Virus record (IMG/VR): IMGVR_UViG_3300037225_000673
Span: 1 to 64,000 of that record
Source: a virus
DNA: 64,000 nt
Direction: 5' to 3' (one strand)
Part shown: piece after piece, positions 1 to 64,000 of the stretch
Layout: every line of letters begins with the position of its first letter
Position numbering within the stretch: the first letter of the stretch is position 1
Notes under the pieces: generated by a model
What the model saw: only the letters and a program-made list of their open reading frames with translations
Database searches by the model: none
What the model was told of the DNA's origin: nothing
Position numbers and translations under genes: made by a program

Positions 1-576
1 CCCTGCTATCAGTGGTCGAATCCATCGTTCAAAGATTATAAAGTTCCGCTTGAGGTGGTTCCCAAGAAGGGCAAGACCGTTGTTGGATTATTGAGTAAGT
101 TCCCCCTTGGTTCCCCTGGGCTCCGTGCCGACCTATTAAAGAGCGAAGTGAATCGGACAGGCATGATCCTTAAATGCCTCAATGATGGCATTGAATCTCC
201 ATTGCTCCAGGAGATTCGAGACAAGCGTGGGCTATCCTACTTCAGTATGGGCGTTATCTATCAGCTGCATAGATTTGGTGTGCCCACATTTATGTCTTGC
301 ACGAGCAACCGTAACAAGAAGAAGCTCAGGAAAGTGTACACTGAGTTCTTCTCTGGCGATCTGAGCCGGCACATCTCTCGGAGCAGATTCGATGACTGCC
401 TTGCCGGAGAATTGATTTCCAAAAAGATATGCGAAATCCTTCCATATTCAGGTGCTAAAGTCACTGTCATGGAAGATTCTCCATACGATGGGCTTGAAGG
501 ATTTACTTACGAGGAAGCTCTGCGCTTGCTGGATAAGCACTTCAAGTTGGATAACTTTGCGGAGATTGAATACTGA
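1..576 (+). CDS. M16 family metallopeptidase, C-terminal part (5' truncated)
   Basis: The frame is open from the first base, so the gene begins upstream of the window. The visible 191 residues resemble the second half of an M16 (insulinase or processing peptidase) unit: the stretch GIESPLLQEIRDKRGLSY matches the family signature in which a helix before 'EiReKrGLaY' helps form the substrate chamber. The zinc motif HxxEH would lie upstream and is not visible, so activity cannot be judged. The stop TGA overlaps the next ATG (TGATG), indicating translational coupling. Confidence 0.7.
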   Translation, partial: PCYQWSNPSFKDYKVPLEVVPKKGKTVVGLLSKFPLGSPGLRADLLKSEVNRTGMILKCLNDGIESPLLQEIRDKRGLSYFSMGVIYQLHRFGVPTFMSCTSNRNKKKLRKVYTEFFSGDLSRHISRSRFDDCLAGELISKKICEILPYSGAKVTVMEDSPYDGLEGFTYEEALRLLDKHFKLDNFAEIEY

Positions 577-947
577 TGAGTCTTTCCGAAAAGATGTTGG
601 CGATGTTCGAGGAGCGCCAGCTAGAAGAGATCATGAGGTCATGGTGTCTGGCTGACAAGGCTGCGCGCAAGCATCGATTGAAGACGATCATCGCCCTTAC
701 TGTTGAGCTTGAGGAGATCAAGAAGGTTAGCATCTTCTCCACGTCATTCGGAGAGATGGCAATCGAGGCAGTCATCAAGGGCGATTGGAAGGAACTAGAA
801 GAGGTGGTTGGTTACCAAACCTTCAAGACCGAGCATCCAGATATCCAGGCTCAATTCGCTCCGCTGTGGGAGGCGTTCAGGTTGATTGCGGAGACGGCTA
901 TTGCAGAAGAGCGGCGCAGGGCTGGGCAGGTAAGTGAGGCGCACTAA
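576..947 (+). CDS. Hypothetical helical protein
   Basis: A 123-aa protein of unrecognised family, rich in Glu, Lys and Ala and probably all helical. It starts at an ATG overlapping the stop of the peptidase gene and ends overlapping the next start, so it sits in a tight operon. No signal peptide or metal motif is visible. Confidence 0.75.
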   Translation: MSLSEKMLAMFEERQLEEIMRSWCLADKAARKHRLKTIIALTVELEEIKKVSIFSTSFGEMAIEAVIKGDWKELEEVVGYQTFKTEHPDIQAQFAPLWEAFRLIAETAIAEERRRAGQVSEAH

Positions 948-1435
948 TGAAGCGTCGGAAATTCTTTCCATGTATTGCAATCTTCGAATCCTATTCATTG
1001 ATGATTTATGAATCAATTCAAGCCGAAGATGCTGATGAAGCAAAAAAGATTTTCGAATCAAAATTCGGATTTATACCAGAGATTTGTGATACTGGTGGTA
1101 ATTATGGCTACTATCTAGCCAAAAAAGAGAGGGTGCTTAAGACCTCTGGCAAACTAAAGAGACTCTCAGTAACCATTCCTGCCAGTAACTTTCGTGCTAG
1201 CGGCAGCAACTTTTCAGGTAAGTTCGAGGGCTGGTATGTTGTTGCCATAGGACTTCAAGCCTGCTCATTCATATCGCCAAACTCAAAGAAACCAAGACAC
1301 TTCACGAAGGACGAACTACTATCACTTGTTTTTATTTCACCTGTCGATGCTGCAGCGAAAGCAATCAGGCCCGGAAACAAGAAATTAGAGGTGGTTCAAT
1401 CTAGATATGTTGAAGAGTTGAGAGTTATAGACTGA
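947..1435 (+). CDS. Hypothetical protein
   Basis: A 162-aa protein, not recognised. The first 60 residues alternate hydrophobic and charged positions (FFPCIAIFESYSL, then an alpha-rich DADEAKKIFESKFG segment), suggesting a small alpha/beta fold. It is coupled on both sides by ATG/TGA overlaps, in the same operon as its neighbours. Confidence 0.75.
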   Translation: MKRRKFFPCIAIFESYSLMIYESIQAEDADEAKKIFESKFGFIPEICDTGGNYGYYLAKKERVLKTSGKLKRLSVTIPASNFRASGSNFSGKFEGWYVVAIGLQACSFISPNSKKPRHFTKDELLSLVFISPVDAAAKAIRPGNKKLEVVQSRYVEELRVID

Positions 1436-1869
1436 TGTACAAAGTATTCCCAATAGAAGCTCTCGTAAACTACATCCCATACCCAGGCACAAACCCACCC
1501 AAATGGGCAGTGATGGTAACTAACGAATGGCCAAGTCCAGCAATTGGGAATACAAAAATTGATCACAGAAGTCCGGGACCACAAAGTGCAGCTTCATATA
1601 TGATAGGCGGGCAGAGCTACGTCATCGTATCAACTCACCCAACAAAAGGTGCGGCCGATAAAGTCCTTAGAAAGCTAAGGTCTAAAGCTGATTTACCAAA
1701 GGATGATAATGATTTCCCATATCATTTATCTCTAACCAAGCGGCAAGCCCAAGTACTTTCAGAGGCACTGAGCCTTTACTCTCGTTGCCGGATAGAACAG
1801 TTGGCAGCTGATATTCGTATTATCCGGCAACAGTTGCCGGATTCGTTGCCGGATTCAGACAAGGATTGA
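1435..1869 (+). CDS. Hypothetical protein with repeat-built C-terminus
   Basis: A 144-aa unrecognised protein starting by TGATG overlap with the preceding gene. The N-terminal half is Pro and Gly rich (YIPYPGTNPPKW); the C-terminal half is helical. The last 15 residues are encoded by copies of the 10-bp word GTTGCCGGAT and read QQLPDSLPDSDKD, so the tail appears to have grown by local duplication. Confidence 0.75.
   Translation: MYKVFPIEALVNYIPYPGTNPPKWAVMVTNEWPSPAIGNTKIDHRSPGPQSAASYMIGGQSYVIVSTHPTKGAADKVLRKLRSKADLPKDDNDFPYHLSLTKRQAQVLSEALSLYSRCRIEQLAADIRIIRQQLPDSLPDSDKD
1784..1854 (+). repeat. GTTGCCGGAT repeats, three direct and one inverted
   Basis: GTTGCCGGAT occurs at 1784-1793, 1833-1842 and 1845-1854, and its reverse complement ATCCGGCAAC at 1822-1831. 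The inverted and second direct copy form a 10-bp perfect hairpin with a single-base centre, near the end of the coding sequence. It could be a decaying mobile palindrome or replication slippage. Confidence 0.8.
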
Positions 1870-1871
1870 TT

Positions 1872-2480
1872 ATGGAAACATCTCCAAAGCTTCAAGCTCT
1901 GCTATCTGAAGACTTTGATTCAAAGTACTTCATAATTGATAATCACCCGGGAAGATTCCGCCTTCTTTTATTAGGAGACAGTTTGGTAATCGAGCTTCGT
2001 GAGTCTATAAAGTCAGGCGAGATTACCTGGGAACAACTGGAGAGTTTCGTTAGTGATATTGCAAGCGGATTCAAAAAAGGATTTGCTCTCGAAGGTGACA
2101 TTGCTTTGTGTGCAATTGCCGTTGCCATAGAGGACTTTGATTCTAAATTCTCATACGAATATTTGGATACGCTAGCTAAGTCAAAAGCAGCTGTGCTACG
2201 AAAGCCAAGCTGGGTGGCGCGCGAATGCCTAGAGACAAAGAAAGATATTGAAACTTCATCTCACAAATTCATTTCGGATAATGGATATAGAGAATTCCCG
2301 GTTGTTAAGTTTCATATCCAGAGGCCTCCTGGTGGATATTTCTTTGGCTATGATGCTGAAGTGTTCTGGAAACCATTTGGGGATCCAATTATGCGCTGCT
2401 GGGATTCTGCACAAGAAGCCCAGAAACACTTATCTTCCGGAGATATAATTAGAGTGTCTGTTGACAACAAGCTGGTGTAA
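1872..2480 (+). CDS. Hypothetical protein
   Basis: A 202-aa unrecognised protein. The ATG at 1872 is preferred over a TTG at 1866 because AAGGA lies about seven bases upstream. Predicted alpha/beta with an acidic N-terminal half; the C-terminal part (YREFPVVKFHIQRPPGGYFFGY) looks like a beta-rich domain. It follows the preceding gene by two bases and precedes a zinc-finger-like gene by two. Confidence 0.7.
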   Translation: METSPKLQALLSEDFDSKYFIIDNHPGRFRLLLLGDSLVIELRESIKSGEITWEQLESFVSDIASGFKKGFALEGDIALCAIAVAIEDFDSKFSYEYLDTLAKSKAAVLRKPSWVARECLETKKDIETSSHKFISDNGYREFPVVKFHIQRPPGGYFFGYDAEVFWKPFGDPIMRCWDSAQEAQKHLSSGDIIRVSVDNKLV

Positions 2481-2482
2481 TT

Positions 2483-2851
2483 ATGAGACAATTTACCGAA
2501 GTTATTTTCTGTGGCAACGGAGACTATTCGGTCAAGCAAATTGAACGACTCAAGGCTCGGTTAGAGGAAGGCACTCATTTGCTCTCAGGGCTGCAGCAAC
2601 CTGGCCATCCAGATAGTGAGCAGGCCGCTAGGGAAGAGAAACAGTATTACGAAAATGGTATGAACGAACTTGCTGATGTGGTTCGTGACATCGCAACTGC
2701 GCTTGGATGCGAAAGCCTAATACAGGATCAGATCTTTTGTAGTAAGCATGGTTGGTCCGAAAAATTCACTGGCAAAAAAGATACGTGCATTACCTGTTTG
2801 GCTGATGCTATGGAAAAGCCAGAGAGATGTCCAGGAAAGGACTATAAATAA
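2483..2851 (+). CDS. Hypothetical protein with C-terminal Cys motif
   Basis: A 122-aa protein. Residues 1-85 look helical (coiled-coil-like region around EQAAREEKQYYENGMNELAD). The end contains CSKHGW, then CITCLADAM and CPGKDYK, a possible zinc-binding knuckle (C-H-C-C). No family recognised. It overlaps the next start by one base (TAATG). Confidence 0.7.
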   Translation: MRQFTEVIFCGNGDYSVKQIERLKARLEEGTHLLSGLQQPGHPDSEQAAREEKQYYENGMNELADVVRDIATALGCESLIQDQIFCSKHGWSEKFTGKKDTCITCLADAMEKPERCPGKDYK

Positions 2852-3444
2852 TGGAACTATGTGAAATATGTGGGAAAGAATCCTGCGAAAACGGATGGGC
2901 GTGTCGAGTCGAAATGAATCGGCGCGAAGGCTGCCCAGAGTATACTCCTAACAACTTACCAGTTCGCTGTATCCGTGCCGATGGAACGATGCTGGAGCAC
3001 GAACATGGAGATCATATTGATTACATCTTCCCAGTAGAGGTTGAGTACATCGGACCACCCGATGAGAAGCGCTACCATTTGGTCGATGGCGAAGGCAACA
3101 TTGAGGTGATGGATGAAGGCTTTAAGTATTCAACCGATCACGAGACGCATGCATTGTTGTACGCCAATGGCAGTATCGCAGTTACTATGTATGAAACATG
3201 TTCTGCTGCATGGATGCTCAATGAGGAGAAGAGGTTCGTAGGTGATACGGAATCTTCAATGAGGGAGATAGTTGTATCAGTTGCAGGTACTTGCCTTGGT
3301 GGCCACTTACTAACTCCAGGCGAATGGAAACTGACAGACGAATCTCTGAAGAAGATAGCCGATTACATTGAATTCTCACGCTGCCTGGACCAGGCATGGA
3401 TGGAAAAGAAGTTGGCAAATGCACATAAGAATAATACGGCCTGA
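2851..3444 (+). CDS. Hypothetical Cys-rich N-terminus protein
   Basis: A 197-aa unrecognised protein. It opens with a cysteine cluster (CEICGKESCENGWAC, then GCPEY) that could bind zinc, followed by a beta-rich middle and a helical C-terminal end YIEFSRCLDQAWMEKK. The DNA for that tail is nearly repeated at 3839-3870 in the gene two places downstream, but read there in another frame. Confidence 0.7.
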   Translation: MELCEICGKESCENGWACRVEMNRREGCPEYTPNNLPVRCIRADGTMLEHEHGDHIDYIFPVEVEYIGPPDEKRYHLVDGEGNIEVMDEGFKYSTDHETHALLYANGSIAVTMYETCSAAWMLNEEKRFVGDTESSMREIVVSVAGTCLGGHLLTPGEWKLTDESLKKIADYIEFSRCLDQAWMEKKLANAHKNNTA

Positions 3445-3649
3445 AGATTATACAGAGTTCCTTAAGGAAGGCCGCGTTGCTGATTGTGATTGTAAGCTCA
3501 TCCAATGCGTTTGCCTTGAAGCCAGGAAGCATCAAAAGGATTGCGGTTATAGGGTGGCGCTAACATGTGCCATTTCAGTTGCTTGCAAAGAGCATGGGCT
3601 GGATGTTTGCCCCACATGCGATCCGTGTATCTGTAAGGAGGTCATATGA
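3419..3649 (+). CDS. Small Cys-rich hypothetical protein
   Basis: A 76-aa protein (start ATG 3419, inside the end of the preceding gene). An upstream in-frame ATG at 3368 only reads the tail of that gene in a second frame, so the later start is preferred. Twelve residues near the end are Cys-containing pairs (CDCKLIQCVC and CPTCDPCIC), suggesting one or two zinc sites. Family unknown. Confidence 0.6.
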   Translation: MHIRIIRPEDYTEFLKEGRVADCDCKLIQCVCLEARKHQKDCGYRVALTCAISVACKEHGLDVCPTCDPCICKEVI

Positions 3650-4023
3650 TAGGCGGATGTGACATTACTCTAATTTCGCCATACCCAAATGAGAATTTGA
3701 TTCATCGTGCGGCCGAGGCCATCCTAGGCATCTGGGCCAAAGGCGTTATCGAGGCAGCAGATATGGAGAATAAGTTGCTCAAGCTGCCTGAGTTGCTAGG
3801 CGGAACTTACAAAGAGGTCTTTATATATCGAGACTTGGATTCTCACGCTTCCTGGACCAGGCATGGATGGACAAGAAAGAACTGTAGGTCAATGATCTAT
3901 TTATTAGCTTATACACAGACAGGAACTCTCACGTGTGTGCTAGAGAATCCGGATGACCCAGATCTGAAAGTAATTATTGAAGCCATTCAAATAATGATTA
4001 GTGCAATCCCATGTCCAATATAG
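3646..4023 (+). CDS. Hypothetical protein, possibly frameshifted
   Basis: A 125-aa open frame behind an excellent ribosome site (AAGGAGG, bases 3636-3642). The first 65 residues look normal. From about 3839 the DNA repeats the end of the gene at 2851-3444, where it encodes FSRCLDQAWMEKK; here the annotated frame reads SHASWTRHGW, whereas a shifted frame gives FSRFLDQAWMDKKEL and a stop at 3885-3887. An indel near 3830 may have moved the frame, making the last 60 residues out-of-frame sequence. Confidence 0.55.
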   Translation: MIGGCDITLISPYPNENLIHRAAEAILGIWAKGVIEAADMENKLLKLPELLGGTYKEVFIYRDLDSHASWTRHGWTRKNCRSMIYLLAYTQTGTLTCVLENPDDPDLKVIIEAIQIMISAIPCPI

Positions 4024-4553
4024 CATATACAATTGGCAGAACAACAGCATACGATCAAGCCGTGATAGAGGGCGGCGTTAAAAAACTTGGCCGTAGAGAA
4101 ATAAACCCTACAGATCCGAACGAACCGCCCTATGAAGGCGGGTGGGTCTGGCGCAGATGGGGAGACGCCGAGAACTTCAGGGCAAACCTGATGTCAATTG
4201 AAATCCCCGGATGGGCATCAATGGACTTCTCTGTGTACCAATTGGAGTTACCAACCAGCTGGGAGGATGATGTTACTCCTGAGCCAATATGCAAAGGCAA
4301 AACAGCTAGCGGTGCGCATTTTCTGTTGCACGATTCAAGGATTGTTCGAGCGGTGTATGCAGATCCAGAAGCTCCAGAGATGCCTGCGGCAGAGGCGTTG
4401 TTGATTAGCGCAAATACTTTAGCCGATACCGTTCAAGAGATTGTGAGAGTGCTAGAACATCAAGGATATGGGTTGAGCTTAAAGCAAGTGGCTCTTTTAA
4501 AACGCGACTCCTCAAACTATCAGGCCCTTCGAGAGTTTCACCGGACCAAATAA
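4011..4553 (+). CDS. Hypothetical protein
   Basis: A 180-aa unrecognised protein overlapping the end of the preceding frame by 13 bases. N-terminal region Gly/Trp rich (YEGGWVWRRWG), C-terminal region helical with Ala-rich AAEALLISANTLADT. No catalytic motif seen. Confidence 0.7.
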   Translation: MSNIAYTIGRTTAYDQAVIEGGVKKLGRREINPTDPNEPPYEGGWVWRRWGDAENFRANLMSIEIPGWASMDFSVYQLELPTSWEDDVTPEPICKGKTASGAHFLLHDSRIVRAVYADPEAPEMPAAEALLISANTLADTVQEIVRVLEHQGYGLSLKQVALLKRDSSNYQALREFHRTK

Positions 4554-4554
4554 A

Positions 4555-4806
4555 ATGGAAGCCTACAAGAGCACATGCCAAAGTTGCGGCAAGGTATACT
4601 TCTGGACTGGTTACAAGACTGGTATCGGGAAGACCGAAGCACAACTTAAGCAGATGCACGATGAGCGTACCATATGCAAATACTGCAAAGCTCCTGGTCT
4701 TACTACTGAACTTGACCACGAGACAGAAGACGGCCAGCTTTTGGACGATTCGACGGCCTTCGTCGTTGACACAGTAATGTCTATACTTTCTGGTAAAATC
4801 AAATGA
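4555..4806 (+). CDS. Small zinc-ribbon protein
   Basis: An 83-aa protein with CQSCGKVYFWTGY near the N-terminus and CKYCKAPG about 35 residues later: a CxxC...CxxC zinc ribbon with a helical insertion. Role unknown; such small ribbons in phages usually act as adaptors for nucleic acid or protein contacts. Overlaps the next gene by ATGA. Confidence 0.7.
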   Translation: MEAYKSTCQSCGKVYFWTGYKTGIGKTEAQLKQMHDERTICKYCKAPGLTTELDHETEDGQLLDDSTAFVVDTVMSILSGKIK

Positions 4807-4997
4807 ACCTGATAAATAAGTTCATTAGCTATGTGTTATCTTTCTTCAATCGGAGAAAGATATATAAGCTCAACGAAGAAGAATTTGAACCTCAATATGA
4901 CGACAGTTGCAAGGACTCATGTCTGCTTTATGGTTGTAGTTGTAACCGACGGCCATGTATTGATTCGTGTTTGATTTATGGCTGCGACCACGATTAG
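4803..4997 (+). CDS. Small Cys-repeat protein
   Basis: A 64-aa protein starting by ATGA overlap. It has a basic, hydrophobic N-terminus (residues 1-22, IYKLN after FFNRRK) and two near-identical modules CKDSCLLYGCSC and CIDSCLIYGCDHD, an internal duplication of a CxxxCLxYGC unit. Function unknown; metal or disulfide binding is likely. Confidence 0.6.
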   Translation: MNLINKFISYVLSFFNRRKIYKLNEEEFEPQYDDSCKDSCLLYGCSCNRRPCIDSCLIYGCDHD

Positions 4998-5007
4998 CGA
5001 GGACATT

Positions 5008-5265
5008 ATGCCAGGCCCAATATCTGATTCATACGATCCTGAGTTTTCAACCGGCGCACGGGCAACGGCAGTGCGCGAGGCAATCATGGAACAACGCGAT
5101 CGGCTTACAGAGATACTTGGAGAGAAGCTGCTTCCAATTGTTGATATAGCCGAGGATGAGTTCGATCATACTTTTTCTAAGAACTTTGCTAAAAGGTTTG
5201 TGTTTAATGAGCGCGAACTTCGCATCATTCGATTCGCATTAAATCGTGCCATCGATACCATTTGA
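5008..5265 (+). CDS. Hypothetical protein
   Basis: An 85-aa protein (MPGPISDSY...). The ATG at 5008 has GAGG eight bases upstream, better than the in-frame ATG at 4978, which overlaps the previous gene. Mostly helical, ending RELRIIRFALNRAIDTI. Unrecognised. Confidence 0.65.
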   Translation: MPGPISDSYDPEFSTGARATAVREAIMEQRDRLTEILGEKLLPIVDIAEDEFDHTFSKNFAKRFVFNERELRIIRFALNRAIDTI

Positions 5266-5275
5266 GGTATATCAA

Positions 5276-5524
5276 ATGAAGATTGTAATGTTTGGTTTTG
5301 AGTTTGTGATTGGGCTTAGGCCCACTACCGAAACCAGAATTAGCTATATCAACTGGCTAACAAAGATGCATCACATACGGTGCCGAATGTTCCACGACTC
5401 AACCTGGGTGCCACATATATTTGAAGACATTCTGAATGCTCATGGAACGTATCGCTGGTATGTCTGTCGGAACTGCAAGACAACATGGGTAGCCACAATG
5501 ACTGGCTACGGAGATAAACAATGA
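5276..5524 (+). CDS. Small hypothetical protein with CxxC
   Basis: An 82-aa protein (MKIVMFGFEF...). GAGG lies nine bases before the ATG at 5276; the alternative start at 5246 lies inside the previous gene. The C-terminus holds WYVCRNCKTTW, one half of a possible zinc ribbon, and H residues in the middle (HHIRC). Ends overlapping the next ATG (ACAATGA). Confidence 0.65.
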   Translation: MKIVMFGFEFVIGLRPTTETRISYINWLTKMHHIRCRMFHDSTWVPHIFEDILNAHGTYRWYVCRNCKTTWVATMTGYGDKQ

Positions 5525-6261
5525 CCACCCTATATCGCCCAGTAGGCTTGAAAGAACTTCGACTCATTGCTGAGTCTGGGTTCCGCGCCTTCCCTCCGCG
5601 CCTTCCAGAACAGCCATTCTTCTATCCAGTGCTGAGCTTTGAGTACGCTCAGAAGATTGCTGGCGAATGGAATACCAAGGACGAATTTTCGGAGTACATA
5701 GGGTGCGTAACTCAATTCGACGTTGATGAGGAAACAATCAAACGATACCCGCCACAAATAGCTGGGGGCAAACAACACAAAGAGCTTCAAATACCAGCAG
5801 AAGAGTTGGCTGAATTCAACTTCAGTATCATTGGGACTATCAAAGTCACAGAGATTTACATTGGGGAGAAGGCGGTTGGGGTTGCCTCCGATGATTTTCT
5901 ATCAGATACAAAAGAAGATGAGGTCAACTGGATAAAGGAAAACTCTCAAACTTCTGATTGGAAGATTCAATATTGTAGTTTCACACCAGAACCTGAGGTT
6001 TTACATTCCTTTGAAGAGTTGGCCGTATCATATTTGGATAGGGATAGTGGCCATACCAAATGGCACAAGACTGTCCATTACGCTGGTAGTAGATTCTCCT
6101 TCGGAATAACCAACCATAGCTGCGATGTTGGCGTATGGAGCGTTGAGCTTTCCTTGGAGGCCTCTATTTCTTATTGGTATTTGAAACCAGAAACAAAAGA
6201 GTTTATATCTCGTGAGTTCAAACGTGTCTGCGATCTAATGATTGCCAATAAATCTGCATAA
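5521..6261 (+). CDS. ADP-ribosylation/crystallin J1-like protein
   Basis: A 246-aa protein. The first 115 residues (LYRPVGLKELRLIAESGF, PPRLPEQPFFYPVL, then YVTQF-like strands and a KHKELQIPAEEL-type segment) resemble the family usually named ADP-ribosylation/crystallin J1, a small fold of uncertain activity often found in bacteria and phages. The C-terminal half (residues 120-246) is unrecognised and ends in a helix. If the N-terminal fold is an ADP-ribose enzyme it would fit the NAD theme of the window, but that is inference. Confidence 0.45.
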   Translation: MTTLYRPVGLKELRLIAESGFRAFPPRLPEQPFFYPVLSFEYAQKIAGEWNTKDEFSEYIGCVTQFDVDEETIKRYPPQIAGGKQHKELQIPAEELAEFNFSIIGTIKVTEIYIGEKAVGVASDDFLSDTKEDEVNWIKENSQTSDWKIQYCSFTPEPEVLHSFEELAVSYLDRDSGHTKWHKTVHYAGSRFSFGITNHSCDVGVWSVELSLEASISYWYLKPETKEFISREFKRVCDLMIANKSA

Positions 6262-6265
6262 ATAA

Positions 6266-6565
6266 ATGAAATTTCCGCCAGGCTTTGTAGAGGAAACTCT
6301 AAGAATCGTTATTAATAATCTGAATGATGATAGAGATCATCTTGGCCTTCAGTTGGCTTTAGCTCAAGGAATGATATCAAAGAGTACATTTGATAAAGAA
6401 TGCGCTGTGTATTTTATTAGAAGCAAATTCTCCCATATAGATCTGGTCGAGAGAGCTAAGGTGCTTCGCAGATTAATTGGTGATAGAATAGATGCAGAGA
6501 TAATAAGAGCTGCATTTAGATGCACAATTGAAGAAGCAGAGTCTGCCCTTTGTGATATAAAATGA
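6266..6565 (+). CDS. Hypothetical helical protein
   Basis: A 99-aa protein, mostly helical and charged, with an HTH-like tail (IIRAAFRCTIEEAESAL). The start has no obvious ribosome site and lies four bases after the previous stop. The stop overlaps the next ATG. Family unknown. Confidence 0.65.
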   Translation: MKFPPGFVEETLRIVINNLNDDRDHLGLQLALAQGMISKSTFDKECAVYFIRSKFSHIDLVERAKVLRRLIGDRIDAEIIRAAFRCTIEEAESALCDIK

Positions 6566-7332
6566 CACATAATCAGGTACCATTTGATGAGTTTCTGCGG
6601 CGTGCTGCGCGGCCCATTCCTGTTAAAGACACTCCAGAAACAAGAACTGCCATACAAAGAGCACGAGAAGAATTGATGACATTGCTAGAATCAGAACGCG
6701 GAGGATTACTAAATGAACAGGAAGTCATATACCTAAGATGGCGTCTAGTCAGACGAATTACCAACCGTTACAATATACCCTTCTTGCTAAACGCGATCAG
6801 TGCTGGGCGTATCTGCGAAGTCGGTGTGAGAAACGGCGAACACCTTCTCAGTCTACTCACCTCGGTAGCCTCTGAGGTAGTTGCCGTTGACCTATGGCAA
6901 GAGACTGGTAGGCGTTCTGAGAATGACTACTGCTACACTCAAGCCGAGCTAGATGAGCTGTACGCGCATGTTGCTGCCCTCGACACTAGAGTAATCGTAG
7001 ACAGAAACCCGTCGATTGTTGCAGCAACCCATTACCCCGATGGCTACTTCGACTTCGTTTATATCGATGCCGATCACACCGAGTCAGCAGTCGAGGGTGA
7101 TCTTCGTGCGTGGTGGCCGAAAGTACGAGCTGGAGGAATATTGTCTGGTCACGATTACTTAGAAGTCTCGCCTATTTGCAAAGATGGTACCAAAATTCAC
7201 TTTGGGGTTATTCCTGCAGTGAACCGGTTCGTTGCCAAGTTAGGGCTGGGTCTGCATGTTGACTGTGATTCTGACTGGTTTATAGTTAAATATCTTGAAT
7301 CAGAAAGAGGATCAGATGGCAAACCCATTTAA
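6562..7332 (+). CDS. Class I SAM-dependent methyltransferase
   Basis: A 256-aa protein. Motif I ICEVGVRNGEHLLSLL (about residues 83-98) and motif post-I VVAVDLW define the SAM pocket; YFDFVYIDADHTESAVEGDL and AGGILSGHDYL match the Methyltransf_24 type found in sugar or natural-product O-methyltransferases. The N-terminal 75 residues are helical. The substrate is unknown; cell-surface sugar or nucleotide modification is plausible. A second, broken gene of the same kind lies at 61854-62499. Confidence 0.8.
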   Translation: MTHNQVPFDEFLRRAARPIPVKDTPETRTAIQRAREELMTLLESERGGLLNEQEVIYLRWRLVRRITNRYNIPFLLNAISAGRICEVGVRNGEHLLSLLTSVASEVVAVDLWQETGRRSENDYCYTQAELDELYAHVAALDTRVIVDRNPSIVAATHYPDGYFDFVYIDADHTESAVEGDLRAWWPKVRAGGILSGHDYLEVSPICKDGTKIHFGVIPAVNRFVAKLGLGLHVDCDSDWFIVKYLESERGSDGKPI

Positions 7333-7678
7333 AGTTGGCACAATGGAACATGATATGTTCAATCAGATGCCTACTGGTAATCCAGACTTCATTGCATTTC
7401 TCAAGAAGTGCGTGATAGATGCTGTGAAGAATGATCCTGCCACGCAACTCATTCGCGAAGCTCTGGACATTCGAGCCTCACGTTCACGCTGTGAGGTTTG
7501 CAAGGGTCCGGCAACTCGCCAAGCATTACAACATATACCATTGTTTTGTGATGAGCATGGGCTACATGATCTTATTAGATTAGGAGAAGAGTCAGATATA
7601 CATTATAGAGATCTGCGCAATGCCGATTGGGTTCGCAAAGCCATAGCCCTTCTAAAGAGGCGTGATGGAAATTGCTAA
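7316..7678 (+). CDS. Hypothetical protein with CxxC
   Basis: A 120-aa protein starting MANPFKVGTM; AGAGGA seven bases before the ATG at 7316 supports this start over an ATG at 7295. The middle has RCEVCKGPA and FCDEHGL, a probable C-C-C-H zinc site. The N-terminal 40 residues are low in structure. Overlaps both neighbours. Confidence 0.65.
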   Translation: MANPFKVGTMEHDMFNQMPTGNPDFIAFLKKCVIDAVKNDPATQLIREALDIRASRSRCEVCKGPATRQALQHIPLFCDEHGLHDLIRLGEESDIHYRDLRNADWVRKAIALLKRRDGNC

Positions 7679-8195
7679 GAAGCCAAAGGAAATAGATGTT
7701 GATGGGATGAGCGATCCCAATCATTACATCACTTACATCGGCAAAGCTACCCAGATGGATGATGGTACGTGGCGCTGCCTAGCCAATGTTGGGGGCGCGC
7801 TATGTTTGGTTGAGGTGAACGTTACGTTATCAAAAGAAGATAAGCGTTCATCGGTTTTCTGTTGCTCATTCTGTGGCAGAGATGATTGCGAAGCTCTTAT
7901 AGTTGGACCGATGGTTAATATATGCGACGCGTGTATACAAACCGCACAAGATTGCGTTGATGATCTAAAGGCTAAGAAGAAAACTCCCGTGAGCTTTGTA
8001 GCGGGCGTTTGTGCCTACGTTCCGGCAGAATGGAAAATCAACAAATCTTCTGGTAAAAAATTCGTCCCGCCGCCCGGAGAATTCAGCGGGTGCAGATGTA
8101 CGCCTTGCCCAGAGCGCGAGGGGACTGGCGAGTGTGCGTGCTGCGCTGAGCGGCGCGATGAAGAACGAAACCCAGACCCAGAACCATTTGTGTGA
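7662..8195 (+). CDS. ClpX-type zinc finger protein
   Basis: A 177-aa protein. Residues about 67-93, CSFCGRDDCEALIVGP...ICDACI, match the ClpX N-terminal C4 zinc-binding domain, which dimerises and recruits substrates or adaptors. No AAA domain follows; instead a Cys-rich tail (CRCTPCPEREG, CACCAE) ends the protein. It might interfere with or borrow host ClpX partners, which is inference. ATG codons at 7662 and 7665 are both possible starts. Confidence 0.65.
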   Translation: MMEIAKKPKEIDVDGMSDPNHYITYIGKATQMDDGTWRCLANVGGALCLVEVNVTLSKEDKRSSVFCCSFCGRDDCEALIVGPMVNICDACIQTAQDCVDDLKAKKKTPVSFVAGVCAYVPAEWKINKSSGKKFVPPPGEFSGCRCTPCPEREGTGECACCAERRDEERNPDPEPFV

Positions 8196-8199
8196 AATT

Positions 8200-8451
8200 A
8201 TGGACGCAAACAAACTTCAAACGCTTAGGGATATTGGTTACACGATTCCTAGAAGCTGTGCGCTTTGTGCTCATTCTACATGGCAAGGAGCAAGCGAATG
8301 GGGGTCATGTAAATTATGGACCTACAAACACAACAAGCATACAGGAGACCCACGACAGCTGAGCATTTATCGAGGCGGCCATTGCTATAAGTTTGAGTTG
8401 AGTGTGTCAATGGCAGAGATGCTTGGGGCCTATATAGTCTTTGTAAGATAG
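8200..8451 (+). CDS. Small Cys-rich hypothetical protein
   Basis: An 83-aa protein starting MDANKLQ four bases after the previous stop; upstream in-frame ATGs lie inside the preceding gene. It contains CALCAHSTWQGASEWGSC and GHCYKFEL, four Cys likely binding zinc. Of unknown role. Last gene of the first plus-strand run. Confidence 0.65.
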   Translation: MDANKLQTLRDIGYTIPRSCALCAHSTWQGASEWGSCKLWTYKHNKHTGDPRQLSIYRGGHCYKFELSVSMAEMLGAYIVFVR

Positions 8452-8527
8452 ATGGCCGGACTTCCGAATGGCCGGACAGACATTTTTGTCTTGACATTTA
8501 CCACTGTTTAAATGTATTAGTGGCATT
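8452..8527 (+). promoter_or_regulatory. Candidate promoter before the phosphatase-kinase operon
   Basis: The gap carries two direct copies of ATGGCCGGAC, then TTGACA (8491-8496) and TATTAG (8515-8520), spaced 18 bases, a sigma70-like promoter. CCACT and AGTGG flank the -10 region as a short inverted repeat that could be an operator. The gene at 8528 has no clear ribosome site. Confidence 0.45.
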
Positions 8528-9376
8528 ATGAAGAGTCACGAATTCGCTTCTGGAGTTTTACAGGGAGCTGATCACCGATACATTAGAACAAATTGTCAAG
8601 ATGCAGTTCGTGTATTTAGCCGAACACTCCATGACAAGCTTTGGGGGAACAATACAGTTGTTGTCGGCGTTTGCGCTGACGGTTGCGGAACAGGCGAACA
8701 CACAGAAGTTGGGGCGCAGCTTGGTGTTAATATTGCAACAGATGTAATATCAACAGAATATTTATCAGCTGCAAGTTTAGGTAATGAGGTTGATTGGAAT
8801 ACCATAAAAGACGATATTGTTGCTAGGGTTGGAAATATTGCACAGTCAGTATGGTCTCTTGAACAAGATTACAATGCGCTAATTATCGAGTACTTCTTTT
8901 TCACGATAATTGGTTTCGCAATGACCTCTGAAGAAACCACGTTCTTCCGTGCCGGCGATGGTGTTCTGATTGTCAATGGAGAAGATATCCCAATCAAAAC
9001 GCCAGATGGTAACAGGCCAGAATATCTTGGCTACAATCTGTTGAGCAGTTCGATTCGACCTGATATCGAAATACTATTTAAAATTCCAACTGATAAAATT
9101 GATCACTTCTTACTAGGCTCAGATGGATTGAAAGACATTTGCGCCGCAGAAGAAAAGCTCATCCCTAAGAAACAAGTGGGAACTCGCATCCCGAAGGAAG
9201 AATTGGTTGGCCCTCTCAGTCAGTTCTGGACCGGGGATCAATACTTCGACGATCCCCAGGCGGTGCGCCGCAGACTGATGATGTTCAATGGTGGCCTTTG
9301 TGCTGATGCCAGGGCCGGCATTGCTCGCGATGACACTTCATTAGTTGTCTGCCGCCGCAGGAATTCAGAGCCATGA
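8528..9376 (+). CDS. PP2C-family protein phosphatase
   Basis: A 282-aa Ser/Thr phosphatase of the PP2C (PPM) type. Metal-binding Asp residues lie in NCQDAV (D25) and CADGCG (D51), with further motifs GDGVLIV, LLGSDGLKD and the C-terminal RDDTSLVV. It removes phosphate from proteins and is expected to oppose the kinase encoded immediately downstream, with which it overlaps by ATGA. With the vWA protein at 12383 this forms a TerY-P-like triad, known in bacteria beside tellurite-resistance type stress and defence genes. Confidence 0.85.
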   Translation: MKSHEFASGVLQGADHRYIRTNCQDAVRVFSRTLHDKLWGNNTVVVGVCADGCGTGEHTEVGAQLGVNIATDVISTEYLSAASLGNEVDWNTIKDDIVARVGNIAQSVWSLEQDYNALIIEYFFFTIIGFAMTSEETTFFRAGDGVLIVNGEDIPIKTPDGNRPEYLGYNLLSSSIRPDIEILFKIPTDKIDHFLLGSDGLKDICAAEEKLIPKKQVGTRIPKEELVGPLSQFWTGDQYFDDPQAVRRRLMMFNGGLCADARAGIARDDTSLVVCRRRNSEP

Positions 9377-11253
9377 TCAAAGAGGTCATTGTCGAAGCAG
9401 ACATAATTAGACTGACGCCAAACTCAGTCAAGGGCGAGGGCGGCGAAGCAATAATCTATGGCTTGCCTGGAAAAAAAGCCCTGAAGATATTCAAGGAACC
9501 CGATCATCCTGACTTTGCTGGAAAGCCAGAAGCTCAGCAAGCGGCATTGGCGAGAATCAATCAGCACCAAAAGAAGCTTCCCGCCATCCCAAAGAGTTTA
9601 CCAAGTAGTGTTATCGTTCCGGATGCGCTTGCATTTACAACCGATCATTCAAAGAAGATAGCCGGTTACCGCATGCCATTCATTAGCGGCACAAACGTTC
9701 TGCTTGAATACGGCGATCAGGAATTCAGAGCTGGCATCTCAAATGATCGTGTTCGAAACGTCTTTGCAAAGATCCACGAGGCATTTGTTGGACTCCATGC
9801 GCATAGAGTTATCCTTGGTGACGTCAACCCGCTGAACATCTTGGTGTTGGCGAAGTCGGATACGCCGTACATTATCGACATTGATAGTGCATCGATTGAT
9901 GGCTTCCCGTCATTCATGTTCACGCAGGCCTATATCGATCCATTGCTGTGCGATCCGAGCCTGAAAGAACCAAAGCTAGTCAAGCATCACACTACCGATT
10001 CTGATTGGTATTCGTTCTGCGTCATGCTCATGCAGTGCATGCTCTTCGTTCATCCGTATGGCGGCATCTATAAGCCAGTTGACAAGACCAAAAAGATTGC
10101 GCACACGGCAAGATGTCTGCACAAGATAAGCGTGTTCAATCCTGAAGTTGGGTATCCAAAGACAGCGATACATTACAGCGCGCTATCGGATGAATTGTGC
10201 CACTATCTAATTGGCATCTTCGAGCAGGGAAAGCGTAGTGTCTTTCCGGTGAAGTGTTTAGAGGAAATGCGCTGGACAAAGTGCAACGTATGCGGACAAG
10301 AATACTCTCGTTCCGCCTGCCCCAACTGCGTGAAGGCTCCGCCAATTGCCGTCATTCAAACCGTGACGGTTAGGAAGAGTGTCACCGTGACGCAGATGTT
10401 TAATACCACCGGGTCTATCGTATTTGCAACGGTTCAAAGGGGAAGGATGCTCTGGCTCTACCACGAAGCAGATGCGTTCAGGCGCGAAGATCGTACCATC
10501 GCTCTTAAGCATGAGATCGATCCTCGGTTCAAGTACCGAATAAATGGCATCTCAACTGTCATCGGAAGGGATGGGTCCGTTGTCGTTCTCACCCCAAACA
10601 AAACACCGGTACCGCTCCAGACTGACATCGTTGGTGAACGACCGGCATTCGACGCAAATGCCGACAGCATATTCTGGACAACCAATGATCGGCTGAATAG
10701 AAACGCGCCATTAGGGCCTGAATATATTGGCGCAGTAATTTCTGGGTTGACACATATCTGGGTTGGTTCAACATTCGGATTTGGATTCTATCGCGCTGGA
10801 GAATTGAACATAGCCTTCATCTTCAGGACGAATTCAAGAGGCATCAACGATAGTGTAAAGGTACCCAGGATTCGAGGACAACTCATAGATGCAACCTGTT
10901 CGTTTACCGAGAAGCTCTGTTGGTTCTTTACATCCTCCCAAGAGAGTGGACAGACCATCAATCGCTGCGCAGTCATTCAACATGATGGAACTGTCTTGGC
11001 TTCGGCCGAGGCCATTCATGGAGATGGTTCGTGGCTATCGGGAATTCGCGGAGCAACGGCGGCAGGTAATGTCTTGCTTGCTCCAACCGATGATGGTGTA
11101 GTTCAAGTGAAGTGCAACGGAAACCAAATTGTCATCGTAAAGGAATTCCCTGATACAGAACCGTTTGTCAATTCAGGATCAAGACTTTTCGCCGCAGCAG
11201 ATGGGCTTTACGTAGTCGGGCGGCGCGACATTGTAAAACTTAAGATCAGTTGA
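9373..11253 (+). CDS. Ser/Thr protein kinase with zinc ribbon and beta-rich C-terminus
   Basis: A 626-aa protein. Residues 20-300 form a protein kinase-like domain: Gly loop GEGGEAIIYG, lysine in ALKIF (K38), catalytic loop LGDVNPLNIL (D150, N155) and a metal-binding IIDIDSAS in place of DFG, so catalysis looks intact. A zinc ribbon CNVCGQEYSRSACPNC follows near residue 305. The remaining 300 residues are beta-rich with Trp/Gly repeats and may be a propeller. It overlaps the PP2C gene by four bases. Targets are unknown. Confidence 0.85.
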   Translation: MIKEVIVEADIIRLTPNSVKGEGGEAIIYGLPGKKALKIFKEPDHPDFAGKPEAQQAALARINQHQKKLPAIPKSLPSSVIVPDALAFTTDHSKKIAGYRMPFISGTNVLLEYGDQEFRAGISNDRVRNVFAKIHEAFVGLHAHRVILGDVNPLNILVLAKSDTPYIIDIDSASIDGFPSFMFTQAYIDPLLCDPSLKEPKLVKHHTTDSDWYSFCVMLMQCMLFVHPYGGIYKPVDKTKKIAHTARCLHKISVFNPEVGYPKTAIHYSALSDELCHYLIGIFEQGKRSVFPVKCLEEMRWTKCNVCGQEYSRSACPNCVKAPPIAVIQTVTVRKSVTVTQMFNTTGSIVFATVQRGRMLWLYHEADAFRREDRTIALKHEIDPRFKYRINGISTVIGRDGSVVVLTPNKTPVPLQTDIVGERPAFDANADSIFWTTNDRLNRNAPLGPEYIGAVISGLTHIWVGSTFGFGFYRAGELNIAFIFRTNSRGINDSVKVPRIRGQLIDATCSFTEKLCWFFTSSQESGQTINRCAVIQHDGTVLASAEAIHGDGSWLSGIRGATAAGNVLLAPTDDGVVQVKCNGNQIVIVKEFPDTEPFVNSGSRLFAAADGLYVVGRRDIVKLKIS

Positions 11254-11281
11254 TTGGATAGTATAGAAAGGTAAAACACAA

Positions 11282-12340
11282 ATGCAACGTTCTCTTCTTC
11301 CACTACCGCCATTTTTCAACACAGCAAATGCGAACAACTGGGATTATAGTCCAAGCCTAGATAAGCTTCGACTCTTCGCAGAAGAGTGGCGTAGAGATCA
11401 AAAGATCAAAGCGTCTGCTGCGGCGAAGACGAAGGTCACCGCTCTCATCATCGATGCCAACAAAGACTTCTGCCATCCGCGCGGGACCTTGTTTGTCAGC
11501 GGGAGATCGGGAACCGGCGCTGTCGATGATAGCAATCGCATTGCTAAGTTCGTGTACGAAAATCTCGACGTGATTACGGACATCGTTCCTACGATGGATA
11601 CCCATAAGCGTTACCAGATCTTCACACCAACCTTTTGGCAATGGGCCGATGGGACTCCAGTTCCGCAGAACCAGATCATCCCCACGGATCTTGTTGCCTC
11701 TGGGAAGATCAAGGTCATCCCCTCAATGGTCAACTTCATTCCAGGTGCAACAAGCACTTGGATCAATGACTATGTTGTGTACTATGCGCGCAAACTCGAA
11801 GCCGATGGCAAGAAAGTTCTCATTGCTTTCGCTCCGCATTGCGTTCTCGGAAGCGATGGCCATCCGATCATCGGAACCGTTTTCGAAGCCATCTCGTTTC
11901 ACTCCTTCGTGCGCCGCGTGGAGAATGATCCAGAAGTCAAGGGCGGCAACGTCCTCACTGAGTGTTTCAGTGTCCTTGGCCCAGAGGTGAAGGTTGCGCA
12001 CGACGGAACCATTCTAGACAACGGTGAGAATCGCATGCGCATGATCAAGGCATTGCTGGCCGCCAACTACGTCGTTATCATGGGTCAAGCATCAAGCCAT
12101 TGCGTGGCAAGTACAATCGACGATCTGCTTACGTGGATCTTGGCTAACGATCCAAGCCTGGCCCAGAAGGTATATATTGCCGAGGATGGTATGTCGGCTG
12201 TTAACCTCAGCGCATACGGCGGGCCAGACTTTACCGATGCGGCCACAGCTGCGCTTGACAAGTTCCGCAATGCGGGAATGCATGTCGTTCGTCTGAGCGA
12301 ACGAATGGAAACCTGGCCCGGCTTTCAACTGGCAGCCTAA
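11282..12340 (+). CDS. Nicotinamidase / isochorismatase-family hydrolase
   Basis: A 352-aa cysteine hydrolase. The catalytic Asp is in IIDANKDFCHPRG, metal or substrate His in THKRYQIF and the nucleophile Cys in MGQASSHCVASTIDDL, the nicotinamidase arrangement; the protein is longer than bacterial PncA (about 210 aa). It would convert nicotinamide to nicotinate. AAAGG precedes the ATG. Product nicotinate is the substrate of the NAPRT at 18482, so an NAD-salvage role is likely, though it sits between the kinase and the vWA gene. Confidence 0.75.
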   Translation: MQRSLLPLPPFFNTANANNWDYSPSLDKLRLFAEEWRRDQKIKASAAAKTKVTALIIDANKDFCHPRGTLFVSGRSGTGAVDDSNRIAKFVYENLDVITDIVPTMDTHKRYQIFTPTFWQWADGTPVPQNQIIPTDLVASGKIKVIPSMVNFIPGATSTWINDYVVYYARKLEADGKKVLIAFAPHCVLGSDGHPIIGTVFEAISFHSFVRRVENDPEVKGGNVLTECFSVLGPEVKVAHDGTILDNGENRMRMIKALLAANYVVIMGQASSHCVASTIDDLLTWILANDPSLAQKVYIAEDGMSAVNLSAYGGPDFTDAATAALDKFRNAGMHVVRLSERMETWPGFQLAA

Positions 12341-12382
12341 ATTGATTCGATCTAATAGAAACACAAAACAAGGAATACGAAT

Positions 12383-13204
12383 ATGAGTTCTAGCTCTAGT
12401 TTATTTACGTCCTCAACACAGGATAAGAATGTCACGGCGGCTCTAGTCCAAATCCCAGACTTGACCGCCAAGATCCAAGCTGGGCAAGGAATGCCCGCGG
12501 TCAATGCAAAGGTAAGTACCGCATTGCTTATCCAGCTGCTTCTCGATGATTCTGGTTCTATGCAAAGAAAAGACCCAGACCCCAATGTAACAAAGTGCAA
12601 CGCAGAGCTTCTCTGCGATGGACACAACCTAATTCGCAACACCCTGTTGAATAGCAAACAGGGCGCTGATGTGTTCATGGCCGCGCGTACCCTCAGTGGA
12701 GAGGTGGTCTATCCATTCCGTAAGCTCAAGGAAGTTCCCGAGCTAGTTTATCGGCAGAACTTCTATGCGAATGGTGGCACGCCGCTCTATGATGAAATCG
12801 CAGTCACCTACGAAATCGTTGCCAAGCAGGTGGATGATTACGAAGAGGCCTGTATTCCGTGCCGAACAATCACGGTATTCATCACCGATGGCAGGGACGA
12901 ACATTCCAGGGCTTTCAATGCAGCTAAGGAGCTTCTTCCATTGACGGTGGCACGCATGAATCACGAGATGGACGTAATCGCTGGCGTCGGGATTAGCGAC
13001 GGATACTACGACTTCCGCAAGATGTTCTTGGAGATGGGTCTGTCTGACAATTGGATCTTGACACCAAAGAACACCGAGCACGAATTCCGTGAAGTCTTTC
13101 GTGTGCTCTCGCAGTCGGCACTGAACGTCAGCCAAGCCGGCGTGGGTGGGTTTAGCCAAGCAACTTCTAGTGGCCTAAGCCAAGCTGCTGGCGGCTTCAT
13201 TTGA
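12383..13204 (+). CDS. TerY-like vWA domain protein
   Basis: A 273-aa protein with a von Willebrand A domain: MIDAS motif DDSGSM (about residue 54), threonine in GGTPLYDE and Asp in FITDGRDEHS. The tail is Ser/Gln/Gly rich (NVSQAGVGGFSQ) and may be flexible. TerY proteins partner PP2C and a kinase; here the three genes are in the same operon. The start has AGGAA upstream. It probably binds a phosphorylated partner or scaffolds the complex. Confidence 0.8.
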   Translation: MSSSSSLFTSSTQDKNVTAALVQIPDLTAKIQAGQGMPAVNAKVSTALLIQLLLDDSGSMQRKDPDPNVTKCNAELLCDGHNLIRNTLLNSKQGADVFMAARTLSGEVVYPFRKLKEVPELVYRQNFYANGGTPLYDEIAVTYEIVAKQVDDYEEACIPCRTITVFITDGRDEHSRAFNAAKELLPLTVARMNHEMDVIAGVGISDGYYDFRKMFLEMGLSDNWILTPKNTEHEFREVFRVLSQSALNVSQAGVGGFSQATSSGLSQAAGGFI

Positions 13205-13214
13205 CAGTTGTTCA

Positions 13215-13250
13215 TTCTGTTCGGCATCATTAAATTGGTGCCGAACAGAA
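13215..13250 (+). terminator. Hairpin after the vWA gene
   Basis: TTCTGTTCGGCA (13215-13226) pairs perfectly with TGCCGAACAGAA (13239-13250) around a 12-base loop. There is no T run, so it may be a weak terminator, a processing site, or a structure before the Cas12-like gene. Confidence 0.5.
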
Positions 13251-13263
13251 TCAGAGGTGAAAA

Positions 13264-14778
13264 ATGAAACTAGCCGGTACACTAAAGTGTGAAATAATCA
13301 AGCCGATTAATTCGGATGGAAAATCAATTTGGAACGAAGTCGGCCCAAGATTAATGGCCTTGAGAAAAACTTTAGCTCCGGCATTGACAATGACGATGCG
13401 GGAATTATATCCGCAAGCGGTTGGTGTCATTTACCTTTTTAAGTCGGGCAATAAGGACGAGGCTCGAACAGCTCAACAACAATGGACCGGCTTAGTTGAG
13501 AAGACATTGCGCAAGCATTGGAATGAAGAACTATTTGGGCGGCTCAATCACCTGAAAAGCAAACTTAAGGAAGAAGATGGAGAGGAACGTCTCAAAACCA
13601 TTACTTCTGCCAACGGTCCAATTCAGGAGTATTTATCTTCCGAGACACGCCACAACATCATATCCCGATGGAAGGGTGAACCATTTAAAGATCTGTTGGT
13701 TTCGAAAGTTTCGGTTCCATCATGGACAACTGGGTGTGCATTCTACGCCAGGAATCGCGAGTGCCCTGTTAGTGGAGACCCCGATAAGGCCCGATTGGGA
13801 TTTCCTCTTTTCGGTGGTGGCAACAAACGAACAACACTGGTGGTGGCTCCCTGCGGTGATGGGCATGAAGCACTTTGGAAGAGGTTAGTTGCCGGCGAGA
13901 TCAAGCTCGGTCATGTTGGAATTAGTTACAATCTTCGAAAACATAAGTGGTATGCATTAATCTCGTGGTTGGAGGAACGTGAAGAGAATATTTCTGGCTC
14001 ACATGTTGCTGCGGTCAATATGGGAATCAATGTATTTTTGCAGGCGGTGTCAGATGACGGATCTGAATTCCATGTTGATGGCGGAGATATATTAGCTACC
14101 AGAAGACGATTTTATGGTCGTCGCAAGAGCATTCAGAAGTCTTTGGATAAGATGGGGAGAGGAGCACATGGACATGGGCGCAATCGATTGCTCCGTCCAA
14201 TTACGAATCTTGGCGATTGCGAATCAAGGTACATGTCCAGTAAGTGCAGAACAGTGGCGGCTGAACTCATCAAGTGGTGTGTTAGGCACAACATTGGTCG
14301 ATTGATTTTGGAGGATCTGAGTAGGATAAGGGAGACAGACGAAGCCAAAGATACTCATGAGGAAGTCAAGCGACTAATTCATTCATGGCCTTATGCTGAA
14401 TTAACTGCTGCGATTACCAGACAAGGTGCTGAGTTTGGAGTCTCCATCGAAACTCGGGAAGCCTACTATAATAGTCAGCGATGTCCTATTTGCGGACACA
14501 CCCATCAGGACAATGTTCGAATCATTGAAGACCGCAGAGACATCATGGTTGATTCCGAGGGAAGGAGATGGGAAAGAAGTTTGAGCAAAAGATCATTCTT
14601 CACTTGTAAAAAGTGTGACTTCGATGCAAGTGGAGATTTGGTTTCGGCGTCTAATCTACTTCAATCTGTAACAGGATATAGCTCTATTCTCACGACTAAA
14701 AATAAGGCTAACCACAAGGCCACTAACAAAAGCAAAGCCAAGGGTGATCGGGCTATGGAGTCACCAGGAGAATCATGA
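13264..14778 (+). CDS. Compact Cas12/TnpB-like protein with altered RuvC-I
   Basis: A 504-aa type V effector-like protein next to a CRISPR array. The N-terminal 240 residues hold the variable WED/REC part. The RuvC fold follows: RuvC-I reads AAVNMGIN with Asn252 where TnpB and Cas12 have Asp; RuvC-II is GRLILEDLS (E350); the zinc ribbon is CPICGH (C407, C410) and CKKC (C448, C451); RuvC-III is SGDLVSASN (D458). With the first metal ligand lost, the protein may bind DNA without cutting, like TldR or Cas12m-type proteins. Size is nearer Cas12f than classic Cas12. It overlaps the next gene by ATGA. A transposon TnpB is the alternative, but no transposase is nearby. Confidence 0.8.
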   Translation: MKLAGTLKCEIIKPINSDGKSIWNEVGPRLMALRKTLAPALTMTMRELYPQAVGVIYLFKSGNKDEARTAQQQWTGLVEKTLRKHWNEELFGRLNHLKSKLKEEDGEERLKTITSANGPIQEYLSSETRHNIISRWKGEPFKDLLVSKVSVPSWTTGCAFYARNRECPVSGDPDKARLGFPLFGGGNKRTTLVVAPCGDGHEALWKRLVAGEIKLGHVGISYNLRKHKWYALISWLEEREENISGSHVAAVNMGINVFLQAVSDDGSEFHVDGGDILATRRRFYGRRKSIQKSLDKMGRGAHGHGRNRLLRPITNLGDCESRYMSSKCRTVAAELIKWCVRHNIGRLILEDLSRIRETDEAKDTHEEVKRLIHSWPYAELTAAITRQGAEFGVSIETREAYYNSQRCPICGHTHQDNVRIIEDRRDIMVDSEGRRWERSLSKRSFFTCKKCDFDASGDLVSASNLLQSVTGYSSILTTKNKANHKATNKSKAKGDRAMESPGES

Positions 14779-15398
14779 CCGAACTAACAAACGAAGAAAA
14801 ACTTAAACTGGAACGACTTCGTGAGCGATGTATTATAATTCAAGGACTCTTGAAGCGATGGCATGAGTCTGCGGTTGAAATTGTGATTGCCCTCAAAGAA
14901 GTTGATGATGAAGGTGATTGGAAGCTGTCCTATCCCAGCTTTGATAATTTTTTGGAGCGTAACTTTCCGAATTCTGGTTTTGGGCTTAAGAGATATCAGC
15001 ACACACTGCTTTCGATTCAAGAGTATGGTGAGGAGCTGGTTAGAAAGATTGGCCCTGAAGCGGCCCATGTGATGTCGCACCCAAGAATTACCGAGGAGCC
15101 AGCACGAAAGAATGAAATAATTTCGAATGTTAATAACTACATGGAGGCCAATGGTAACGCCCCTAATGCGGATTGGGTGCGCGAACAGCGAAAGAGAATA
15201 GCACCCGAAACAAATCAGCCACCAAGATCCACTATAGCAATGTCTGCGCTGGGAAGGACCTGCAAAGAGCGTGATGAATGGAGGCGAAAGTTCGAGGAGC
15301 TACAGGTAAAATACGATAGTGCTGTGAGTGAAATTGAACAACTCCGTAAGCAACTAGGGAAAAATGCGAGCACCTCTACTTCTGATATGGTTTCATAA
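14775..15398 (+). CDS. CRISPR-adjacent coiled-coil protein
   Basis: A 207-aa protein, overlapping the Cas12-like gene by four bases and ending 69 bases before the first CRISPR repeat. N-terminal 100 residues: helical with a WKLSYPSFDNFLERNFP segment followed by SGFGLKRYQH, reminiscent of a small helix-turn-helix or ParB-like recognition segment. Residues 165-195 form a coiled coil (EELQVKYDSAVSEIEQL). It may be an accessory or regulator of the system. No family is recognised. Confidence 0.7.
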   Translation: MTELTNEEKLKLERLRERCIIIQGLLKRWHESAVEIVIALKEVDDEGDWKLSYPSFDNFLERNFPNSGFGLKRYQHTLLSIQEYGEELVRKIGPEAAHVMSHPRITEEPARKNEIISNVNNYMEANGNAPNADWVREQRKRIAPETNQPPRSTIAMSALGRTCKERDEWRRKFEELQVKYDSAVSEIEQLRKQLGKNASTSTSDMVS

Positions 15399-15467
15399 GG
15401 GCTAATTTTAGCACCGCTCGCAAACCATATTCTAGTTCTTTGAAAATTCAGCGTTTTTGACGGCAGG
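15399..15467 (+). promoter_or_regulatory. CRISPR leader region
   Basis: AT-rich 69 bases between the companion gene and the first repeat. It includes AAACCATAT (15422-15430), complementary to ATATGGTTT at 15386-15394 in the end of the gene. The complementary end of the array carries a mutated repeat, which supports this side as leader. No clear -35/-10 pair is evident. Confidence 0.45.
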
Positions 15468-16263
15468 GTATCAGTAACCTTCGAGAGATTCAGTTGATGT
15501 GAGTTGACGAACGTCAGACCTACCGAAGCATTGGCAAAGTATCAGTAACCTTCGAGAGATTCAGTTGATGTGAGATTGAGAGTAGCCGTCGCACACCATC
15601 CGGGGATCTGGTATCAGTAACCTTCGAGAGATTCAGTTGATGTGAGATCAAATGAATGACGACGATGACAACGACGACGAGTATCAGTAACCTTCGAGAG
15701 ATTCAGTTGATGTGAGGCTAAGTCCCAAGGTCACTCTAAATCTTGGAACAAGTATCAGTAACCTTCGAGAGATTCAGTTGATGTGAGCTCCTACAAGCTC
15801 CGGCGACTCCATTGGGGCTGCGATGTATCAGTAACCTTCGAGAGATTCAGTTGATGTGAGTAGTAGTTGTTTCGCCTGTGCAATCCAGCTTTGACAAGTA
15901 TCAGTAACCTTCGAGAGATTCAGTTGATGTGAGAATCCGCCGGTAGTGGATCATGCCACGGGGGACACGTATCAGTAACCTTCGAGAGATTCAGTTGATG
16001 TGAGAAAAGAATGGACACATGTATTTGATACGTGTTCTGGTATCAGTAACCTTCGAGAGATTCAGTTGATGTGAGAGCGAAATCGACCCACCCCCCTCCA
16101 GACGTATCAGTAACCTTCGAGAGATTCAGTTGATGTGAGGTGTTAGAGTGCCCACATTGTCATGATGCTGATGACGTATCAGTAACCTTCGATAGATTCA
16201 GTTGATGTGAGAAGATGGACGCGAATGGTATCAGTAACCTTCGAGAGATTCAGTTGATGTGAG
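15468..16263 (+). CRISPR. CRISPR array, 12 repeats and 11 spacers
   Basis: The 36-base repeat begins GTATCAGTAACC and ends GTTGATGTGAG, with a TTCGAGAGATTC centre. Repeats start at 15468, 15539, 15611, 15681, 15752, 15825, 15898, 15969, 16040, 16104, 16176 and 16228. Spacers run 34-37 bases, except one of 28 (16076-16103) and a last one of only 16 (16212-16227). Repeat 11 has one change (GATAGA for GAGAGA), placing the old end on the right. Several spacers look protein-coding (one reads CPHC). No cas1 or cas2 is seen in the window. Confidence 0.95.
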
Positions 16264-16369
16264 ATACATGGAACTGACTGTCGCCAATGTGCGCGCCATG
16301 CGTCACCACAGTTTCCGCAAAGCGGAAACCAAATCATTCCTGGCGGTGATTTGTTTGAGTCCAAATGCA
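16264..16369. other. Array trailer with hairpin
   Basis: This gap separates the array from the end of the minus-strand NAD synthetase gene. GTTTCCGC (16311-16318) and GCGGAAAC (16322-16329) form an 8-bp hairpin with a 3-base loop, possibly ending transcripts from either side. A short open stretch from ATG 16268 continues over the end of the NAD synthetase gene and is not called. Confidence 0.5.
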
Positions 16370-18319
16370 CTACTTCAATTGGCTTAGTTCGCTGACGAAG
16401 CCACCAGACAAAACAGGGAACCTGCACCACGTCTTAGGATCAAGATTATGGTTGTCTACGTGGAACGCTATAGCGTAGCGCTCTCTTTTCCATTGATTGC
16501 GCACCCACATTGTAAAGAACTTCCTTACATACGAAATTGCCAATGGGTTGTCGGGCCTTTCGCGACGCAGACAATTGAGCACCTCTTGTGGTCCCTTCTT
16601 CTCCAGGATGGCCCACGTTTCAATGGCATCGAGAATATCGTAAGGCATCAGATCATCCTCGTCTGTCTGGCCTTGTCCTGGGCGTAACTCAGCCGTTGGC
16701 TTCTGACTCACGATACCCTTCAGTGATGGATAATCCGTGACCATCGTGTTCAACCATTCGAGCAAGAACGCCTTGTCGATGCCGCCGATAGGGGCAATGG
16801 ATCCTGCGGTGTCTCCATCCATCGTGCAATAACCAACGGCAGCCTCTGAGCGGTTGCTGGTAGTGATTAGAAGCTTGCCCTCTAGGTTAGCTACCATCCA
16901 AATGCTTGGGGCTCGTGCACGGGCCTGGATATTCTGCAACGCAATATCATCATGCTCCCAGGTCAGAGCGCGGCCCTCAACTTGTTCTGCTAGGGCTATG
17001 TATTGTTTAACGATGGCATCGATATCGATCACAGAGAATTTGGCACCAATCTCATTAGCCACGGCCCTAGCCGCTTCAAGAGTTGTTGTTGAGCTGTTCG
17101 ATGTGGACTGATACACGCAGGTAAGAAGCTTCTCAACAAGCACTCTTCGACCATGAATCAGGTATTGTTTAATTAAATCTTCATCTATTGGAATGTTGAA
17201 TTGATTGAGAGCATCTTCAATGCCTTGAGATTCATTAATAACACGCCTAATCATCAGAGATACCAGCGAGGCACATGCGGCCGAATCAGCGCCTCCGCTA
17301 AGAGAAACCACAAACCCTTTTGAATGTGACTTCTCCAAATAATCAAACAGCCCCAATGTAATTGCGAGGGTAAACTCTTGATGCTTAGTGAATGATTCGC
17401 TCTGTATTGGCTTGGTTGCTTTTTCATCACAGGCAATATTTTTTATTTCATTAACAAGACCTTGAGTATAATCAACTACGCCGCCAGCTTCTAAATCTGG
17501 AGAGAAGCTAGCTGTGGCAATCGCTCTGGTTTTGATTAATGAAAGATCAATGACGGCTGTTGTTAAATTTACCTTGGCCATATTTAGGAATGGGCCGCGA
17601 GCTAGTAAATCGCCGCCGCTTGCGACAATACAATCGCCATCATAAATGGCACGACCCGCTTCATTACCAAGAAGATTTGCATAAATGTAGGCTACATTAA
17701 ATGCCCGCGAGCCCTCAACAACAAGTCTCTCTCTAGTAACTCGTTTTCCGAAAGCAAAGTGAGATGCCGATGGATTCAAAATAATGTTGACGCCTCTTCG
17801 CGCTAAAGCGTTACCCGGCCGCTCTGCAACGAAAGCGTCTTCGCAAATCTCAAAGCCTATATGTACGCCATCGATATAGAAAACCAAATCCCCAATCACA
17901 TAACCAGGACCCTCTATAACCAATTTGGCTGGCCATGGCTTGAACCATCGTGGTTCGTAATGAAGGCCGTCACCCGCTAGGTGTTGCTTGGGAACGATGC
18001 CTATGATTTTCTCATCATAAACACAGACCATTACGTTGTACAAGCAGTTGCACCACAGAAATGGTATGCCAAAACAAGTAAAGATTCCGCTTGTTTGTGG
18101 TAGTAGATCGCATACTATTTCCCAAGCTGTAGTTATAACTTGCTCTGATAGGAAGTGATCTTCGCAACCATATCCGGTGATTGCCATTTCGGGCAAACAA
18201 AGAACTTTCACGCCAGCTCTTCTGGCTTCACCTAGAGCGTCGATGATGTTATGCTTGTTGCGCTCCCAATCGAGAGGCGTTTGATTCAAGGTCGCCGCAC
18301 CAACTTTGAGGTTTGACAT
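16370..18319 (-). CDS. nadE: Glutamine-dependent NAD(+) synthetase
   Basis: A 649-aa two-domain enzyme, usual length for the glutamine-dependent class. The N-terminal nitrilase-type amidase has the triad Glu (CLPEMAITGYGCEDHF, E44), Lys (PKQHLAGDG) and Cys (FEICEDAF); it frees ammonia from glutamine. The C-terminal synthetase has the ATP loop VSLSGGADSAACASL and TTSNRSEAAVGYCTMDGD. It converts nicotinate adenine dinucleotide to NAD in the cytoplasm. It lies downstream of the NAPRT gene on the same strand, in an NAD operon. Confidence 0.93.
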   Translation of the reverse strand: MSNLKVGAATLNQTPLDWERNKHNIIDALGEARRAGVKVLCLPEMAITGYGCEDHFLSEQVITTAWEIVCDLLPQTSGIFTCFGIPFLWCNCLYNVMVCVYDEKIIGIVPKQHLAGDGLHYEPRWFKPWPAKLVIEGPGYVIGDLVFYIDGVHIGFEICEDAFVAERPGNALARRGVNIILNPSASHFAFGKRVTRERLVVEGSRAFNVAYIYANLLGNEAGRAIYDGDCIVASGGDLLARGPFLNMAKVNLTTAVIDLSLIKTRAIATASFSPDLEAGGVVDYTQGLVNEIKNIACDEKATKPIQSESFTKHQEFTLAITLGLFDYLEKSHSKGFVVSLSGGADSAACASLVSLMIRRVINESQGIEDALNQFNIPIDEDLIKQYLIHGRRVLVEKLLTCVYQSTSNSSTTTLEAARAVANEIGAKFSVIDIDAIVKQYIALAEQVEGRALTWEHDDIALQNIQARARAPSIWMVANLEGKLLITTSNRSEAAVGYCTMDGDTAGSIAPIGGIDKAFLLEWLNTMVTDYPSLKGIVSQKPTAELRPGQGQTDEDDLMPYDILDAIETWAILEKKGPQEVLNCLRRERPDNPLAISYVRKFFTMWVRNQWKRERYAIAFHVDNHNLDPKTWCRFPVLSGGFVSELSQLK

Positions 18320-18485
18320 TTTCTATTTTCTCAGGTGATATTGATTTACAATAATAAAACGCAATAGGGCGTGGGCATATTGGCAAGTCATCTAGCTGCA
18401 AGTCCAGCAGCTCTTCTTGAATCTGTAGCTGGAATTTTAGTTCCGCAGCAGGTAGAGCTTCGTCATCGTCCACAGCCAACCTCAT
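18249..18485 (-). CDS. Small ORF between NAPRT and NAD synthetase genes
   Basis: A 78-aa frame whose ATG overlaps the NAPRT stop by ATGA, as in translational coupling. The first 45 residues are acidic and leucine-rich (EELLDLQLDDLPICP). The last 24 codons overlap the start of the NAD synthetase gene in another frame, unusual for this window. It may be a real coupled peptide or chance. No family recognised. Confidence 0.4.
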   Translation of the reverse strand: MRLAVDDDEALPAAELKFQLQIQEELLDLQLDDLPICPRPIAFYYCKSISPEKIENVKPQSWCGDLESNASRLGAQQA

Positions 18486-19951
18486 AGCGAGATGTTAAAG
18501 TTCGCTTGGCGATTCGCTTTGCAGATGTCAACCAATGCTTGTGTAGCTGGCGAATACTGCGGTGGGATGTTGAGTCCCAGAGCTGCCGCTTTGAAGTTTG
18601 GTTCGTAATTTGTAAGACAGTTGCCCGCGTTTAGGCGATAGTAATTCGGAATGACCTCGCCCTCTTGCCCGATGATCCCAACTGGAACCTCCGGACTGAT
18701 GTGCATGGGATGCGGGCGATAGACAACTGGGAGCCCCGGCACAGATTGTTTGCCGCTCTCGGCCTCATCTCCGAATTTCATAGTGGCTACGCTACCGCTC
18801 TTCGACAGCTTCCAGACGCCAGCCACATCATCGCGCCTGAATGTTTTCCACGTAGGCTCTACCAAATATCCGCCGTAGCCATATGACTGACGATCAGGCG
18901 ACCACTCCATTGTCTCGCGATACTTCTCGAACCGAATCGTCTTCTCTAGATTCCACCCGCTCTCCAAGATGAGTTGCGGCAACAGACCAAGGCGCAAGCA
19001 TTCTGTTATGGTATAGAAGTAGTGGTTCTTGATTCGTTCTTCTGAGTCGAAACGAATGCCAGCGTTTCGATCAGGACGCTCTTGAATTGCGAGCAGTGCC
19101 GCCGGGATTCCAGATCGAATTGAATCAAACGTATCTGGTAAGTATGAAATGAAACCCGGGAATCGATCGCGCATTGTGATGAATGAATGGTAGTCACTGC
19201 CAAAGCGTTGAATGTGCTCGTGCCCCATCGTGCCTACCGGAATCATTCCAAGCTCTTTGGCTAGGTAGACATTCGATGTGCGCAGGATACCGGCCTCTTT
19301 GATAGCGCTGAGGGCAATTTTGTGTTGTGCCATGCACGACACGGCACGCATTCCAACCTCAAAGATGCGATCAGGATTACCGCCAACAGCTTCCACCAAG
19401 GCTTTGGCTTTGGCCAAGATGCTTTGATAGTACTCGTCGGTTCGCACTTCAACCTCTGGTATTTTGCTACCGGCAAACAGACAAGCATTGAGAATGAGTT
19501 CTTTCTCTTCTTCGCATGTAGCGAACATCTTGTCTGGCAAGGCTCGAACCTTGGCCTGAGTTGCGACTTGAATAGTGAAGTTGAGCATGAGTGCTGTTGG
19601 CTCTAGCCAGCTTGAAACAGCCGATGGGCCAGTAACGGAGAAGGCCGGCTCTCGGCTATAGAACCAAGAACCCTCGGGAATGGACGATACCTTTACCGTA
19701 TCGACCATTGAGAATGCTTTGCGATACGCCGCGCCAACTGCATAGGAGTTGGCTTCGAGGTATGAATAATCTTCGGCAAGCTCTTTCATTGGCTGGTGTG
19801 CATCCGGAAGAAGGCCTTTGACGTACTTCGCTGCATCTATCGGCAGGAAATGCCAGCCGTAATGCCCGCCGCGCCGATGGGTGTAGTAAAATGTTTCCGT
19901 CCTTAACGGAAAGCCAGCTTCGGCCATCGAGAATTTGTACCCATCTGTCAT
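18482..19951 (-). CDS. pncB: Nicotinate phosphoribosyltransferase
   Basis: A protein of 489 aa from the ATG at 19951 (MTDGYKFSMAEAGFPL), a typical NAPRT/NAMPT N-terminus; an ATG at 19975 would add eight residues. GTMGHEHIQRFGSDYHSF contains the phosphoribosyl-transfer site, and RTETFYYTHRRGG supports the fold. It makes nicotinate mononucleotide from nicotinate and PRPP. The ribosome site (GTGAG) comes from the end of a CRISPR-like repeat just upstream. NAMPT cannot be excluded; the nicotinamidase in the window favours nicotinate use. Confidence 0.8.
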   Translation of the reverse strand: MTDGYKFSMAEAGFPLRTETFYYTHRRGGHYGWHFLPIDAAKYVKGLLPDAHQPMKELAEDYSYLEANSYAVGAAYRKAFSMVDTVKVSSIPEGSWFYSREPAFSVTGPSAVSSWLEPTALMLNFTIQVATQAKVRALPDKMFATCEEEKELILNACLFAGSKIPEVEVRTDEYYQSILAKAKALVEAVGGNPDRIFEVGMRAVSCMAQHKIALSAIKEAGILRTSNVYLAKELGMIPVGTMGHEHIQRFGSDYHSFITMRDRFPGFISYLPDTFDSIRSGIPAALLAIQERPDRNAGIRFDSEERIKNHYFYTITECLRLGLLPQLILESGWNLEKTIRFEKYRETMEWSPDRQSYGYGGYLVEPTWKTFRRDDVAGVWKLSKSGSVATMKFGDEAESGKQSVPGLPVVYRPHPMHISPEVPVGIIGQEGEVIPNYYRLNAGNCLTNYEPNFKAAALGLNIPPQYSPATQALVDICKANRQANFNISL

Positions 19952-19958
19952 TGTTATT

Positions 19959-19991
19959 CTCACATCAACTCGCATCTCTCGAAGGTTACTG
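19959..19991 (-). repeat. Degenerate CRISPR-like repeat upstream of NAPRT
   Basis: On the plus strand CTCACATCAACT and ATCTCTCGAAGGTTACTG match the reverse complement of the array repeat, joined by CGC in place of GA. So on the minus strand it is a near-complete repeat, lacking the first four bases, and its GTGAG end lies eight bases before the NAPRT start codon. Confidence 0.85.
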
Positions 19992-20052
19992 CTTTACAGC
20001 AAGCTCTGGATCTGTGCAATTGCAAAGTGTCTTTAGTCAGCTATTAAAGTCA

Positions 20053-20175
20053 AATGGCCCACTGATAAATCAGTGGGCCATTCTTCAGTAACCTTCGAGA
20101 GATCAGTCATTCAACGAGTGAGCTTGATCCTCAATTGAGGACTCCTCGCGTTTAGGCCATGTGATTGGCCTGCAA
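20053..20175 (-). ncRNA. Candidate tracrRNA-like structured RNA
   Basis: Read on the minus strand the order is: hairpin AGGCC/GGCCT (20154-20171), palindrome TCCTCAATTGAGGA (20126-20140), an anti-repeat CTGATCTCTCGAAGGTTACTG complementary to the array repeat (20086-20107), then a 13-bp perfect hairpin with a 4-base loop (20053-20082) followed by TTTGACTTT, resembling a terminator. This is the layout expected of a small RNA pairing with crRNA repeats. No promoter is convincing, and a decayed array remnant is the alternative. Confidence 0.4.
20086..20107 (+). repeat. Partial CRISPR-like repeat
   Basis: CAGTAACCTTCGAGAGAT is identical to bases 5-22 of the array repeat; the next T is missing before CAGT, and the rest is lost apart from a GTGAG some bases later. 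It sits next to the 20053-20082 hairpin. Confidence 0.8.
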
Positions 20176-20334
20176 GTAAACCTTACTATAAGATACAAAA
20201 AAGTCAAGTAGTCTTTGCGAAATACTTACACCTACCCACATCAACGCAACTATACCAGCTGAGAGACTATCGTTGATTGTGTACAGCAAGCCCACGCTTC
20301 ATATCGATCGCGATCATCGTCGTTCCTCCTTACT

Positions 20335-20371
20335 CTCACATCAACTGAAATCTCTCGAAGGTTACTGATAC
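20335..20371 (-). repeat. CRISPR-like repeat in inverted orientation
   Basis: Thirty-seven bases reading CTCACATCAACTG...GGTTACTGATAC, the full reverse complement of the array repeat with one extra A. Directly to its right (20372-20480) the plus strand has an open stretch in the same frame ending LEDLEEK and a stop, with no start codon, which may be the tail of a lost gene. On the minus strand the repeat is followed by AAGGAGG and an ATG for a 16-residue frame. Confidence 0.85.
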
Positions 20372-20480
20372 GTACTACGCATCCTTGAGCGGTTCGCATG
20401 TAGTGCCTGGCCCATGTGACTGTCCGGGATATTTGGCCGAACCGGCCGAGTTTGCCTTGGAAGACTTGGAAGAGAAATAG

Positions 20481-21023
20481 ATGCCACACGGACAACTCAA
20501 CATACCCCAGCTGACAGCTTTGAGGCCATTGGTTCATGGCAAAGTAATCCATGACCTAGGCGCTGGAGACTTGGGTCTCGCTCTTGAACTACTTAAGTTG
20601 GGAGCTGCTAAAGTCATTGCGATTGATAAGGGTTACAATCGTACCAATGAGAAATATGATAGCAAGTCTTGGAACGTGCCGCCTGAGATTGAAATACGTC
20701 ATCAATATTTCCAAGATATGAATGAGGAAATCGATACTGCCTTTGTGAGCTGGCCCGCCAATTATGACAACGGCCTGTTGAGAATTCTCATGCAAACAAA
20801 AACAATAATCTATTTGGGTAAAAATACTGATGGTTCTGCTTGTGGAACCCCAGATCTCTTCAGATACTTTGCCACTCGCAAGATAGATGTACACGTGCCA
20901 TCAAGACCCAACACCCTTATCTGTTACACAGATCATTTGGATGAACCAAGACAACTGTTACTGCTGGAAGAGACGGCCGCTATCAATGCTAGCGTAGATA
21001 AACCTCCAGTCACTTATATCTAA
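20481..21023 (+). CDS. SAM-dependent methyltransferase-like protein
   Basis: A 180-aa protein with a Rossmann SAM motif VIHDLGAGDLGLALELLKLG (residues 22-41) and acidic strand end VIAIDKGY. The rest is short for a methyltransferase; the target-recognition part is not identifiable and the substrate is unknown. It begins after the repeat region and ends overlapping the convergent ATP-grasp gene by four bases. Confidence 0.6.
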   Translation: MPHGQLNIPQLTALRPLVHGKVIHDLGAGDLGLALELLKLGAAKVIAIDKGYNRTNEKYDSKSWNVPPEIEIRHQYFQDMNEEIDTAFVSWPANYDNGLLRILMQTKTIIYLGKNTDGSACGTPDLFRYFATRKIDVHVPSRPNTLICYTDHLDEPRQLLLLEETAAINASVDKPPVTYI

Positions 21024-21760
21024 TCTATTACACACATCTCGTGCCATCTAGCCGAAAGCATTAGGGCAACTATCGCTGGACTCAACCCATAGTGACCGAA
21101 GGCATAGGCATCATTAAGCTCGACCAGTAGTGTTCGTCCGTCATCAGCAACTCCCCAGTCAAGGCAGTATGCTATTGGACTATGGCCCTTCATAGCCTGT
21201 ACGGCAGCCTCCACAATTGACCTATCAGGAACCTTGGACCAATCCCCTTTGTAATGCCGGCAATCAAGCACTTGGCCATCCAGAATGAATGCACGATATT
21301 CTGAAACGAAGTTGACCAGATCAGACACCCAGACATCAATGTCATCGGCTTGAGTTACAAGCAAGCGGCGAGACATTTCATCATTGTGCCAGCACATTCC
21401 ATTGAAAAGCTTGTGCTGAACCGGCTTGATGAAATATGAATCTGCCCGTGAGCGAATCTCACCCAGCTTCATTTGGCGCAAGGAACGTCCAAGAAAGTCT
21501 GTGAGTTCTTCTGGATAATCCATGCTCTTTGGTATTGGGATTCCGAGTTTTGTCAGGGCTCTGTGGATATCTTCTATGTAGCCAGCCACGCCAACGGTTG
21601 GGCTCAGGTCTCCAATATCTGAAATCTCTTCGGTGGATTCAAAGGTAGAGGTCTCTACACCTAACAGCCAAAAGCCTCGGCGAGAATAGTCCAGTACTTC
21701 CGTCTCGGGGAATCCATCACGGTGTCTGATATAGAATTTGACGGCCTTAAGATCATACAT
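21020..21760 (-). CDS. ATP-grasp domain protein
   Basis: A 246-aa protein resembling the DUF4343/R2K ATP-grasp type. FIKPVQHKLFNG, EYRAFILDGQVL and LDWGVADDGRTLLVELNDAYAFG correspond to the nucleotide-binding lysine, the central strands and the metal-binding Glu/Asn loop. Such enzymes join a carboxylate to an amine or thiol using ATP; phage members are proposed to modify peptides or surface molecules. The substrate is unknown. Confidence 0.65.
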   Translation of the reverse strand: MYDLKAVKFYIRHRDGFPETEVLDYSRRGFWLLGVETSTFESTEEISDIGDLSPTVGVAGYIEDIHRALTKLGIPIPKSMDYPEELTDFLGRSLRQMKLGEIRSRADSYFIKPVQHKLFNGMCWHNDEMSRRLLVTQADDIDVWVSDLVNFVSEYRAFILDGQVLDCRHYKGDWSKVPDRSIVEAAVQAMKGHSPIAYCLDWGVADDGRTLLVELNDAYAFGHYGLSPAIVALMLSARWHEMCVID

Positions 21761-21795
21761 AGATTAGTTAAGTAAGTTGTTACCAAAGAATGTTT

Positions 21796-22326
21796 TTATT
21801 TGTTCCAATTAAAATCTGGCGAGCCAACAAGTAGTGCAGCTGGGTCTACCCATTCCTGAAGTCTGCGGCTTGGTTGCGCGCTCCAGGTAATGTCGCTCGT
21901 GCCGGAGCCTATCTCGTTCTTGTCTCTTCCGCCGCCGGCATGAAGCGCAATGTGTTTGTTCGGATTCTCCAGAAGAAACTCAACATGGTTGTTGTTTGTA
22001 CCTGGAGTATAATAATGCATCAGAGCGCCAGCAACCGGCGGGCCATCTTTGGGGTATGATCTAAGCGCTCCTTTTGCGAGTGCGATCTTTCGAACCCAGG
22101 CGATTGCTTGACCACTAATATATTTTATCTTCAACAGATCGTGTTGCACACCTACTGCATACCAGATTCCTAGCGCAAATAATCCACAGTTGGTTTTGAT
22201 TTGAACAATTTGATTTGGGTCATCGACTTGTCTTGCAACCAACAAAGCCAAATCTTCTTTCTTGTTAACTAAAGAGTCACCAACATATGAATTTACTAAT
22301 TCGATAATATTTTCTGGTGTTGCCAT
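21796..22326 (-). CDS. Possible papain-like or CHAP-type hydrolase
   Basis: A 176-aa protein. The segment TNCGLFALGIWYAVG has a Cys at the start of a helix and NNNHVEFLLENP a later His followed by a strand, the order of Cys-His hydrolases such as CHAP amidases. HAGGGRD may complete the site. No signal peptide. Could act on peptidoglycan or peptides; assignment is tentative. Confidence 0.4.
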   Translation of the reverse strand: MATPENIIELVNSYVGDSLVNKKEDLALLVARQVDDPNQIVQIKTNCGLFALGIWYAVGVQHDLLKIKYISGQAIAWVRKIALAKGALRSYPKDGPPVAGALMHYYTPGTNNNHVEFLLENPNKHIALHAGGGRDKNEIGSGTSDITWSAQPSRRLQEWVDPAALLVGSPDFNWNK

Positions 22327-22360
22327 ATACTAAATGCAACAATAATAGTCGATCTTTTAT

Positions 22361-22903
22361 ATGGCCAATTCATCCAATATAGTGAAGACAATTCAACTAA
22401 CTCAAGATAAAGTGGCATTTGTTGACGATGAAGACTTTGAAAGCCTTAATGTATTCAAATGGTATGCACATAAATACAAACATACCTATTATGCACAGCG
22501 CGCCATTAGAGTTGGAGACAGACAGAGAATAATAAAAATGCACAGGGTAATTTTAGATTTACAAAACAAATATCCATGGGTAGACCATGAAGACGGAAAT
22601 GGCCTGAATAACCAAAGGTGTAACCTTAGAGTGGCTACATATTTACAAAACCAAATGAATAAAAGAAAGAAGGCTAATTGTTCAAGTATATTTAAAGGAG
22701 TTTCTTGGCATTTGCGTACAGGTAAATATCAAACAAGAATAGCGGCTGGCGAATTGATTAATAATGGTAATCATAAGACTATAAGTCTTGGATATTTTGA
22801 TGATGAAATAGAGGCTGCTTATGCTTATGACGCTGCAGCCAGGAAATACTTTGGTGAGTTCGCCAAGCTCAACTTTCCTGTTGACAATCCAGGCGGCTTT
22901 TAA
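22361..22903 (+). CDS. HNH homing endonuclease with AP2 DNA-binding domain
   Basis: A 180-aa protein. HNH part: MHRVILDL, WVDHEDGNGLNNQRCNLRVAT (catalytic His and Asn). C-terminal AP2 domain: SSIFKGVSWHLRTGKYQTRI and LGYFDDEIEAAYAYDAAARKYFG. This class cuts DNA and spreads between phage genomes. It stands alone on the plus strand among minus genes, as a free-standing homing gene would. Its mode of cutting is inferred from the family. Confidence 0.88.
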   Translation: MANSSNIVKTIQLTQDKVAFVDDEDFESLNVFKWYAHKYKHTYYAQRAIRVGDRQRIIKMHRVILDLQNKYPWVDHEDGNGLNNQRCNLRVATYLQNQMNKRKKANCSSIFKGVSWHLRTGKYQTRIAAGELINNGNHKTISLGYFDDEIEAAYAYDAAARKYFGEFAKLNFPVDNPGGF

Positions 22904-22950
22904 GAGATCGCTTGGTAAGCATGATTCATTTGTACGAACCATTATGAATT

Positions 22951-22980
22951 AAGATGCCCGTGTTTAGGCACGGGCATCTT
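22951..22980. terminator. Bidirectional terminator hairpin
   Basis: AAGATGCCCGTG (22951-22962) and CACGGGCATCTT (22969-22980) form a 12-bp perfect stem with a 6-base loop. It lies between convergent genes ending at 22903 and 23002, with flanking A and T bases, and probably stops transcription from both sides. Confidence 0.8.
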
Positions 22981-23001
22981 CAGCTCCTACCTACCAACCT
23001 C

Positions 23002-23427
23002 TCAAGCATCCAGTTTCATGCCGCCAACAGCTCTCATCTTTTCCAGAGTGGCTTTGAAAATGATCTCGGCGCGGACAGCTCCCATCTCAATAATGATCGG
23101 GACAAATTTAGCCGCCAGATCTTTACCATTACCACCGTACCGTTTGGATATTCCATTGTGATTGGCGGTACTGATCCTGGATTTCTTAACAGACATTTGC
23201 CTCTTGGCAGACATCTTCTTTGAAACCTTGTGCTTGCGTGACGGCCTGTTCTTTTCCGTCCAACGAATTTGCCAGATTTGCTTCTTGCTTAGATCACTTA
23301 TAGTATCAAGCCCCGAAGCTTTGGCCAGCTTGATGAGTTCACCAGCGTCCACTTTGGGGTGTCGTCGAACGAAATCAGCCTTTGTTAATGGTTGAAGAGT
23401 TTGGGGGACTAACTTTGGTTTTGCCAT
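23002..23427 (-). CDS. Basic hypothetical protein
   Basis: A 141-aa Lys/Arg-rich protein. Residues 45-90 (RPSRKHKVSKKMSAKRQMSV) are strongly basic, suggesting nucleic-acid binding; the C-terminal part is helical and hydrophobic (FVPIIIEMGAVRAEIIF). Unrecognised. Confidence 0.6.
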   Translation of the reverse strand: MAKPKLVPQTLQPLTKADFVRRHPKVDAGELIKLAKASGLDTISDLSKKQIWQIRWTEKNRPSRKHKVSKKMSAKRQMSVKKSRISTANHNGISKRYGGNGKDLAAKFVPIIIEMGAVRAEIIFKATLEKMRAVGGMKLDA

Positions 23428-23528
23428 GCTACGAACACTAGCCTAGTGACCGGCTGATTGTCAACAAAAATGTTGTGGTAGAAGAGTAATTTCAGTGAAG
23501 ATGAAATTTTAACCTGATCGTGCAAGAA

Positions 23529-23551
23529 ATCCCCTTGCTTTAGCTGGGGAT
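23529..23551. other. IS605/TnpB-type end-like hairpin
   Basis: ATCCCC TTGCTTTAGCT GGGGAT forms a 6-bp stem with an AGC/GCT inner pair and is followed by GAATTGCC. The same word order occurs at the right ends and guide-RNA scaffolds of some IS200/IS605-family elements. There is no transposase or TnpB beside it, so it may be a remnant or a coincidence. Confidence 0.35.
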
Positions 23552-23600
23552 GAATTGCCGTCTGAAATAAGTCGAGAAATCTATCAACGAACAGTTCACT

Positions 23601-23903
23601 CTAATCTGAACACTTCGGCTGCATCTCGCGGCCACGCCACCCAAGCAACCTGATGAACTCGTGAAACTTACAACCGGGACGCACGCACACTACAGACGGC
23701 GAGACTGTCCCGTCCTGAGCAATCTTATGCTTCGTATCGACAAGTCTCGCCTGATGACCAAAGGCGCATGTTACCTCGACCATCGTCTCTGGAAAAGCAC
23801 ATGGATCTTGACCACAACAACAGTTTGGATAGCTCCAACTGTTCGGAGTTATCACCATCCCTACCTGCAACGCCTCTACAAATTCTACCATCGGTTCCAT
23901 CAT
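23601..23903 (-). CDS. Small Cys-rich hypothetical protein
   Basis: A 100-aa protein starting MMEPMVEFVEAL. Cys occurs in PNCCCGQDPCAF, VTCAFGHQ and VVCVRPGCKFHEF, a likely zinc-binding scaffold with the second knuckle CVRPGC. It lies just downstream of the S53 peptidase gene on the same strand. Family unknown. Confidence 0.55.
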   Translation of the reverse strand: MMEPMVEFVEALQVGMVITPNSWSYPNCCCGQDPCAFPETMVEVTCAFGHQARLVDTKHKIAQDGTVSPSVVCVRPGCKFHEFIRLLGWRGREMQPKCSD

Positions 23904-23928
23904 TTTATGCTGAATCTAATTTCAGGAC

Positions 23929-26346
23929 TTATTTCGTTGCTACCCTAACTCCATCTAATGTTATTGAGGTTGCTCCTGTAATAACAATCGTATGGGTTGC
24001 TGGTGCCGGTGTTGGTACCGGGGCGGGTGGAGTTGGAACTGGCACCGGCGCTGGAGGCGGCGTTGGGGTTGGGGCTGGTGGTGCAGGCGTAGGCGTAACC
24101 GTTTGCAACGCTGCCAACAACTTGGTCCCAACTGGGACACCAACACCAGTACAGGCATCCCAACCTACACGAGCGGCATAGGTTCCGTTGTTGCCGGTGA
24201 TAATATCTCTATACCATCCTGTCAATGAATAGAGTGCTGAGTTTAGATAGCCAACATTCTTTCCAAGGGCCTGTGTTAAACAGGCCGCTAAAGCCGCCCA
24301 TAGAGGCGCTACTGCACTCGTTCCACCGATAACATAGTTCTGACCATCGACAATAACATTCCAACCGCTATTTGGATCTGCATTACCGGCAACGTCAGGA
24401 ACGCCACGATACTTTCCGCCAGGAACATTTGCTTTTGCTTGATAGGTTGGAATGGCAAACAGGGAACTAACGCCACCGCCAGTTGCCTCTCCTCCTCCAT
24501 CATTCCATACAACTTCAGTTGTCGTGTTCAAAGCAGGAAGGCTGGTACCTCCACAGGCCAGAACAAGTGGCGATGATGATGGAAAGTCAACGTGGTTTCC
24601 AGATTCGCCATCACCTGAACCTCCGTCGCCGGCTGCCACTGTTACAGTAATCCCGGCAGTAGCTGCACGCTGGAATGCGGTATTGAAATTGGCAATCGAT
24701 GTAGAACTCCATTGATCTTCAGGTGAGTTGCCACACCATGAAACCATGCCCTTTCTACGAACAAACATGATATGGTTGGGCACTGTCAAACAGTATACAA
24801 AGTCATCATAATCAGCTTCATAGCGCTTAGTGAGGCGTTCTGTTTTGTATGTCTCTTTGATATTTACTCGATATTCTATATGTCTGGTTATACCCTTTGC
24901 GTTTTTCCTGCCTCGACGATCAATTGTTTTGATAGACCCAACAAAGCCGAGTTTCAAAAGCAACTCTTGTACACCATCTGCAAGCATCTTTGAAGATGTA
25001 TAGTACGCCTGCTTGCCTTTTCCATTCCGAGTCCCATCTCCCAACATAAGAGCATCATATAATATTCTTAATTGTTGTGGGCAGGCCGATAAAATATGAG
25101 GTGGAATAAATTTTTCCCATGACTTACCAAACTTAGCTAGCCCCAAACACAATTCACGATTGCAACAACTCCATCCGTGTCCATTACGGTTGAATTTGAA
25201 TGGCATTTTATCAAGACAACGTTGAATCTGCGCAACCTTTTCTGGATTTGAAATTTGTGATATTCCGGTCGAATATGTTTGCTCATCAAATGCCTTGGCT
25301 TGATATTCTGTTTGTATTATTTCTATTGGTGTATCCTTATGGCGTTTTGCAAAAGTGCCATCGTGCATTCGCTCTATTCTTTGGTTTAGGAATCGTGGTC
25401 GTTTTTTGACAAAGGTGCGTTCTTTATGGTGTGTAACTCCAATACTGGTGTGTCCTTCGGATAGAAAGTAGCCCATGAATTCAAGGTAAAGATCTGCATT
25501 AATATTTTTACCACCTAAAGTTACCGTCTTTAGCTCCTCACCATTCCATAACGCCGTCTTAGGCACATAACACCAATTATTAGAGAAAATCTCTTCTGAT
25601 GGATATAAATCAGCTTGATGCTTCGCACGTTTCACATACATCATATGATTAGGTGTAACCATCAAATCGGTGCAACTCCCTTGGTAATGGTGCATTTTAC
25701 CTTTGTAATGATACTTGTGAGTTTTTTGAATAGGTTGATATTCTAATTCTCCTGTACTGGGATTTAATGTAGCAATCAGCTCATCTCCGTTAATATTCTG
25801 GAAATAACGCCATCCTGTATTTGTTAACACTTCGGTCTCGTTGTCATAACAACCCCAAGAGATACTGATTGCGGTCATATCATCAGTAATAGCCTGGTTG
25901 ATTGCGTCCAAGAAGCCAGCGTCTGTATTTGGGGCCATGTAGCAGTGAAGCTCTGCACCAGGGGCCATTGCACCAATGATACATAGGTCGAGCATTACTT
26001 CGCCATCAGCTCCATTAGGATCGCCGGGAGCGTTCTTTGCCCCATCGATGCCATGAAATACTACTGGCTTTACTGTTAGTCCAAGGGAAGTAAAATACTT
26101 ATTTAGATCTGCTTGAACGTAGCCACCTCCCAATTCAATAACTGCAACTTTGGTTCCAACTCCTGTTGCGTTCGTTGGGAAGCCATAAAATGTGGCCAAT
26201 TGCTTTGGGTTATAGCTAACGCTTGTAGCGCGAGATCCGGCGAATGGTCTATGTCCAATCTGTGGAGGAATTGGTGGGCGTCTATTACCTGTGGTGGGTA
26301 ATGCTGCTGCGCCTTTAAATCTCCTGATATATGATATTAGTTGCAT
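23929..26346 (-). CDS. S53 (sedolisin) peptidase interrupted by an intein
   Basis: An 805-aa precursor. Host parts: residues 1-165 and 541-805 form a sedolisin: Glu116 and Asp120 (GADGEVMLDLCI), oxyanion Asp574 (AAGDGG) and nucleophile Ser677 (GGTSAVAP), a complete triad. An intein with an embedded LAGLIDADG homing endonuclease occupies residues 166-540 (Cys166 first, Asn540 last, Ser541 after). The C-terminal tail is a long Pro/Thr repeat (PTPAPPAPTPTP) ending in a small beta domain. No propeptide is visible. Probably a virion-associated or secreted protease. A TATAAATA promoter lies 57 bases upstream. Confidence 0.88.
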   Translation of the reverse strand: MQLISYIRRFKGAAALPTTGNRRPPIPPQIGHRPFAGSRATSVSYNPKQLATFYGFPTNATGVGTKVAVIELGGGYVQADLNKYFTSLGLTVKPVVFHGIDGAKNAPGDPNGADGEVMLDLCIIGAMAPGAELHCYMAPNTDAGFLDAINQAITDDMTAISISWGCYDNETEVLTNTGWRYFQNINGDELIATLNPSTGELEYQPIQKTHKYHYKGKMHHYQGSCTDLMVTPNHMMYVKRAKHQADLYPSEEIFSNNWCYVPKTALWNGEELKTVTLGGKNINADLYLEFMGYFLSEGHTSIGVTHHKERTFVKKRPRFLNQRIERMHDGTFAKRHKDTPIEIIQTEYQAKAFDEQTYSTGISQISNPEKVAQIQRCLDKMPFKFNRNGHGWSCCNRELCLGLAKFGKSWEKFIPPHILSACPQQLRILYDALMLGDGTRNGKGKQAYYTSSKMLADGVQELLLKLGFVGSIKTIDRRGRKNAKGITRHIEYRVNIKETYKTERLTKRYEADYDDFVYCLTVPNHIMFVRRKGMVSWCGNSPEDQWSSTSIANFNTAFQRAATAGITVTVAAGDGGSGDGESGNHVDFPSSSPLVLACGGTSLPALNTTTEVVWNDGGGEATGGGVSSLFAIPTYQAKANVPGGKYRGVPDVAGNADPNSGWNVIVDGQNYVIGGTSAVAPLWAALAACLTQALGKNVGYLNSALYSLTGWYRDIITGNNGTYAARVGWDACTGVGVPVGTKLLAALQTVTPTPAPPAPTPTPPPAPVPVPTPPAPVPTPAPATHTIVITGATSITLDGVRVATK
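24727..25851 (-). mobile_element. Intein with LAGLIDADG homing endonuclease
   Basis: A 375-residue element inside the S53 gene. N-terminal splice block CYDNETEVLTNTGW and second block VTPNHMMYV; LAGLIDADG helices LEFMGYFLSEG and LYDALMLGDGT; C-terminal VYCLTVPNHIMFVRR and WCGN before Ser. The last pair is Gly-Asn instead of the usual His-Asn. Splicing would restore SWG-SPED and the peptidase fold. The homing endonuclease would spread it between alleles. Confidence 0.9.
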
Positions 26347-26389
26347 AATTTATCCTCCAGGCCCAAATTGGGTTCAAAATTATGCTGAG

Positions 26390-26420
26390 TTATGAGCAGA
26401 TCTATTTATATCAAAGGAAG
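26390..26420 (-). promoter_or_regulatory. T4-like late promoter in a 31-base repeat (first copy)
   Basis: A 31-base sequence, identical to 27151-27181, contains TATTTATA (26403-26410), i.e. TATAAATA on the minus strand, the T4-type late promoter -10 word. It lies 57 bases before the S53 gene and also encodes the last residues LPLI and stop of the M23 gene, so gene end and promoter overlap. Confidence 0.6.
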
Positions 26421-27122
26421 TATAATTATACAGTGTGGTTTGGGGGTACGGCTTAGATTGTAAAACGTATTAGCAAACTTACTTAGCCGATCTATACGCA
26501 AAGCAAATCTACTACCTGAGATGTTACTAACATGATCTTTCATATTGAAAGCAACCGCATCTCTCTTAGCCTTTTCCGATATATACATTCCGGCCTGTCT
26601 CTCTTGCGGAGTTAGATCGGTATATTGCGGAACTGAAAAGAATTGAGCCGGGTCTTGTATTTGGTTATCTTTCCACACCTGTAAATGACAATGCGGCCAT
26701 GTCTTACTAGCATTGCCTGTATTACCAACGGTTCCAAGCGCCGTATTACCATCTACCCTCTGTCCTATTTGAACATTAGCTGTTGCCAAATGAGCATAGT
26801 AACTCTTAAATCCATTAGCATGCTGAACATTAACGACATTTCCACCCAATGGATCGGTGCCAACGTTAGTGACAGTACCTGGTGCTATGGGGTATAGTTG
26901 CGTTCCACTTTGAGCACGAAGGTCAACTCCCTTGTGCTTGCCACTAAACCCTCCAGAATTATACCAGGTGCCTTTGATTGGAGATTGAAATGCAGAGTTT
27001 CCTGAGGCTGGTAAATGTTGAGAAGCCGGCGCTTGACTCTTAATTGTAGGCTCAAGAAGACCAATCATATCAGAGTCAATCTGATTCTGTAGGTTCTGCG
27101 GATTGTCATTTGGAAACTGCAT
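26406..27122 (-). CDS. M23 family zinc endopeptidase
   Basis: A 238-aa protein with the LytM-type domain: HKGVDLRAQ (His and Asp), GGNVVNVQHANGFKSYYAHL and the HCHLQVW motif that completes the zinc site. It cleaves peptide cross-bridges of peptidoglycan. The first 60 residues are low-complexity and no membrane segment is seen, so it is probably virion-associated. Its last four residues (LPLI) lie inside the promoter repeat. Confidence 0.9.
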   Translation of the reverse strand: MQFPNDNPQNLQNQIDSDMIGLLEPTIKSQAPASQHLPASGNSAFQSPIKGTWYNSGGFSGKHKGVDLRAQSGTQLYPIAPGTVTNVGTDPLGGNVVNVQHANGFKSYYAHLATANVQIGQRVDGNTALGTVGNTGNASKTWPHCHLQVWKDNQIQDPAQFFSVPQYTDLTPQERQAGMYISEKAKRDAVAFNMKDHVSNISGSRFALRIDRLSKFANTFYNLSRTPKPHCIIILPLI

Positions 27123-27150
27123 TATTAGGATTGGCCTCGGACGTAGAAAA

Positions 27151-27181
27151 TTATGAGCAGATCTATTTATATCAAAGGAAG
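27151..27181 (-). promoter_or_regulatory. T4-like late promoter in a 31-base repeat (second copy)
   Basis: Identical to 26390-26420. TATAAATA on the minus strand (27164-27171) is 42 bases upstream of the M23 gene and lies just behind the stop of the 60-aa gene at 27167, whose end it also encodes. Confidence 0.6.
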
Positions 27182-27349
27182 CTTAATTTGATTGTTTTCG
27201 TGTCTAGATGAGCACGTACTTTTGATTTTCTTAATATCATCTTCAAGAGATGAAATTCTCTCAGATAGTTTTTCAAACAGCTTTACTATCCATGGCGGTG
27301 GTTCTTCAGATACCAATTGCGATTCAATACGTTGTACTGCACCAACCAT
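27167..27349 (-). CDS. Small coiled-coil protein
   Basis: A 60-aa acidic-basic helical peptide with a heptad pattern (IVKLFEKLSERISSLEDDIK). Its end KLPLI matches the LPLI end of the M23 protein because both stops fall in the promoter repeat. Role unknown. Confidence 0.55.
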   Translation of the reverse strand: MVGAVQRIESQLVSEEPPPWIVKLFEKLSERISSLEDDIKKIKSTCSSRHENNQIKLPLI

Positions 27350-27416
27350 GTGTTGGTTTTTCTGAGTCCATTTATTTCCTTAAGATCAAAAGAAACTATA
27401 CACTTGAGATACAAAG

Positions 27417-27662
27417 TTATCCCATGCTAATTAACACATAATTATGAACATAAACTAATATTTTGTACGGCCACCCGGCTTGTTTCTTTGTACGAGCTAG
27501 GCTCCATCTGTAGTTATATATCCTTGCAAATTGCGAATTAGATTCGCAAAAAGCTTGACCCTGGACGTTCGATGAGTACCATGCGTCAGGACCAGGGATG
27601 AGGCTTTGGTTACCTTGGTGACTCTTCATCCAAGGTAGGAACTGAAGGACGTAGGAGGCCAC
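27417..27662 (-). CDS. Doubtful small ORF
   Basis: An 81-aa frame with a GTG start and no convincing ribosome site. Rich in aromatic residues (PDAWYSSNVQ, IYNYRWSLAR). It may be a true small gene or a leftover. A 6-bp CCCTGG/CCAGGG hairpin lies inside it. Confidence 0.25.
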   Translation of the reverse strand: MASYVLQFLPWMKSHQGNQSLIPGPDAWYSSNVQGQAFCESNSQFARIYNYRWSLARTKKQAGWPYKILVYVHNYVLISMG

Positions 27663-27663
27663 A

Positions 27664-27966
27664 TTGGATACGTATACATTATTTGTAATAAGCAGTTTTG
27701 ATCTTACTAAATTTGGTTGTCCTCATTGTGGATCTATAAATGGTAGTGTCTTATTAATCAATGGAACTTGCTTCATATGGAACTGTGATGATTGCGCCGA
27801 AGAATGTGCAGTTGTTGGAAAATCAGTTGATAAAATGTCTCAGTTTGTAATTAGAAACACTGATATCAAAGACCTTATTGGCCAACATCCTTACCAAGAA
27901 GATTACAAAATAAACACTTTCGCTCTTAGGGTTAACAATATTCCACTTAACGGAGTTGTTCAATAA
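27664..27966 (+). CDS. Zinc-ribbon protein with TTG start
   Basis: A 100-aa protein. AGGAGG (27653-27658) lies five bases before TTG 27664 and no ATG is available, so the TTG start is well supported. CPHCGSINGSV and CDDCAEECAVVG form a zinc ribbon. The stop TAA is created inside a CRISPR-like repeat that begins at 27957. Confidence 0.65.
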   Translation: MDTYTLFVISSFDLTKFGCPHCGSINGSVLLINGTCFIWNCDDCAEECAVVGKSVDKMSQFVIRNTDIKDLIGQHPYQEDYKINTFALRVNNIPLNGVVQ

Positions 27967-28064
27967 CCTTCGAGAGATTCAGTTGATGTGAGGTGTTAGA
28001 GTGCCCACATTGTCATGATGCTGATGACGTATCAGTAACCTTCGAGAGATTCAGTTGATGTGAG
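27957..28064 (+). CRISPR. Ectopic repeat-spacer-repeat unit
   Basis: A partial repeat (start altered, from about 27961 to 27992), a 36-base spacer (27993-28028) and a complete repeat (28029-28064). The spacer is identical to the one at 16140-16175 of the main array, 12 kb away, and both repeats match the array. After the second repeat the sequence differs from the array (TGCAAGAAACC here). It is likely a recombination or copy event from the array. Confidence 0.9.
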
Positions 28065-28130
28065 TGCAAGAAACCATTCAAAGCCAAGGCGGTGGCAAGA
28101 AGTAAAAAATTGGTTGAGGGGCGGAAATAA
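28065..28130 (+). pseudogene. Zinc-ribbon gene tail after the ectopic CRISPR unit
   Basis: In the frame set by the spacer, repeat and flank the translation reads LECPHCHDADD, VSVTFERFS, a TGA, then CECKKPFKAKA and on to LVEGRK stop (28128-28130). Without the TGA this is a plausible zinc ribbon (CPHC, CEC). It has no start of its own and may be a remnant, or a TGA-read-through product. Confidence 0.4.
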
Positions 28131-28140
28131 ACCGCCCCTC
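28116..28140 (+). terminator. Terminator-like hairpin
   Basis: GAGGGGCGG (28116-28124) pairs with CCGCCCCTC (28132-28140), nine base pairs and a seven-base loop, followed by GATTTGTTTG. It probably ends transcription before the next gene. Confidence 0.65.
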
Positions 28141-28169
28141 GATTTGTTTGATTGACAGGAACGTCCTCA

Positions 28170-28346
28170 ATGAATAGTATGCGTGACGAAATCATTGCCC
28201 GGCACATTATGACGCCAGCTGGTAAACGTAAGCTAGCTGCGGCAATCTTCAGGCCGATGGGTAAAGCTATGGGTTTCGATGATGAAACCGTAGAGTGGGC
28301 CATTCAAAAAACTCTTGAGAAAATGCGCGAAAAGGAAGGCGACTAA
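28170..28346 (+). CDS. Small helical protein
   Basis: A 58-aa basic helical peptide (MNSMRDEIIARHIMT...). Start ATG 28170 is favoured by AGGA nine bases upstream over an in-frame ATG at 28152. The stop overlaps the next start (TAATG). Confidence 0.65.
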   Translation: MNSMRDEIIARHIMTPAGKRKLAAAIFRPMGKAMGFDDETVEWAIQKTLEKMREKEGD

Positions 28347-29080
28347 TGCCAAAGCTCAATCAGATAATTGCTATTGAAGACGGCTCAAAGAAGAATGGTT
28401 ATGCAGATCTTTCTAAGACACATCATGTCTTACAGAAGCCAGATTTGTTCTCTGGATTTGTGGCAACGTATGCTCCACACACCGAAGATCCAACACTGAA
28501 GCAACCCGAACAGCGCAAGGTCATCCAGCAAAACGCCCCAGAAATTGTCAAGTTGGCGCAAGTTGGCCTGGCAGAGATGTGGAATATCGTTGCAACCAAA
28601 GACATTGGCAACTGTTCTGCTAAAGCTGATGTAATTGTTGATGGTGTAACTCTGGCGGCTCAAGTTCCAGTTACTCATCTGCTTTTCTTAGAGAAGCAAT
28701 TGACAGACATCAGAACATTCATTGCCAAACTTCCGGTGCTGGATCCGTCTAAAGAATGGATATATGATTCTAATAAGGGAATGTATCAATCGAAGTTCCC
28801 AGAGCAGCGCATCAAGACTCGCAAAGTTCACAAGTCATTGGTGAAGATTGAACCCGGGCCCCATTCTCCTGGGCAGGCAGATATCATTACTGTAGATGAA
28901 TCTGAAGGGTTGTGGACTCAGGTTGACATGTCAACATGTTATCCTCAAGATGCAATCAAGAATATGCTTGACCGTGTCTCGAAGCTATCGGCTGCTGTGA
29001 AATCGGCGCGCGAGGAAGCCAACTCAATTGTTGTTGAGAAGGCCGCGATAGCTGAAAAGCTCCTAGATTTTATCTTCTAA
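28346..29080 (+). CDS. Hypothetical protein
   Basis: A 244-aa protein. N-terminal 60 residues extended, middle helical (LFLEKQLTDIRTFIAKLP), then a beta-rich basic segment (KTRKVHKSLVKIEPGP) and a C-terminal coiled coil (AVKSAREEANSIVVEKAA). Such proteins recur in large phages but I do not know a function. It is followed by a terminator. Confidence 0.7.
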   Translation: MPKLNQIIAIEDGSKKNGYADLSKTHHVLQKPDLFSGFVATYAPHTEDPTLKQPEQRKVIQQNAPEIVKLAQVGLAEMWNIVATKDIGNCSAKADVIVDGVTLAAQVPVTHLLFLEKQLTDIRTFIAKLPVLDPSKEWIYDSNKGMYQSKFPEQRIKTRKVHKSLVKIEPGPHSPGQADIITVDESEGLWTQVDMSTCYPQDAIKNMLDRVSKLSAAVKSAREEANSIVVEKAAIAEKLLDFIF

Positions 29081-29124
29081 TGACTCCGAAACTCTCTTCG
29101 GCTGTGAAAGGCTTGAGAGGGACC

Positions 29125-29144
29125 GCCCCCTAAGTGGGGGCTTT
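29125..29144 (+). terminator. Rho-independent terminator
   Basis: GCCCCC (29125-29130), loop TAAGT, GGGGGC (29136-29141) and TTT. It follows the gene ending at 29080 and precedes the tRNA-like region, whose outer helix starts within its tail. Confidence 0.75.
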
Positions 29145-29316
29145 AGCAGACAATCTGAATCTCAATCTGAATCTCAATCTGAAAGCATAAGCGCGCGGGA
29201 GCAATCCCATTGCAGGTTCGAGCCCTGCCCCGGCGACCGGGCATTAAGCCCTTTCAAAAACGTCGGGTACCCGAATTGGCATAGGGGCGCGTGAGCAAAT
29301 CAATCTATTCTGCTAA
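29143..29316 (+). tRNA. Candidate permuted class II tRNA (3' half first)
   Basis: The 3' half comes first: anticodon-stem strand GCGCG (29191-29195), variable arm GGGA-GCAA-TCCC, T arm GCAGG-TTCGAGC-CCTGC (29212-29228), acceptor strand CCCGGCG (29229-29235) and discriminator A. The 5' half follows: acceptor strand CGTCGGG (29261-29267), TA, D arm CCC-GAATTGGCATA-GGG, anticodon strand CGCGT. The acceptor strands pair over all seven positions (one G-U), the anticodon strands over five, and TTAGCAGA (29143-29150) pairs with TCTGCTAA (29309-29316). Long variable arm suggests Tyr, Leu or Ser type; the anticodon is not assigned. A 12-base tandem repeat (CAATCTGAATCT) lies at 29151-29183. Confidence 0.65.
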
Positions 29317-29347
29317 TCTCAATAAAACCGAGTCAGCCTAATCAAGT

Positions 29348-29474
29348 TGTAGTAATTATGTAGAGGAGATGCCGATTCGATTTCGGCCCTCCCGGCAAGG
29401 TTTATCAGTCTCTAGTAGATCTTGCCGGGAGGTGGTTCAAGGGAAAAACGCCTCACTTCAAAATCAGTACTACA
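29348..29474 (+). tRNA. Candidate permuted tRNA with UCA anticodon (Trp-like)
   Basis: 3' half: stem strand AGAGG (29362-29366), variable AGAT, T arm GCCGA-TTCGATT-TCGGC (29371-29387), acceptor CCTCCCG (29388-29394), discriminator G. 5' half: acceptor CGGGAGG (29426-29432), TG, D arm GTT-CAAGGGAAA-AAC, G, stem CCTCA, loop CTTCAAA (29456-29462). Acceptor strands pair perfectly (the helix extends to 12 bp), anticodon strands four of five. TGTAGTA (29348-29354) pairs with TACTACA (29468-29474). The loop gives anticodon UCA, which reads UGA; G73 and the GUUCAA D arm resemble tRNA-Trp. Confidence 0.65.
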
Positions 29475-29501
29475 TTAAACGCCGTAGGTTGAAGAGCGGA
29501 T

Positions 29502-29546
29502 GGGCGATGAGGGAATTAGGCTACAACTCCCGAGTCGCCCTTTCTT
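29502..29546 (+). terminator. Terminator after the tRNA-like genes
   Basis: GGGCGA (29502-29507) with TCGCCC (29535-29540) and, inside it, GGGA (29511-29514) with TCCC (29528-29531), followed by TTTCTT. It is probably the end of the tRNA transcript. Confidence 0.7.
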
Positions 29547-29560
29547 ATTAAGGCTCAGTT

Positions 29561-29812
29561 ATGTATGATGAATTTGATACAAGCGATGACGTTATCTTGT
29601 GGCTAAAAGCCAGAAGTAAAAACAATATCAGAGTGGCTTCAAACCCAATGAAGCTTGTGCTTTGCTTTGTAGACATTGATAGTGGTGATCATATCAAATT
29701 CAAAGTGAGAGAAGCTAAAGATAAGCGCATAGCAAAGGCGTGTCATAAACTTCAGAAGTTTCCAATTGAAGGCGGGGCAATGTTCCAAGATTGGTTGAAT
29801 AACATATTATAA
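29561..29812 (+). CDS. Small hypothetical protein
   Basis: An 83-aa protein with an acidic N-terminus (YDEFDTSDDVI) and a basic middle (KVREAKDKRIAKACHKLQKF). Likely alpha/beta. First gene after the tRNA region. Family unknown. Confidence 0.6.
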   Translation: MYDEFDTSDDVILWLKARSKNNIRVASNPMKLVLCFVDIDSGDHIKFKVREAKDKRIAKACHKLQKFPIEGGAMFQDWLNNIL

Positions 29813-29838
29813 TAATAGTGCATATCATAGAGGTCAAA

Positions 29839-30177
29839 ATGGTTGATATGCTACTCGTGTCATTGATGGATGCAATTAAATCGCAGAACGATCTTCAAAC
29901 CGGCAATGCCGATCTTGAATACGCAAATATTTCATCAGCTCGTTTTGTAAAATCAATGTATGAACTAATAGACCAACGCATCAATACTAACATTGAAGAG
30001 CGTCGAAGGCTAAGGTCACAAGAGAAAGCTAGTATAAAAAGCCTAACTGCATTGAACTCTGCCCCGCCTGCGTTGGAAGAAACAGATCTAGACGATGCTG
30101 ACTATGTTCGAGAATGGTTCGCCCAATACAAGCACTGGTATGATACAAAAAGGAAAGCTGCAATTGTTACGGGTTGA
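29839..30177 (+). CDS. Helical hypothetical protein
   Basis: A 112-aa protein (MVDMLLVSL...), ATG 29839 preceded by AGAGGT. Helical throughout with a charged centre (INTNIEERRRLRSQEKA). It runs 11 bases into the convergent glycosyltransferase gene. Unrecognised. Confidence 0.6.
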   Translation: MVDMLLVSLMDAIKSQNDLQTGNADLEYANISSARFVKSMYELIDQRINTNIEERRRLRSQEKASIKSLTALNSAPPALEETDLDDADYVREWFAQYKHWYDTKRKAAIVTG

Positions 30178-31417
30178 ATACCTTATTGTACATCTTTGCA
30201 GTATTCTCCCATGAATACCTATCCACATATTCTTTTTGTCTATTTACTTGAGCAACAACCAGAGACTCATCTTCGAACAAGGTTTCGATTGCCTTTGCAA
30301 TTTCTTCTGGCGAATCTGCTTTGATTGTTGGAACGTCTGAGAAGTGAGCGCTAGAACTTGAAATCACAGGAATTCCTTTTGACATTGCTATTCTAGAAAT
30401 CCCCGTCGCAGCATGAACCTCATGTCCCTTCTGGGCTACATATGGGAATATCGCAACTTTATTTGTTTTCATGTAAGAATGAATAACGTTGTCCGACTGG
30501 AACCCTCTAATAATAGCTACATGTTTTTTCAGCTCAAGTTCCTTTACAAGAGCAATTAGTTCATCATAATACTTCTGATGATCCATTCTACCAAACGGAG
30601 ACTCTGAAAACAATGCTGTGAAGAATATGTCATCGTATTTTTCCTTCAGTATTGCTGTTGCTTTTATTGAGTCTTGGAAGTTCTTGTATCGTAACCCAAA
30701 CCCAACCTGCAATATACAATGCTTGGTATGATATAAATTCCATAACCTTTCGTCATCGTAGTTACCACATCCATGTGGAATTACAGTAACGGTTCCAGAT
30801 ATACACTTCTCTTCTTTGAGAACCCTTTTGCCGCTCTCGGAGTGGGTAACAATCTCTGGCATGGCGGCTTCACAAATTGTCTTGTCTGCGTGATGAAATA
30901 CGCTATGCAATACAACAACAACTCTATAGTCATTAAGTTGAGTCATTAGCGATAGCCAAATTGTTGCGCTTGGGAACAATCCCCACTCGTGATTTATGAG
31001 TATAATATCAGGATCATATTCCTTTAGTTTATCTATTAGTTCTGAAGGATCCTTTCCTCTCTTCCAACACGGAACTATGTTGTCGCCGGTCGTTCCATTG
31101 TCTTCAATGAACAGCCTATAATCCTTGAACTGCTTAGCTATCTTTGGGAACAACGCTTCAGCATAGGTTGAAATTCCGCACGGCATGTTCCAATTGGTTA
31201 CGAAGGCAATCTTTAAATCAGCTGTGTTGCCAAAAGGTTTCTTGATTGCTAGCTGATTATTCTTTATGCGATAGTTGCAAAAGATATCCTCTCCAGATAT
31301 TCCGTCATCAGCTTTGATAATGCTTAAATCGTTGGAGCTGAACGGCTGATCTGAGATTACTTTTATTTCATTATTCGAATGACCAACAAACATACTTGTC
31401 CTAAAGAATCTTTGCAA
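30167..31417 (-). CDS. GT4-type glycosyltransferase
   Basis: A 416-aa GT-B fold enzyme. LKIAFVTNWNMPCGISTYAEAL opens the N-terminal Rossmann domain; the C-terminal donor domain has TVIPHGCGNYDD, ILQVGFGLRYKNF, and an EXE-like end GHEVHAATGISRIAMSKGIPVI before the sugar-nucleotide pocket. It transfers a sugar to an acceptor, most likely a surface glycan or another cell-envelope target. The next gene upstream on this strand overlaps by 17 bases, so both are probably co-transcribed. Confidence 0.85.
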   Translation of the reverse strand: MQRFFRTSMFVGHSNNEIKVISDQPFSSNDLSIIKADDGISGEDIFCNYRIKNNQLAIKKPFGNTADLKIAFVTNWNMPCGISTYAEALFPKIAKQFKDYRLFIEDNGTTGDNIVPCWKRGKDPSELIDKLKEYDPDIILINHEWGLFPSATIWLSLMTQLNDYRVVVVLHSVFHHADKTICEAAMPEIVTHSESGKRVLKEEKCISGTVTVIPHGCGNYDDERLWNLYHTKHCILQVGFGLRYKNFQDSIKATAILKEKYDDIFFTALFSESPFGRMDHQKYYDELIALVKELELKKHVAIIRGFQSDNVIHSYMKTNKVAIFPYVAQKGHEVHAATGISRIAMSKGIPVISSSSAHFSDVPTIKADSPEEIAKAIETLFEDESLVVAQVNRQKEYVDRYSWENTAKMYNKVFNP

Positions 31418-32315
31418 CTTCTTCCTTCAATATATCAAAACTCCTAACATAATTGGTGGTATTCTTTTTGGATTTGATAAGATCATGAAGATCTTTTTTA
31501 TGTATTCCAAAGTAAGAAACATCAGGCACAATTTTGTCATGATGACTTATCGAAACAAAAGGTCTGTTGGCTAAGTCTGATAAAACAATCCCGTGGTATC
31601 TCTGAGTTAAGATTATGGAGTTTCTTGAAAACATTCTAATGACAGAGCCAATATCGTGCAGCTCATCTTTAATTAGCAAAGACCGGCGGCCATGCTTCAT
31701 CATGCTTATGATCTCATTGGCCGCCCAACTGTCATCAACCGCCTCAGATTGACACATAGGATAGAAACTAACCTTCCAATTATCCTCAATTAGCTCGTCT
31801 AGAAATTGTGACACTTCTGACTTGAAATAGTTCCATGCAATAAACTTACAATTATAATCCCTATTCTTTGGTAACAAAAATGCATTCGGCAAAAACAATA
31901 ACGTCTTCTGTATCATCTCCGAAGGCTCAACATCGTTTAGTGCATAAACTAAATCCGGAATCTTTATTGATGATATTTTGCCGTCATTTCTTGAAGCAAC
32001 TAGCTTGGCCATTGATAACAACATACCGTGGTCTTGATGTATAGATGTCTCAAGACCAACTCCAATATATAATATTGGTTTATCAAGAAGCTTTCTCTTA
32101 TCAATCGTAGTTTGTATCTTATTATCTAAGAAAGATCCTCCTCCAAAAAATATAGCATCGCAATTTTGGATATGATAATCTTCTATGTTATTAACAAATG
32201 TAAATGTATATTGCGGGAATAACTTTTTGAAAGCTGGTTTAAATAATTCGTCACCCAAATTAGATACATTATACCAACCGTACACCAAAATATTCTTAGT
32301 GGTAGATGTATTCAA
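31401..32315 (-). CDS. Polysaccharide pyruvyl transferase family protein
   Basis: A 304-aa protein with the family start VYGWYNVSNLGDELF, a central AIFFGGGSFLD and the C-terminal LTQRYHGIVLSDLANRPFVSI, which carries the catalytic or donor-binding His region. Members add pyruvate to sugars of surface polymers. Together with the neighbouring glycosyltransferase it points to host surface or virion glycan modification. Confidence 0.82.
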   Translation of the reverse strand: MNTSTTKNILVYGWYNVSNLGDELFKPAFKKLFPQYTFTFVNNIEDYHIQNCDAIFFGGGSFLDNKIQTTIDKRKLLDKPILYIGVGLETSIHQDHGMLLSMAKLVASRNDGKISSIKIPDLVYALNDVEPSEMIQKTLLFLPNAFLLPKNRDYNCKFIAWNYFKSEVSQFLDELIEDNWKVSFYPMCQSEAVDDSWAANEIISMMKHGRRSLLIKDELHDIGSVIRMFSRNSIILTQRYHGIVLSDLANRPFVSISHHDKIVPDVSYFGIHKKDLHDLIKSKKNTTNYVRSFDILKEEVAKIL

Positions 32316-32538
32316 TTTCCCTTACTCCGCCGACATGCCATTTGATAATTAGATCTGTTTTATGATCAAATATATGCCTGTGGACTTTGTGTTCCAAATG
32401 GTCATGCTTGTTTCCATCGCATGGAACTGGGTGATCTGCAAAGAACACCTCTACGTGATTAGGTTTACGAACCTTCATTTGAATTATTATTTCGCCCTTT
32501 CCAGAGACGAACATTTTTCCAGACTCTTTTTTCGACAT
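32296..32538 (-). CDS. Small beta-rich hypothetical protein
   Basis: An 80-aa protein starting MSKKESGKMFVS; GAGG lies seven bases before the ATG at 32538, better than the 26-residue hydrophobic extension from ATG 32616. KNRP-like His clusters (HDHLEHKVHRHIFDH) might bind metal. It overlaps the pyruvyl transferase start by 20 bases. Unrecognised. Confidence 0.55.
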   Translation of the reverse strand: MSKKESGKMFVSGKGEIIIQMKVRKPNHVEVFFADHPVPCDGNKHDHLEHKVHRHIFDHKTDLIIKWHVGGVREIEYIYH

Positions 32539-32676
32539 AAAAAATACCTCAAGTGGAAGAGGAGCGCAGAACAGATTTAGTATTGCTCGTATAATGTTGA
32601 GAATCCATGTGAACATTTGCAGTCCTTTGCCTAGGTATATATCAATGATTGCCTATTATTAATATGGCATTTGAGT

Positions 32677-33354
32677 ATGCCCGCAGAACTTACCGCGCAA
32701 AAAACCCCAGTCGCAAAAGAAGACCTAATCAAGGCCCTATATAACGCTTGGACTCATCTATTTAATGAGACGCCAAAGAAGGAATCTATCTGGTGCCTTG
32801 CCTCTCAGTGGGCATTAGAAACCGGGTACGGCAAAGACATGTGGTGCTATAATCTTGGCAACGTAAAATCCAAAGACGGCGATGGCCATGATTTCTGCTA
32901 CTTTGCTTGCAACGAGATACTCAAGAAGGCTGTAGCGGACGCCTACGCCGCCAAGGATCCATCGACCGCCAAGGTCACTCAGTACCGCGGTGATGGGACG
33001 GCTATCATCTGGTTCTATCCGAAACATCCTGGATGCAGATTTAGAGCGTTCAATACTCTACTTGAAGGTTGCATTGATTATATTGGCCTGCTGAATAAAC
33101 GCTTCACAAATGCATGGCCAGCTGTATGCGCAGGTAACCCCGCACAATTTTCACATATGCTTAGAACGCAAGGCTATTATACAGCTGACGAATCTAGCTA
33201 TACAAAAACATTAACATCAGTATTTGTAACAATATCAAAACTGAATATTGATTATTATCAGCTGGAATTGAATAATCTAACGGACGATGATAAGAATAGA
33301 ATATTAAATCTAGTAGCAATGACCGCGGCACAAAGTTTAAATGAAAATATATAG
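32677..33354 (+). CDS. Peptidoglycan hydrolase (glucosaminidase-like)
   Basis: A 225-aa protein. SQWALETGYGKDMWCYNLGNVK has the catalytic Glu and the downstream Asn-Gly turn of N-acetylglucosaminidase/lysozyme-like (FlgJ-type) domains; RAFNTLLEGCIDYIGLLNKRF follows the usual helix pattern. It would break the glycan backbone. No signal peptide is seen, so it is likely virion-bound or an endolysin needing a holin, which is not seen nearby. An upstream in-frame TTG is a possible start. Confidence 0.75.
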   Translation: MPAELTAQKTPVAKEDLIKALYNAWTHLFNETPKKESIWCLASQWALETGYGKDMWCYNLGNVKSKDGDGHDFCYFACNEILKKAVADAYAAKDPSTAKVTQYRGDGTAIIWFYPKHPGCRFRAFNTLLEGCIDYIGLLNKRFTNAWPAVCAGNPAQFSHMLRTQGYYTADESSYTKTLTSVFVTISKLNIDYYQLELNNLTDDDKNRILNLVAMTAAQSLNENI

Positions 33355-33363
33355 GAAGTAATT

Positions 33364-33495
33364 ATGTCACATGAAGTTCACGATACAGATCCTTCACCGC
33401 CACCTATAGAAACAATTCCGCCAATAGATACTATAGCTAATAATCCTATTCCAGAAATGATAGATCCTGATAATGAGTGTGATCAAACTAATTAA
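33364..33495 (+). CDS. Small acidic Pro-rich protein
   Basis: A 43-aa frame starting MSHEVHDTDPSPPP behind AGGAAG. Low complexity, rich in Pro, Ile and Asp. It follows the endolysin gene by nine bases. Confidence 0.5.
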   Translation: MSHEVHDTDPSPPPIETIPPIDTIANNPIPEMIDPDNECDQTN

Positions 33496-33548
33496 TTATC
33501 GTTGCTGTGCCGTTTTATTTCTTGCCACCAGGCTAGCAGTCAGGTACG

Positions 33549-33872
33549 ATGGTAGGACTGAAGGGCACGCTCAGGGGTGGCATGCTTAGCCGGACAATCA
33601 AAGTAGGAACAATTACCCTTACATTGGGTCTCAATAAAGGAGCCAATCGTTACGAAGGTTTCTCGGAAAATTCCAGGGTTCTTATACGCCAAGAACCATG
33701 GGGCGCTTGGAGTGCGTGCATCGTAAAGAGGCATGAGAAGGGCGCAATGATTTCCGCACATGGTGATTATGATAGCCCAGAAAAAGCTGGCCAAGCTTTG
33801 ATTGAAGAGACAATCAAATTCAATAAAACTATGGATGAATTCATAGGCGAACATGAAATGCCCAAAGTGTAA
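33549..33872 (+). CDS. Hypothetical protein
   Basis: A 107-aa protein; a second ATG at 33582 (MLSRTIKV) has a nearer ribosome site and could be the true start. Beta-rich N-terminal half (GTITLTLGLNKG), helical C-terminal end. Overlaps the next gene by 20 bases. Unrecognised. Confidence 0.55.
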   Translation: MVGLKGTLRGGMLSRTIKVGTITLTLGLNKGANRYEGFSENSRVLIRQEPWGAWSACIVKRHEKGAMISAHGDYDSPEKAGQALIEETIKFNKTMDEFIGEHEMPKV

Positions 33873-34134
33873 TAGTCATAATACTAAGCGCCCAAGTGTG
33901 ATGAGTAAACGATGGCGTTTAGGAACTCAAATTTGTTTAGATTGTGATTACCAAGGAGATTGGATTGATTTCTTGGAAGATATAGCTTCGGAAATAATAG
34001 CCAATGTACATCGCATCGCAGATCCGATACTAGATCCTATGAAGAAGGCTTTTGATAAGAATGCTAATAGCATAGAATTATTAGCTGCCATTGATGAAAC
34101 AGCACAGAGGGCAGCTGGAAAGCAACCAGAATAA
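33853..34134 (+). CDS. Zinc-ribbon protein
   Basis: A 93-aa protein: CPKCNSHNTK and CLDCDYQGDW form a ribbon of about 27 residues; the remaining helices are charged. Similar small ribbons occur throughout large phages; a role in nucleic-acid contact is plausible but not shown. Confidence 0.65.
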   Translation: MKCPKCNSHNTKRPSVMSKRWRLGTQICLDCDYQGDWIDFLEDIASEIIANVHRIADPILDPMKKAFDKNANSIELLAAIDETAQRAAGKQPE

Positions 34135-34158
34135 TGAATCCTGATACGAACAGTTAAT

Positions 34159-34317
34159 ATGTTTGAAGTATTGACATTTGCGCCTGGGAGTATCGAACCT
34201 CATATAAGCGGGCCCTTTGAATCAAGGGATTCTGCTGAGCGCTTTGCAACAGCCGCAATGTCAACTGGCAAATTCTATCAGGTAATAATTCGATTTAACG
34301 AGAAGTATTCTAAATAA
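34159..34317 (+). CDS. Small hypothetical protein
   Basis: A 52-aa frame (MFEVLTFAPGS... to EKYSK) lying between two clear genes with no ribosome site better than a weak A-rich leader. It is probably alpha/beta. A normal base composition and tight position support it. Confidence 0.5.
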   Translation: MFEVLTFAPGSIEPHISGPFESRDSAERFATAAMSTGKFYQVIIRFNEKYSK

Positions 34318-34330
34318 AGGTATTTTAATC

Positions 34331-35194
34331 ATGAAATCATATCTAGATATCGTTAAAAAAATCTTTGACGTTGGAGTTTGTAAACAGAACAGAACCGGTG
34401 TTGATGCTATTACATTGCCAGGAGCAATGTTCGAACATGATATGAGCGAGGGTTTTCCTTTGCTGACAACCAAGTCAGTGCCATTGCGTCTCATCTCGTC
34501 TGAGCTTGAGTTCTTTATCAAAGGAATCACTGATAAAGAATGGCTTCAAGAGCGCAACAATCACATTTGGGATGAGTGGTGTAATCCAGATCTGGTTCCG
34601 TATGGTCACGATGAAGAAACTAAAGCCAAGATGAAAGCCGAGAGAGATCTTGGATGTGTGTATGGTTTTCAATGGCGTAACTTCGGGGCACAATATATAG
34701 ATTATAAAACTCCGCCTGTTGGTGGGTTTGATCAGCTTGGCAGCATGGTCAAGAAGCTGAAGTCTGATCCATCTGATCGAAGAATGATTGTATCAGCGTG
34801 GAGCCCGAAAGACTTCCACAGCATGGCGCTGCCACCTTGTCACTACGGATTTCAAGTAACTGTTGTTGATGGCAAGCTTAACCTGCTTTGGAACCAACGC
34901 AGCGTAGATACAGCTCTTGGTTTGCCATTCAACATCGCAAGTTACGGTTTGCTACTTCATCTTCTAGCCAAGGAATCAAACCTTCAAGAAGGTCGGTTGG
35001 TTGGATTTCTTGCTGATACACACATCTATGTCAATCATATTGATGGTATGAAGATGCAATTGCGGCGCGAACCTTACAAGTTGCCGCACATTGTTACGGA
35101 CAATTTCTCAGACATCTTCTCTTGGAGCTACACAGATTCTAAAGTTGAAGATTACCGTCATCACGAGAAGATTGCTTTCGAAATAGCAGTATGA
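34331..35194 (+). CDS. thyA: Thymidylate synthase
   Basis: A 287-aa ThyA-type enzyme, close to the normal length. Active Cys lies in LPPCHYGFQ; NQRSVDTALGLPFNIASYG binds dUMP and folate, and RRMIVSAW the phosphate. It makes dTMP from dUMP with methylene-tetrahydrofolate, producing dihydrofolate that the downstream DHFR reduces. The two genes overlap by ATGA. Confidence 0.96.
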   Translation: MKSYLDIVKKIFDVGVCKQNRTGVDAITLPGAMFEHDMSEGFPLLTTKSVPLRLISSELEFFIKGITDKEWLQERNNHIWDEWCNPDLVPYGHDEETKAKMKAERDLGCVYGFQWRNFGAQYIDYKTPPVGGFDQLGSMVKKLKSDPSDRRMIVSAWSPKDFHSMALPPCHYGFQVTVVDGKLNLLWNQRSVDTALGLPFNIASYGLLLHLLAKESNLQEGRLVGFLADTHIYVNHIDGMKMQLRREPYKLPHIVTDNFSDIFSWSYTDSKVEDYRHHEKIAFEIAV

Positions 35195-35706
35195 CCGACA
35201 TCATTATCATTGCTGCTGTTGCGCAGAACGGAGTCATCGGTAGGAAGAATGATATACCGTGGCGCATCAGTGAAGACTTTAAACACTTCAAAGACCTGAC
35301 GTTAGGTTTCCCATGCATCATGGGTGAGCCCACCTATCGATCACTGCCTGATAAATCAAGACCATTGCCAGGCAGAGAGAACGTTGTTCTAACACTAGAC
35401 CGCGGTTACAGAAACCCAGACGTTACGATCTTCTATGACTTCAATGATGCAATCTCTTATGTGCGTGCCACAGATGTCGATAAGGCATTCATTATTGGCG
35501 GGGCCACAATTTATAGATTGGGAATTGATGTTGCAGATTACATGGAGTTGACACTCATTCACAGAAACTTTGAGGGTGATGTGTTCTTCCCTGATTACGA
35601 TAATAGTAAGTGGGAATTGATGGCAGCATCCACCAAGGAAGCAATTGATCGTATCAGCGATACACAAATATGTTTTACATACGAAACTCTTCGTAGAAGG
35701 AAATAG
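35191..35706 (+). CDS. folA: Dihydrofolate reductase
   Basis: A 171-aa DHFR. NGVIGRKNDIPWRISEDFKHF contains the active Asp-containing strand region, and GFPCIMGEPTYRSLP, ENVVLTL and AFIIGGATIYRLG are NADPH contacts. It reduces dihydrofolate to tetrahydrofolate for the adjacent ThyA. Typical of jumbo phages that remake the nucleotide pool. Confidence 0.95.
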   Translation: MTDIIIIAAVAQNGVIGRKNDIPWRISEDFKHFKDLTLGFPCIMGEPTYRSLPDKSRPLPGRENVVLTLDRGYRNPDVTIFYDFNDAISYVRATDVDKAFIIGGATIYRLGIDVADYMELTLIHRNFEGDVFFPDYDNSKWELMAASTKEAIDRISDTQICFTYETLRRRK

Positions 35707-35708
35707 CA

Positions 35709-36005
35709 ATGCCAGGCGGAGCCCCTAGAATCAAGCCGCGTAAGTATGTATTCGTTTCAGAATCACAGCACATTGAGGTTAACTCTCATAGTGTTTGGAA
35801 TGATGGTGAACTGTGGCGTATTGTTGGAATTCCTAAACACGTACCAACCGGACTGAGATTCAAGGTAACTCTTGAGCAAGTTCCAAATGATACTCCATTC
35901 GATACAGAATTCGAAGATGAAAAAACAATTGAATCTCTAAAGCAAAAGGTATCCGAGCTAACCAATCTACTTAATAGCGTATACAAACCACCAGGTATTA
36001 TATAA
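35709..36005 (+). CDS. Hypothetical protein with coiled-coil tail
   Basis: A 98-aa protein of the dTMP operon. The first 65 residues are strand-rich ([25 protein letters not shown]); the tail is a short coiled coil ([14 protein letters not shown]). Unrecognised. Confidence 0.6.
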
Positions 36006-36007
36006 AT

Positions 36008-36574
36008 ATGGAACTATATTTCTCCGTAGACATTGAGTCGGACGGTCCCATCCCTGGCCGTAATTCTATGCTTTCATTTGGCTGCGCTGCATTCACTGGC
36101 AAAGGCGAAATGATTGAGACTTATTCTGCCAACTTGGATACGCTCGAAGGGGCTCTACAAGATCCATCAACTATGGAATGGTGGAAGGGCCAACCGGCGG
36201 CCTGGGATGCTTGCCGGCAGAATACTCGTCCAGCTGAAGTTGTCATGCCAGAGTTCGTTCAGTGGGTAAATAAAGTCTCTGGTAAAGATAAGCCTGTATT
36301 CGTTGGATACCCAACTGGATACGACTTCACTTTCGTCTATTGGTATTTACGTGCCTTCGCTGGCGAGTCTCCATTCTCATTCTCGGCTTTAGATATCAAG
36401 TCATTTGCAATGGCAGTACTGAATACAGATTTCAGAAACACTACCAAGAAGAACTTTCCAAAATCTTGGTTTGGAAAGTCTCGCCATACTCATGTTGCAC
36501 TTGATGATGCAATTGAACAGGGCGAATTGTTTTGCAATATCTTGGCCGAAGTGCGTCGGAAACCCAGAAGGTAA
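36008..36574 (+). CDS. DEDD-type 3'-5' exonuclease
   Basis: A 188-aa DnaQ-like nuclease: Exo [13 protein letters not shown], Exo [17 protein letters not shown], Exo [19 protein letters not shown]. All acidic residues and the His are present. It degrades DNA or RNA ends in the 3'-5' direction. No polymerase is fused; likely for nucleotide scavenging or trimming. Trimming of permuted tRNA ends is an interesting but unsupported option. Confidence 0.85.
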
Positions 36575-36576
36575 TT

Positions 36577-36870
36577 ATGGATATTGGAGATTTAGTAGTT
36601 CTAAAAGTTGGCGGCCCAATAATGGCAGTTAGTATTTCACCATCGCCTGGCCTACATAATGAACAATATGTTCGTTGTGTATGGTTCAATACGCGCAACG
36701 AAAAACAAGAGGGCGATTTCAAAAAAGAACTTCTCGAACCATCTGGAACTATGGTATGTAATGCGTGCGGTACTCAATTCATCGCGGCGAGATCATCCCT
36801 CTTGAAAGAGAGGCCAGCTGTCCAAGGGTTTTGCCAGGATTATCACATACGCGCAAGGCGTTCTAGGTGA
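36577..36870 (+). CDS. YodC/DUF2158-like small protein
   Basis: A 97-aa protein starting MDIGDLVVLKVGGPIM, the DUF2158/YodC signature, after AGAAGGTAATT. C-terminal region has CNACGTQFIAAR, a half zinc ribbon. The family is uncharacterised. Confidence 0.6.
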   Translation: MDIGDLVVLKVGGPIMAVSISPSPGLHNEQYVRCVWFNTRNEKQEGDFKKELLEPSGTMVCNACGTQFIAARSSLLKERPAVQGFCQDYHIRARRSR

Positions 36871-36874
36871 TTAA

Positions 36875-38359
36875 ATGTTTATTCATAATGTTAGATATGG
36901 GTTTGCAACAAACTCAAGCAGTACTCACTCAATTGTTTTAATCAACAATGGTGATACAATCCGCGACAGCGATGATTCCGCGGAATATGGGTGGGACTTC
37001 TTCACTTGCGCTAGCGAAGCGGCCAAGCGTCAATACTTAGGACAAACGGCCAAACATTGTTTGTCTAGCGTTCATCACCTATCACAAAGAGATGCAGCCA
37101 TCATAGCCTCTAGCTGGGCCGGCGTTGAAGTTGATCCTGAAGGATACATCGATCATCAAAGTATGATAGCCATTCCAAGTTCTATAAATTGGAATGAGTA
37201 TGTTGTAAACAAAGATTACTTTGACGATCTTCTTAAGTTTGTTTTGAGAAGTGATATTGCCATTCTTGGTGGAAATGATAACGAAGAACATAGCCACCCG
37301 CTTATACGAGATGGGCGTGCAAAAAATCTTATTCATTCACGCTGGGATGACGAAGAGATTGGTAACCCAGCCCTGAAACTTCTAAGAGAAGAAGATAGCA
37401 AACATCTACGTGCCAGATATGATACTGCCGGAAAGTTCTGGTCATTATTTTCTAGCAAGAGCGGTACGAAAATCAGAACCTCTTTTGTAGAAGATGCCAA
37501 TGCAGATAAGTCTGAAGTGCCTGAATTGATAGATATAAAGATTACTGACTATTGTAAAAAAGGTTGCCATTATTGCTATCAAGGATCAACTCCTAAGGGC
37601 AAGCATGCAGACAAGAGATTGCTTAGCAGTCTTGCTTATGCTGTGAAGGATATGGAAACATTTGAGGTTGCCCTCGGTGGTGGCGAACCAACCGAACATC
37701 CAGATTTATTAGAAATCATAGACAGCTTTCATCATATGGGCATTGTTGTCAATCTAACCACAAGGAATGAAGGTTGGGTAATTGATAATTTACCAAAGAT
37801 AAGGGACAAGATTGGTGGCATTGGGTTTAGCGTTGATAATAGCCAAAAATTAGTTGACCAGCTATCACGGCTGCGCGTCGCTATTCCAGAGGCCTATGAG
37901 GCTCCCAGTATAACTGTGCAGGTCGTCATTGGATCTTGTTCACAAAGTGAACTGAAACAGATCCTTGATGTATGCAAGACATTCCGTATCACGGTTCTTT
38001 TACTGGGGTGGAAGAACACTCATCGTGGTTCCAAGGGACCAAGAGATAATATCGATCTTGTAAAGCTTCTTGATAGTTTCTGGGGAGTTCCGGAAGAAAC
38101 ATATACTCCATGGAACGGGCCGAACATTTCGTTTGATACCACTTTGGTAAATCAGATGAAGGGTTGGTTGGATGATCATGCCAATCAATGGCGCTTCACC
38201 ACTCGTGAGGGCGCTCATTCAATGTACATTGATTGCGTCAACGAGACGATGCATAGGTCATCTTATGAGGGAGACCCTGGCGTTTCCTTAATAACTGCTC
38301 GAACAGACTGTGTAACCAATTTTCACACTCATATCAAAAATTACTTTGCTACCATTTAG
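36875..38359 (+). CDS. Radical SAM protein
   Basis: A 494-aa protein. The iron-sulfur motif is CKKGCHYC (CxxxCxxC, about residues 228-235) followed by VALGGGEPTEHPD, the SAM-binding GGE segment. The N-terminal 220 residues start FATNSSSTHSIVL, an unusual extra domain known from large phages and bacteria. A C-terminal extension to about 494 shows no CxxC SPASM cluster. It could modify a peptide or tRNA; the substrate is unknown. Confidence 0.85.
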   Translation: MFIHNVRYGFATNSSSTHSIVLINNGDTIRDSDDSAEYGWDFFTCASEAAKRQYLGQTAKHCLSSVHHLSQRDAAIIASSWAGVEVDPEGYIDHQSMIAIPSSINWNEYVVNKDYFDDLLKFVLRSDIAILGGNDNEEHSHPLIRDGRAKNLIHSRWDDEEIGNPALKLLREEDSKHLRARYDTAGKFWSLFSSKSGTKIRTSFVEDANADKSEVPELIDIKITDYCKKGCHYCYQGSTPKGKHADKRLLSSLAYAVKDMETFEVALGGGEPTEHPDLLEIIDSFHHMGIVVNLTTRNEGWVIDNLPKIRDKIGGIGFSVDNSQKLVDQLSRLRVAIPEAYEAPSITVQVVIGSCSQSELKQILDVCKTFRITVLLLGWKNTHRGSKGPRDNIDLVKLLDSFWGVPEETYTPWNGPNISFDTTLVNQMKGWLDDHANQWRFTTREGAHSMYIDCVNETMHRSSYEGDPGVSLITARTDCVTNFHTHIKNYFATI

Positions 38360-38366
38360 GTTACAT

Positions 38367-39044
38367 ATGGAACAATTCATTGAGTGGTACAATCTCATAT
38401 TCTATCTTCCGCTCGCCATTGGCTTGTTGTTTGCATTAGGAGCCGGCGTTGATTTCGGGCATGACATTCCTCATGGTGATGTTCATGCAGACATACATGC
38501 AGATGCCGATCATGATGCAGAACATGACCATGATGGAGAGGGAACGCAGAATAGTATATTGGGATTCTTAGGAATTGGAAGAGTTCCATTAGCAATATCA
38601 TTTATGGCTTTGTTTTTGATATTCGCTGGTACTGGTTTAATATGCAATATCGTCATTGGTTTCCTAATCAAAGCATGGAGTGGCTTTGCGTTAATCTCCA
38701 TAGGCGTTGCATTGATTGCCTCGTTCTTTGGTACTGCATTCGTTAGCCGCATGGTATCGCGTGTTATGCCAACAACCGAAACCGATTCTGTTACAAAGCA
38801 TGACTTGTTAGGTTGTGCAGGTACGATTACCCTCGATTGTGTTGGGGCATCGTCAGCATCCCCTGATGGGCGTGTACAGAAAACAAATGCGCTGGGCATG
38901 GCCCAAATCACAAATAGCAAAGGGACAATGTATCAGATTCGATGCGTATCTGATAAGCCACTTTTATACGGAACCAAGATCATAACAATAGATTATGATT
39001 CGAAAGCAGATTGTTTCACAGTTGACGTAGACCCAATTGGGTAA
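38367..39044 (+). CDS. YqiJ/NfeD-like inner-membrane protein
   Basis: A 225-aa protein. Three or four membrane segments (LPLAIGLLFALGAGV, ISFMALFLIFAGTGL, FALISIGVALIASFF) are followed by an OB-like C-terminal domain; the loop after the first is a His/Asp-rich stretch (HGDVHADIHADADHDAEHD). Family members pair with flotillin-type proteins; the next gene is one. ATG 38367 preferred to 38346 because the latter overlaps the previous gene. Confidence 0.75.
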   Translation: MEQFIEWYNLIFYLPLAIGLLFALGAGVDFGHDIPHGDVHADIHADADHDAEHDHDGEGTQNSILGFLGIGRVPLAISFMALFLIFAGTGLICNIVIGFLIKAWSGFALISIGVALIASFFGTAFVSRMVSRVMPTTETDSVTKHDLLGCAGTITLDCVGASSASPDGRVQKTNALGMAQITNSKGTMYQIRCVSDKPLLYGTKIITIDYDSKADCFTVDVDPIG

Positions 39045-39060
39045 GAATGGAGTTTCATCA

Positions 39061-40977
39061 ATGAGTTTGTTTTTTCTATTGCTATTCGCAATAATTCTAA
39101 TCGCAGCGCCAATCGGAATTGGAGCCTTTACTCACGTTCATCTCAGCGGCCTGTCATCTATTTTGATGACTGGAGTTGGTATAATCTTGGTATTGGTTTG
39201 TGCAATTCTAATTACAATTACTAAACTCTATGTGCGAACAAAGGCCAGCGAGGCTTTCGTTCGTACCGGTATGGGAGGCCTGAAGGTCATTCGAGACGGC
39301 GGCTCTTTAGTGCTACCTGTTGTACATCAAATAGTAAAGGTCTCTCTTGAAACTTTGAAGCTGGAAGTTTCAAGAATCGGAGCCGATGCTCTCATCACAA
39401 GCGACAAGCTAAGGGCTGATATCAAGGCAGAATTCTTCGTAAGAATTCAGCCAGAAGATAAAGACATTCAGGCTGCCGCACGATCTCTTGGTGACAAGGT
39501 AAGTGAAACAAACTCTCAGCGTACTGGCCCTAGTTCCGATTACAGATCAAGCGTTGCTGCCTTGATTGAAGACAAGTTGGTATCTGCCTTAAGAACTAGT
39601 GCAGCTTGCAAAACACTTGAGCAGCTCAATAGCGAACGCGATGAGTTCCTCAAGGAAGTTATGAAGCTGGTCACTAATGACCTGAACCATAACGGGTTTA
39701 CATTGGAGACTGTTACAATCTCTAAGCTAGACCAAACTGATGTTTCAATGCTAAAGGACAGCAACATCTTCGATGCACAAGGCGCACGAACGATTGCTGA
39801 AATCACACAGAAGAACTTGACTGAAAAGAATAAGATTATGCGAGAGGGTGATCAGGCTCGTAAGGATCAGGACGTTCAAACTCGCACTGCCGTTCTTGAT
39901 CTAGAACGAAAGCAAGCAGAAGCCGAAGCCACTCAGGCAGCGCAAATTGCCATGATCAAAGCTGAGCAAGATCGTATTACTAAAGAGAAGCAGATGGAAG
40001 CTCAGCGAGCCGTTGATGTGGCTCAGGCTGACAACGCCAAGCAAACTGAAGTTGCCAAGATTGCTCAGAAGCAAGCGATTGAAGTTTCTCAGCGTCAACA
40101 GCAGGAAGCCATCGTCGAAGCTGATAAGAAGGTTGAAATCGCCAAGCGTAATCAACTCAAGGCTATTGCCGATTCCGATGCACAGAAGGCCCAGGCCGAA
40201 GCCAAGTTGGCAGATGCCGAAGCCGAGCGCGCAAAGGCTCGTCAGAATATCACCACTGTTGAGTTGGTAGCTGCAGCCGATCGTGAAAAGCAAAAGGCAA
40301 TCATCGAAGCGCAGGCCGCAGCAGAGCGCACCTTTGTTACCGCGCAAAAGGCAGCGGATGGCGATGCCTACCGCATCAAGGTAGAAGCCGATGCTAAGAA
40401 AGCAAGCGCTGATGCTGAGGCAGAGGCAACCACAAAGAAGGCAACCGCCGAAGCTACAGCCAACCAACGCAAAGCTGAAGGTAACAAGGCCTTGTTGGTT
40501 GCTGAGGCAGAAGGTATGCAAGCTAAAGCCCTCGCCGAAGCTGCTGGTCAGAAAGCCCTCGCCATGGTTCCTGTCGAAGTCAATGCACGTCAGGTTGAAG
40601 TTGACAAGCAGCGAGTCGAAGAAGTCTTGGTGCCTGAGTTGAAAGCCCGTTCCGAGAACGGTGAGGCTGCCCAAAACTTCGAGCTAGCAAAGATTCGTAT
40701 CGAGCAAGAGGCTCACGTACGCATTGCCGCTGCAAATGCCACAGCACAATTCTACGGCAAGATCTCGGCGAATGTCTATGGAACACCAGAAGATGTCGCC
40801 AAGATGAGCCAGCACTTCAGCGCTGGTATGGGTTTGTCACAAGCCTTCGGAGGTTTTATGGCTGGTGCTGATGCATCAACTGTTGAAACTGTGAAGAGGG
40901 TTGTTGGTGCGGTTGATAGTTTGGCAACCGCTGCAGCAAGTAAGATGTCTGGCAAAACTAAAACTTCTGACATTTAG
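39061..40977 (+). CDS. Flotillin-like (YqiK) SPFH protein
   Basis: A 638-aa protein. An N-terminal membrane segment (FLLLFAIILIAAPIGIG), an SPFH domain of residues about 60-240, and a very long Ala/Glu/Lys coiled coil (to about residue 470) end in a Gly-rich tail. Such proteins form membrane microdomains. The gene follows its YqiJ partner with GGAG before the ATG at 39061. In a phage it may organise the host membrane, affect lysis or counter superinfection; these are guesses. Confidence 0.8.
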   Translation: MSLFFLLLFAIILIAAPIGIGAFTHVHLSGLSSILMTGVGIILVLVCAILITITKLYVRTKASEAFVRTGMGGLKVIRDGGSLVLPVVHQIVKVSLETLKLEVSRIGADALITSDKLRADIKAEFFVRIQPEDKDIQAAARSLGDKVSETNSQRTGPSSDYRSSVAALIEDKLVSALRTSAACKTLEQLNSERDEFLKEVMKLVTNDLNHNGFTLETVTISKLDQTDVSMLKDSNIFDAQGARTIAEITQKNLTEKNKIMREGDQARKDQDVQTRTAVLDLERKQAEAEATQAAQIAMIKAEQDRITKEKQMEAQRAVDVAQADNAKQTEVAKIAQKQAIEVSQRQQQEAIVEADKKVEIAKRNQLKAIADSDAQKAQAEAKLADAEAERAKARQNITTVELVAAADREKQKAIIEAQAAAERTFVTAQKAADGDAYRIKVEADAKKASADAEAEATTKKATAEATANQRKAEGNKALLVAEAEGMQAKALAEAAGQKALAMVPVEVNARQVEVDKQRVEEVLVPELKARSENGEAAQNFELAKIRIEQEAHVRIAAANATAQFYGKISANVYGTPEDVAKMSQHFSAGMGLSQAFGGFMAGADASTVETVKRVVGAVDSLATAAASKMSGKTKTSDI

Positions 40978-41061
40978 TAATTACGGCATCTCTCATGTAA
41001 CTCGGCAATTCCAAGCTGGGGCATGTGGAACTGTAAGTAGTGTAGAAGTAGGAGCCGTGTG

Positions 41062-41087
41062 GCCCCGAGCGGTTTGGGTTTCGGGGC
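41062..41087 (+). terminator. Terminator-like hairpin after flotillin
   Basis: GCCCCGA (41062-41068) pairs with TCGGGGC (41081-41087), seven base pairs and a 12-base loop, without a long T run. It lies in the 137-base gap before the protease gene. Confidence 0.5.
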
Positions 41088-41114
41088 AATCTTGTAGACA
41101 GGAATATATTATCA

Positions 41115-43043
41115 ATGGACGAATCATTGCGACGAAGAGACTCTGAGTTGATCATTGTTGGTGACAAACTAAAGGAAAAATTCGTAGGTATAGATGGCAT
41201 AATCGATCAGTTTATCGACTCGGTTCGTGTTTGGTACTTGATGCCAGAGTTGATGATACGTCCAGTGATCGTCAATCTTTGGGGCCTAACTGGATCTGGA
41301 AAAACAGATTTGGTTCGTACCTTTGTTAGACTAATCAAGATGTCAGATTCGTTTGTAGAACTACAAATGGACACCGAAAGTTACATCGACAAGATCCAAT
41401 CCTACATTGAATATGCTGACATTCAGCCTGATAAGCCGTCAATCTTATTGCTCGATGAGATGCAAAGATTTAGGACGGTTGGCGAAGATGGCTTGGAGAT
41501 TCAAAGGAAAAGGCTCCAAGATGTGTGGATGCTATTATCTGATGGCAAGTTCCAATCAGCTTCAGATAAGAAAAAAGAGATTATGGAAATACTCTTCAAT
41601 GATCTCTATTACAATCACAATGAAGTAGTAGATGAGGGAGAAGAGCCGGATAAGCCAGAAGAAGCAACATCAGCAACATCACCTGGTGGTGAGAAGAAGA
41701 AAGATGCGCGTCCGAAAAAGTTCAAGTACAAGAACTCCTATTGGACAGCACAACGATTGAGGAAGCTTCTCAATTATAGCGGCCCTGCTGAAGAAATTAT
41801 GTTGTGGGATCAAGAAACAAAGATCAAGAAAGGCCAAGAGGCTTTAAATAACGACGCCACCTTCGAAGGGGTATCGTATTCTAAAATGCTAATCATCATA
41901 GCTGGCAATATAGATGAAGCATATTCTATGGCCGGTGATGTGTCGAACGCCGATATTGATGCAGACATCTTCCACGAATTCTCAAAGAAGATAAATGTAG
42001 TAACGATCAAAAGCGCATTGCTGAAGAGATTCAAACCAGAACAAGTTGCTAGGTTCGGAAACAACCACATCATTTATCCATCTCTAAACAAAACAAGCTA
42101 TAAAGCCATCATCAAGCGCAATGTATATGATACGGTTAATAGGGTATACGATCTCAACGGGATACGTGTAGTCCCAGATGACTCTGTGTTCTCAACCATT
42201 TATCAGAATGGCGTGTTCCCAGTTCAAGGGGTTCGGCCAGTTCATAGTACGATCTCAAGTATCTTTGATAACTACATACCAATTTTCCTTTTCAAGGCAA
42301 TTGAGAACGGCTTGGATACCGTCTCAGTGCGTTACACACAAGATGAAATAATTGGTGTCGTTGGAGATGAAACAATTGCCAGAAAGGTAGAATTATCAAT
42401 CTCCAAGATAAAGAAGGAGAAAGACATCAATGATACCGTTCTAGTTTCAATACATGAAGCCGGACACGCTATTGTATATTCTTTGTTGCACAAGATACCA
42501 CCAACACAGATGACTAGTATTACTTCAAACATAAACTCAGAAGGGTTTGTCGGTCAGCATAGGTATAGTGGTAACAAAAAGATTATCAAAGATGAAATGG
42601 CTGTTTGTTTGGCCGGACAAGCCGCCGAAGAGATATTCTTTGGTGATGAAATGAAATCAACTGGTGCGGCCTCTGATATTCAAAGAGCCACTGCCCTTGC
42701 TGCATATTATATTAGGCAGTGTGGTTTTGATGGAATCCAAAGCAGAGTTATCCATCACACTTCTGCACACAATGACACATCAAATACTGACATTGAACGC
42801 ACAAACGTTACAATTGAGGATATGGTAAAAGAGGCCAAGTGTCTGGCTATTGATATGATCAACGATCATAAGCCGCTATTTAGAGAAATTGCTAAAAAGC
42901 TTATCGATGCCGGAGAACTGTTGCCAGAAGAAATTGTTGAGATGTTCAAGAAGCACGGCGAGACAATTGTTAATGTGCCAATAAATCAAATGGTTGTTGG
43001 TAATTATCAAGAAAAATGGAATAGTTACATAGAGAAAACATGA
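41115..43043 (+). CDS. AAA+ ATPase fused to an M41 (FtsH-type) peptidase
   Basis: A 642-aa protein. AAA+ part: Walker A GLTGSGKT (residues 57-64) and Walker B ILLLDEMQ. Peptidase part: zinc motif HEAGH (residues 447-451) and third ligand Asp in TGAASDIQRAT. Unlike FtsH there is no membrane segment and the AAA module resembles a Clp-like or other type rather than FtsH AAA, so it may be a soluble ATP-driven protease. A charged 190-residue insertion separates the Walker B region from the rest. Substrates are unknown. Confidence 0.85.
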   Translation: MDESLRRRDSELIIVGDKLKEKFVGIDGIIDQFIDSVRVWYLMPELMIRPVIVNLWGLTGSGKTDLVRTFVRLIKMSDSFVELQMDTESYIDKIQSYIEYADIQPDKPSILLLDEMQRFRTVGEDGLEIQRKRLQDVWMLLSDGKFQSASDKKKEIMEILFNDLYYNHNEVVDEGEEPDKPEEATSATSPGGEKKKDARPKKFKYKNSYWTAQRLRKLLNYSGPAEEIMLWDQETKIKKGQEALNNDATFEGVSYSKMLIIIAGNIDEAYSMAGDVSNADIDADIFHEFSKKINVVTIKSALLKRFKPEQVARFGNNHIIYPSLNKTSYKAIIKRNVYDTVNRVYDLNGIRVVPDDSVFSTIYQNGVFPVQGVRPVHSTISSIFDNYIPIFLFKAIENGLDTVSVRYTQDEIIGVVGDETIARKVELSISKIKKEKDINDTVLVSIHEAGHAIVYSLLHKIPPTQMTSITSNINSEGFVGQHRYSGNKKIIKDEMAVCLAGQAAEEIFFGDEMKSTGAASDIQRATALAAYYIRQCGFDGIQSRVIHHTSAHNDTSNTDIERTNVTIEDMVKEAKCLAIDMINDHKPLFREIAKKLIDAGELLPEEIVEMFKKHGETIVNVPINQMVVGNYQEKWNSYIEKT

Positions 43044-43435
43044 AAAAGAAAAATCTATGCAGCTATAGGGTATGGGATAACGGAGACACGACAGATTGCG
43101 CAACTGCCACTGTAAAGAATGGAAGGTGCAAAGAACATTTATATCTGCCAAATTACCAAAATGATTGGGTTGATGTTAACGTTACCTGGTTAGAGTTTAT
43201 GGTTGGAGCTACACTAAATCTTGCCAGCCTAAGAAAGCCAGGTGTTCTAATTGAGGTGCAAGACGAAGATTATGATGGTAATAAGCTTCCTATAAAGAGA
43301 TATCTTATAGGAGATATAAACCGTGTTGCCGGAGTTTGTGATGATTGTTCAGCGTTCGAAGATAAAGCAATAATACTTCGCGCAAAGATTATGGTAATCG
43401 AAAGCGATCTAAAGAAGGCCAAAGATGGAACCTGA
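43040..43435 (+). CDS. Hypothetical protein
   Basis: A 131-aa protein overlapping the protease gene by four bases. Contains Cys pairs CSYRVWDNGDTTDCATATVKNG in the first 30 residues (CxnC) and CDDCSAFED near the end. Possibly zinc-binding. Unrecognised. Confidence 0.65.
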   Translation: MKKKNLCSYRVWDNGDTTDCATATVKNGRCKEHLYLPNYQNDWVDVNVTWLEFMVGATLNLASLRKPGVLIEVQDEDYDGNKLPIKRYLIGDINRVAGVCDDCSAFEDKAIILRAKIMVIESDLKKAKDGT

Positions 43436-43437
43436 GG

Positions 43438-43959
43438 CTATTGTCTATATCTAAGCATTTTGTGTAGTTCTTTGAGTCGTTTATTTTTCTGATCTTGTCG
43501 CCACTCTTTTTGCTTATCTGTATAAGCTTTTATACATGCAGGGCATCGACAACGATATTTCCTAAACATCCAATAACTACCATGGGTTGGTTTGTTTATA
43601 TTGCCTGCATAATCCCATTGCTCGTTCGTTTTCCTTTTGTGACAATCGGCACAAAGCACTTGCAAATTCTTAATCTCATCTTCAAATCGTTTATCATTAA
43701 CACTATGCAGGTCTGATGCTCTCATTGTCTTTTTAGATTTATCCTTATGATCAAGATGGAGTGGGCCTTCATTAGTTCCACAGCGCACACATTTTCCACC
43801 TAGCCGATCAATAACCCTTTGGCGAGTATTATGATACCTATTCGCCATATACTCTCGCATGTAATCTGCGCGAGGATGATTTGCCGCCTCAGAATATAGC
43901 TGGGCATACTTGATTAACTGTTCAATCGAAATCACTAATATATAGTAGAGTATTGCCAT
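43438..43959 (-). CDS. HNH endonuclease
   Basis: A 173-aa protein. CVRCGTNEGPLHLDH and VLCADCHKRK carry the zinc and catalytic residues of HNH nucleases; a second zinc pair (CRCPAC) follows. It sits antisense between two plus-strand genes, as a homing gene. It begins at 43959 and nicks or cuts DNA. Confidence 0.85.
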   Translation of the reverse strand: MAILYYILVISIEQLIKYAQLYSEAANHPRADYMREYMANRYHNTRQRVIDRLGGKCVRCGTNEGPLHLDHKDKSKKTMRASDLHSVNDKRFEDEIKNLQVLCADCHKRKTNEQWDYAGNINKPTHGSYWMFRKYRCRCPACIKAYTDKQKEWRQDQKNKRLKELHKMLRYRQ

Positions 43960-44023
43960 AGCGGCTATTGGGCCAAAAAACCTTCTGGCCGGCCTATGTC
44001 ACTATTATTAATGAGGTATTATA

Positions 44024-44050
44024 TTGACTGATTAATTCATTTGATATAGA
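44024..44050 (+). promoter_or_regulatory. Candidate promoter of the ligase operon
   Basis: TTGACT (44024-44029) and TATAGA (44045-44050) are separated by 15 bases, within a 100-base gap, upstream of the plus-strand genes from 44060. The spacer is shorter than the usual 17, so strength is uncertain. Confidence 0.4.
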
Positions 44051-44059
44051 TTGGTGATC

Positions 44060-44446
44060 ATGACAAAACGCCCAACCAAATTTGGAACAACTGTCCCTGA
44101 ATTGAAGGAAGTGATTGCCAAATACGGCTGTGGATTAGGTAGTGATCCACCTTATGTAGTGGTTGGCGAGTTCAATTCCAAGACAAAAGGGCCGTATGCG
44201 GGCATCCTGGCGGCCGCCCTAAACCAATTCCACGCCTACCTTATATGGCGTGAGGTCAACAAGAACGGCCGGGCGGACGTCAAGAGATCAGAATTCCATC
44301 CAAAGACAAATTTCTCCATCGCCCGCTACAAGCAACAACTTCGGGAAAAGATGGAAGCCGCCAAGCTGGCAGAGCAACAGCCAACAGAACCACGGCCCCG
44401 CCCGCGGATTGTATCGTGGTCTGGTAAAGAGAAAGAAAACGCATAA
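44060..44446 (+). CDS. Hypothetical protein
   Basis: A 128-aa protein starting MTKRPTKFG. Middle Ala-rich helices (GILAAALNQFHAYLIW), basic C-terminal tail. The stop overlaps the ligase start by one base, so both are coupled. Unrecognised. Confidence 0.65.
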   Translation: MTKRPTKFGTTVPELKEVIAKYGCGLGSDPPYVVVGEFNSKTKGPYAGILAAALNQFHAYLIWREVNKNGRADVKRSEFHPKTNFSIARYKQQLREKMEAAKLAEQQPTEPRPRPRIVSWSGKEKENA

Positions 44447-46362
44447 TGCCGAGTCTTAAAGAATTAATTGATCAGATTGATAAGCACGACAATTCTTACT
44501 ATAACGATTTCGTTTCGCTTATCTCTGATCAAGAATATGATGGCCTGAAAGATCAGTTAGCTTCACAGTCCAAAGACTTCCTGGCCAAAGATCATAAAGC
44601 TAAAGTAGATGTTTTGCTGGCTGAGCGCATTCGCGATGCGCTTACTCGCATCGGGGCTCCGCCGCCTGCCGATGGAAATTGGCCAAAATACCAACACGAA
44701 GTTCCCATGGCTTCCCTTAATAAGGCGAACACACCGGAAGAACTTGATGTTTGGTTTAAGAAATGCAAAGGCCCAAAGCTCATTCTTCTAACCGAGAAGA
44801 TGGATGGGATGAGCATTAGCCTGAAGTACGAAAAGGGGAAACTGATCTGTGCTGCCACTCGTGGCGATGGCGATGTTGGGGAAAACATCACGCGCAATGT
44901 GCGGAAGATGTCCCGAGTTCCTTTTGAGATCAAAGGTTTCTCTGGGCACATCAGGGGAGAGATCGTTCTTCTGCGATCGGTTTGGAAGAAGTCTTTGCCG
45001 GAAATGGCAAACACGCGCAACGCAACCGGCATGTCAAAGCGCTCTGATGGTGACGGCTGCGAACATCTCACCATCTTTGCATACACCATCGAAGGCAAGG
45101 AGTTCAAAACAGAAGTCGAAGCCTACAATTGGTTGAAGAGCGTTGGTTTCAAGACACCCAATTTCGTGGTGGGCACTGCCGAAGATCTCAAAAAGATGTG
45201 GCAGAAGTACATGGATGAGACGCGAGATAGCCTTGACTGGGACATTGATGGTCTCGTTGGCCACATCAATGACCGAGCTGAGCGATACGCCCTTGGCGAT
45301 GAAGGCCGAGGCCCAAAGGGATCCATCGCCTTCAAATTCGAAGCTCCCGAGGCGCGCACCATTGTTACAGACATCGTATGCCAGACCGGCGATACTGGTA
45401 TCATCACGCCGGTTTCAGAATTCGAAGAAATTGAATTGCTCGGCGCAAAAATTAAGAGAGCATCTCTACATAACTTCTCTTTGGTAAAAGAACTCGGCGT
45501 AAACATTGGCGCTGAAATTCTAGTAACCCGGGCCAATGACGTAATTCCGTACGTCAAAGAAGTTACCAAGCCGAACAACGGATATTTTGGAATCCCAGAA
45601 CACTGCCCTTCTTGCGGTACCAAGCCCGTGCGCGTTGGCGAATACGTTCGTTGCCCCAACAAAAAGACCTGCCCAGCTCAAGTCATCGGCAGATTGAACA
45701 AGTGGATCAAGGAACTTGGCATTCTTGAATGGGGCGAATCAATTCTAACGAAGCTCATCGCAGCCGGCAAGGTCACTGACATCGCTGACCTGTATCGACT
45801 CAAAGCGTCAGACATCACTAGTCTCGAACGCATGGGCGATAAAGGGGCCGAGAAGCTTTTGAAGGAACTTGACAAGTACCGAGCAGTGACCCTGGAGAAC
45901 TTCCTCGGCGGTCTCTGTATTGATGGCGTGGCAACCTCTACAGTGAAATCTGTCATGAATGCCGGCCACGATACTCTTGACAAGATACGTGCACTCTCTC
46001 CATATCGGTTGGAGCAGGTTTCTGGATTCGGACCGAAGCGGGCCAATGCGCTTCTAGATGGGCTGGAAGAAAACGAAGAAAGAATAGCGGATATCCTCAG
46101 CGCCGGGGTGACCATCAAAGTAAAGATCAGGGGCGCACTCAGCGGCAAACGCTTTGCATTCACAGGAACAATGGCCACGCCGCGTAAGCAACTTCAGAAT
46201 ATGGTGACAGAAGCAGGCGGCGAGGTTGATAAATCAGTAGGTGCAAAAACCACATACCTCGTTATAGATGATGTTGCCAGTACAAGTAGCAAGGCCGTGG
46301 CAGCGCGTAAGCTGGGCACGGAACTAATATCTGAGGCAGACTTCCTCGCAATGGCTCAATAG
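44446..46362 (+). CDS. ligA: NAD-dependent DNA ligase
   Basis: A 638-aa LigA. Active lysine in TEKMDGMS (residues 117-122), nucleotide-transfer motifs AATRGDGDVGENIT and DGLVGHIND, zinc finger CPSCGT...CPNKKTCPAQ (around residues 387-408), helix-hairpin-helix region and a BRCT domain at the end. It seals nicks using NAD, which the genome also helps to make. Slightly shorter than bacterial LigA but with all domains. Confidence 0.94.
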   Translation: MPSLKELIDQIDKHDNSYYNDFVSLISDQEYDGLKDQLASQSKDFLAKDHKAKVDVLLAERIRDALTRIGAPPPADGNWPKYQHEVPMASLNKANTPEELDVWFKKCKGPKLILLTEKMDGMSISLKYEKGKLICAATRGDGDVGENITRNVRKMSRVPFEIKGFSGHIRGEIVLLRSVWKKSLPEMANTRNATGMSKRSDGDGCEHLTIFAYTIEGKEFKTEVEAYNWLKSVGFKTPNFVVGTAEDLKKMWQKYMDETRDSLDWDIDGLVGHINDRAERYALGDEGRGPKGSIAFKFEAPEARTIVTDIVCQTGDTGIITPVSEFEEIELLGAKIKRASLHNFSLVKELGVNIGAEILVTRANDVIPYVKEVTKPNNGYFGIPEHCPSCGTKPVRVGEYVRCPNKKTCPAQVIGRLNKWIKELGILEWGESILTKLIAAGKVTDIADLYRLKASDITSLERMGDKGAEKLLKELDKYRAVTLENFLGGLCIDGVATSTVKSVMNAGHDTLDKIRALSPYRLEQVSGFGPKRANALLDGLEENEERIADILSAGVTIKVKIRGALSGKRFAFTGTMATPRKQLQNMVTEAGGEVDKSVGAKTTYLVIDDVASTSSKAVAARKLGTELISEADFLAMAQ

Positions 46363-46395
46363 GTGCGGGGAGATTGGACCTCCCTAAGGACACCA

Positions 46396-47649
46396 ATGAA
46401 ACGTTCGAGTAGAGAAGCGACCCGGGATTGGGTCAATTCGCAACGTGCCAAGGAGCGCGAACAAAAGCTGCGCCTCGAAGCTGAGGCTGAGAAAAAGCTC
46501 TGGCTCGTCCAAGAGGCCATTGCGAAAAACAACAAGCATAAATCACTTCTGGATTATGTTGGCGAAGAGCCGACTGAGTTCTGGCTAGCTATCGAGAAAA
46601 AATCTCCGAAGATTTTGGACAAAGAATATCTGCACGCGGTTCGCATTGTGAACACGCTAGAACATCAACGATCAATTACAGATTGGGAGCCGCGTGGTAA
46701 AGGAAAGACTACCATCTTCAACTCTCTTTGTGATCACCTGTTAGCCAAGTTTCCCACGCCACAATTCATTTGGTCTGCATTCTGGGAACAGGACGTTGCT
46801 CACAGCCTTGGAGTTCGTGATACTGGAAAAATAATAATCCAAACGGTAGTTGGAATTGCTCGGGGTGATAGTTTCGCCAAGATGTGCAAGTCTGGCGAAT
46901 TTCCGATAACCTTCACCAACAAACAATGCCATCAGTTCCTAAACTCAACTTCCGATAGTTCATTCATGAGCGCGCTTCGGCGTGTACAAATCCAAACTCA
47001 CGGCGGAGATAGGCGCTTGCTGACGGCCTTGATGGCACGCGATGCTGGTAAGAAGTTGGCAAGCACTAGGGACGAAACCTTTCTTGACTCTGTGATTCAT
47101 TGGTTCGCCAAGAACCCAATGATGGACATGCAGCAGTTCGGCCCTCTCTGCGACTACATCTGGTTTCGTTACGGAGCCGGAGCGGCTGGGAATGACTTCT
47201 CCATGAAGGGGCGCAGCGTCCTTGCAATGATGCGCGGGATGGAAGAATGGCACGCCGATCTTGCTAAGAGGAAGGCCGTCGTAGGCAAAGAGTACAAACC
47301 ATCTGGCATCAAGGCTGGACATTACGAATTCAAGCACCGCACAGCAGAAGGAAATTTCGTTACTTTAACTTGTGATATCAATGAAATCCTCACGTCAAAA
47401 CTACTCCATGCCGAGGGCTCTGCGCTCAAGCACTGCGTGCTTTCCTATTCGTGGTCTATCGAACAAGGCAACTGTTCTATATGGTCAATGACATTTAACG
47501 GTGACAGAGCAGTTACGATTGAAGTTAGGGGTCGGCAAATTTCACAAGTGCGCGGCATGCGCAACAGGCAATCAACTTCTGAAGAATTCAAAATCATTCA
47601 GAAATGGGCTCAAGAAAACCAACTCTCAATATCTCTATCGAGGTGGTAA
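46396..47649 (+). CDS. PcfJ-like domain protein
   Basis: A 417-aa protein (ATG 46396 with AAGGA upstream). The C-terminal 110 residues, AEGSALKHCVLSYSW, CSIWSM and QVRGMRN, match PcfJ-like proteins, a family of unknown function known from conjugative elements and phages. The first 60 residues are a basic coiled coil (KEREQKLRLEAEAEKK). Follows the ligase gene closely. Confidence 0.65.
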   Translation: MKRSSREATRDWVNSQRAKEREQKLRLEAEAEKKLWLVQEAIAKNNKHKSLLDYVGEEPTEFWLAIEKKSPKILDKEYLHAVRIVNTLEHQRSITDWEPRGKGKTTIFNSLCDHLLAKFPTPQFIWSAFWEQDVAHSLGVRDTGKIIIQTVVGIARGDSFAKMCKSGEFPITFTNKQCHQFLNSTSDSSFMSALRRVQIQTHGGDRRLLTALMARDAGKKLASTRDETFLDSVIHWFAKNPMMDMQQFGPLCDYIWFRYGAGAAGNDFSMKGRSVLAMMRGMEEWHADLAKRKAVVGKEYKPSGIKAGHYEFKHRTAEGNFVTLTCDINEILTSKLLHAEGSALKHCVLSYSWSIEQGNCSIWSMTFNGDRAVTIEVRGRQISQVRGMRNRQSTSEEFKIIQKWAQENQLSISLSRW

Positions 47650-48048
47650 ATGGGAAGAAAACTAACGGAAGTTCCGGCAGCAATAATTGGCAAAATGAGC
47701 TGCGTAGAAACTTTGATGATTCAAATTGATCGCGTTTTACATTTTACCAAAAGGATTCAAGAGCTTGGTAAATCTCCTGACGAGGTGGTTATTACACTTC
47801 TAAATGTTGATGATGATTTTGGTAGATATTTGGCTGATGAATTAATGCCCGGCTATGATTGGCAGGCTATCAGGGATACTGGCGCAACACCATACGCCAG
47901 AGGTTTAGCCGGCCGCGAAGGCATACAAAATATGTTGGATGAATTAGATTATGATGCGGGTCAGAAGCTGCGCAAAGCCGGCTCTGTGGTAACTGTAGTG
48001 GTCATGGACCATGGGGCGATTGAAGTATTCAAAGAAGGAGATTGGTAA
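47650..48048 (+). CDS. Hypothetical protein
   Basis: A 132-aa protein directly after the previous stop. Helical first half, then a beta segment VTVVVMDHGAIEVF at the end. Unrecognised. Confidence 0.65.
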   Translation: MGRKLTEVPAAIIGKMSCVETLMIQIDRVLHFTKRIQELGKSPDEVVITLLNVDDDFGRYLADELMPGYDWQAIRDTGATPYARGLAGREGIQNMLDELDYDAGQKLRKAGSVVTVVVMDHGAIEVFKEGDW

Positions 48049-48049
48049 A

Positions 48050-48289
48050 ATGATACTGAATCTATTTGACGCAACTCCAGAATCTGAACCAATGGAAAAG
48101 CGCGCTATCGAAAAGGGAGCGTTGAGTTCGGCACACGCAGCGCGAGTGGAGGTTGATTATGAATACCAGGTTGAACAATGGGTGATTGATATTGCCAATG
48201 ATCAGCCAGATATAGTGCGTGCTGAATGCCCAGACATTGGCCGCAAATGGGTTCGGGATTCAGCAACAACTATGGCCGAGGTGAAGTGA
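48050..48289 (+). CDS. Small acidic protein
   Basis: A 79-aa protein (MILNLFDATPE...) with AAGGAG upstream of ATG 48050. Acidic and mainly helical. Unrecognised; it lies before the RNA-repair genes. Confidence 0.55.
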   Translation: MILNLFDATPESEPMEKRAIEKGALSSAHAARVEVDYEYQVEQWVIDIANDQPDIVRAECPDIGRKWVRDSATTMAEVK

Positions 48290-48302
48290 TGAGGTATGGG
48301 TA

Positions 48303-48833
48303 ATGGAATCAAAAGAACTAGTTAAGAAGAGCAAATATCTGAGTCTTATTCTTCGGCATGATCCTGCTAAAGCCAATCTAACTCTAGATGAACATGGTTG
48401 GGTTTTGGTAAATACTCTTCTTAAATCTATAGGATGGGGATTGTTCGAGCTAGTAGAGGTTGTTCAGGAAAACGACAAGAAACGTTTTGAGTTCAGTGAA
48501 AATGGAAAGAAGATTCGTGCTAGCCAAGGACATTCTGTTTATGTTGATCTTGGTTATGAGATAAAGGAACCTCCAGAGTTTCTTTATCACGGAACATCTA
48601 GTGACAACAATAAATCAATATCAGAGCGTGGTCTGTTGAAAAGAGATCGCCATGATGTTCATCTGTTCGATGATAAGGATAAGGCATTTGACATTGCAAA
48701 GAATCGCCGTAGGAATCATTGTGTCTTGACAATTAGCGCAAAGCAAATGTCAGAAGATGGATTTCAATTCAGGCTTTCGACCAACAATGTTTGGCTAACA
48801 GAGACAGTGCCGCCGAAGTACATTGTCTGGTAA
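48303..48833 (+). CDS. kptA: RNA 2'-phosphotransferase (Tpt1/KptA)
   Basis: A 176-aa enzyme of the KptA family: SKYLSLILRHDP, RASQGHSV, YHGTSS and VHLFDD correspond to the conserved Arg, His and NAD-binding motifs. It removes the 2'-phosphate left at RNA splice or repair junctions, using NAD and giving ADP-ribose-1'',2''-cyclic phosphate. In this genome it is in the same run as Thg1-like, HAD and RtcB genes, which suggests RNA end processing. Length is normal. Confidence 0.9.
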   Translation: MESKELVKKSKYLSLILRHDPAKANLTLDEHGWVLVNTLLKSIGWGLFELVEVVQENDKKRFEFSENGKKIRASQGHSVYVDLGYEIKEPPEFLYHGTSSDNNKSISERGLLKRDRHDVHLFDDKDKAFDIAKNRRRNHCVLTISAKQMSEDGFQFRLSTNNVWLTETVPPKYIVW

Positions 48834-48866
48834 ATTTGGCCTAGTGGCCTGCAACGCCCAATTGCC

Positions 48867-48905
48867 TTGACATATGGCATGCTCTATGCCAGAGTAAAAT
48901 CAACA
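48867..48905 (+). promoter_or_regulatory. Possible promoter/operator before the Thg1 region
   Basis: TTGACA (48867-48872) is followed by an inverted repeat TGGCAT-GCTC-TATGCCA and, at the gene start, a third ATGGCAT. A -10 box is not clear. This may be a promoter with a palindromic operator. Confidence 0.35.
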
Positions 48906-48906
48906 T

Positions 48907-49104
48907 ATGGCATCAAAAGGACTATTGTCTTGCAGTATTTGTGGTAGTGAAATTAAACAAGACCATGGAAAAGACAGCGCAATCGCGCGCATCGAATGTC
49001 AAGGCTGCGGCATATCATCTGATATTCCCAAAAAAGCCAAAGAGATAGAGATATATTATAGAAGGCATGGCTCAAACACTAAAACAGAGAATGATATCAT
49101 ATGA
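48907..49104 (+). CDS. Small zinc-ribbon protein
   Basis: A 65-aa protein: CSICGSEIKQDH and IECQGCGIS, a CxxC/CxxC ribbon reminiscent of Lar-like restriction-alleviation proteins. Function unproven. Its end overlaps the Thg1-like gene by 38 bases in another frame. Confidence 0.6.
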   Translation: MASKGLLSCSICGSEIKQDHGKDSAIARIECQGCGISSDIPKKAKEIEIYYRRHGSNTKTENDII

Positions 49105-49852
49105 GGAGTCTACATCTCAAAGAATAATAAGTAGAATCCCAATAATAATCAAAATTGATGGCCGTTCATTCTTAAGGGCCACGCAAAACATACACAAGCC
49201 GTTTTGTCATAAGACAATGGCAATGTTTAATGGAACCATGTTATCTCTTGTCAAGAAAATTGATGGCGCAACATTTGGTTATCAATACTCGGACAAGATT
49301 ATAATCGTCCTACGCAATGACCGCAGCGAATCCGAGGACCCTTGGTTTGGAAATGAGGTCCAGGATATGTGCTCGGCATCGGCGTCGATGGCCACCTACG
49401 AGTTCATGAACCAGCTATGGGAAATAGATAGCCCGCCAGATCTCGAAGGAAGCATAACCTTCAAGGCAAGTGTATTTGGTGTACCGACTATCAGTGAGGT
49501 AATAAACTACATCATATACAGACAGTATTGCTGCATGCAATACGCCATTGACGAGGCGATTTATTCGCTTCTCGGGCGAAACTCTGCCTTGGATGGCGTT
49601 GGCGTTGAGGAGCGCAAAAAAATACTTGACGATGCCGGCATATCGCTAAATAATTTTCCAGCGTCGTTCCATCACGGGTCTGCCGCTTACGTAACCCCAA
49701 AATTAATTAGTACAGCACAGGGAGAAGTTACGCACCATAAATGGATGTTGGATTTTGATGTCCCCCTGTTCGTTGATAAGAAAGAAAGGGAAAGGCTTCG
49801 AACAATCCTAACAACAGGGTGTGATATTTTCAAACCGGAACGTGATTTTTGA
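49067..49852 (+). CDS. Thg1-like 3'-5' polymerase (tRNA 5'-end repair)
   Basis: A 261-aa protein. PIIIKIDGRSFLRATQNIHKPF and YQYSDKIIIVL match the Thg1/TLP motifs that hold the metals; FKASVFGVPTISEV is the later strand. Thg1-like proteins add nucleotides in the 3'-5' direction to tRNA 5' ends. The usual SDE is SDK here, one metal acid changed to Lys, which might reduce or change activity. It neighbours KptA, supporting a role in tRNA repair. Confidence 0.82.
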   Translation: MAQTLKQRMISYEESTSQRIISRIPIIIKIDGRSFLRATQNIHKPFCHKTMAMFNGTMLSLVKKIDGATFGYQYSDKIIIVLRNDRSESEDPWFGNEVQDMCSASASMATYEFMNQLWEIDSPPDLEGSITFKASVFGVPTISEVINYIIYRQYCCMQYAIDEAIYSLLGRNSALDGVGVEERKKILDDAGISLNNFPASFHHGSAAYVTPKLISTAQGEVTHHKWMLDFDVPLFVDKKERERLRTILTTGCDIFKPERDF

Positions 49853-50193
49853 TGCAAGACTTTCATCTAGAAATTCTCCTATCCGTACTACAAGATTCTT
49901 GTAAAGAAGGAAAGGTAGTTCCTCGCTCTGTACTGTTCTCAAAATTCGAGAACATAGCAAGATCAGGTTTGGAGATAGATAAGTTCAAAAGATCTCTGTC
50001 TTATTGTATTAACAACGTAAAAATTAGTGGATACAAGATAAGACACGGGAGAGGAGGCGGAGTGTATAAGGTATCAGAAACAGAAAAGGTTACTATTATT
50101 TGTTACTCTGGTAAATTCACCGGACAAATCCCATCAAAAACTCTAAACAGACTCATCGTTGGTCTTAAGAAACAAACAAAGAATGGAAAGTAA
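49852..50193 (+). CDS. Hypothetical protein
   Basis: A 113-aa protein whose ATG overlaps the Thg1 stop (TGATG). Helical first half, then a Gly/Arg turn (IRHGRGGGVYKV) and strands. It may be a wing-helix DNA-binding or regulatory protein. Unrecognised. Confidence 0.6.
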   Translation: MQDFHLEILLSVLQDSCKEGKVVPRSVLFSKFENIARSGLEIDKFKRSLSYCINNVKISGYKIRHGRGGGVYKVSETEKVTIICYSGKFTGQIPSKTLNRLIVGLKKQTKNGK

Positions 50194-50195
50194 CA

Positions 50196-50711
50196 ATGGA
50201 AACTGCTAGAGCGCAGGCTGAAGAATTTCATATACAAGAAACTTTTTTCATTGATCCTGAAGCCAAGCCACATATTAATCTAATCAAAGTTCCAGATGCA
50301 GCTGGGCGTCCTTACTTCATCGGAAAGCTTCAATTTCCGGCGATAATGAAATTTGAACGCGGAGCTTCATTTATGGTGTTCCTAGCCGAAACTGGCATTG
50401 AAGAGCTTCAAATAGCTCCAATCGATCCGTCGCGGCGCAGTAAAGCAAGGGCCAATTGCGGGGCCTCTATAACCAATGGTAAGTTCTCGATCGACCTACG
50501 CCCAATGATTGATTTTAATGGATCAGTCTATTATGTTGGAGAGGCGATTGGGTTCTTTGAGATGGATCTAGAACCTGGAATATTCTTCACAATTTTCACA
50601 TCAATTCCAGGTCAAGAAAGAATCCAAATCTCAAAACTACAATTCAAGCCAAAACCAAGATACGACGCCCCTAGAAATACATTCAACCCAAGACATTTCG
50701 AAAATATTTAA
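50196..50711 (+). CDS. Hypothetical beta-rich protein
   Basis: A 171-aa protein of alternating hydrophobic strands (KLQFPAIMKFERGASFMVFL, SVYYVGEAIGFFEMDL). No catalytic motif or signal. Unrecognised; between the Thg1-like and lipoprotein genes. Confidence 0.65.
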   Translation: METARAQAEEFHIQETFFIDPEAKPHINLIKVPDAAGRPYFIGKLQFPAIMKFERGASFMVFLAETGIEELQIAPIDPSRRSKARANCGASITNGKFSIDLRPMIDFNGSVYYVGEAIGFFEMDLEPGIFFTIFTSIPGQERIQISKLQFKPKPRYDAPRNTFNPRHFENI

Positions 50712-50729
50712 GTCGAGGCCAGAGCCGGC

Positions 50730-50751
50730 GTCCTCTGAAGGCTCAGAGGAC
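50730..50751 (+). promoter_or_regulatory. Hairpin covering the lipoprotein ribosome site
   Basis: GTCCTCTGA (50730-50738) pairs with TCAGAGGAC (50743-50751) around AGGC. The 3' strand contains the ribosome site AGAGGA five bases before ATG 50754, so folding would hide it. A translational control element or a terminator-like stem. Confidence 0.6.
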
Positions 50752-50753
50752 AT

Positions 50754-50987
50754 ATGCGAATACACCTAATTAGTCTGATACTATTGACGTCTTGCGGAAC
50801 AACTCCGCCAAAATCACCAGAACCAATAGAAGTAGATACAAGGTCTACAATAGATTATACGACACCTAATGAAAATGTTGGGATTGTTTTTGAAGACAAT
50901 CGAGATAGCGAACGCACAGAGCATGCTCCGCCACCAACATCTACATATAAGATTTCAAGCAAAACAAAAGAAACTTCAGCGAAGTAG
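50754..50987 (+). CDS. Small lipoprotein
   Basis: A 77-aa protein with a signal peptide and lipobox ILLTSCGTT (Cys at residue 14). The mature part is polar and Pro/Thr-rich, so it would extend from a membrane. May function at the envelope, for example as a Rz1-like spanin partner, but it is not clearly one. Confidence 0.65.
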   Translation: MRIHLISLILLTSCGTTPPKSPEPIEVDTRSTIDYTTPNENVGIVFEDNRDSERTEHAPPPTSTYKISSKTKETSAK

Positions 50988-50992
50988 GCTAT

Positions 50993-51466
50993 ATGAAAAA
51001 GCCACTTCGTATTATCTTTTTGGATTTCGACGGTGTGATGAATAACGCCGGATCATTAGACAAAATAGATCCGTTAGATTCTAAAGCAATACAATTACTC
51101 AATGATCTTGTCAATGCAACAGATGCTTGCATTGTAATTTCTTCTTCGTGGAGGATTGGTAATACGCTGCACTGGATTCAGCTGATGATGGCAAGGGCCG
51201 GCTTCAAGTTCCCTGAGAAAATCATCGGGGCAACAATGGAGATTTCGGACAAGACCAATGGTGGTATTTGGGTTTCTAAAACTCGCGGTCAAGAAATTGC
51301 TCTATGGCTTGAACAGGTTTCGGTTGACTCGTTTGTAATATTTGACGACGAAAGTGATATGGATCCCGTTACAGATCATCTTGTAAAAACAACATTTGAA
51401 ACAGGTCTTTTGGAAGAGCATATTGAACGAGCAAAGAAACTACTATTACCGTTCGGGTTGATATGA
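50993..51466 (+). CDS. HAD-family phosphatase (RNA-repair type)
   Basis: A 157-aa protein: FLDFDGVMN (catalytic Asp pair), ISSSWR (motif II), RGQEIALWLE and FVIFDDESDM (motif IV). This compact HAD type is known from 'Swiss Army Knife' RNA repair proteins. It would remove terminal phosphates. It overlaps the next gene by ATGA and sits in the repair cluster upstream of RtcB. Confidence 0.75.
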   Translation: MKKPLRIIFLDFDGVMNNAGSLDKIDPLDSKAIQLLNDLVNATDACIVISSSWRIGNTLHWIQLMMARAGFKFPEKIIGATMEISDKTNGGIWVSKTRGQEIALWLEQVSVDSFVIFDDESDMDPVTDHLVKTTFETGLLEEHIERAKKLLLPFGLI

Positions 51467-51672
51467 AATTATTAGATATTCAAAGAGACTCTAAAGTTAT
51501 ATGCCAATGTTCAGACGGATCAGATTATTTGACGTTTAAGCATATTGATGGTATGTACAGCTTCTGTGTCACTGAAAATGGAAATGTAGTACACCTGTAC
51601 TGTATGACCGAATTGTCCCTACAACCGGACGGTTCATATAAGCTCGATCCGCTATCAAGCGGCCAATCGTAA
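51463..51672 (+). CDS. Small hypothetical protein
   Basis: A 69-aa protein starting by overlap with the HAD stop. Beta-rich (YLTFKHIDGMYSFCV). It overlaps the 3' end of the convergent homing gene by 18 bases. Unrecognised. Confidence 0.55.
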   Translation: MKLLDIQRDSKVICQCSDGSDYLTFKHIDGMYSFCVTENGNVVHLYCMTELSLQPDGSYKLDPLSSGQS

Positions 51673-52443
51673 TCTCCAGGCTCTAGTTTTGATACTACTT
51701 TCCGTTCTGCCCAATTTCTCAGCTGCTTTTTTGTATGGGAATTTTAATACAATCGCGTCTTCTCTCGGAGTCCATCTGCGAACTTCCCATGTTCTCTTTA
51801 CCATGCTAGCTGGGCGCACCCAGGCCTTAGCAACATCGGCTGATGCAAGCTTCCTATCCAAACAAAGACATCCAGGATAATATAGTTCGCTAATTAGCTT
51901 TTGAGCATCTTCACAAAAAACACATATATTATAAGCATTATCTCGCTTATTTGGCTTACTAACTTTTATCTGACCAGTTTTTCTGAATATGAAATCAATA
52001 TATGCGCGGCACAAAACAGGACTTGTTGTTACCAAAGATATGAATGGTTGCCTGGCTGTCATTCCCAGAGAGCCATCGCCGTCAATTACACCTCTCCAAT
52101 AATCAATCTCTGAAAATTTAACTATTGGCGGAGCAATGATTTTCGACTTCTTACCATATGGTAGGCCTAATGAATTCAATGTTGTTCTAAATTCCAAATC
52201 ATACACTGTCCAAACTACCGATGTGTAATTTTTCTTGAAATTAGTATTGCGCGTTCTTTCTCTAATAGAAGAATTTACAGATATTAACCGTTGAAAACGT
52301 TCAAGTAAAGGCAGGTCTTCTTTTTGAATTTCGATTTCTGCGTGCCCGCGATTTCTAGTATTTTGAGATAGATGTCCATCAGTCTGTAAGAACCCAAAAA
52401 GATAGGCCAACTCAGGATTTGTAAGATTAAAATGATATACCAT
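51655..52443 (-). CDS. LAGLIDADG homing endonuclease
   Basis: A 262-aa protein on the opposite strand to its neighbours. Two LAGLIDADG-type helices: LAYLFGFLQTDGHLS and YWRGVIDGDGSLG. C-terminal residues 215-262 resemble a Myb/SANT or HTH (WTPREDAIVLKFPYKKAAE) DNA-binding end. It probably moves as a free-standing homing gene; it separates the HAD gene from RtcB. Confidence 0.88.
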   Translation of the reverse strand: MVYHFNLTNPELAYLFGFLQTDGHLSQNTRNRGHAEIEIQKEDLPLLERFQRLISVNSSIRERTRNTNFKKNYTSVVWTVYDLEFRTTLNSLGLPYGKKSKIIAPPIVKFSEIDYWRGVIDGDGSLGMTARQPFISLVTTSPVLCRAYIDFIFRKTGQIKVSKPNKRDNAYNICVFCEDAQKLISELYYPGCLCLDRKLASADVAKAWVRPASMVKRTWEVRRWTPREDAIVLKFPYKKAAEKLGRTESSIKTRAWRLRLAA

Positions 52444-52465
52444 AATTATATGATATATCCACTTT

Positions 52466-53881
52466 ATGGAGACCGATGTGTCTTTTAAATATATTGCTCA
52501 AAAAATTAGTGATTCTCAGTACGTTCTTCCTAAAGTTGGAACTATGAAAACTGATGCTAAAGTATTTTTCTCAGAGGAGCTTTATGAAGCCTCCGAGGAA
52601 AATTACTGGAAGCAACTTCATGATGCCGCTTCATATGAAGGTGTCACCGGAGTATATGGATTGCCAGATGGCCATTCTGGGTTTGGTGTTCCAATTGGTT
52701 GCGTTATTGTTACTGATGGAACGCTAATACAAGCCGGCTCTGGCTATGATATAAATTGTGGAATAATTTGTTTGAAGGTAAATCTTACGGCCAATTCTGT
52801 TAAAAGTTTTTACAAAAGAGAGCAATGGATTCGTGAAGTTGAAAAAAGGGTATCTTCAGGAATCGGATCTGGGCGACCTAAACTAATGCCAACCTTTAGC
52901 GATAAGAAGGTTCAGGAAATTCTTCGCTATGGAGCCAAGGCTCTAGGTGCACACAAAGAAATTTGTGAAAGACAATATATCCCTGTGCCAGACGAAATGG
53001 ACTTTACAGTCATTGAAAAGGCTTATGCTAAGGTATCGTCTCAGCTCGGCTCTGCCGGCGGCGGAAATCATCATTGTGAGCTACAAGTAGATCAGGATAG
53101 TGGTGATGTATATGTAATGGTTCATTGCGGTTCGCGTGGATATGGATATCAGACAGCGAAACACTTCTTCTATGCCGGAGCCGAACTTCGTGGATTACCA
53201 AAAAATAGACGTGAAGATTCATGGCTTAGAATAGACGAACCTCTTGGTAAAGAATATTGGGCTTATCACAATAGCGCGGCAAACTTCGCAATTGCTAATC
53301 GTCACATTATAATCAGCGGAATTAAAGATGCTCTTCAAGAAGTTTTTAATGCAGACTCAGAAGTATATTACGAAATTAGCCACAATCTAATTCAGGAAGA
53401 AACTTTAATTCTTCCAGATGGAAGTACAACAAAAGGATTTGTCCATCGTAAAGGGGCAACTAGAGCCTTTCCAGCAGGTCACCCAGATCTTATTGGTACA
53501 ATATGGGAAAAGACAGGCCACCCTTGTTTAATTCCAGGATCAATGTACGATGGAGCGGCTATTCTCTTTGCCGAACCAGGGGCGCATCAATCCGCTTGTT
53601 CTGTAAACCATGGATCTGGTAGAAAGATGGCTCGTGGAGAAGCTCGTCGCAAACTAGAACATAAACAATTAAAAATTGATGATGATATGAAAACGGTTAA
53701 GCGTAAACTTGGAGGAGTTGAGATCGAGGGTATAGCAATTAACAACAAGCACACGCCACTTGATGAATGTAGTCATGTATATAAGGATCTTGATACTGTG
53801 CTTGAGGTATTGACAACAAACAATATAGCAAGAATAGATAAAAGGCTTTATCCTGTAGCAAATATCAAGGGAGTTGATTAA
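52466..53881 (+). CDS. rtcB: RtcB-type RNA ligase
   Basis: A 471-aa protein with the RtcB fold: GLPDGHSGFGVPIG and SGYDINCGI (active-site loops), GSAGGGNHHCEL (about residues 195-206), HCGSRGYG (about 218-225), HRKGATRAFPAG (about 326-337) and MYDGAAIL. It seals RNA 2',3'-cyclic phosphate ends to 5'-OH using GTP, the reaction used for tRNA splicing and repair. Length and motifs are near complete. Probable ligase of the permuted tRNAs in this window. Confidence 0.9.
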   Translation: METDVSFKYIAQKISDSQYVLPKVGTMKTDAKVFFSEELYEASEENYWKQLHDAASYEGVTGVYGLPDGHSGFGVPIGCVIVTDGTLIQAGSGYDINCGIICLKVNLTANSVKSFYKREQWIREVEKRVSSGIGSGRPKLMPTFSDKKVQEILRYGAKALGAHKEICERQYIPVPDEMDFTVIEKAYAKVSSQLGSAGGGNHHCELQVDQDSGDVYVMVHCGSRGYGYQTAKHFFYAGAELRGLPKNRREDSWLRIDEPLGKEYWAYHNSAANFAIANRHIIISGIKDALQEVFNADSEVYYEISHNLIQEETLILPDGSTTKGFVHRKGATRAFPAGHPDLIGTIWEKTGHPCLIPGSMYDGAAILFAEPGAHQSACSVNHGSGRKMARGEARRKLEHKQLKIDDDMKTVKRKLGGVEIEGIAINNKHTPLDECSHVYKDLDTVLEVLTTNNIARIDKRLYPVANIKGVD

Positions 53882-54186
53882 TGGAACATCTGTTCGGCGA
53901 AGTTATATGTGAGGCAACTCAGAAGTTGAAAGATGTCGGTTTGTATGCCAGGACTGTGAGTGGCAGTAAAATTCGTGGCGGCTCGCACAAGAGGTATGAT
54001 GGTAGCGATATCGGAGTTGTCTACGGATACTTTACACTGGAGGTTCTAGAACATGGCGGAGTTGTTATTACGATTGCTAAAGATTCATTAGAGGAAGCCA
54101 CGCAATTCCTGATTGATAATATCAAGCCTGGAGTTTCTGATGAGCCTCCGATAATACTCCACCGAGGCTGGCCACAGGATTATTAA
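53881..54186 (+). CDS. Hypothetical protein
   Basis: A 101-aa protein coupled to RtcB (TAATG). Alpha/beta; a basic loop KIRGGSHKRYDGSD lies in the middle. Unrecognised; its location suggests an accessory of RNA repair, as guess. Confidence 0.6.
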   Translation: MEHLFGEVICEATQKLKDVGLYARTVSGSKIRGGSHKRYDGSDIGVVYGYFTLEVLEHGGVVITIAKDSLEEATQFLIDNIKPGVSDEPPIILHRGWPQDY

Positions 54187-54223
54187 AGATTGAAGGACAC
54201 ATAGCTGATGTCAATAAACAATT

Positions 54224-54319
54224 ATGTTTCTAGAGGCTAGGAAATATGCATATCAAGATGTACTTAAAATGATTTCCGAGATTGAGGATAAAGCAAGTCA
54301 CGGCTGTTATAATGACTAG
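54224..54319 (+). CDS. Very small ORF
   Basis: A 31-aa frame (MFLEARKYAYQ... to GCYND) before a Cys-rich gene. Helical and acidic. No strong ribosome site, so low confidence. Confidence 0.3.
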   Translation: MFLEARKYAYQDVLKMISEIEDKASHGCYND

Positions 54320-54328
54320 TGAGATTTA

Positions 54329-54661
54329 ATGTATTGCGACTTCTGCACCTGCACCATGTGTCAGAACGGATGTTCTGATGTCATCGCTTATCATGTAGAC
54401 GATCCTCCAACTAGAATCTTGGGCGATTACGAACTTTGGCATGCGCAATGCGAAGATGGCCGATGGATCTGTGATACATGCTACCATTACGAATGCTGTG
54501 TGGATGCCGGCAGCGATCCTTGCGACGGTCTCTGCGGCCAGTATAAGTGTGAGCACCGGCCGAAACTTATGTCAGAATGGACATTTTGGACGTATCATCC
54601 AGTGGTTGAGTGTGAGATAGCCACAGACAAACAAATTACATTGACTAATTTAGTCTCTTGA
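54329..54661 (+). CDS. Cys-rich protein
   Basis: A 110-aa protein with about 17 Cys in groups (CDFCTCTMCQNGC, WICDTCYHYECC, DPCDGLCGQYKC), spaced like multiple zinc ribbons. It may bind two or three zinc ions. Not recognised. Confidence 0.6.
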   Translation: MYCDFCTCTMCQNGCSDVIAYHVDDPPTRILGDYELWHAQCEDGRWICDTCYHYECCVDAGSDPCDGLCGQYKCEHRPKLMSEWTFWTYHPVVECEIATDKQITLTNLVS

Positions 54662-54679
54662 ATTATCATCAGATCAATT

Positions 54680-54979
54680 ATGATTCACTTCGAAACTATC
54701 TGGAACGCGGCCGAGAGCGTAGTGAAGAGCTACACCGACCTCGGACGCAAGGAGATCCTTGGCCAAGTCAGAGCCGGAGTTGACAATCTGGCAGACTCCG
54801 ACTCAATAGCCGAGTACAACGACGCCCTTGGCGACGTCCTGTTCGGACTATGTGCGCTCTGTGCCCACCTCGAAGAGAAGAAGAACTTGCAGCTAAACTC
54901 GGCCGCAGCGCTGGCGCAAGCCATCGAACGAAAGCGCGCCGAGATTCTTGCCCTAACCGCAAAGGAACCGGAAAGATAA
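54680..54979 (+). CDS. Possible MazG-like small protein
   Basis: A 99-aa helical protein. EYNDALGDVLFGLCAL resembles the MazG/all-alpha NTP pyrophosphatase Glu-Asp helix, but the ExxE half is weak. GC and codon use look richer than in neighbours. Tentative. Confidence 0.4.
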   Translation: MIHFETIWNAAESVVKSYTDLGRKEILGQVRAGVDNLADSDSIAEYNDALGDVLFGLCALCAHLEEKKNLQLNSAAALAQAIERKRAEILALTAKEPER

Positions 54980-54983
54980 GCTC

Positions 54984-55562
54984 ATGAAAGCATTGGCACT
55001 ACTTTCTATCCTTCTGGTAACTAACGTAGCTTTAGCACAAGGTGATCGTGTAAAGGGCCACATCAAACCGCTTCCTGAAGAGTTTCTTCAAACTCCAGTA
55101 ACTTTGAGATGCGGAGTAAGCATCATAGAGAACGTTGAAAAGCGAAATGGAAAGTTAGTAAGACAAGAACTTACAGAACTAGATGTCAAGACACTTGACA
55201 CTGTCTGTTCAAGAGTTGCTGTAAGTTATAGTGACTTTCTTTCAGCTCATCATATGGGGACTCAATCTGCTGAAAAGTTTCACTGGGAAGTGTCACTACT
55301 GCCTGATACTAAAGATTATCGGTGCCTGAACGACACCAAGTACCGCTTCTATAGCCGTAAGGTTCAAGAGGGAGATGTGTCGGTTGATGGTTACACAGAT
55401 GAATTTCAGCGGTATACATTCTCGTTATCGAATCGAAATAGCAAATATTTCAAAACAGTATTCGCGCATGAAGTCTTTCATGCAATGAATTACTTTAATA
55501 GAATTTCAGATACCGAAACCTTGGCAGAAGCTTTCACGGCACAGCTGGGTTATGGAAGATGA
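54984..55562 (+). CDS. Secreted zinc metalloprotease
   Basis: A 192-aa protein with a signal peptide (KALALLSILLVTNVALAQ) and a zincin motif HEVFHAMNYF (HExxH, about residue 161), followed by a Glu-containing helix ETLAEAFTAQLGYG as third ligand candidate. It probably acts in the periplasm or outside the cell, on envelope proteins or fibres. The stop overlaps the next gene by four bases. Confidence 0.7.
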   Translation: MKALALLSILLVTNVALAQGDRVKGHIKPLPEEFLQTPVTLRCGVSIIENVEKRNGKLVRQELTELDVKTLDTVCSRVAVSYSDFLSAHHMGTQSAEKFHWEVSLLPDTKDYRCLNDTKYRFYSRKVQEGDVSVDGYTDEFQRYTFSLSNRNSKYFKTVFAHEVFHAMNYFNRISDTETLAEAFTAQLGYGR

Positions 55563-55750
55563 ACCTGGAACAAATAGCAATATTAATAGTTCTGGTCATA
55601 TGCCTTGTTGGTCTGGCGTGGTTTACTAAGCTTTCAATTCGGGATACTAGAAGAGTACATGAATTGCGCTCTCAGGTTCATCAAAGATACCTCAATAAAG
55701 TTTTGAAGCGCCGCAAATTGACGATGAATTTCCTAAGGAAAACCCAATGA
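55559..55750 (+). CDS. Small single-pass membrane protein
   Basis: A 63-aa protein: one membrane helix (IAILIVLVICLVGLAWF) and a basic cytoplasmic tail with a coiled-coil feel. Such a small protein may be a lysis or membrane-associated factor. Overlaps both neighbours by four bases. Confidence 0.55.
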   Translation: MNLEQIAILIVLVICLVGLAWFTKLSIRDTRRVHELRSQVHQRYLNKVLKRRKLTMNFLRKTQ

Positions 55751-56064
55751 AGTGGATGCGATTGCGATTCGAGGCGAATGAAGATGATTACCGCCCAATC
55801 AAATGGCCGCCACCCGGTCCCTATTGGTGCTCTGGATACCTCTGCGGCAAAGTTGGCGCAGCAATCGTGATCGCACTTATTCCGCTGGATGACTCAACAC
55901 CCGAGGATGATAGCCACTCGGTTGCAGAGAAAATCGTCATGGAATTCTGGTCCGAGGCAAAAAACATCGAAACTTCTGGCGCACAATGGCGCGACGAAAT
56001 CAAATTCTCAGAGAGATTCGCCTGCCCGAGCTGGTGGGACGAGAAATTATCGCGGGTGTGCTAA
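55747..56064 (+). CDS. Hypothetical protein
   Basis: A 105-aa protein, coupled to the membrane gene. Trp and Pro rich N-terminus (YRPIKWPPPGPYW), helix in the second half. Unrecognised. Confidence 0.6.
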   Translation: MKWMRLRFEANEDDYRPIKWPPPGPYWCSGYLCGKVGAAIVIALIPLDDSTPEDDSHSVAEKIVMEFWSEAKNIETSGAQWRDEIKFSERFACPSWWDEKLSRVC

Positions 56065-56248
56065 AAATATTAGCCTGCCCAGTGAAATATTATTTGCAAT
56101 TATCCAAATTGTTTGGTAATTAAGTGGTTCCGTTCGGGGATGGACATGGGAAAATTTCAACCAGTCACGAGAATTGCTAATTAATTCAACATATTAGCGA
56201 AAATCATTTAGTGCATAACGCAAGTACGCATAGTGCACCATATCATCT

Positions 56249-56944
56249 ATGGATGATAAAGAGTGCTCAGTATGTCATGAAGTAAAACCGATAACTGTCT
56301 TTAGGTGGAAGCGCAAGAAATTCAATGAACGAATTTCTATGTGTGATGTATGCGATCCAATATATCGCGCAGAAAGATATCAGCGCAGAAAAGATCATGT
56401 ATTAGCTCTTGGTCGAGCTTCTTTAGAACGAAGGCGCGAAAAGATTGCCAGAGAGGGCGTTCCTAACGATGACCGGCGTTGTATAGAATGCTTAGAAATA
56501 AAGCCAGCTGATAATTTTCGTTGGATAAATATAGCCCTTGGATATCGCGCGGCTAGATGTAAACCATGTGATGCTATATTTAGATCTTATACATATCCAG
56601 ATCGAAAAGACGACATCATTGCCAGTAATAAACGTCAATATGCAAAATTACGTTCGTTATTAGACAGTTTAAAAACAGGACCTTGTTGTGATTGTGGGAA
56701 AAATTTTCCAGTCGAGGCTATGGATTTTGACCACCTAGATCCAACAACAAAGATAGATAAGTTATCTTCTATAGTCTATAAAGGATCGGAGCCTTTGTTG
56801 TTAGCTGAAGTGGCAAAGTGTGAATTAGTTTGCTCAAATTGTCACAGAATTAGAACTCATAATAGACGGAAAGAGAATAAAAATGGACAAAGAGAACCTA
56901 GGGCCAGCAGAAAGAATTCTTCAGACGGTACTGGCGTACAGTGA
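56249..56944 (+). CDS. HNH endonuclease with zinc knuckles
   Basis: A 231-aa protein. Two similar N-terminal zinc modules (CSVCHEVKPITVFRW, CIECLEIKPADNFRW) precede the HNH: CCDCGKNFPVEAMDFDHLD and LVCSNCHRIRTHNRR. Homing-type nuclease, preceded by a 184-base AT-rich gap. The end overlaps the next gene by 62 bases. Confidence 0.8.
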   Translation: MDDKECSVCHEVKPITVFRWKRKKFNERISMCDVCDPIYRAERYQRRKDHVLALGRASLERRREKIAREGVPNDDRRCIECLEIKPADNFRWINIALGYRAARCKPCDAIFRSYTYPDRKDDIIASNKRQYAKLRSLLDSLKTGPCCDCGKNFPVEAMDFDHLDPTTKIDKLSSIVYKGSEPLLLAEVAKCELVCSNCHRIRTHNRRKENKNGQREPRASRKNSSDGTGVQ

Positions 56945-58742
56945 TCATCTTATACATAATCGTTGTGGAATTATTATAACAGACGCTCGTACAACTGTCG
57001 GTGTTCGATGGGAGCCTGTTACGCACAAGATTGAAGGCGGTCAGAAGTCGGTCTATAAGCTAGCGAAAATTGGCAAGAAAACCACCAAGACGCTGATCGG
57101 AACCCTGCGCGACGACAAGAAAATTGTCACCGCCAATGGTGCTGTTATTGGTGAATATCGTGAAGCTGGCATCTTCCCGGAAGTTGCGGCTTGGATGTAT
57201 CGCCAAGTCTCCGAGGTTTGGAAGCTTGACCACGAGTTTGCTGCCAAATGGGCATCACATGCCTTCTCCGAGGACCACCGCGACTTGAAGGTCGTACTCG
57301 CGGCATTCATGTTGGTTCAATCCCGCAAGGGAGATCCAATCGTGGACAATGGCAAATTGGCTTTCTACGACGCGGATTATCGCGATGTAGGTGAAGCTAT
57401 GATGCTTATCTACAGCAAGAATGGGAAAGATATGAATCCCAAGCTGTTGCTGCGCATGCATGATCTACTTCGGCTGCCGGAAGTTGCGCAAATCAATCGT
57501 GAGCTTGGTTTCGGCCGTTCAGATCGCAAGCCATTCATTGGGCGTTGGGCAAAGGTCGTTGAGAAGTGGCTGCAATATCGCGAGGAAAACCCCAAGCTAC
57601 TTGAGGGTTTGATCAAGGCCGGCTTCCGAAGCACAGTCATGAGCCTCGCGCAACGCGTTGGCTACAAGCCGGCATCTCCTAAGTTCTTTGAACTTCTGCG
57701 CTGGAAGCAGAAGCAAGCGGACGACGGCCGTCGTGAGATGGCTATCGGTGTTGCCGTCACTGAAGCTGAGTCTTGGGAAGGTCTTAGCGAAGAGCAAATC
57801 TGCGAACGGATCCAATCCGAGCGCATTGGCCTCAAGCGAGTTGAGGGTATGTTGCCAAAGAACATTGGCCTCACACGTGCAATCATGGCGTCAATCATTG
57901 AGGCGAATCTCATGTCCGATAAGGATTTGATCATTCGAACACCCACTCTAGAGGAATTGGGTCTCCTTAATGTCAATGACATCAAGGTTCGTTGGGAACG
58001 CGCTATCAAGAACTCAGAAGATATGCGTGCAGCCAATATCGCACGCAATGTAACTTCAACCGAAATCAAAGAGAAGCTACAAGACGGCGCTGATAATGCT
58101 ATCAAGAAGGCGGCTGAAGAAGTGATCAAGGGAATTAGAATCTACTTCATCGTAGATATATCTGGTTCTATGAATGCTTCTTTGCAAATGGCAAAGGAAT
58201 ATGTAGCTAAATTCGTTCAGGGTATTCCCCTTGATCATATTCATGCTTGTGTATTCAATACTCAAGCACGCGAAGTTCCTTTGCGGGTTGCCAGCAAGGC
58301 CGGAATTGATAATGCTTTCATGGGTTTCCGTGCCAGTGGTGGAACTGATTACGGCTGCGGCGTGCGCTACATGACACGGTTCAAGCCAAAGGATGACGAA
58401 GATTCAATCATCGTCTTCGTTGGTGATGAAGGCCAACATCCAACCTTCGAGAATGATGTTCGGAATTCCGGACTTCGCCCGATGGCCTTTGGTTTGATCA
58501 AGGTGCCAGGTGACCGTGGTTCTTGCGTGGTTGATACGGCGGCAAGGCTCAACATTCCTTGCTTCAATATCGATAGCCGAACCTTCGAGGATGTTTACGC
58601 AATTCCGCGTACGCTTCGAAATCTAATTGCGGCAACACCAGTTCGGCAAACTCCTGCTGTGGCATACTCGTTCGTTCGAGAAACTTTGGTTGACAAGATC
58701 ATCAAGGTTGATTTGTTAGTCAAACCCGCATGGGCTGCTTAA
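56883..58742 (+). CDS. vWA protein with helical repeat N-terminus, possibly Ro60-like
   Basis: A 619-aa protein. The C-terminal vWA domain has MIDAS DISGSM, ASGGTDYG and FVGDEGQHP. The region in front (residues 100-400) is an all-helical repeat scaffold, as in TROVE/Ro60 proteins that bind misfolded RNAs and Y RNAs. Homology to TROVE by eye is suggestive only. Ro60-type genes often sit near RtcB in bacteria, as here. It might handle tRNA-like or structured RNAs. Confidence 0.55.
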   Translation: MDKENLGPAERILQTVLAYSDHLIHNRCGIIITDARTTVGVRWEPVTHKIEGGQKSVYKLAKIGKKTTKTLIGTLRDDKKIVTANGAVIGEYREAGIFPEVAAWMYRQVSEVWKLDHEFAAKWASHAFSEDHRDLKVVLAAFMLVQSRKGDPIVDNGKLAFYDADYRDVGEAMMLIYSKNGKDMNPKLLLRMHDLLRLPEVAQINRELGFGRSDRKPFIGRWAKVVEKWLQYREENPKLLEGLIKAGFRSTVMSLAQRVGYKPASPKFFELLRWKQKQADDGRREMAIGVAVTEAESWEGLSEEQICERIQSERIGLKRVEGMLPKNIGLTRAIMASIIEANLMSDKDLIIRTPTLEELGLLNVNDIKVRWERAIKNSEDMRAANIARNVTSTEIKEKLQDGADNAIKKAAEEVIKGIRIYFIVDISGSMNASLQMAKEYVAKFVQGIPLDHIHACVFNTQAREVPLRVASKAGIDNAFMGFRASGGTDYGCGVRYMTRFKPKDDEDSIIVFVGDEGQHPTFENDVRNSGLRPMAFGLIKVPGDRGSCVVDTAARLNIPCFNIDSRTFEDVYAIPRTLRNLIAATPVRQTPAVAYSFVRETLVDKIIKVDLLVKPAWAA

Positions 58743-58744
58743 TT

Positions 58745-59035
58745 ATGAAGATTCTTAGCGATGCACAATGGGCCAGTCTTACAGATCAACAACTTGAAAA
58801 TGAGCTTGAACGCCGCAAAGAGAAAAGAGAAAGAGAAGCTAGAGCTACATGCACAGTAGAAATTAGGGATCGAGGCCCTGGGTTCGCTGAAGAGCTGTGT
58901 GGCGCTCCTGTGTTTGTCTCGGACAGATGCGAAAAGCATGCAAAATTTGAGTCAAAGTTTCTTAGTGATCTATTAAGTGAAACGGAAACCAAGATGATTG
59001 GAATAAAGAAGCGGCTCAAAGAACTAGGTAGCTAA
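58745..59035 (+). CDS. Small helical protein
   Basis: A 96-aa protein (MKILSDAQW...) with a strongly charged helix (RRKEKREREARA) and CTVEIRDRGPG, CGAPVFVSDRCEKH possibly binding zinc. Unrecognised. Confidence 0.6.
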   Translation: MKILSDAQWASLTDQQLENELERRKEKREREARATCTVEIRDRGPGFAEELCGAPVFVSDRCEKHAKFESKFLSDLLSETETKMIGIKKRLKELGS

Positions 59036-59036
59036 T

Positions 59037-59987
59037 ATGGGATGGAGAGATCTTCTACAAACTGATGGTGATGCTATAACTTTGCCATGGACTGGCGGGA
59101 GATCTCTCTGCCTCAACGGACAGCTTTGGAATATTGAAGGCAAGCTACCAACCTATCATGGCTGGTATTCGTTTGCTGTTATTGGTCGAAAGGCTATCAA
59201 CCCCTGCGAGGCTGAGCCTAACACCGAAATCCTGAACAACGTAGTCACCGGCTACCTCGTGGGAGACCGCTTGGTAGCTGATGAGGCCCGGGTCGATCCT
59301 GACCCAAAGACCATTGCAGCCAATTCTGAGCCTGTTTTTATGCTGGAAGATGGGCTGGATAGGTTCGTGCGGGTTTCCGCTGGCCGTACCTGCGATGACG
59401 GCCCTCTTATTTTCAAGCAACAGGAAATGCCTCTGGGTCCTGAAGATGAAGTGCTCCAAGCTTTTTTTGAAGATTCTTTGAATATCTATCAATGTAGGGA
59501 TATAAAAGGAGTAGTACCGGCGTTGGATGCGGCTTTCCGCATGGAGGTTTGGCAAAAGGTAGAAGCCGAACGAAGACGCCAGGAACTTGAACGTCTTAGA
59601 CGTGAAGAGGAAGAACGTCGCGCTCGCGAAGAGCGAAGACAAGCATTGATTGCAAATCTCGGTAATGCAGAGACGAGACGAGAGCTTGCACAAATTGATT
59701 TTGGTGAAGCGGCGAGAGCGGCTTTAGCAGTTGGAAATGCACACTATTTAGATCATCGAAGAGCCCCAAGGCGTGGGGAAATGGTGGTTAGGTTTAGACT
59801 AGAACGAAGACGATTCGAATGTGTTTGCGATGAAAAAACATTGCGCATCATTGACTCGGGTATTTGTCTTACGTCACATGTCACTGGAGAAAAGGGTGAC
59901 ACAAAGTTTACTCTTGAAAGTTTGCCATCAGTTATTTCAGAGGCAATAAGAAATAGAGTGTTAGTTGTTTATAGGCACGTTGATTAG
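59037..59987 (+). CDS. Hypothetical coiled-coil protein beside the ubiquitin-like genes
   Basis: A 316-aa protein. The N-terminal 150 residues are beta-rich (LPWTGGRSLCLNGQLW), then a Glu/Arg coiled coil (AERRRQELERLRREEEERR) and a beta-rich C-terminus. It is first in the Ubl gene cluster and may be a partner or an unusual E2-like protein, but no E2 catalytic Cys motif is recognised. Confidence 0.5.
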   Translation: MGWRDLLQTDGDAITLPWTGGRSLCLNGQLWNIEGKLPTYHGWYSFAVIGRKAINPCEAEPNTEILNNVVTGYLVGDRLVADEARVDPDPKTIAANSEPVFMLEDGLDRFVRVSAGRTCDDGPLIFKQQEMPLGPEDEVLQAFFEDSLNIYQCRDIKGVVPALDAAFRMEVWQKVEAERRRQELERLRREEEERRAREERRQALIANLGNAETRRELAQIDFGEAARAALAVGNAHYLDHRRAPRRGEMVVRFRLERRRFECVCDEKTLRIIDSGICLTSHVTGEKGDTKFTLESLPSVISEAIRNRVLVVYRHVD

Positions 59988-60013
59988 TTTTTATTAACAA
60001 AGGAAAATATATT

Positions 60014-60421
60014 ATGATGGAAGCCGGCGTATTGCTTGGGCCGAATAATTCTGTTATACATTGGCACACGCCCAATTCAAGATCTGGTGGCGCTTTGCCA
60101 GATAGCCGTGATCTTTGGGATATAATTTGGGAGAATCGTGCTATAGTAACTGGGTTCGCTCATACTCACCCGGGCAGCGGGGCACCTGGTCCATCGTATA
60201 CCGACACAACAACTTTTGCGGCTATCGAGGCCGCGCTAGGAAAGCATCTCAATTGGTTTATTCTTAGCTCAGATTCACAAGTAATATGTCTCTTTGATAA
60301 TGAAAAGGGAACATATGGCAGATACATTATCACGGTGGAATTAAATACGCCGATGGATCTTGAGTGGATGAGTAAACTGAGGGAGTTTTCAAATTATTCA
60401 GTGCAATCAAAGGTTGCATAA
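60014..60421 (+). CDS. JAB/MPN-type isopeptidase
   Basis: A 135-aa JAMM protein: GFAHTHPGSGAPGPSYTD is the HxHPx...SxxD zinc site, with the upstream Glu in MEAGVLLGPN. It would remove ubiquitin-like modifiers from targets or process the Ubl precursor. It is followed by the Ubl gene (AGGAGG between). Confidence 0.75.
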   Translation: MMEAGVLLGPNNSVIHWHTPNSRSGGALPDSRDLWDIIWENRAIVTGFAHTHPGSGAPGPSYTDTTTFAAIEAALGKHLNWFILSSDSQVICLFDNEKGTYGRYIITVELNTPMDLEWMSKLREFSNYSVQSKVA

Positions 60422-60435
60422 AATAGGAGGATGAT

Positions 60436-60705
60436 ATGGTTAATACACAAATTGGTGCTAACGAAGCAATCGTAAACGTAACTTGGGCAGGAAACAACGG
60501 AGACCTTAGGGATCCGGTTTCTTTCGATGCTACCGATGCAGATATCCGCACTTGGGTAACTGAGGCGGTTCGTACGGGCGGAGCTGCGAATATTCCAGCA
60601 GATCCGAATGCTGACTTCACAGATTTTGTTATTGATCGATATGCGGCAACAGAAGAGACCCCATTTGCTAGACTGTTTGCAAGACCGAAAACACCATTCG
60701 GCTAA
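60436..60705 (+). CDS. Ubiquitin-like protein ending in Gly
   Basis: An 89-aa small protein. Strands and a helix (VNVTWAGNNGDL, ADIRTWVTEAVRTGG) fit a beta-grasp ubiquitin-like fold, and the C-terminus RPKTPFG ends with a Gly, required for adenylation by E1. Good ribosome site AGGAGG. Assignment is from size, position beside JAB and E1-like genes and the Gly end. Confidence 0.6.
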   Translation: MVNTQIGANEAIVNVTWAGNNGDLRDPVSFDATDADIRTWVTEAVRTGGAANIPADPNADFTDFVIDRYAATEETPFARLFARPKTPFG

Positions 60706-60708
60706 GTT

Positions 60709-61011
60709 ATGAAAATCATTAGGAAATTTCTTCTACGACTGGCTCTTGGTAAGCGAACATACAGTTACATGATCAGAACTTTATCTCGTGACGCAAGAGT
60801 TCGCAATGCTCATGAGGTCGATTTTGTTGTTCGCAAAGACGGCTTTGAGCGTAGAATAGAAGCCGATTGGATTAAGAAGATTGCCAGAATTGTATTGCCC
60901 GGCCCATGGCCGCCAGGGCTAAAAGAGAAGAGAAAAACAAATGACACTAACAATTGCACAGGGACTACGATACGCAAGCAAACTGAAGAACCAAGTCTCG
61001 GAAGCGCGTAA
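60709..61011 (+). CDS. Basic hypothetical protein
   Basis: A 100-aa basic protein, mostly helical, with an Arg-rich surface (RTLSRDARVRNAHEVDFVV). The last 23 codons overlap the next gene in another frame. Unrecognised. Confidence 0.5.
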   Translation: MKIIRKFLLRLALGKRTYSYMIRTLSRDARVRNAHEVDFVVRKDGFERRIEADWIKKIARIVLPGPWPPGLKEKRKTNDTNNCTGTTIRKQTEEPSLGSA

Positions 61012-61447
61012 GCGCGCCGAGAGTTCCTTGAACCACAAGGATGGTGAGCAAACAGCTTTCTTCTTCCCGGAGATGTTGAAGAAGGCTGATGCTCTCAGTT
61101 ATGAACTGGCGCATATTCAGGGTAAGTTGGCGGTAGCGAATGCCACCAACACCGTTGAGTATATGGGAAGTGTCATTTCCCTGTCTCATGCAATTCGCAT
61201 TCTTCAAGAACTCAAAGGCAGAATTTCTTGGGTAAAGGCCCTTCCATGCCTGGCAACAGAGAAGGTATCGACATCTGATAGAGATTGGGATGAGTTGACA
61301 GATAAGTATATCACCAAGGCATCAACCCTCATCTGTAGTTTGCCAGAGGCAAAAAGAGCAGAGCTGGCAGATAGTCTTCAGGAAGAGTTTGACACCCTGA
61401 ATGGAGCGGTTGAATTGATTAACCAAACGGTCACATTGTCCGTTTGA
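60941..61447 (+). CDS. Hypothetical helical protein
   Basis: A 168-aa all-helical protein (MTLTIAQGLRY...) with many Lys/Glu heptads. A purine-rich AAGAGAAGAG leader precedes the ATG. The overlap with the previous gene is 71 bases, so one of the ends may be misjudged. Unrecognised. Confidence 0.6.
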   Translation: MTLTIAQGLRYASKLKNQVSEARKRAESSLNHKDGEQTAFFFPEMLKKADALSYELAHIQGKLAVANATNTVEYMGSVISLSHAIRILQELKGRISWVKALPCLATEKVSTSDRDWDELTDKYITKASTLICSLPEAKRAELADSLQEEFDTLNGAVELINQTVTLSV

Positions 61448-61696
61448 AAGCTCGGAGACGGTTGGGCGAGTAGCTAGTCAGCTGTGCCGAAAGGCTGGAC
61501 TGGTTTGGGATGTTCCCAGTGCAAGATTACAAGAATTATACACCATGGCGGAAAATGTTACCGATAGTGAACCTAGCGGTTAGAAGTTAGATCATTCAGA
61601 ATTTAGTACTAAACACTAAGCCATCAAACTTCAGCATTTAGCCATCTTGTATTTGCATTACTCCCCTTCCGTAGCCGTTATATTTGGGATAACTAT
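61448..61696 (+). other. Noncoding gap with stem-loops
   Basis: A gap of 249 bases. GCCGAAAGGC and TGGGATGTTCCCA are clear hairpins, and AGCCATC occurs twice (about 61620-61660). This could be a structured RNA or a leader of the downstream gene. No tRNA T arm or anticodon loop was found. Confidence 0.35.
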
Positions 61697-61864
61697 ATGA
61701 AAGCAAAAGATAAAAGAACTATTCAAGCATATATTGATAACGAAGGTTTTGATTATTGTTTTCGTAGCTATAGTTCTTTTGAAGAGATAGACGATCCTAA
61801 ATTTCATAAGTTAAGAGAAGCATATGTCGAAGCCGCAGAAGCTCTAGAAGATTATGTCTCGTGA
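61697..61864 (+). CDS. Small hypothetical protein
   Basis: A 55-aa frame (MKAKDKRTIQ... to EDYVS), mixed charged and helical. It overlaps the methyltransferase start by 11 bases, as expected of a coupled gene. Confidence 0.5.
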   Translation: MKAKDKRTIQAYIDNEGFDYCFRSYSSFEEIDDPKFHKLREAYVEAAEALEDYVS

Positions 61865-62499
61865 AATTCTTGGTCATCTAGCCTTATTATCAGATAAAAC
61901 TGATAAGGGACCACACGATCATAACTTCGTTGAGATATACGAAAAGTTCTTTTTCCAATGGACAGATGATCCAATCCGCATATTGGAAATAGGAATACGA
62001 AGGAGCATCACTTGCACTTTGGTACAATTACTTTCCTAAAGCAAGTGTCTTTGGGATTGATATCGAACCTAAAAACAAAGTGGACAATGATCGGATCAAG
62101 ACTTTCGTAGCCGATCAAGCTAATCGCCATCAGCTGCAAAGCTTCATCGATGCCAATGGCGGTGAATTCGACATCATTATTGATGATGGCGGCCATTACA
62201 TGAAGCAGCAGCAAGTCAGTTTTGGGTTCTTGTTTCCATTCGTAAAGCCTGGTGGGCTCTATATAATAGAGGATTTGCACACTTCATTGCCGAAAATTCA
62301 TCCTGAATTCAAAGCAACGCCTGCAACTAGTACGCTTTCAATGATTGAAAACTTCATTAGGAAAAATCCTGCGAACATATATAGTTCGTATATGACTCCT
62401 GATGAGATGAATTATCTGCAAGACCACATTGATCTTGTAAGTTTAAATACAAGAAACAGAAACAACAGAAGCATGACATGCTTGTTCAAGAAGAAATAA
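61854..62499 (+). pseudogene. Frameshifted class I methyltransferase
   Basis: The first frame reads DDPIRILEIGI and stops at 62037-62039; shifting the frame near 61999 continues YEGASLALWYNYF-KASVFGIDIEPKN, and the rest ends at 62499. Motifs ILEIGIYEGASL, VFGIDIE, FDIIIDDGGH and VKPGGLYIIEDL match the Methyltransf_24 type. A deletion of two bases (or insertion of one) near 61998-62001 would explain it. Sequencing error is also possible. Confidence 0.7.
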
Positions 62500-62500
62500 C

Positions 62501-63040
62501 ATGAACTATATTGATTTCATCAACTACGGATCTGTTGATTCTCAAACGATTGGAATTATTATTGTTATTCCTGTTACTGGTGTCGAGGCACAACCAGTTA
62601 TCGCAAAGTATAATAGATGCGATAAGTGTGAACGCCAATCCCAGAACTATGATAAATTCTGTTCTCACTGTGGTGGAAAGATTATTGAGGTTACAGAAAA
62701 GGTAAAGGTAAAGTATGGTAATGGTTACGAAACAGAATGTTACGAAACAGAATATGTTCCGATTCCAGATGTTAGAAAAGAAATGAATGAGCTTGGAATA
62801 GAAAACCATTTACCATTTGATGAAGACTATGATGAAGAGGCGAATCCGGTTTGGAAGTTTGTTTTCAAAGACTATAAAACAATTGGACACCGAAGCGATT
62901 TCATACCATTTCTTGAAGAGTTAGATCTTAAAAAGATTCAGGCCGACCTAAAAAAAGCTAAAGAGAAGTTCAAGGCGGTAATCGAAAAATACAATGGCAA
63001 AGTAGTGTTCGGTATTGCCGGGGACTTTGCGGATTGGTAA
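62501..63040 (+). CDS. Zinc-ribbon hypothetical protein
   Basis: A 179-aa protein: CDKCERQSQNYDKFCSHCGGKI at residues 40-61 form a zinc ribbon; the rest is acidic with a C-terminal coiled coil (ADLKKAKEKFKAVIEK). It precedes the E1-like gene. Unrecognised. Confidence 0.65.
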   Translation: MNYIDFINYGSVDSQTIGIIIVIPVTGVEAQPVIAKYNRCDKCERQSQNYDKFCSHCGGKIIEVTEKVKVKYGNGYETECYETEYVPIPDVRKEMNELGIENHLPFDEDYDEEANPVWKFVFKDYKTIGHRSDFIPFLEELDLKKIQADLKKAKEKFKAVIEKYNGKVVFGIAGDFADW

Positions 63041-63041
63041 T

Positions 63042-63614
63042 ATGGAAAAGCGAGCAGTTATAGTTGGCGTTGGAGCCCTTGGATCACATGTTGCTCAGTT
63101 ATTGAGGAACGTAGCCGACCTGCGCCTTGTTGACTATGATCGGGTCGAAACCAAAAATGTTCTGTCTCAATTCCACAGCAAGGCAAGCATTGGTAAGGCC
63201 AAGGCTTCATCTCTACAACAGACGATGAACTTCCTATTTGGAACCAAGGTTACCATCATCGGCAATAAGCTTGTCGAGAATAATGCGGCTCAACTTCTTG
63301 GGGAAATGGATCTGATCATTGATTGCCTTGATAACGCAGAGGCAAGAAGGATTGTCCAAAACTACGCCCGCAAGGAAAAGGTTCCGTGCCTTCATGGGGG
63401 CTTGGCCGCCGATGGGGCATTCGGGATTTCAATCTGGGATGAGAATTACGAGATTCAAGACGGCCCGGTTGGCGCTCCAACTTGTGAGAATGGAAATCAG
63501 CTTCCATTCATCGCCACCGTTTCTGCGTACATCACAATTTCAGCTCAAGAATTTCTTGTCAGAGGAAAGAGATATGGGTACATGATCTCTCCTCAAAATG
63601 CAACGAGGGTATGA
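63042..63614 (+). CDS. ThiF/E1-like adenylyltransferase
   Basis: A 190-aa protein (ATG 63042). The nucleotide loop is VIVGVGALGSHVAQLL, followed by DLRLVDYDRVETKN and LIIDCLDNAEAR, the E1/ThiF fold. It would adenylate the Gly of the Ubl. The domain is short, lacks the usual second Rossmann half and catalytic Cys domain, so it may act only as an adenylating partner. Confidence 0.75.
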   Translation: MEKRAVIVGVGALGSHVAQLLRNVADLRLVDYDRVETKNVLSQFHSKASIGKAKASSLQQTMNFLFGTKVTIIGNKLVENNAAQLLGEMDLIIDCLDNAEARRIVQNYARKEKVPCLHGGLAADGAFGISIWDENYEIQDGPVGAPTCENGNQLPFIATVSAYITISAQEFLVRGKRYGYMISPQNATRV

Positions 63615-64000
63615 TGGCAACAGAGAAACCAATTGGATACATCAAAAACCTTGCAAACCCAAGTATGGTTCATCTTGTTTATTCTGGGGCTAGATTATCA
63701 TTCGCCTTTCCTATTGGACATGTTTTAGAACTAATCGTAGATGGCGGTTGCCCACATAAAGAATTGACTGAAAAAGATCTTTCATCATTATGTGAGCCAG
63801 AAAAGGTTGTAGAGCCAGAAGAGGTTGTAAATACAATGGCATCTGAAAAATTATCTGGCGAGTTAGGGTTTCTAAGGGCTCGGGAAGAGCCTGAAGCATG
63901 GGAAGCGTGCGATTGTTTGGTGGCTCAAGGTGATTCATGGGCTGAATATGATGTTTGGAAGAATTGGCAGTATTCTTTATTGATTGATGATGATACTAAG
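63614..64000 (+). CDS. Hypothetical protein (3' end beyond window)
   Basis: Open frame from ATG 63614 (or 63611) to the end of the window, at least 129 aa. Extended N-terminus and acidic middle (EPEKVVEPEEVV), W-rich later. Not recognised. Overlaps the E1-like stop. Confidence 0.6.
   Translation, partial: MATEKPIGYIKNLANPSMVHLVYSGARLSFAFPIGHVLELIVDGGCPHKELTEKDLSSLCEPEKVVEPEEVVNTMASEKLSGELGFLRAREEPEAWEACDCLVAQGDSWAEYDVWKNWQYSLLIDDDTK

What the first reader, a model, noticed from the sequence alone, without database searches (positions are those of the whole stretch)
29143..29316. Class II tRNA gene in permuted order (3' half before 5' half)
A T arm and 3' acceptor strand (29191-29236) lie upstream of a D arm and 5' acceptor strand (29261-29292). 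The two acceptor strands pair over all seven positions with one G-U, the anticodon strands over five, and an outer 8-bp helix (29143-29150 with 29309-29316) joins the ends, as in pre-tRNAs that are cut and ligated at the anticodon loop. Permuted tRNAs are known from some algae and archaea. I did not find a non-permuted fold.
Basis: seen in the sequence. Interest (0 to 1): 0.9.

Follow-up and report, generated by a model that had tools for sequence, protein, structure and literature searches.

The report
Twin tRNA-mimic RNA beside DUF7873 gene
What looked like a scrambled tRNA gene in this phage is one of two side-by-side tRNA look-alike modules in a roughly 425-base RNA that sits right behind the same unstudied protein gene (DUF7873) in many phages and bacteria, probably a relative of bacterial Y RNAs and not a tRNA for making proteins.

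Summary
29192-29291 folds as a tRNA in permuted order (T arm and 3' acceptor before 5' acceptor and D arm). Neither is a conventional tRNA. Both sit just downstream of a DUF7873 gene (28346-29080).

The same arrangement recurs across isolated phages, IMG/VR contigs and chromosomes of several bacterial phyla. Perfectly paired modules occur within 700 nt downstream of DUF7873, same strand, in 138 of 155 loci, and in 0-2 of about 150 control windows. Acceptor, T and outer stems covary, and so do the D-loop/T-loop positions 18-55. A covariance model trained only on bacterial modules finds exactly these two in the window (E 4e-9, 2e-8) and also finds Y RNAs beside Ro60/Rsr genes. Rfam's YrlA model aligns by topology, at a weak score.

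The spliced-tRNA reading fails: no U33 or anticodon loop, no splicing-endonuclease gene in 13 phage records, and the would-be anticodon stem continues into a long basal stem.

Best explanation: a tandem, YrlA-like tRNA-mimic RNA that works with DUF7873, largely independent of Ro60. A new variant of a known kind; function inferred, not shown.

The parts
28346..29080 (+). DUF7873 protein gene (PF25283, 244 aa), the conserved partner gene
   Evidence: Pfam E 4e-78; orthologues directly upstream of the same RNA in phages and bacteria; confident fold without a known relative
29125..29141 (+). hairpin GCCCCC-TAAGT-GGGGGC just before the RNA leader
   Evidence: sequence and fold; a hairpin lies at the same place in related loci
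29143..29150 (+). 5' strand of the outer helix of module A (TTAGCAGA)
   Evidence: pairs with 29309-29316; both strands kept in L065; family-wide test inconclusive
29192..29291 (+). module A: permuted tRNA-like module with class II variable arm (stem 3' strand 29192-29196, T arm 29212-29228, acceptor 3' strand 29229-29235, linker 29236-29260, acceptor 5' strand 29261-29267, D arm 29270-29286, stem 5' strand 29287-29291)
   Evidence: covariance model trained on bacterial modules, E 2.2e-8; Rfam YrlA alignment 17.3 bits
29309..29316 (+). 3' strand of the outer helix of module A (TCTGCTAA), within the conserved region after module A (CTATTCTGCTAATCTC)
29334..29346 (+). basal stem of module B, 5' side: CAGCCT (pairs with 29486-29491) followed by the conserved internal-loop motif AATCAAG
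   Evidence: equivalent helix covaries in 31 loci (columns 244-249 with 386-391); window pairs read from sequence
29348..29354 (+). second helix of the module B stem, 5' strand TGTAGTA (pairs with 29468-29474)
29362..29455 (+). module B: second permuted tRNA-like module (stem 29362-29366 with 29451-29455, T arm 29371-29387, acceptor 29388-29394 with 29426-29432, D arm 29435-29449); the helix through the acceptor runs 12 bp
   Evidence: covariance model E 4.1e-9
29468..29491 (+). module B stem, 3' side: TACTACA, conserved internal-loop motif TTAAACG (29475-29481), then AGGTTG (29486-29491)
   Evidence: motif CTTAAACG is near invariant in the family
29502..29545 (+). terminal G+C-rich hairpin followed by TTTCTT, probable 3' end of the RNA
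   Evidence: sequence and fold; kept in L065; not picked up by the simple terminator scan

Best explanation
The region 29115-29545 encodes a structured non-coding RNA of about 425 nt made of two tandem tRNA-mimic modules, directly downstream of DUF7873. Each module has the T arm, D arm and acceptor stem of a tRNA. The acceptor end is closed by a linker, and in place of the anticodon arm there is a long basal stem formed by the RNA's own flanks. That is the topology of the tRNA-like module of bacterial YrlA-type Y RNAs, so the permuted order is the normal layout of the fold and not a gene awaiting splicing. Shown computationally: structure, conservation, tandem layout, linkage to DUF7873, covariation of the tRNA elbow, likeness to Rsr-linked Y RNAs, absence of an anticodon loop in the family. 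Inferred: the basal stems with their conserved internal loops bind DUF7873 (as Y RNA stems bind Ro60), while the tRNA-like modules are seen by tRNA-binding proteins, so that the RNA tethers or decoys such a protein (a nuclease such as PNPase, a tRNA-modifying enzyme or a tRNA-cleaving host defence). I put about 0.8 on the RNA's identity and about 0.4 on the tether/decoy mechanism.
For: 138 of 155 DUF7873 loci hold a perfectly paired module 0-700 nt downstream on the same strand; 0-2 of about 150 in four other windows, 0-1 on the other strand. With T and D arms chosen without regard to pairing, 185 of 287 candidates have 7/7 acceptor pairs over many sequences, mean 5.67 against 3.54 when strands are swapped between loci. 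In the full-length alignment 42 of 50 predicted pairs have changes on both sides. Tertiary pair 18-55 covaries: U55 with G18 208 times, G55 with A18 in 7 of 7 scorable cases, p 8e-11. A model trained on bacterial modules finds only the two window modules at E < 1e-3 there and finds Rsr-linked Y RNAs at up to 69 bits. Rfam YrlA aligns to modules. No U33. The stem and tRNA-like architecture of YrlA is described in PMC8394870 and PMC7790460.
Against: The Rfam YrlA score for the window is weak (17.3 bits, E 0.66, cut-off 69), although Y RNAs next to Rsr genes in other phyla also stay below the cut-off (34-43 bits). No Ro60/TROVE gene was found in the window's record or in 11 of 12 other phage records, so it is not the textbook Rsr-Y RNA pair. 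No expression data. The outer helix of module A was not significant in the family-wide test. Binding by DUF7873 is inferred from gene linkage only. 17 of 155 loci have no perfect module.
Confidence: 0.8

Rival explanations
1. Genuine circularly permuted tRNA genes: the outer stem is cut, the anticodon ends are ligated (for instance by the phage RtcB) and RNase P plus 3' processing open the acceptor linker, giving working tRNAs.
For: Permuted cloverleaf and outer helix; CCA or near-CCA after the discriminator in many modules; module B of the window reads CTTCAAA after its stem, a plausible UCA anticodon loop; RtcB gene at 52466-53881.
Against: No U33 or consistent anticodon in the family; stems run on into conserved, covarying helices and internal loops; no PF01974 endonuclease in 13 records, RtcB in only 2 of 13; some related phages carry near-complete ordinary tRNA sets.
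Confidence: 0.05
2. A canonical Ro60/Rsr-binding Y RNA (true YrlA), working with a host Rsr protein in trans.
For: Same module topology; Rfam YrlA alignments; 24 of 42 bacterial genomes with DUF7873 also have a TROVE gene.
Against: 18 of 42 such genomes and 12 of 13 phage records have no detected TROVE; in the four genomes checked, the Rsr gene has its own Y RNA beside it, on another contig; the RNA is linked to DUF7873.
Confidence: 0.1
3. An RNA-protein toxin-antitoxin or defence/anti-defence pair in which the RNA neutralises DUF7873 or decoys tRNA-cleaving nucleases. (This overlaps the best explanation: it concerns the purpose, not the identity, of the RNA.)
For: Sporadic occurrence (6 of 199 Actinomycetota genomes), spread between phages and chromosomes, no conserved neighbours in the loci sampled.
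Against: DUF7873 matches no PADLOC model and has no recognisable nuclease fold; no direct test.
Confidence: 0.2
4. A tandem-tRNA or degraded-tRNA artefact: T arm of one tRNA followed by the D arm of the next.
For: The covariance model does give false hits between neighbouring ordinary tRNAs.
Against: No ordinary tRNA in the 64-kb window; acceptor halves pair across the permuted halves with compensatory changes in L065 and family-wide.
Confidence: 0.01

Closest known systems
YrlA-type bacterial Y RNA (Rfam RF02553; Salmonella YrlA, Rsr/Ro60 partner RNA)
   Same: tRNA-like module with T arm, acceptor stem closed by a linker and D arm in that order; basal stem in place of the anticodon arm; a model of these modules detects Rsr-linked Y RNAs
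   Different: two modules in tandem, linked to DUF7873, mostly no Ro60 gene in the phage, other internal-loop sequences in the basal stem, Rfam score below the cut-off
Circularly permuted tRNA genes of algae and archaea (PMC3978253, PMC3218864; titles and abstracts seen only)
   Same: 3' half encoded before 5' half
   Different: no anticodon loop or U33 in the family, no splicing endonuclease, continuous conserved basal stem, found in phages and bacteria
Two-piece (permuted) tmRNA
   Same: permuted tRNA-like domain with an intervening linker between acceptor strands (from general knowledge)
   Different: a D stem is present, no Rfam tmRNA match at the window; the related phage record G001 carries a separate tmRNA
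Type III toxin-antitoxin RNAs
   Same: repeated structured RNA units next to a protein gene (from general knowledge)
   Different: RNA lies downstream, units are tRNA mimics, DUF7873 has no known toxin fold

Membership tests
YrlA-type Y RNA | tRNA-like module with permuted order and closed acceptor end | tested here: met
YrlA-type Y RNA | module carried on a long stem made by the RNA's flanks, with a conserved internal loop | tested here: met
   module B stem covaries; module A outer stem inconclusive
YrlA-type Y RNA | score at or above the Rfam RF02553 cut-off (69 bits) | tested here: not met
   17.3 bits in the window, 27.6 in a Streptomyces locus; Rsr-linked Y RNAs reached only 34-43 bits
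YrlA-type Y RNA | encoded with an rsr (TROVE/Ro60) gene | tested here: not met
   no TROVE in the 84.6-kb record (a fragment) nor in 11 of 12 other phage records
YrlA-type Y RNA | binds Ro60/Rsr | not testable with these tools
   needs a binding assay
Circularly permuted tRNA gene | 3' half precedes 5' half and the halves pair | tested here: met
Circularly permuted tRNA gene | canonical anticodon loop with U33 after joining | tested here: not met
   (family); module B of the window alone has a plausible CTTCAAA loop
Circularly permuted tRNA gene | tRNA splicing endonuclease available to cut the junction | tested here: not met
   none in 13 phage records; host enzymes unknown
Circularly permuted tRNA gene | mature ligated tRNA or circular intermediate | not testable with these tools
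   needs RNA-seq
tmRNA | match to the Rfam tmRNA model | tested here: not met
   no match in the window
DUF7873 (PF25283) | score above the Pfam cut-off over the full length | tested here: met
   262.9 bits, cut-off 27, residues 1-244

The most novel reading that the evidence does not exclude
DUF7873 and a tandem tRNA-mimic RNA form a ribonucleoprotein system, parallel to but distinct from Ro60-Y RNA, carried by phages and bacteria of several phyla, in which two tRNA look-alike modules recruit or decoy tRNA-handling enzymes.
Probability: 0.6. Interest if true: 0.85.

Novelty: new variant of a known kind. Interest (0 to 1): 0.76.

Why it matters
A structured RNA with two tRNA mimics and a probable protein partner is repeated in phages of Gordonia, Arthrobacter, Rhodococcus, Pseudanabaena and Klebsiella (with single modules seen in Vibrio and Rhizobium phages) and in genomes from several bacterial phyla. 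It has no Rfam family match at the curated cut-off, and no paper in the library names DUF7873. It suggests that the Y RNA strategy of a tRNA mimic on a protein-binding stem is wider than Ro60. It also gives a testable route to the function of DUF7873 and warns that some 'permuted tRNA' calls in prokaryotes and viruses may be tRNA mimics.

Tried and rejected
Conventional tRNA at the site: none by ARAGORN or Rfam. Chance inverted repeats: rejected by shuffles and covariation. Tandem-tRNA artefact: this does produce false model hits inside tRNA arrays, but the window has no tRNA nearby. tmRNA: no match. Suppressor-tRNA idea from single anticodon-like triplets (UCA in the window, CUA in L003): dropped because the position is not conserved. 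DUF7873 as a known enzyme or defence protein: no convincing match in NCBIfam, PHROGs, PADLOC, PDB sequences or folds, or viral folds. Genomic neighbours in the sampled bacterial loci gave no shared partner. Nucleotide search of GenBank phages with the region: no match. A fully divergent DUF7873 alignment could not be used as a search query. The key Y RNA papers by the Wolin group (PMC4201824, PMC10870794) are not held, so earlier mention of such RNAs there could not be checked.

Full report
Observation. T arm 29212-29228, 3' acceptor strand 29229-29235, 5' acceptor strand 29261-29267, D arm 29270-29286, five-pair stem 29192-29196 with 29287-29291, and an eight-pair outer helix 29143-29150 with 29309-29316. 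ARAGORN sees nothing in linear sequence but reports a class II tRNA when the segment is circularised. The minimum-energy fold of the raw strand is the permuted cloverleaf. A purpose-written scanner scored it 75 and found a second module at 29362-29455 with score 66, while 150 dinucleotide shuffles of the whole window on both strands never exceeded 58. The window is part of an 84,560-base virus record.

Relatives. The gene just upstream (28346-29080) belongs to Pfam DUF7873. The organisms include actinomycetes, cyanobacteria, planctomycetes, Chloroflexi and others. Behind DUF7873 there is usually an unannotated gap with two permuted modules. In 155 loci, a module with all seven acceptor pairs lies 0-700 nt downstream on the same strand in 138. 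Four other 700-nt windows gave 0-2, and the opposite strand 0-1. The first module (A) has a 3-bp D stem and usually discriminator A; the second (B) mostly a 4-bp D stem and discriminator U or G; their spacing is typically 143-160 nt.

Structure is under selection. When T arms and D arms were chosen by their own features only, acceptor pairing was bimodal: 185 of 287 had 7 of 7 pairs, mean 5.67, against 3.54 (sd 0.07) when strands were exchanged between loci; 122 distinct 5' acceptor sequences occur among the 198 well-paired ones. In 51 bacterial modules 99.3% of T-stem and acceptor cells pair, covariation score 0.81 against 0.21 in shuffles and at most 0.18 when slid; those modules had been pre-selected for acceptor pairing, so one search is the fairer test. 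A 31-locus full-length alignment predicts 50 pairs, 42 with changes on both sides. They include two helices of the module B basal stem that played no part in selection, with the conserved loops (G)AUCGAC and CUUAAACG facing each other. The outer stem of B also beats cross-locus swaps (19.15 against 14.65, sd 0.33); the outer stem of A does not (16.96 against 16.35, sd 0.37), perhaps because its flanks are repetitive. The tRNA elbow contact 18-55 covaries: U55 with G18 208 times, G55 with A18 in 7 of 7 scorable cases, p 8e-11; one locus (L004) has C56 changed to G together with G19 to C. The nearest relative of the window, L065, keeps the layout and motifs while both acceptor stems and the variable arm change by compensation.

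Identity. A covariance model built only from bacterial modules finds, in the window and the rest of the record, the two modules at 35.8 and 33.4 bits (E 4e-9 and 2e-8) and nothing else below E 0.01. The same model finds the RNA beside the Ro60/Rsr (TROVE) gene in bacterial genomes at up to 69.3 bits. Rfam's YrlA model aligns T arm, acceptor and D arm of the window module in the same order (17.3 bits, E 0.66), and both modules of a Streptomyces locus over its full length (27.6 and 19.1 bits). These are below the Rfam cut-off of 69, but so are the Rsr-linked Y RNAs of these phyla (34-43 bits). The literature describes YrlA as a stem that binds Rsr plus a tRNA-like domain that is modified by tRNA enzymes and contacts PNPase (PMC8394870; PMC7790460). 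I therefore say that it works like a YrlA-type tRNA mimic, but do not file it as YrlA: the Rfam cut-off and the Rsr linkage were tested and not met.

Not a spliced tRNA. The would-be position 33 is T in 16 of 59 (A) and 14 of 66 (B) modules, against 120 of 125 ordinary tRNAs from related phages, and no nearby position on either side is T-rich. None of 13 phage records has the splicing endonuclease family; two, including this one, have RtcB. The stem runs on into conserved helices instead of ending in a loop.

Partner. DUF7873 gives a confident model (mean pLDDT 92.9) with no similar fold at E 0.001 in PDB or viral libraries, and it matches no NCBIfam, PHROGs or PADLOC model. TROVE was found in 1 of 13 phage records and 24 of 42 bacterial genomes with DUF7873; in the four genomes checked, the Rsr gene has its own Y RNA on another contig. 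DUF7873 is sporadic (6 of 199 Actinomycetota genomes sampled, the query genome included) and without shared neighbours in the loci sampled. The role of DUF7873 as the stem-binding protein, and of the modules as bait for tRNA-handling enzymes, is inference.

Limits. There are no expression data. The literature library lacks the main Y RNA papers, so earlier description of tandem or Ro60-independent Y-like RNAs cannot be excluded. The covariance model gives false hits inside ordinary tRNA arrays, so its hits there need checking.

Noticed in passing
window 52466-53881 (+): RtcB RNA ligase gene (PF01139, E 3e-86) in the same phage; RtcB is also part of bacterial RNA repair operons that carry YrlA.
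   Followed up: partly
window 23929-26346 (-): 805-aa protein with a LAGLIDADG-like domain; its sequence looks like a sedolisin/subtilisin-type protease interrupted by an intein (the protease part is a reading of the sequence, not a Pfam hit).
   Followed up: no
window 56883-58742 (+): 619-aa protein with a C-terminal von Willebrand A domain (residues 421-515) and an unassigned N-terminal part; the size and domain order recall Ro60 but no TROVE domain was detected.
   Followed up: partly
L037 7914-8300 (record of L005): Two permuted modules away from the truncated DUF7873 gene, in which an anticodon-like hairpin (TTGGT-ATAAGGA-ACCAA; AGTGA-CAGTAAA-TCACT) follows the D arm, so the break lies in the variable region; flanks share motifs AACCTTACA and GGTTWATTACTCAGGT.
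   Followed up: partly
L004 5828-5976: A complete ordinary tRNA-Thr is nested inside the acceptor linker of a permuted module, which also has C56/G19 swapped to G56/C19.
   Followed up: partly
L003 6707-6780 and 7322-7396: Two tRNAs with UCA anticodon and a tmRNA in the 393-kb phage near the twin-module RNA, hinting at UGA reading.
   Followed up: no
L048, L050, L072, L003 and others, downstream of module B: A third hairpin with a conserved loop RGGATAY (for example CGGATATG) follows the twin modules in many loci.
   Followed up: no
L052 16013-16096 and L064 3518-3597 (Klebsiella jumbo phages): GenBank annotates a 'tRNA-Stop(tta)' or 'Sup-TTA' that overlaps module B; it is probably a mis-call of the tRNA mimic.
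   Followed up: partly
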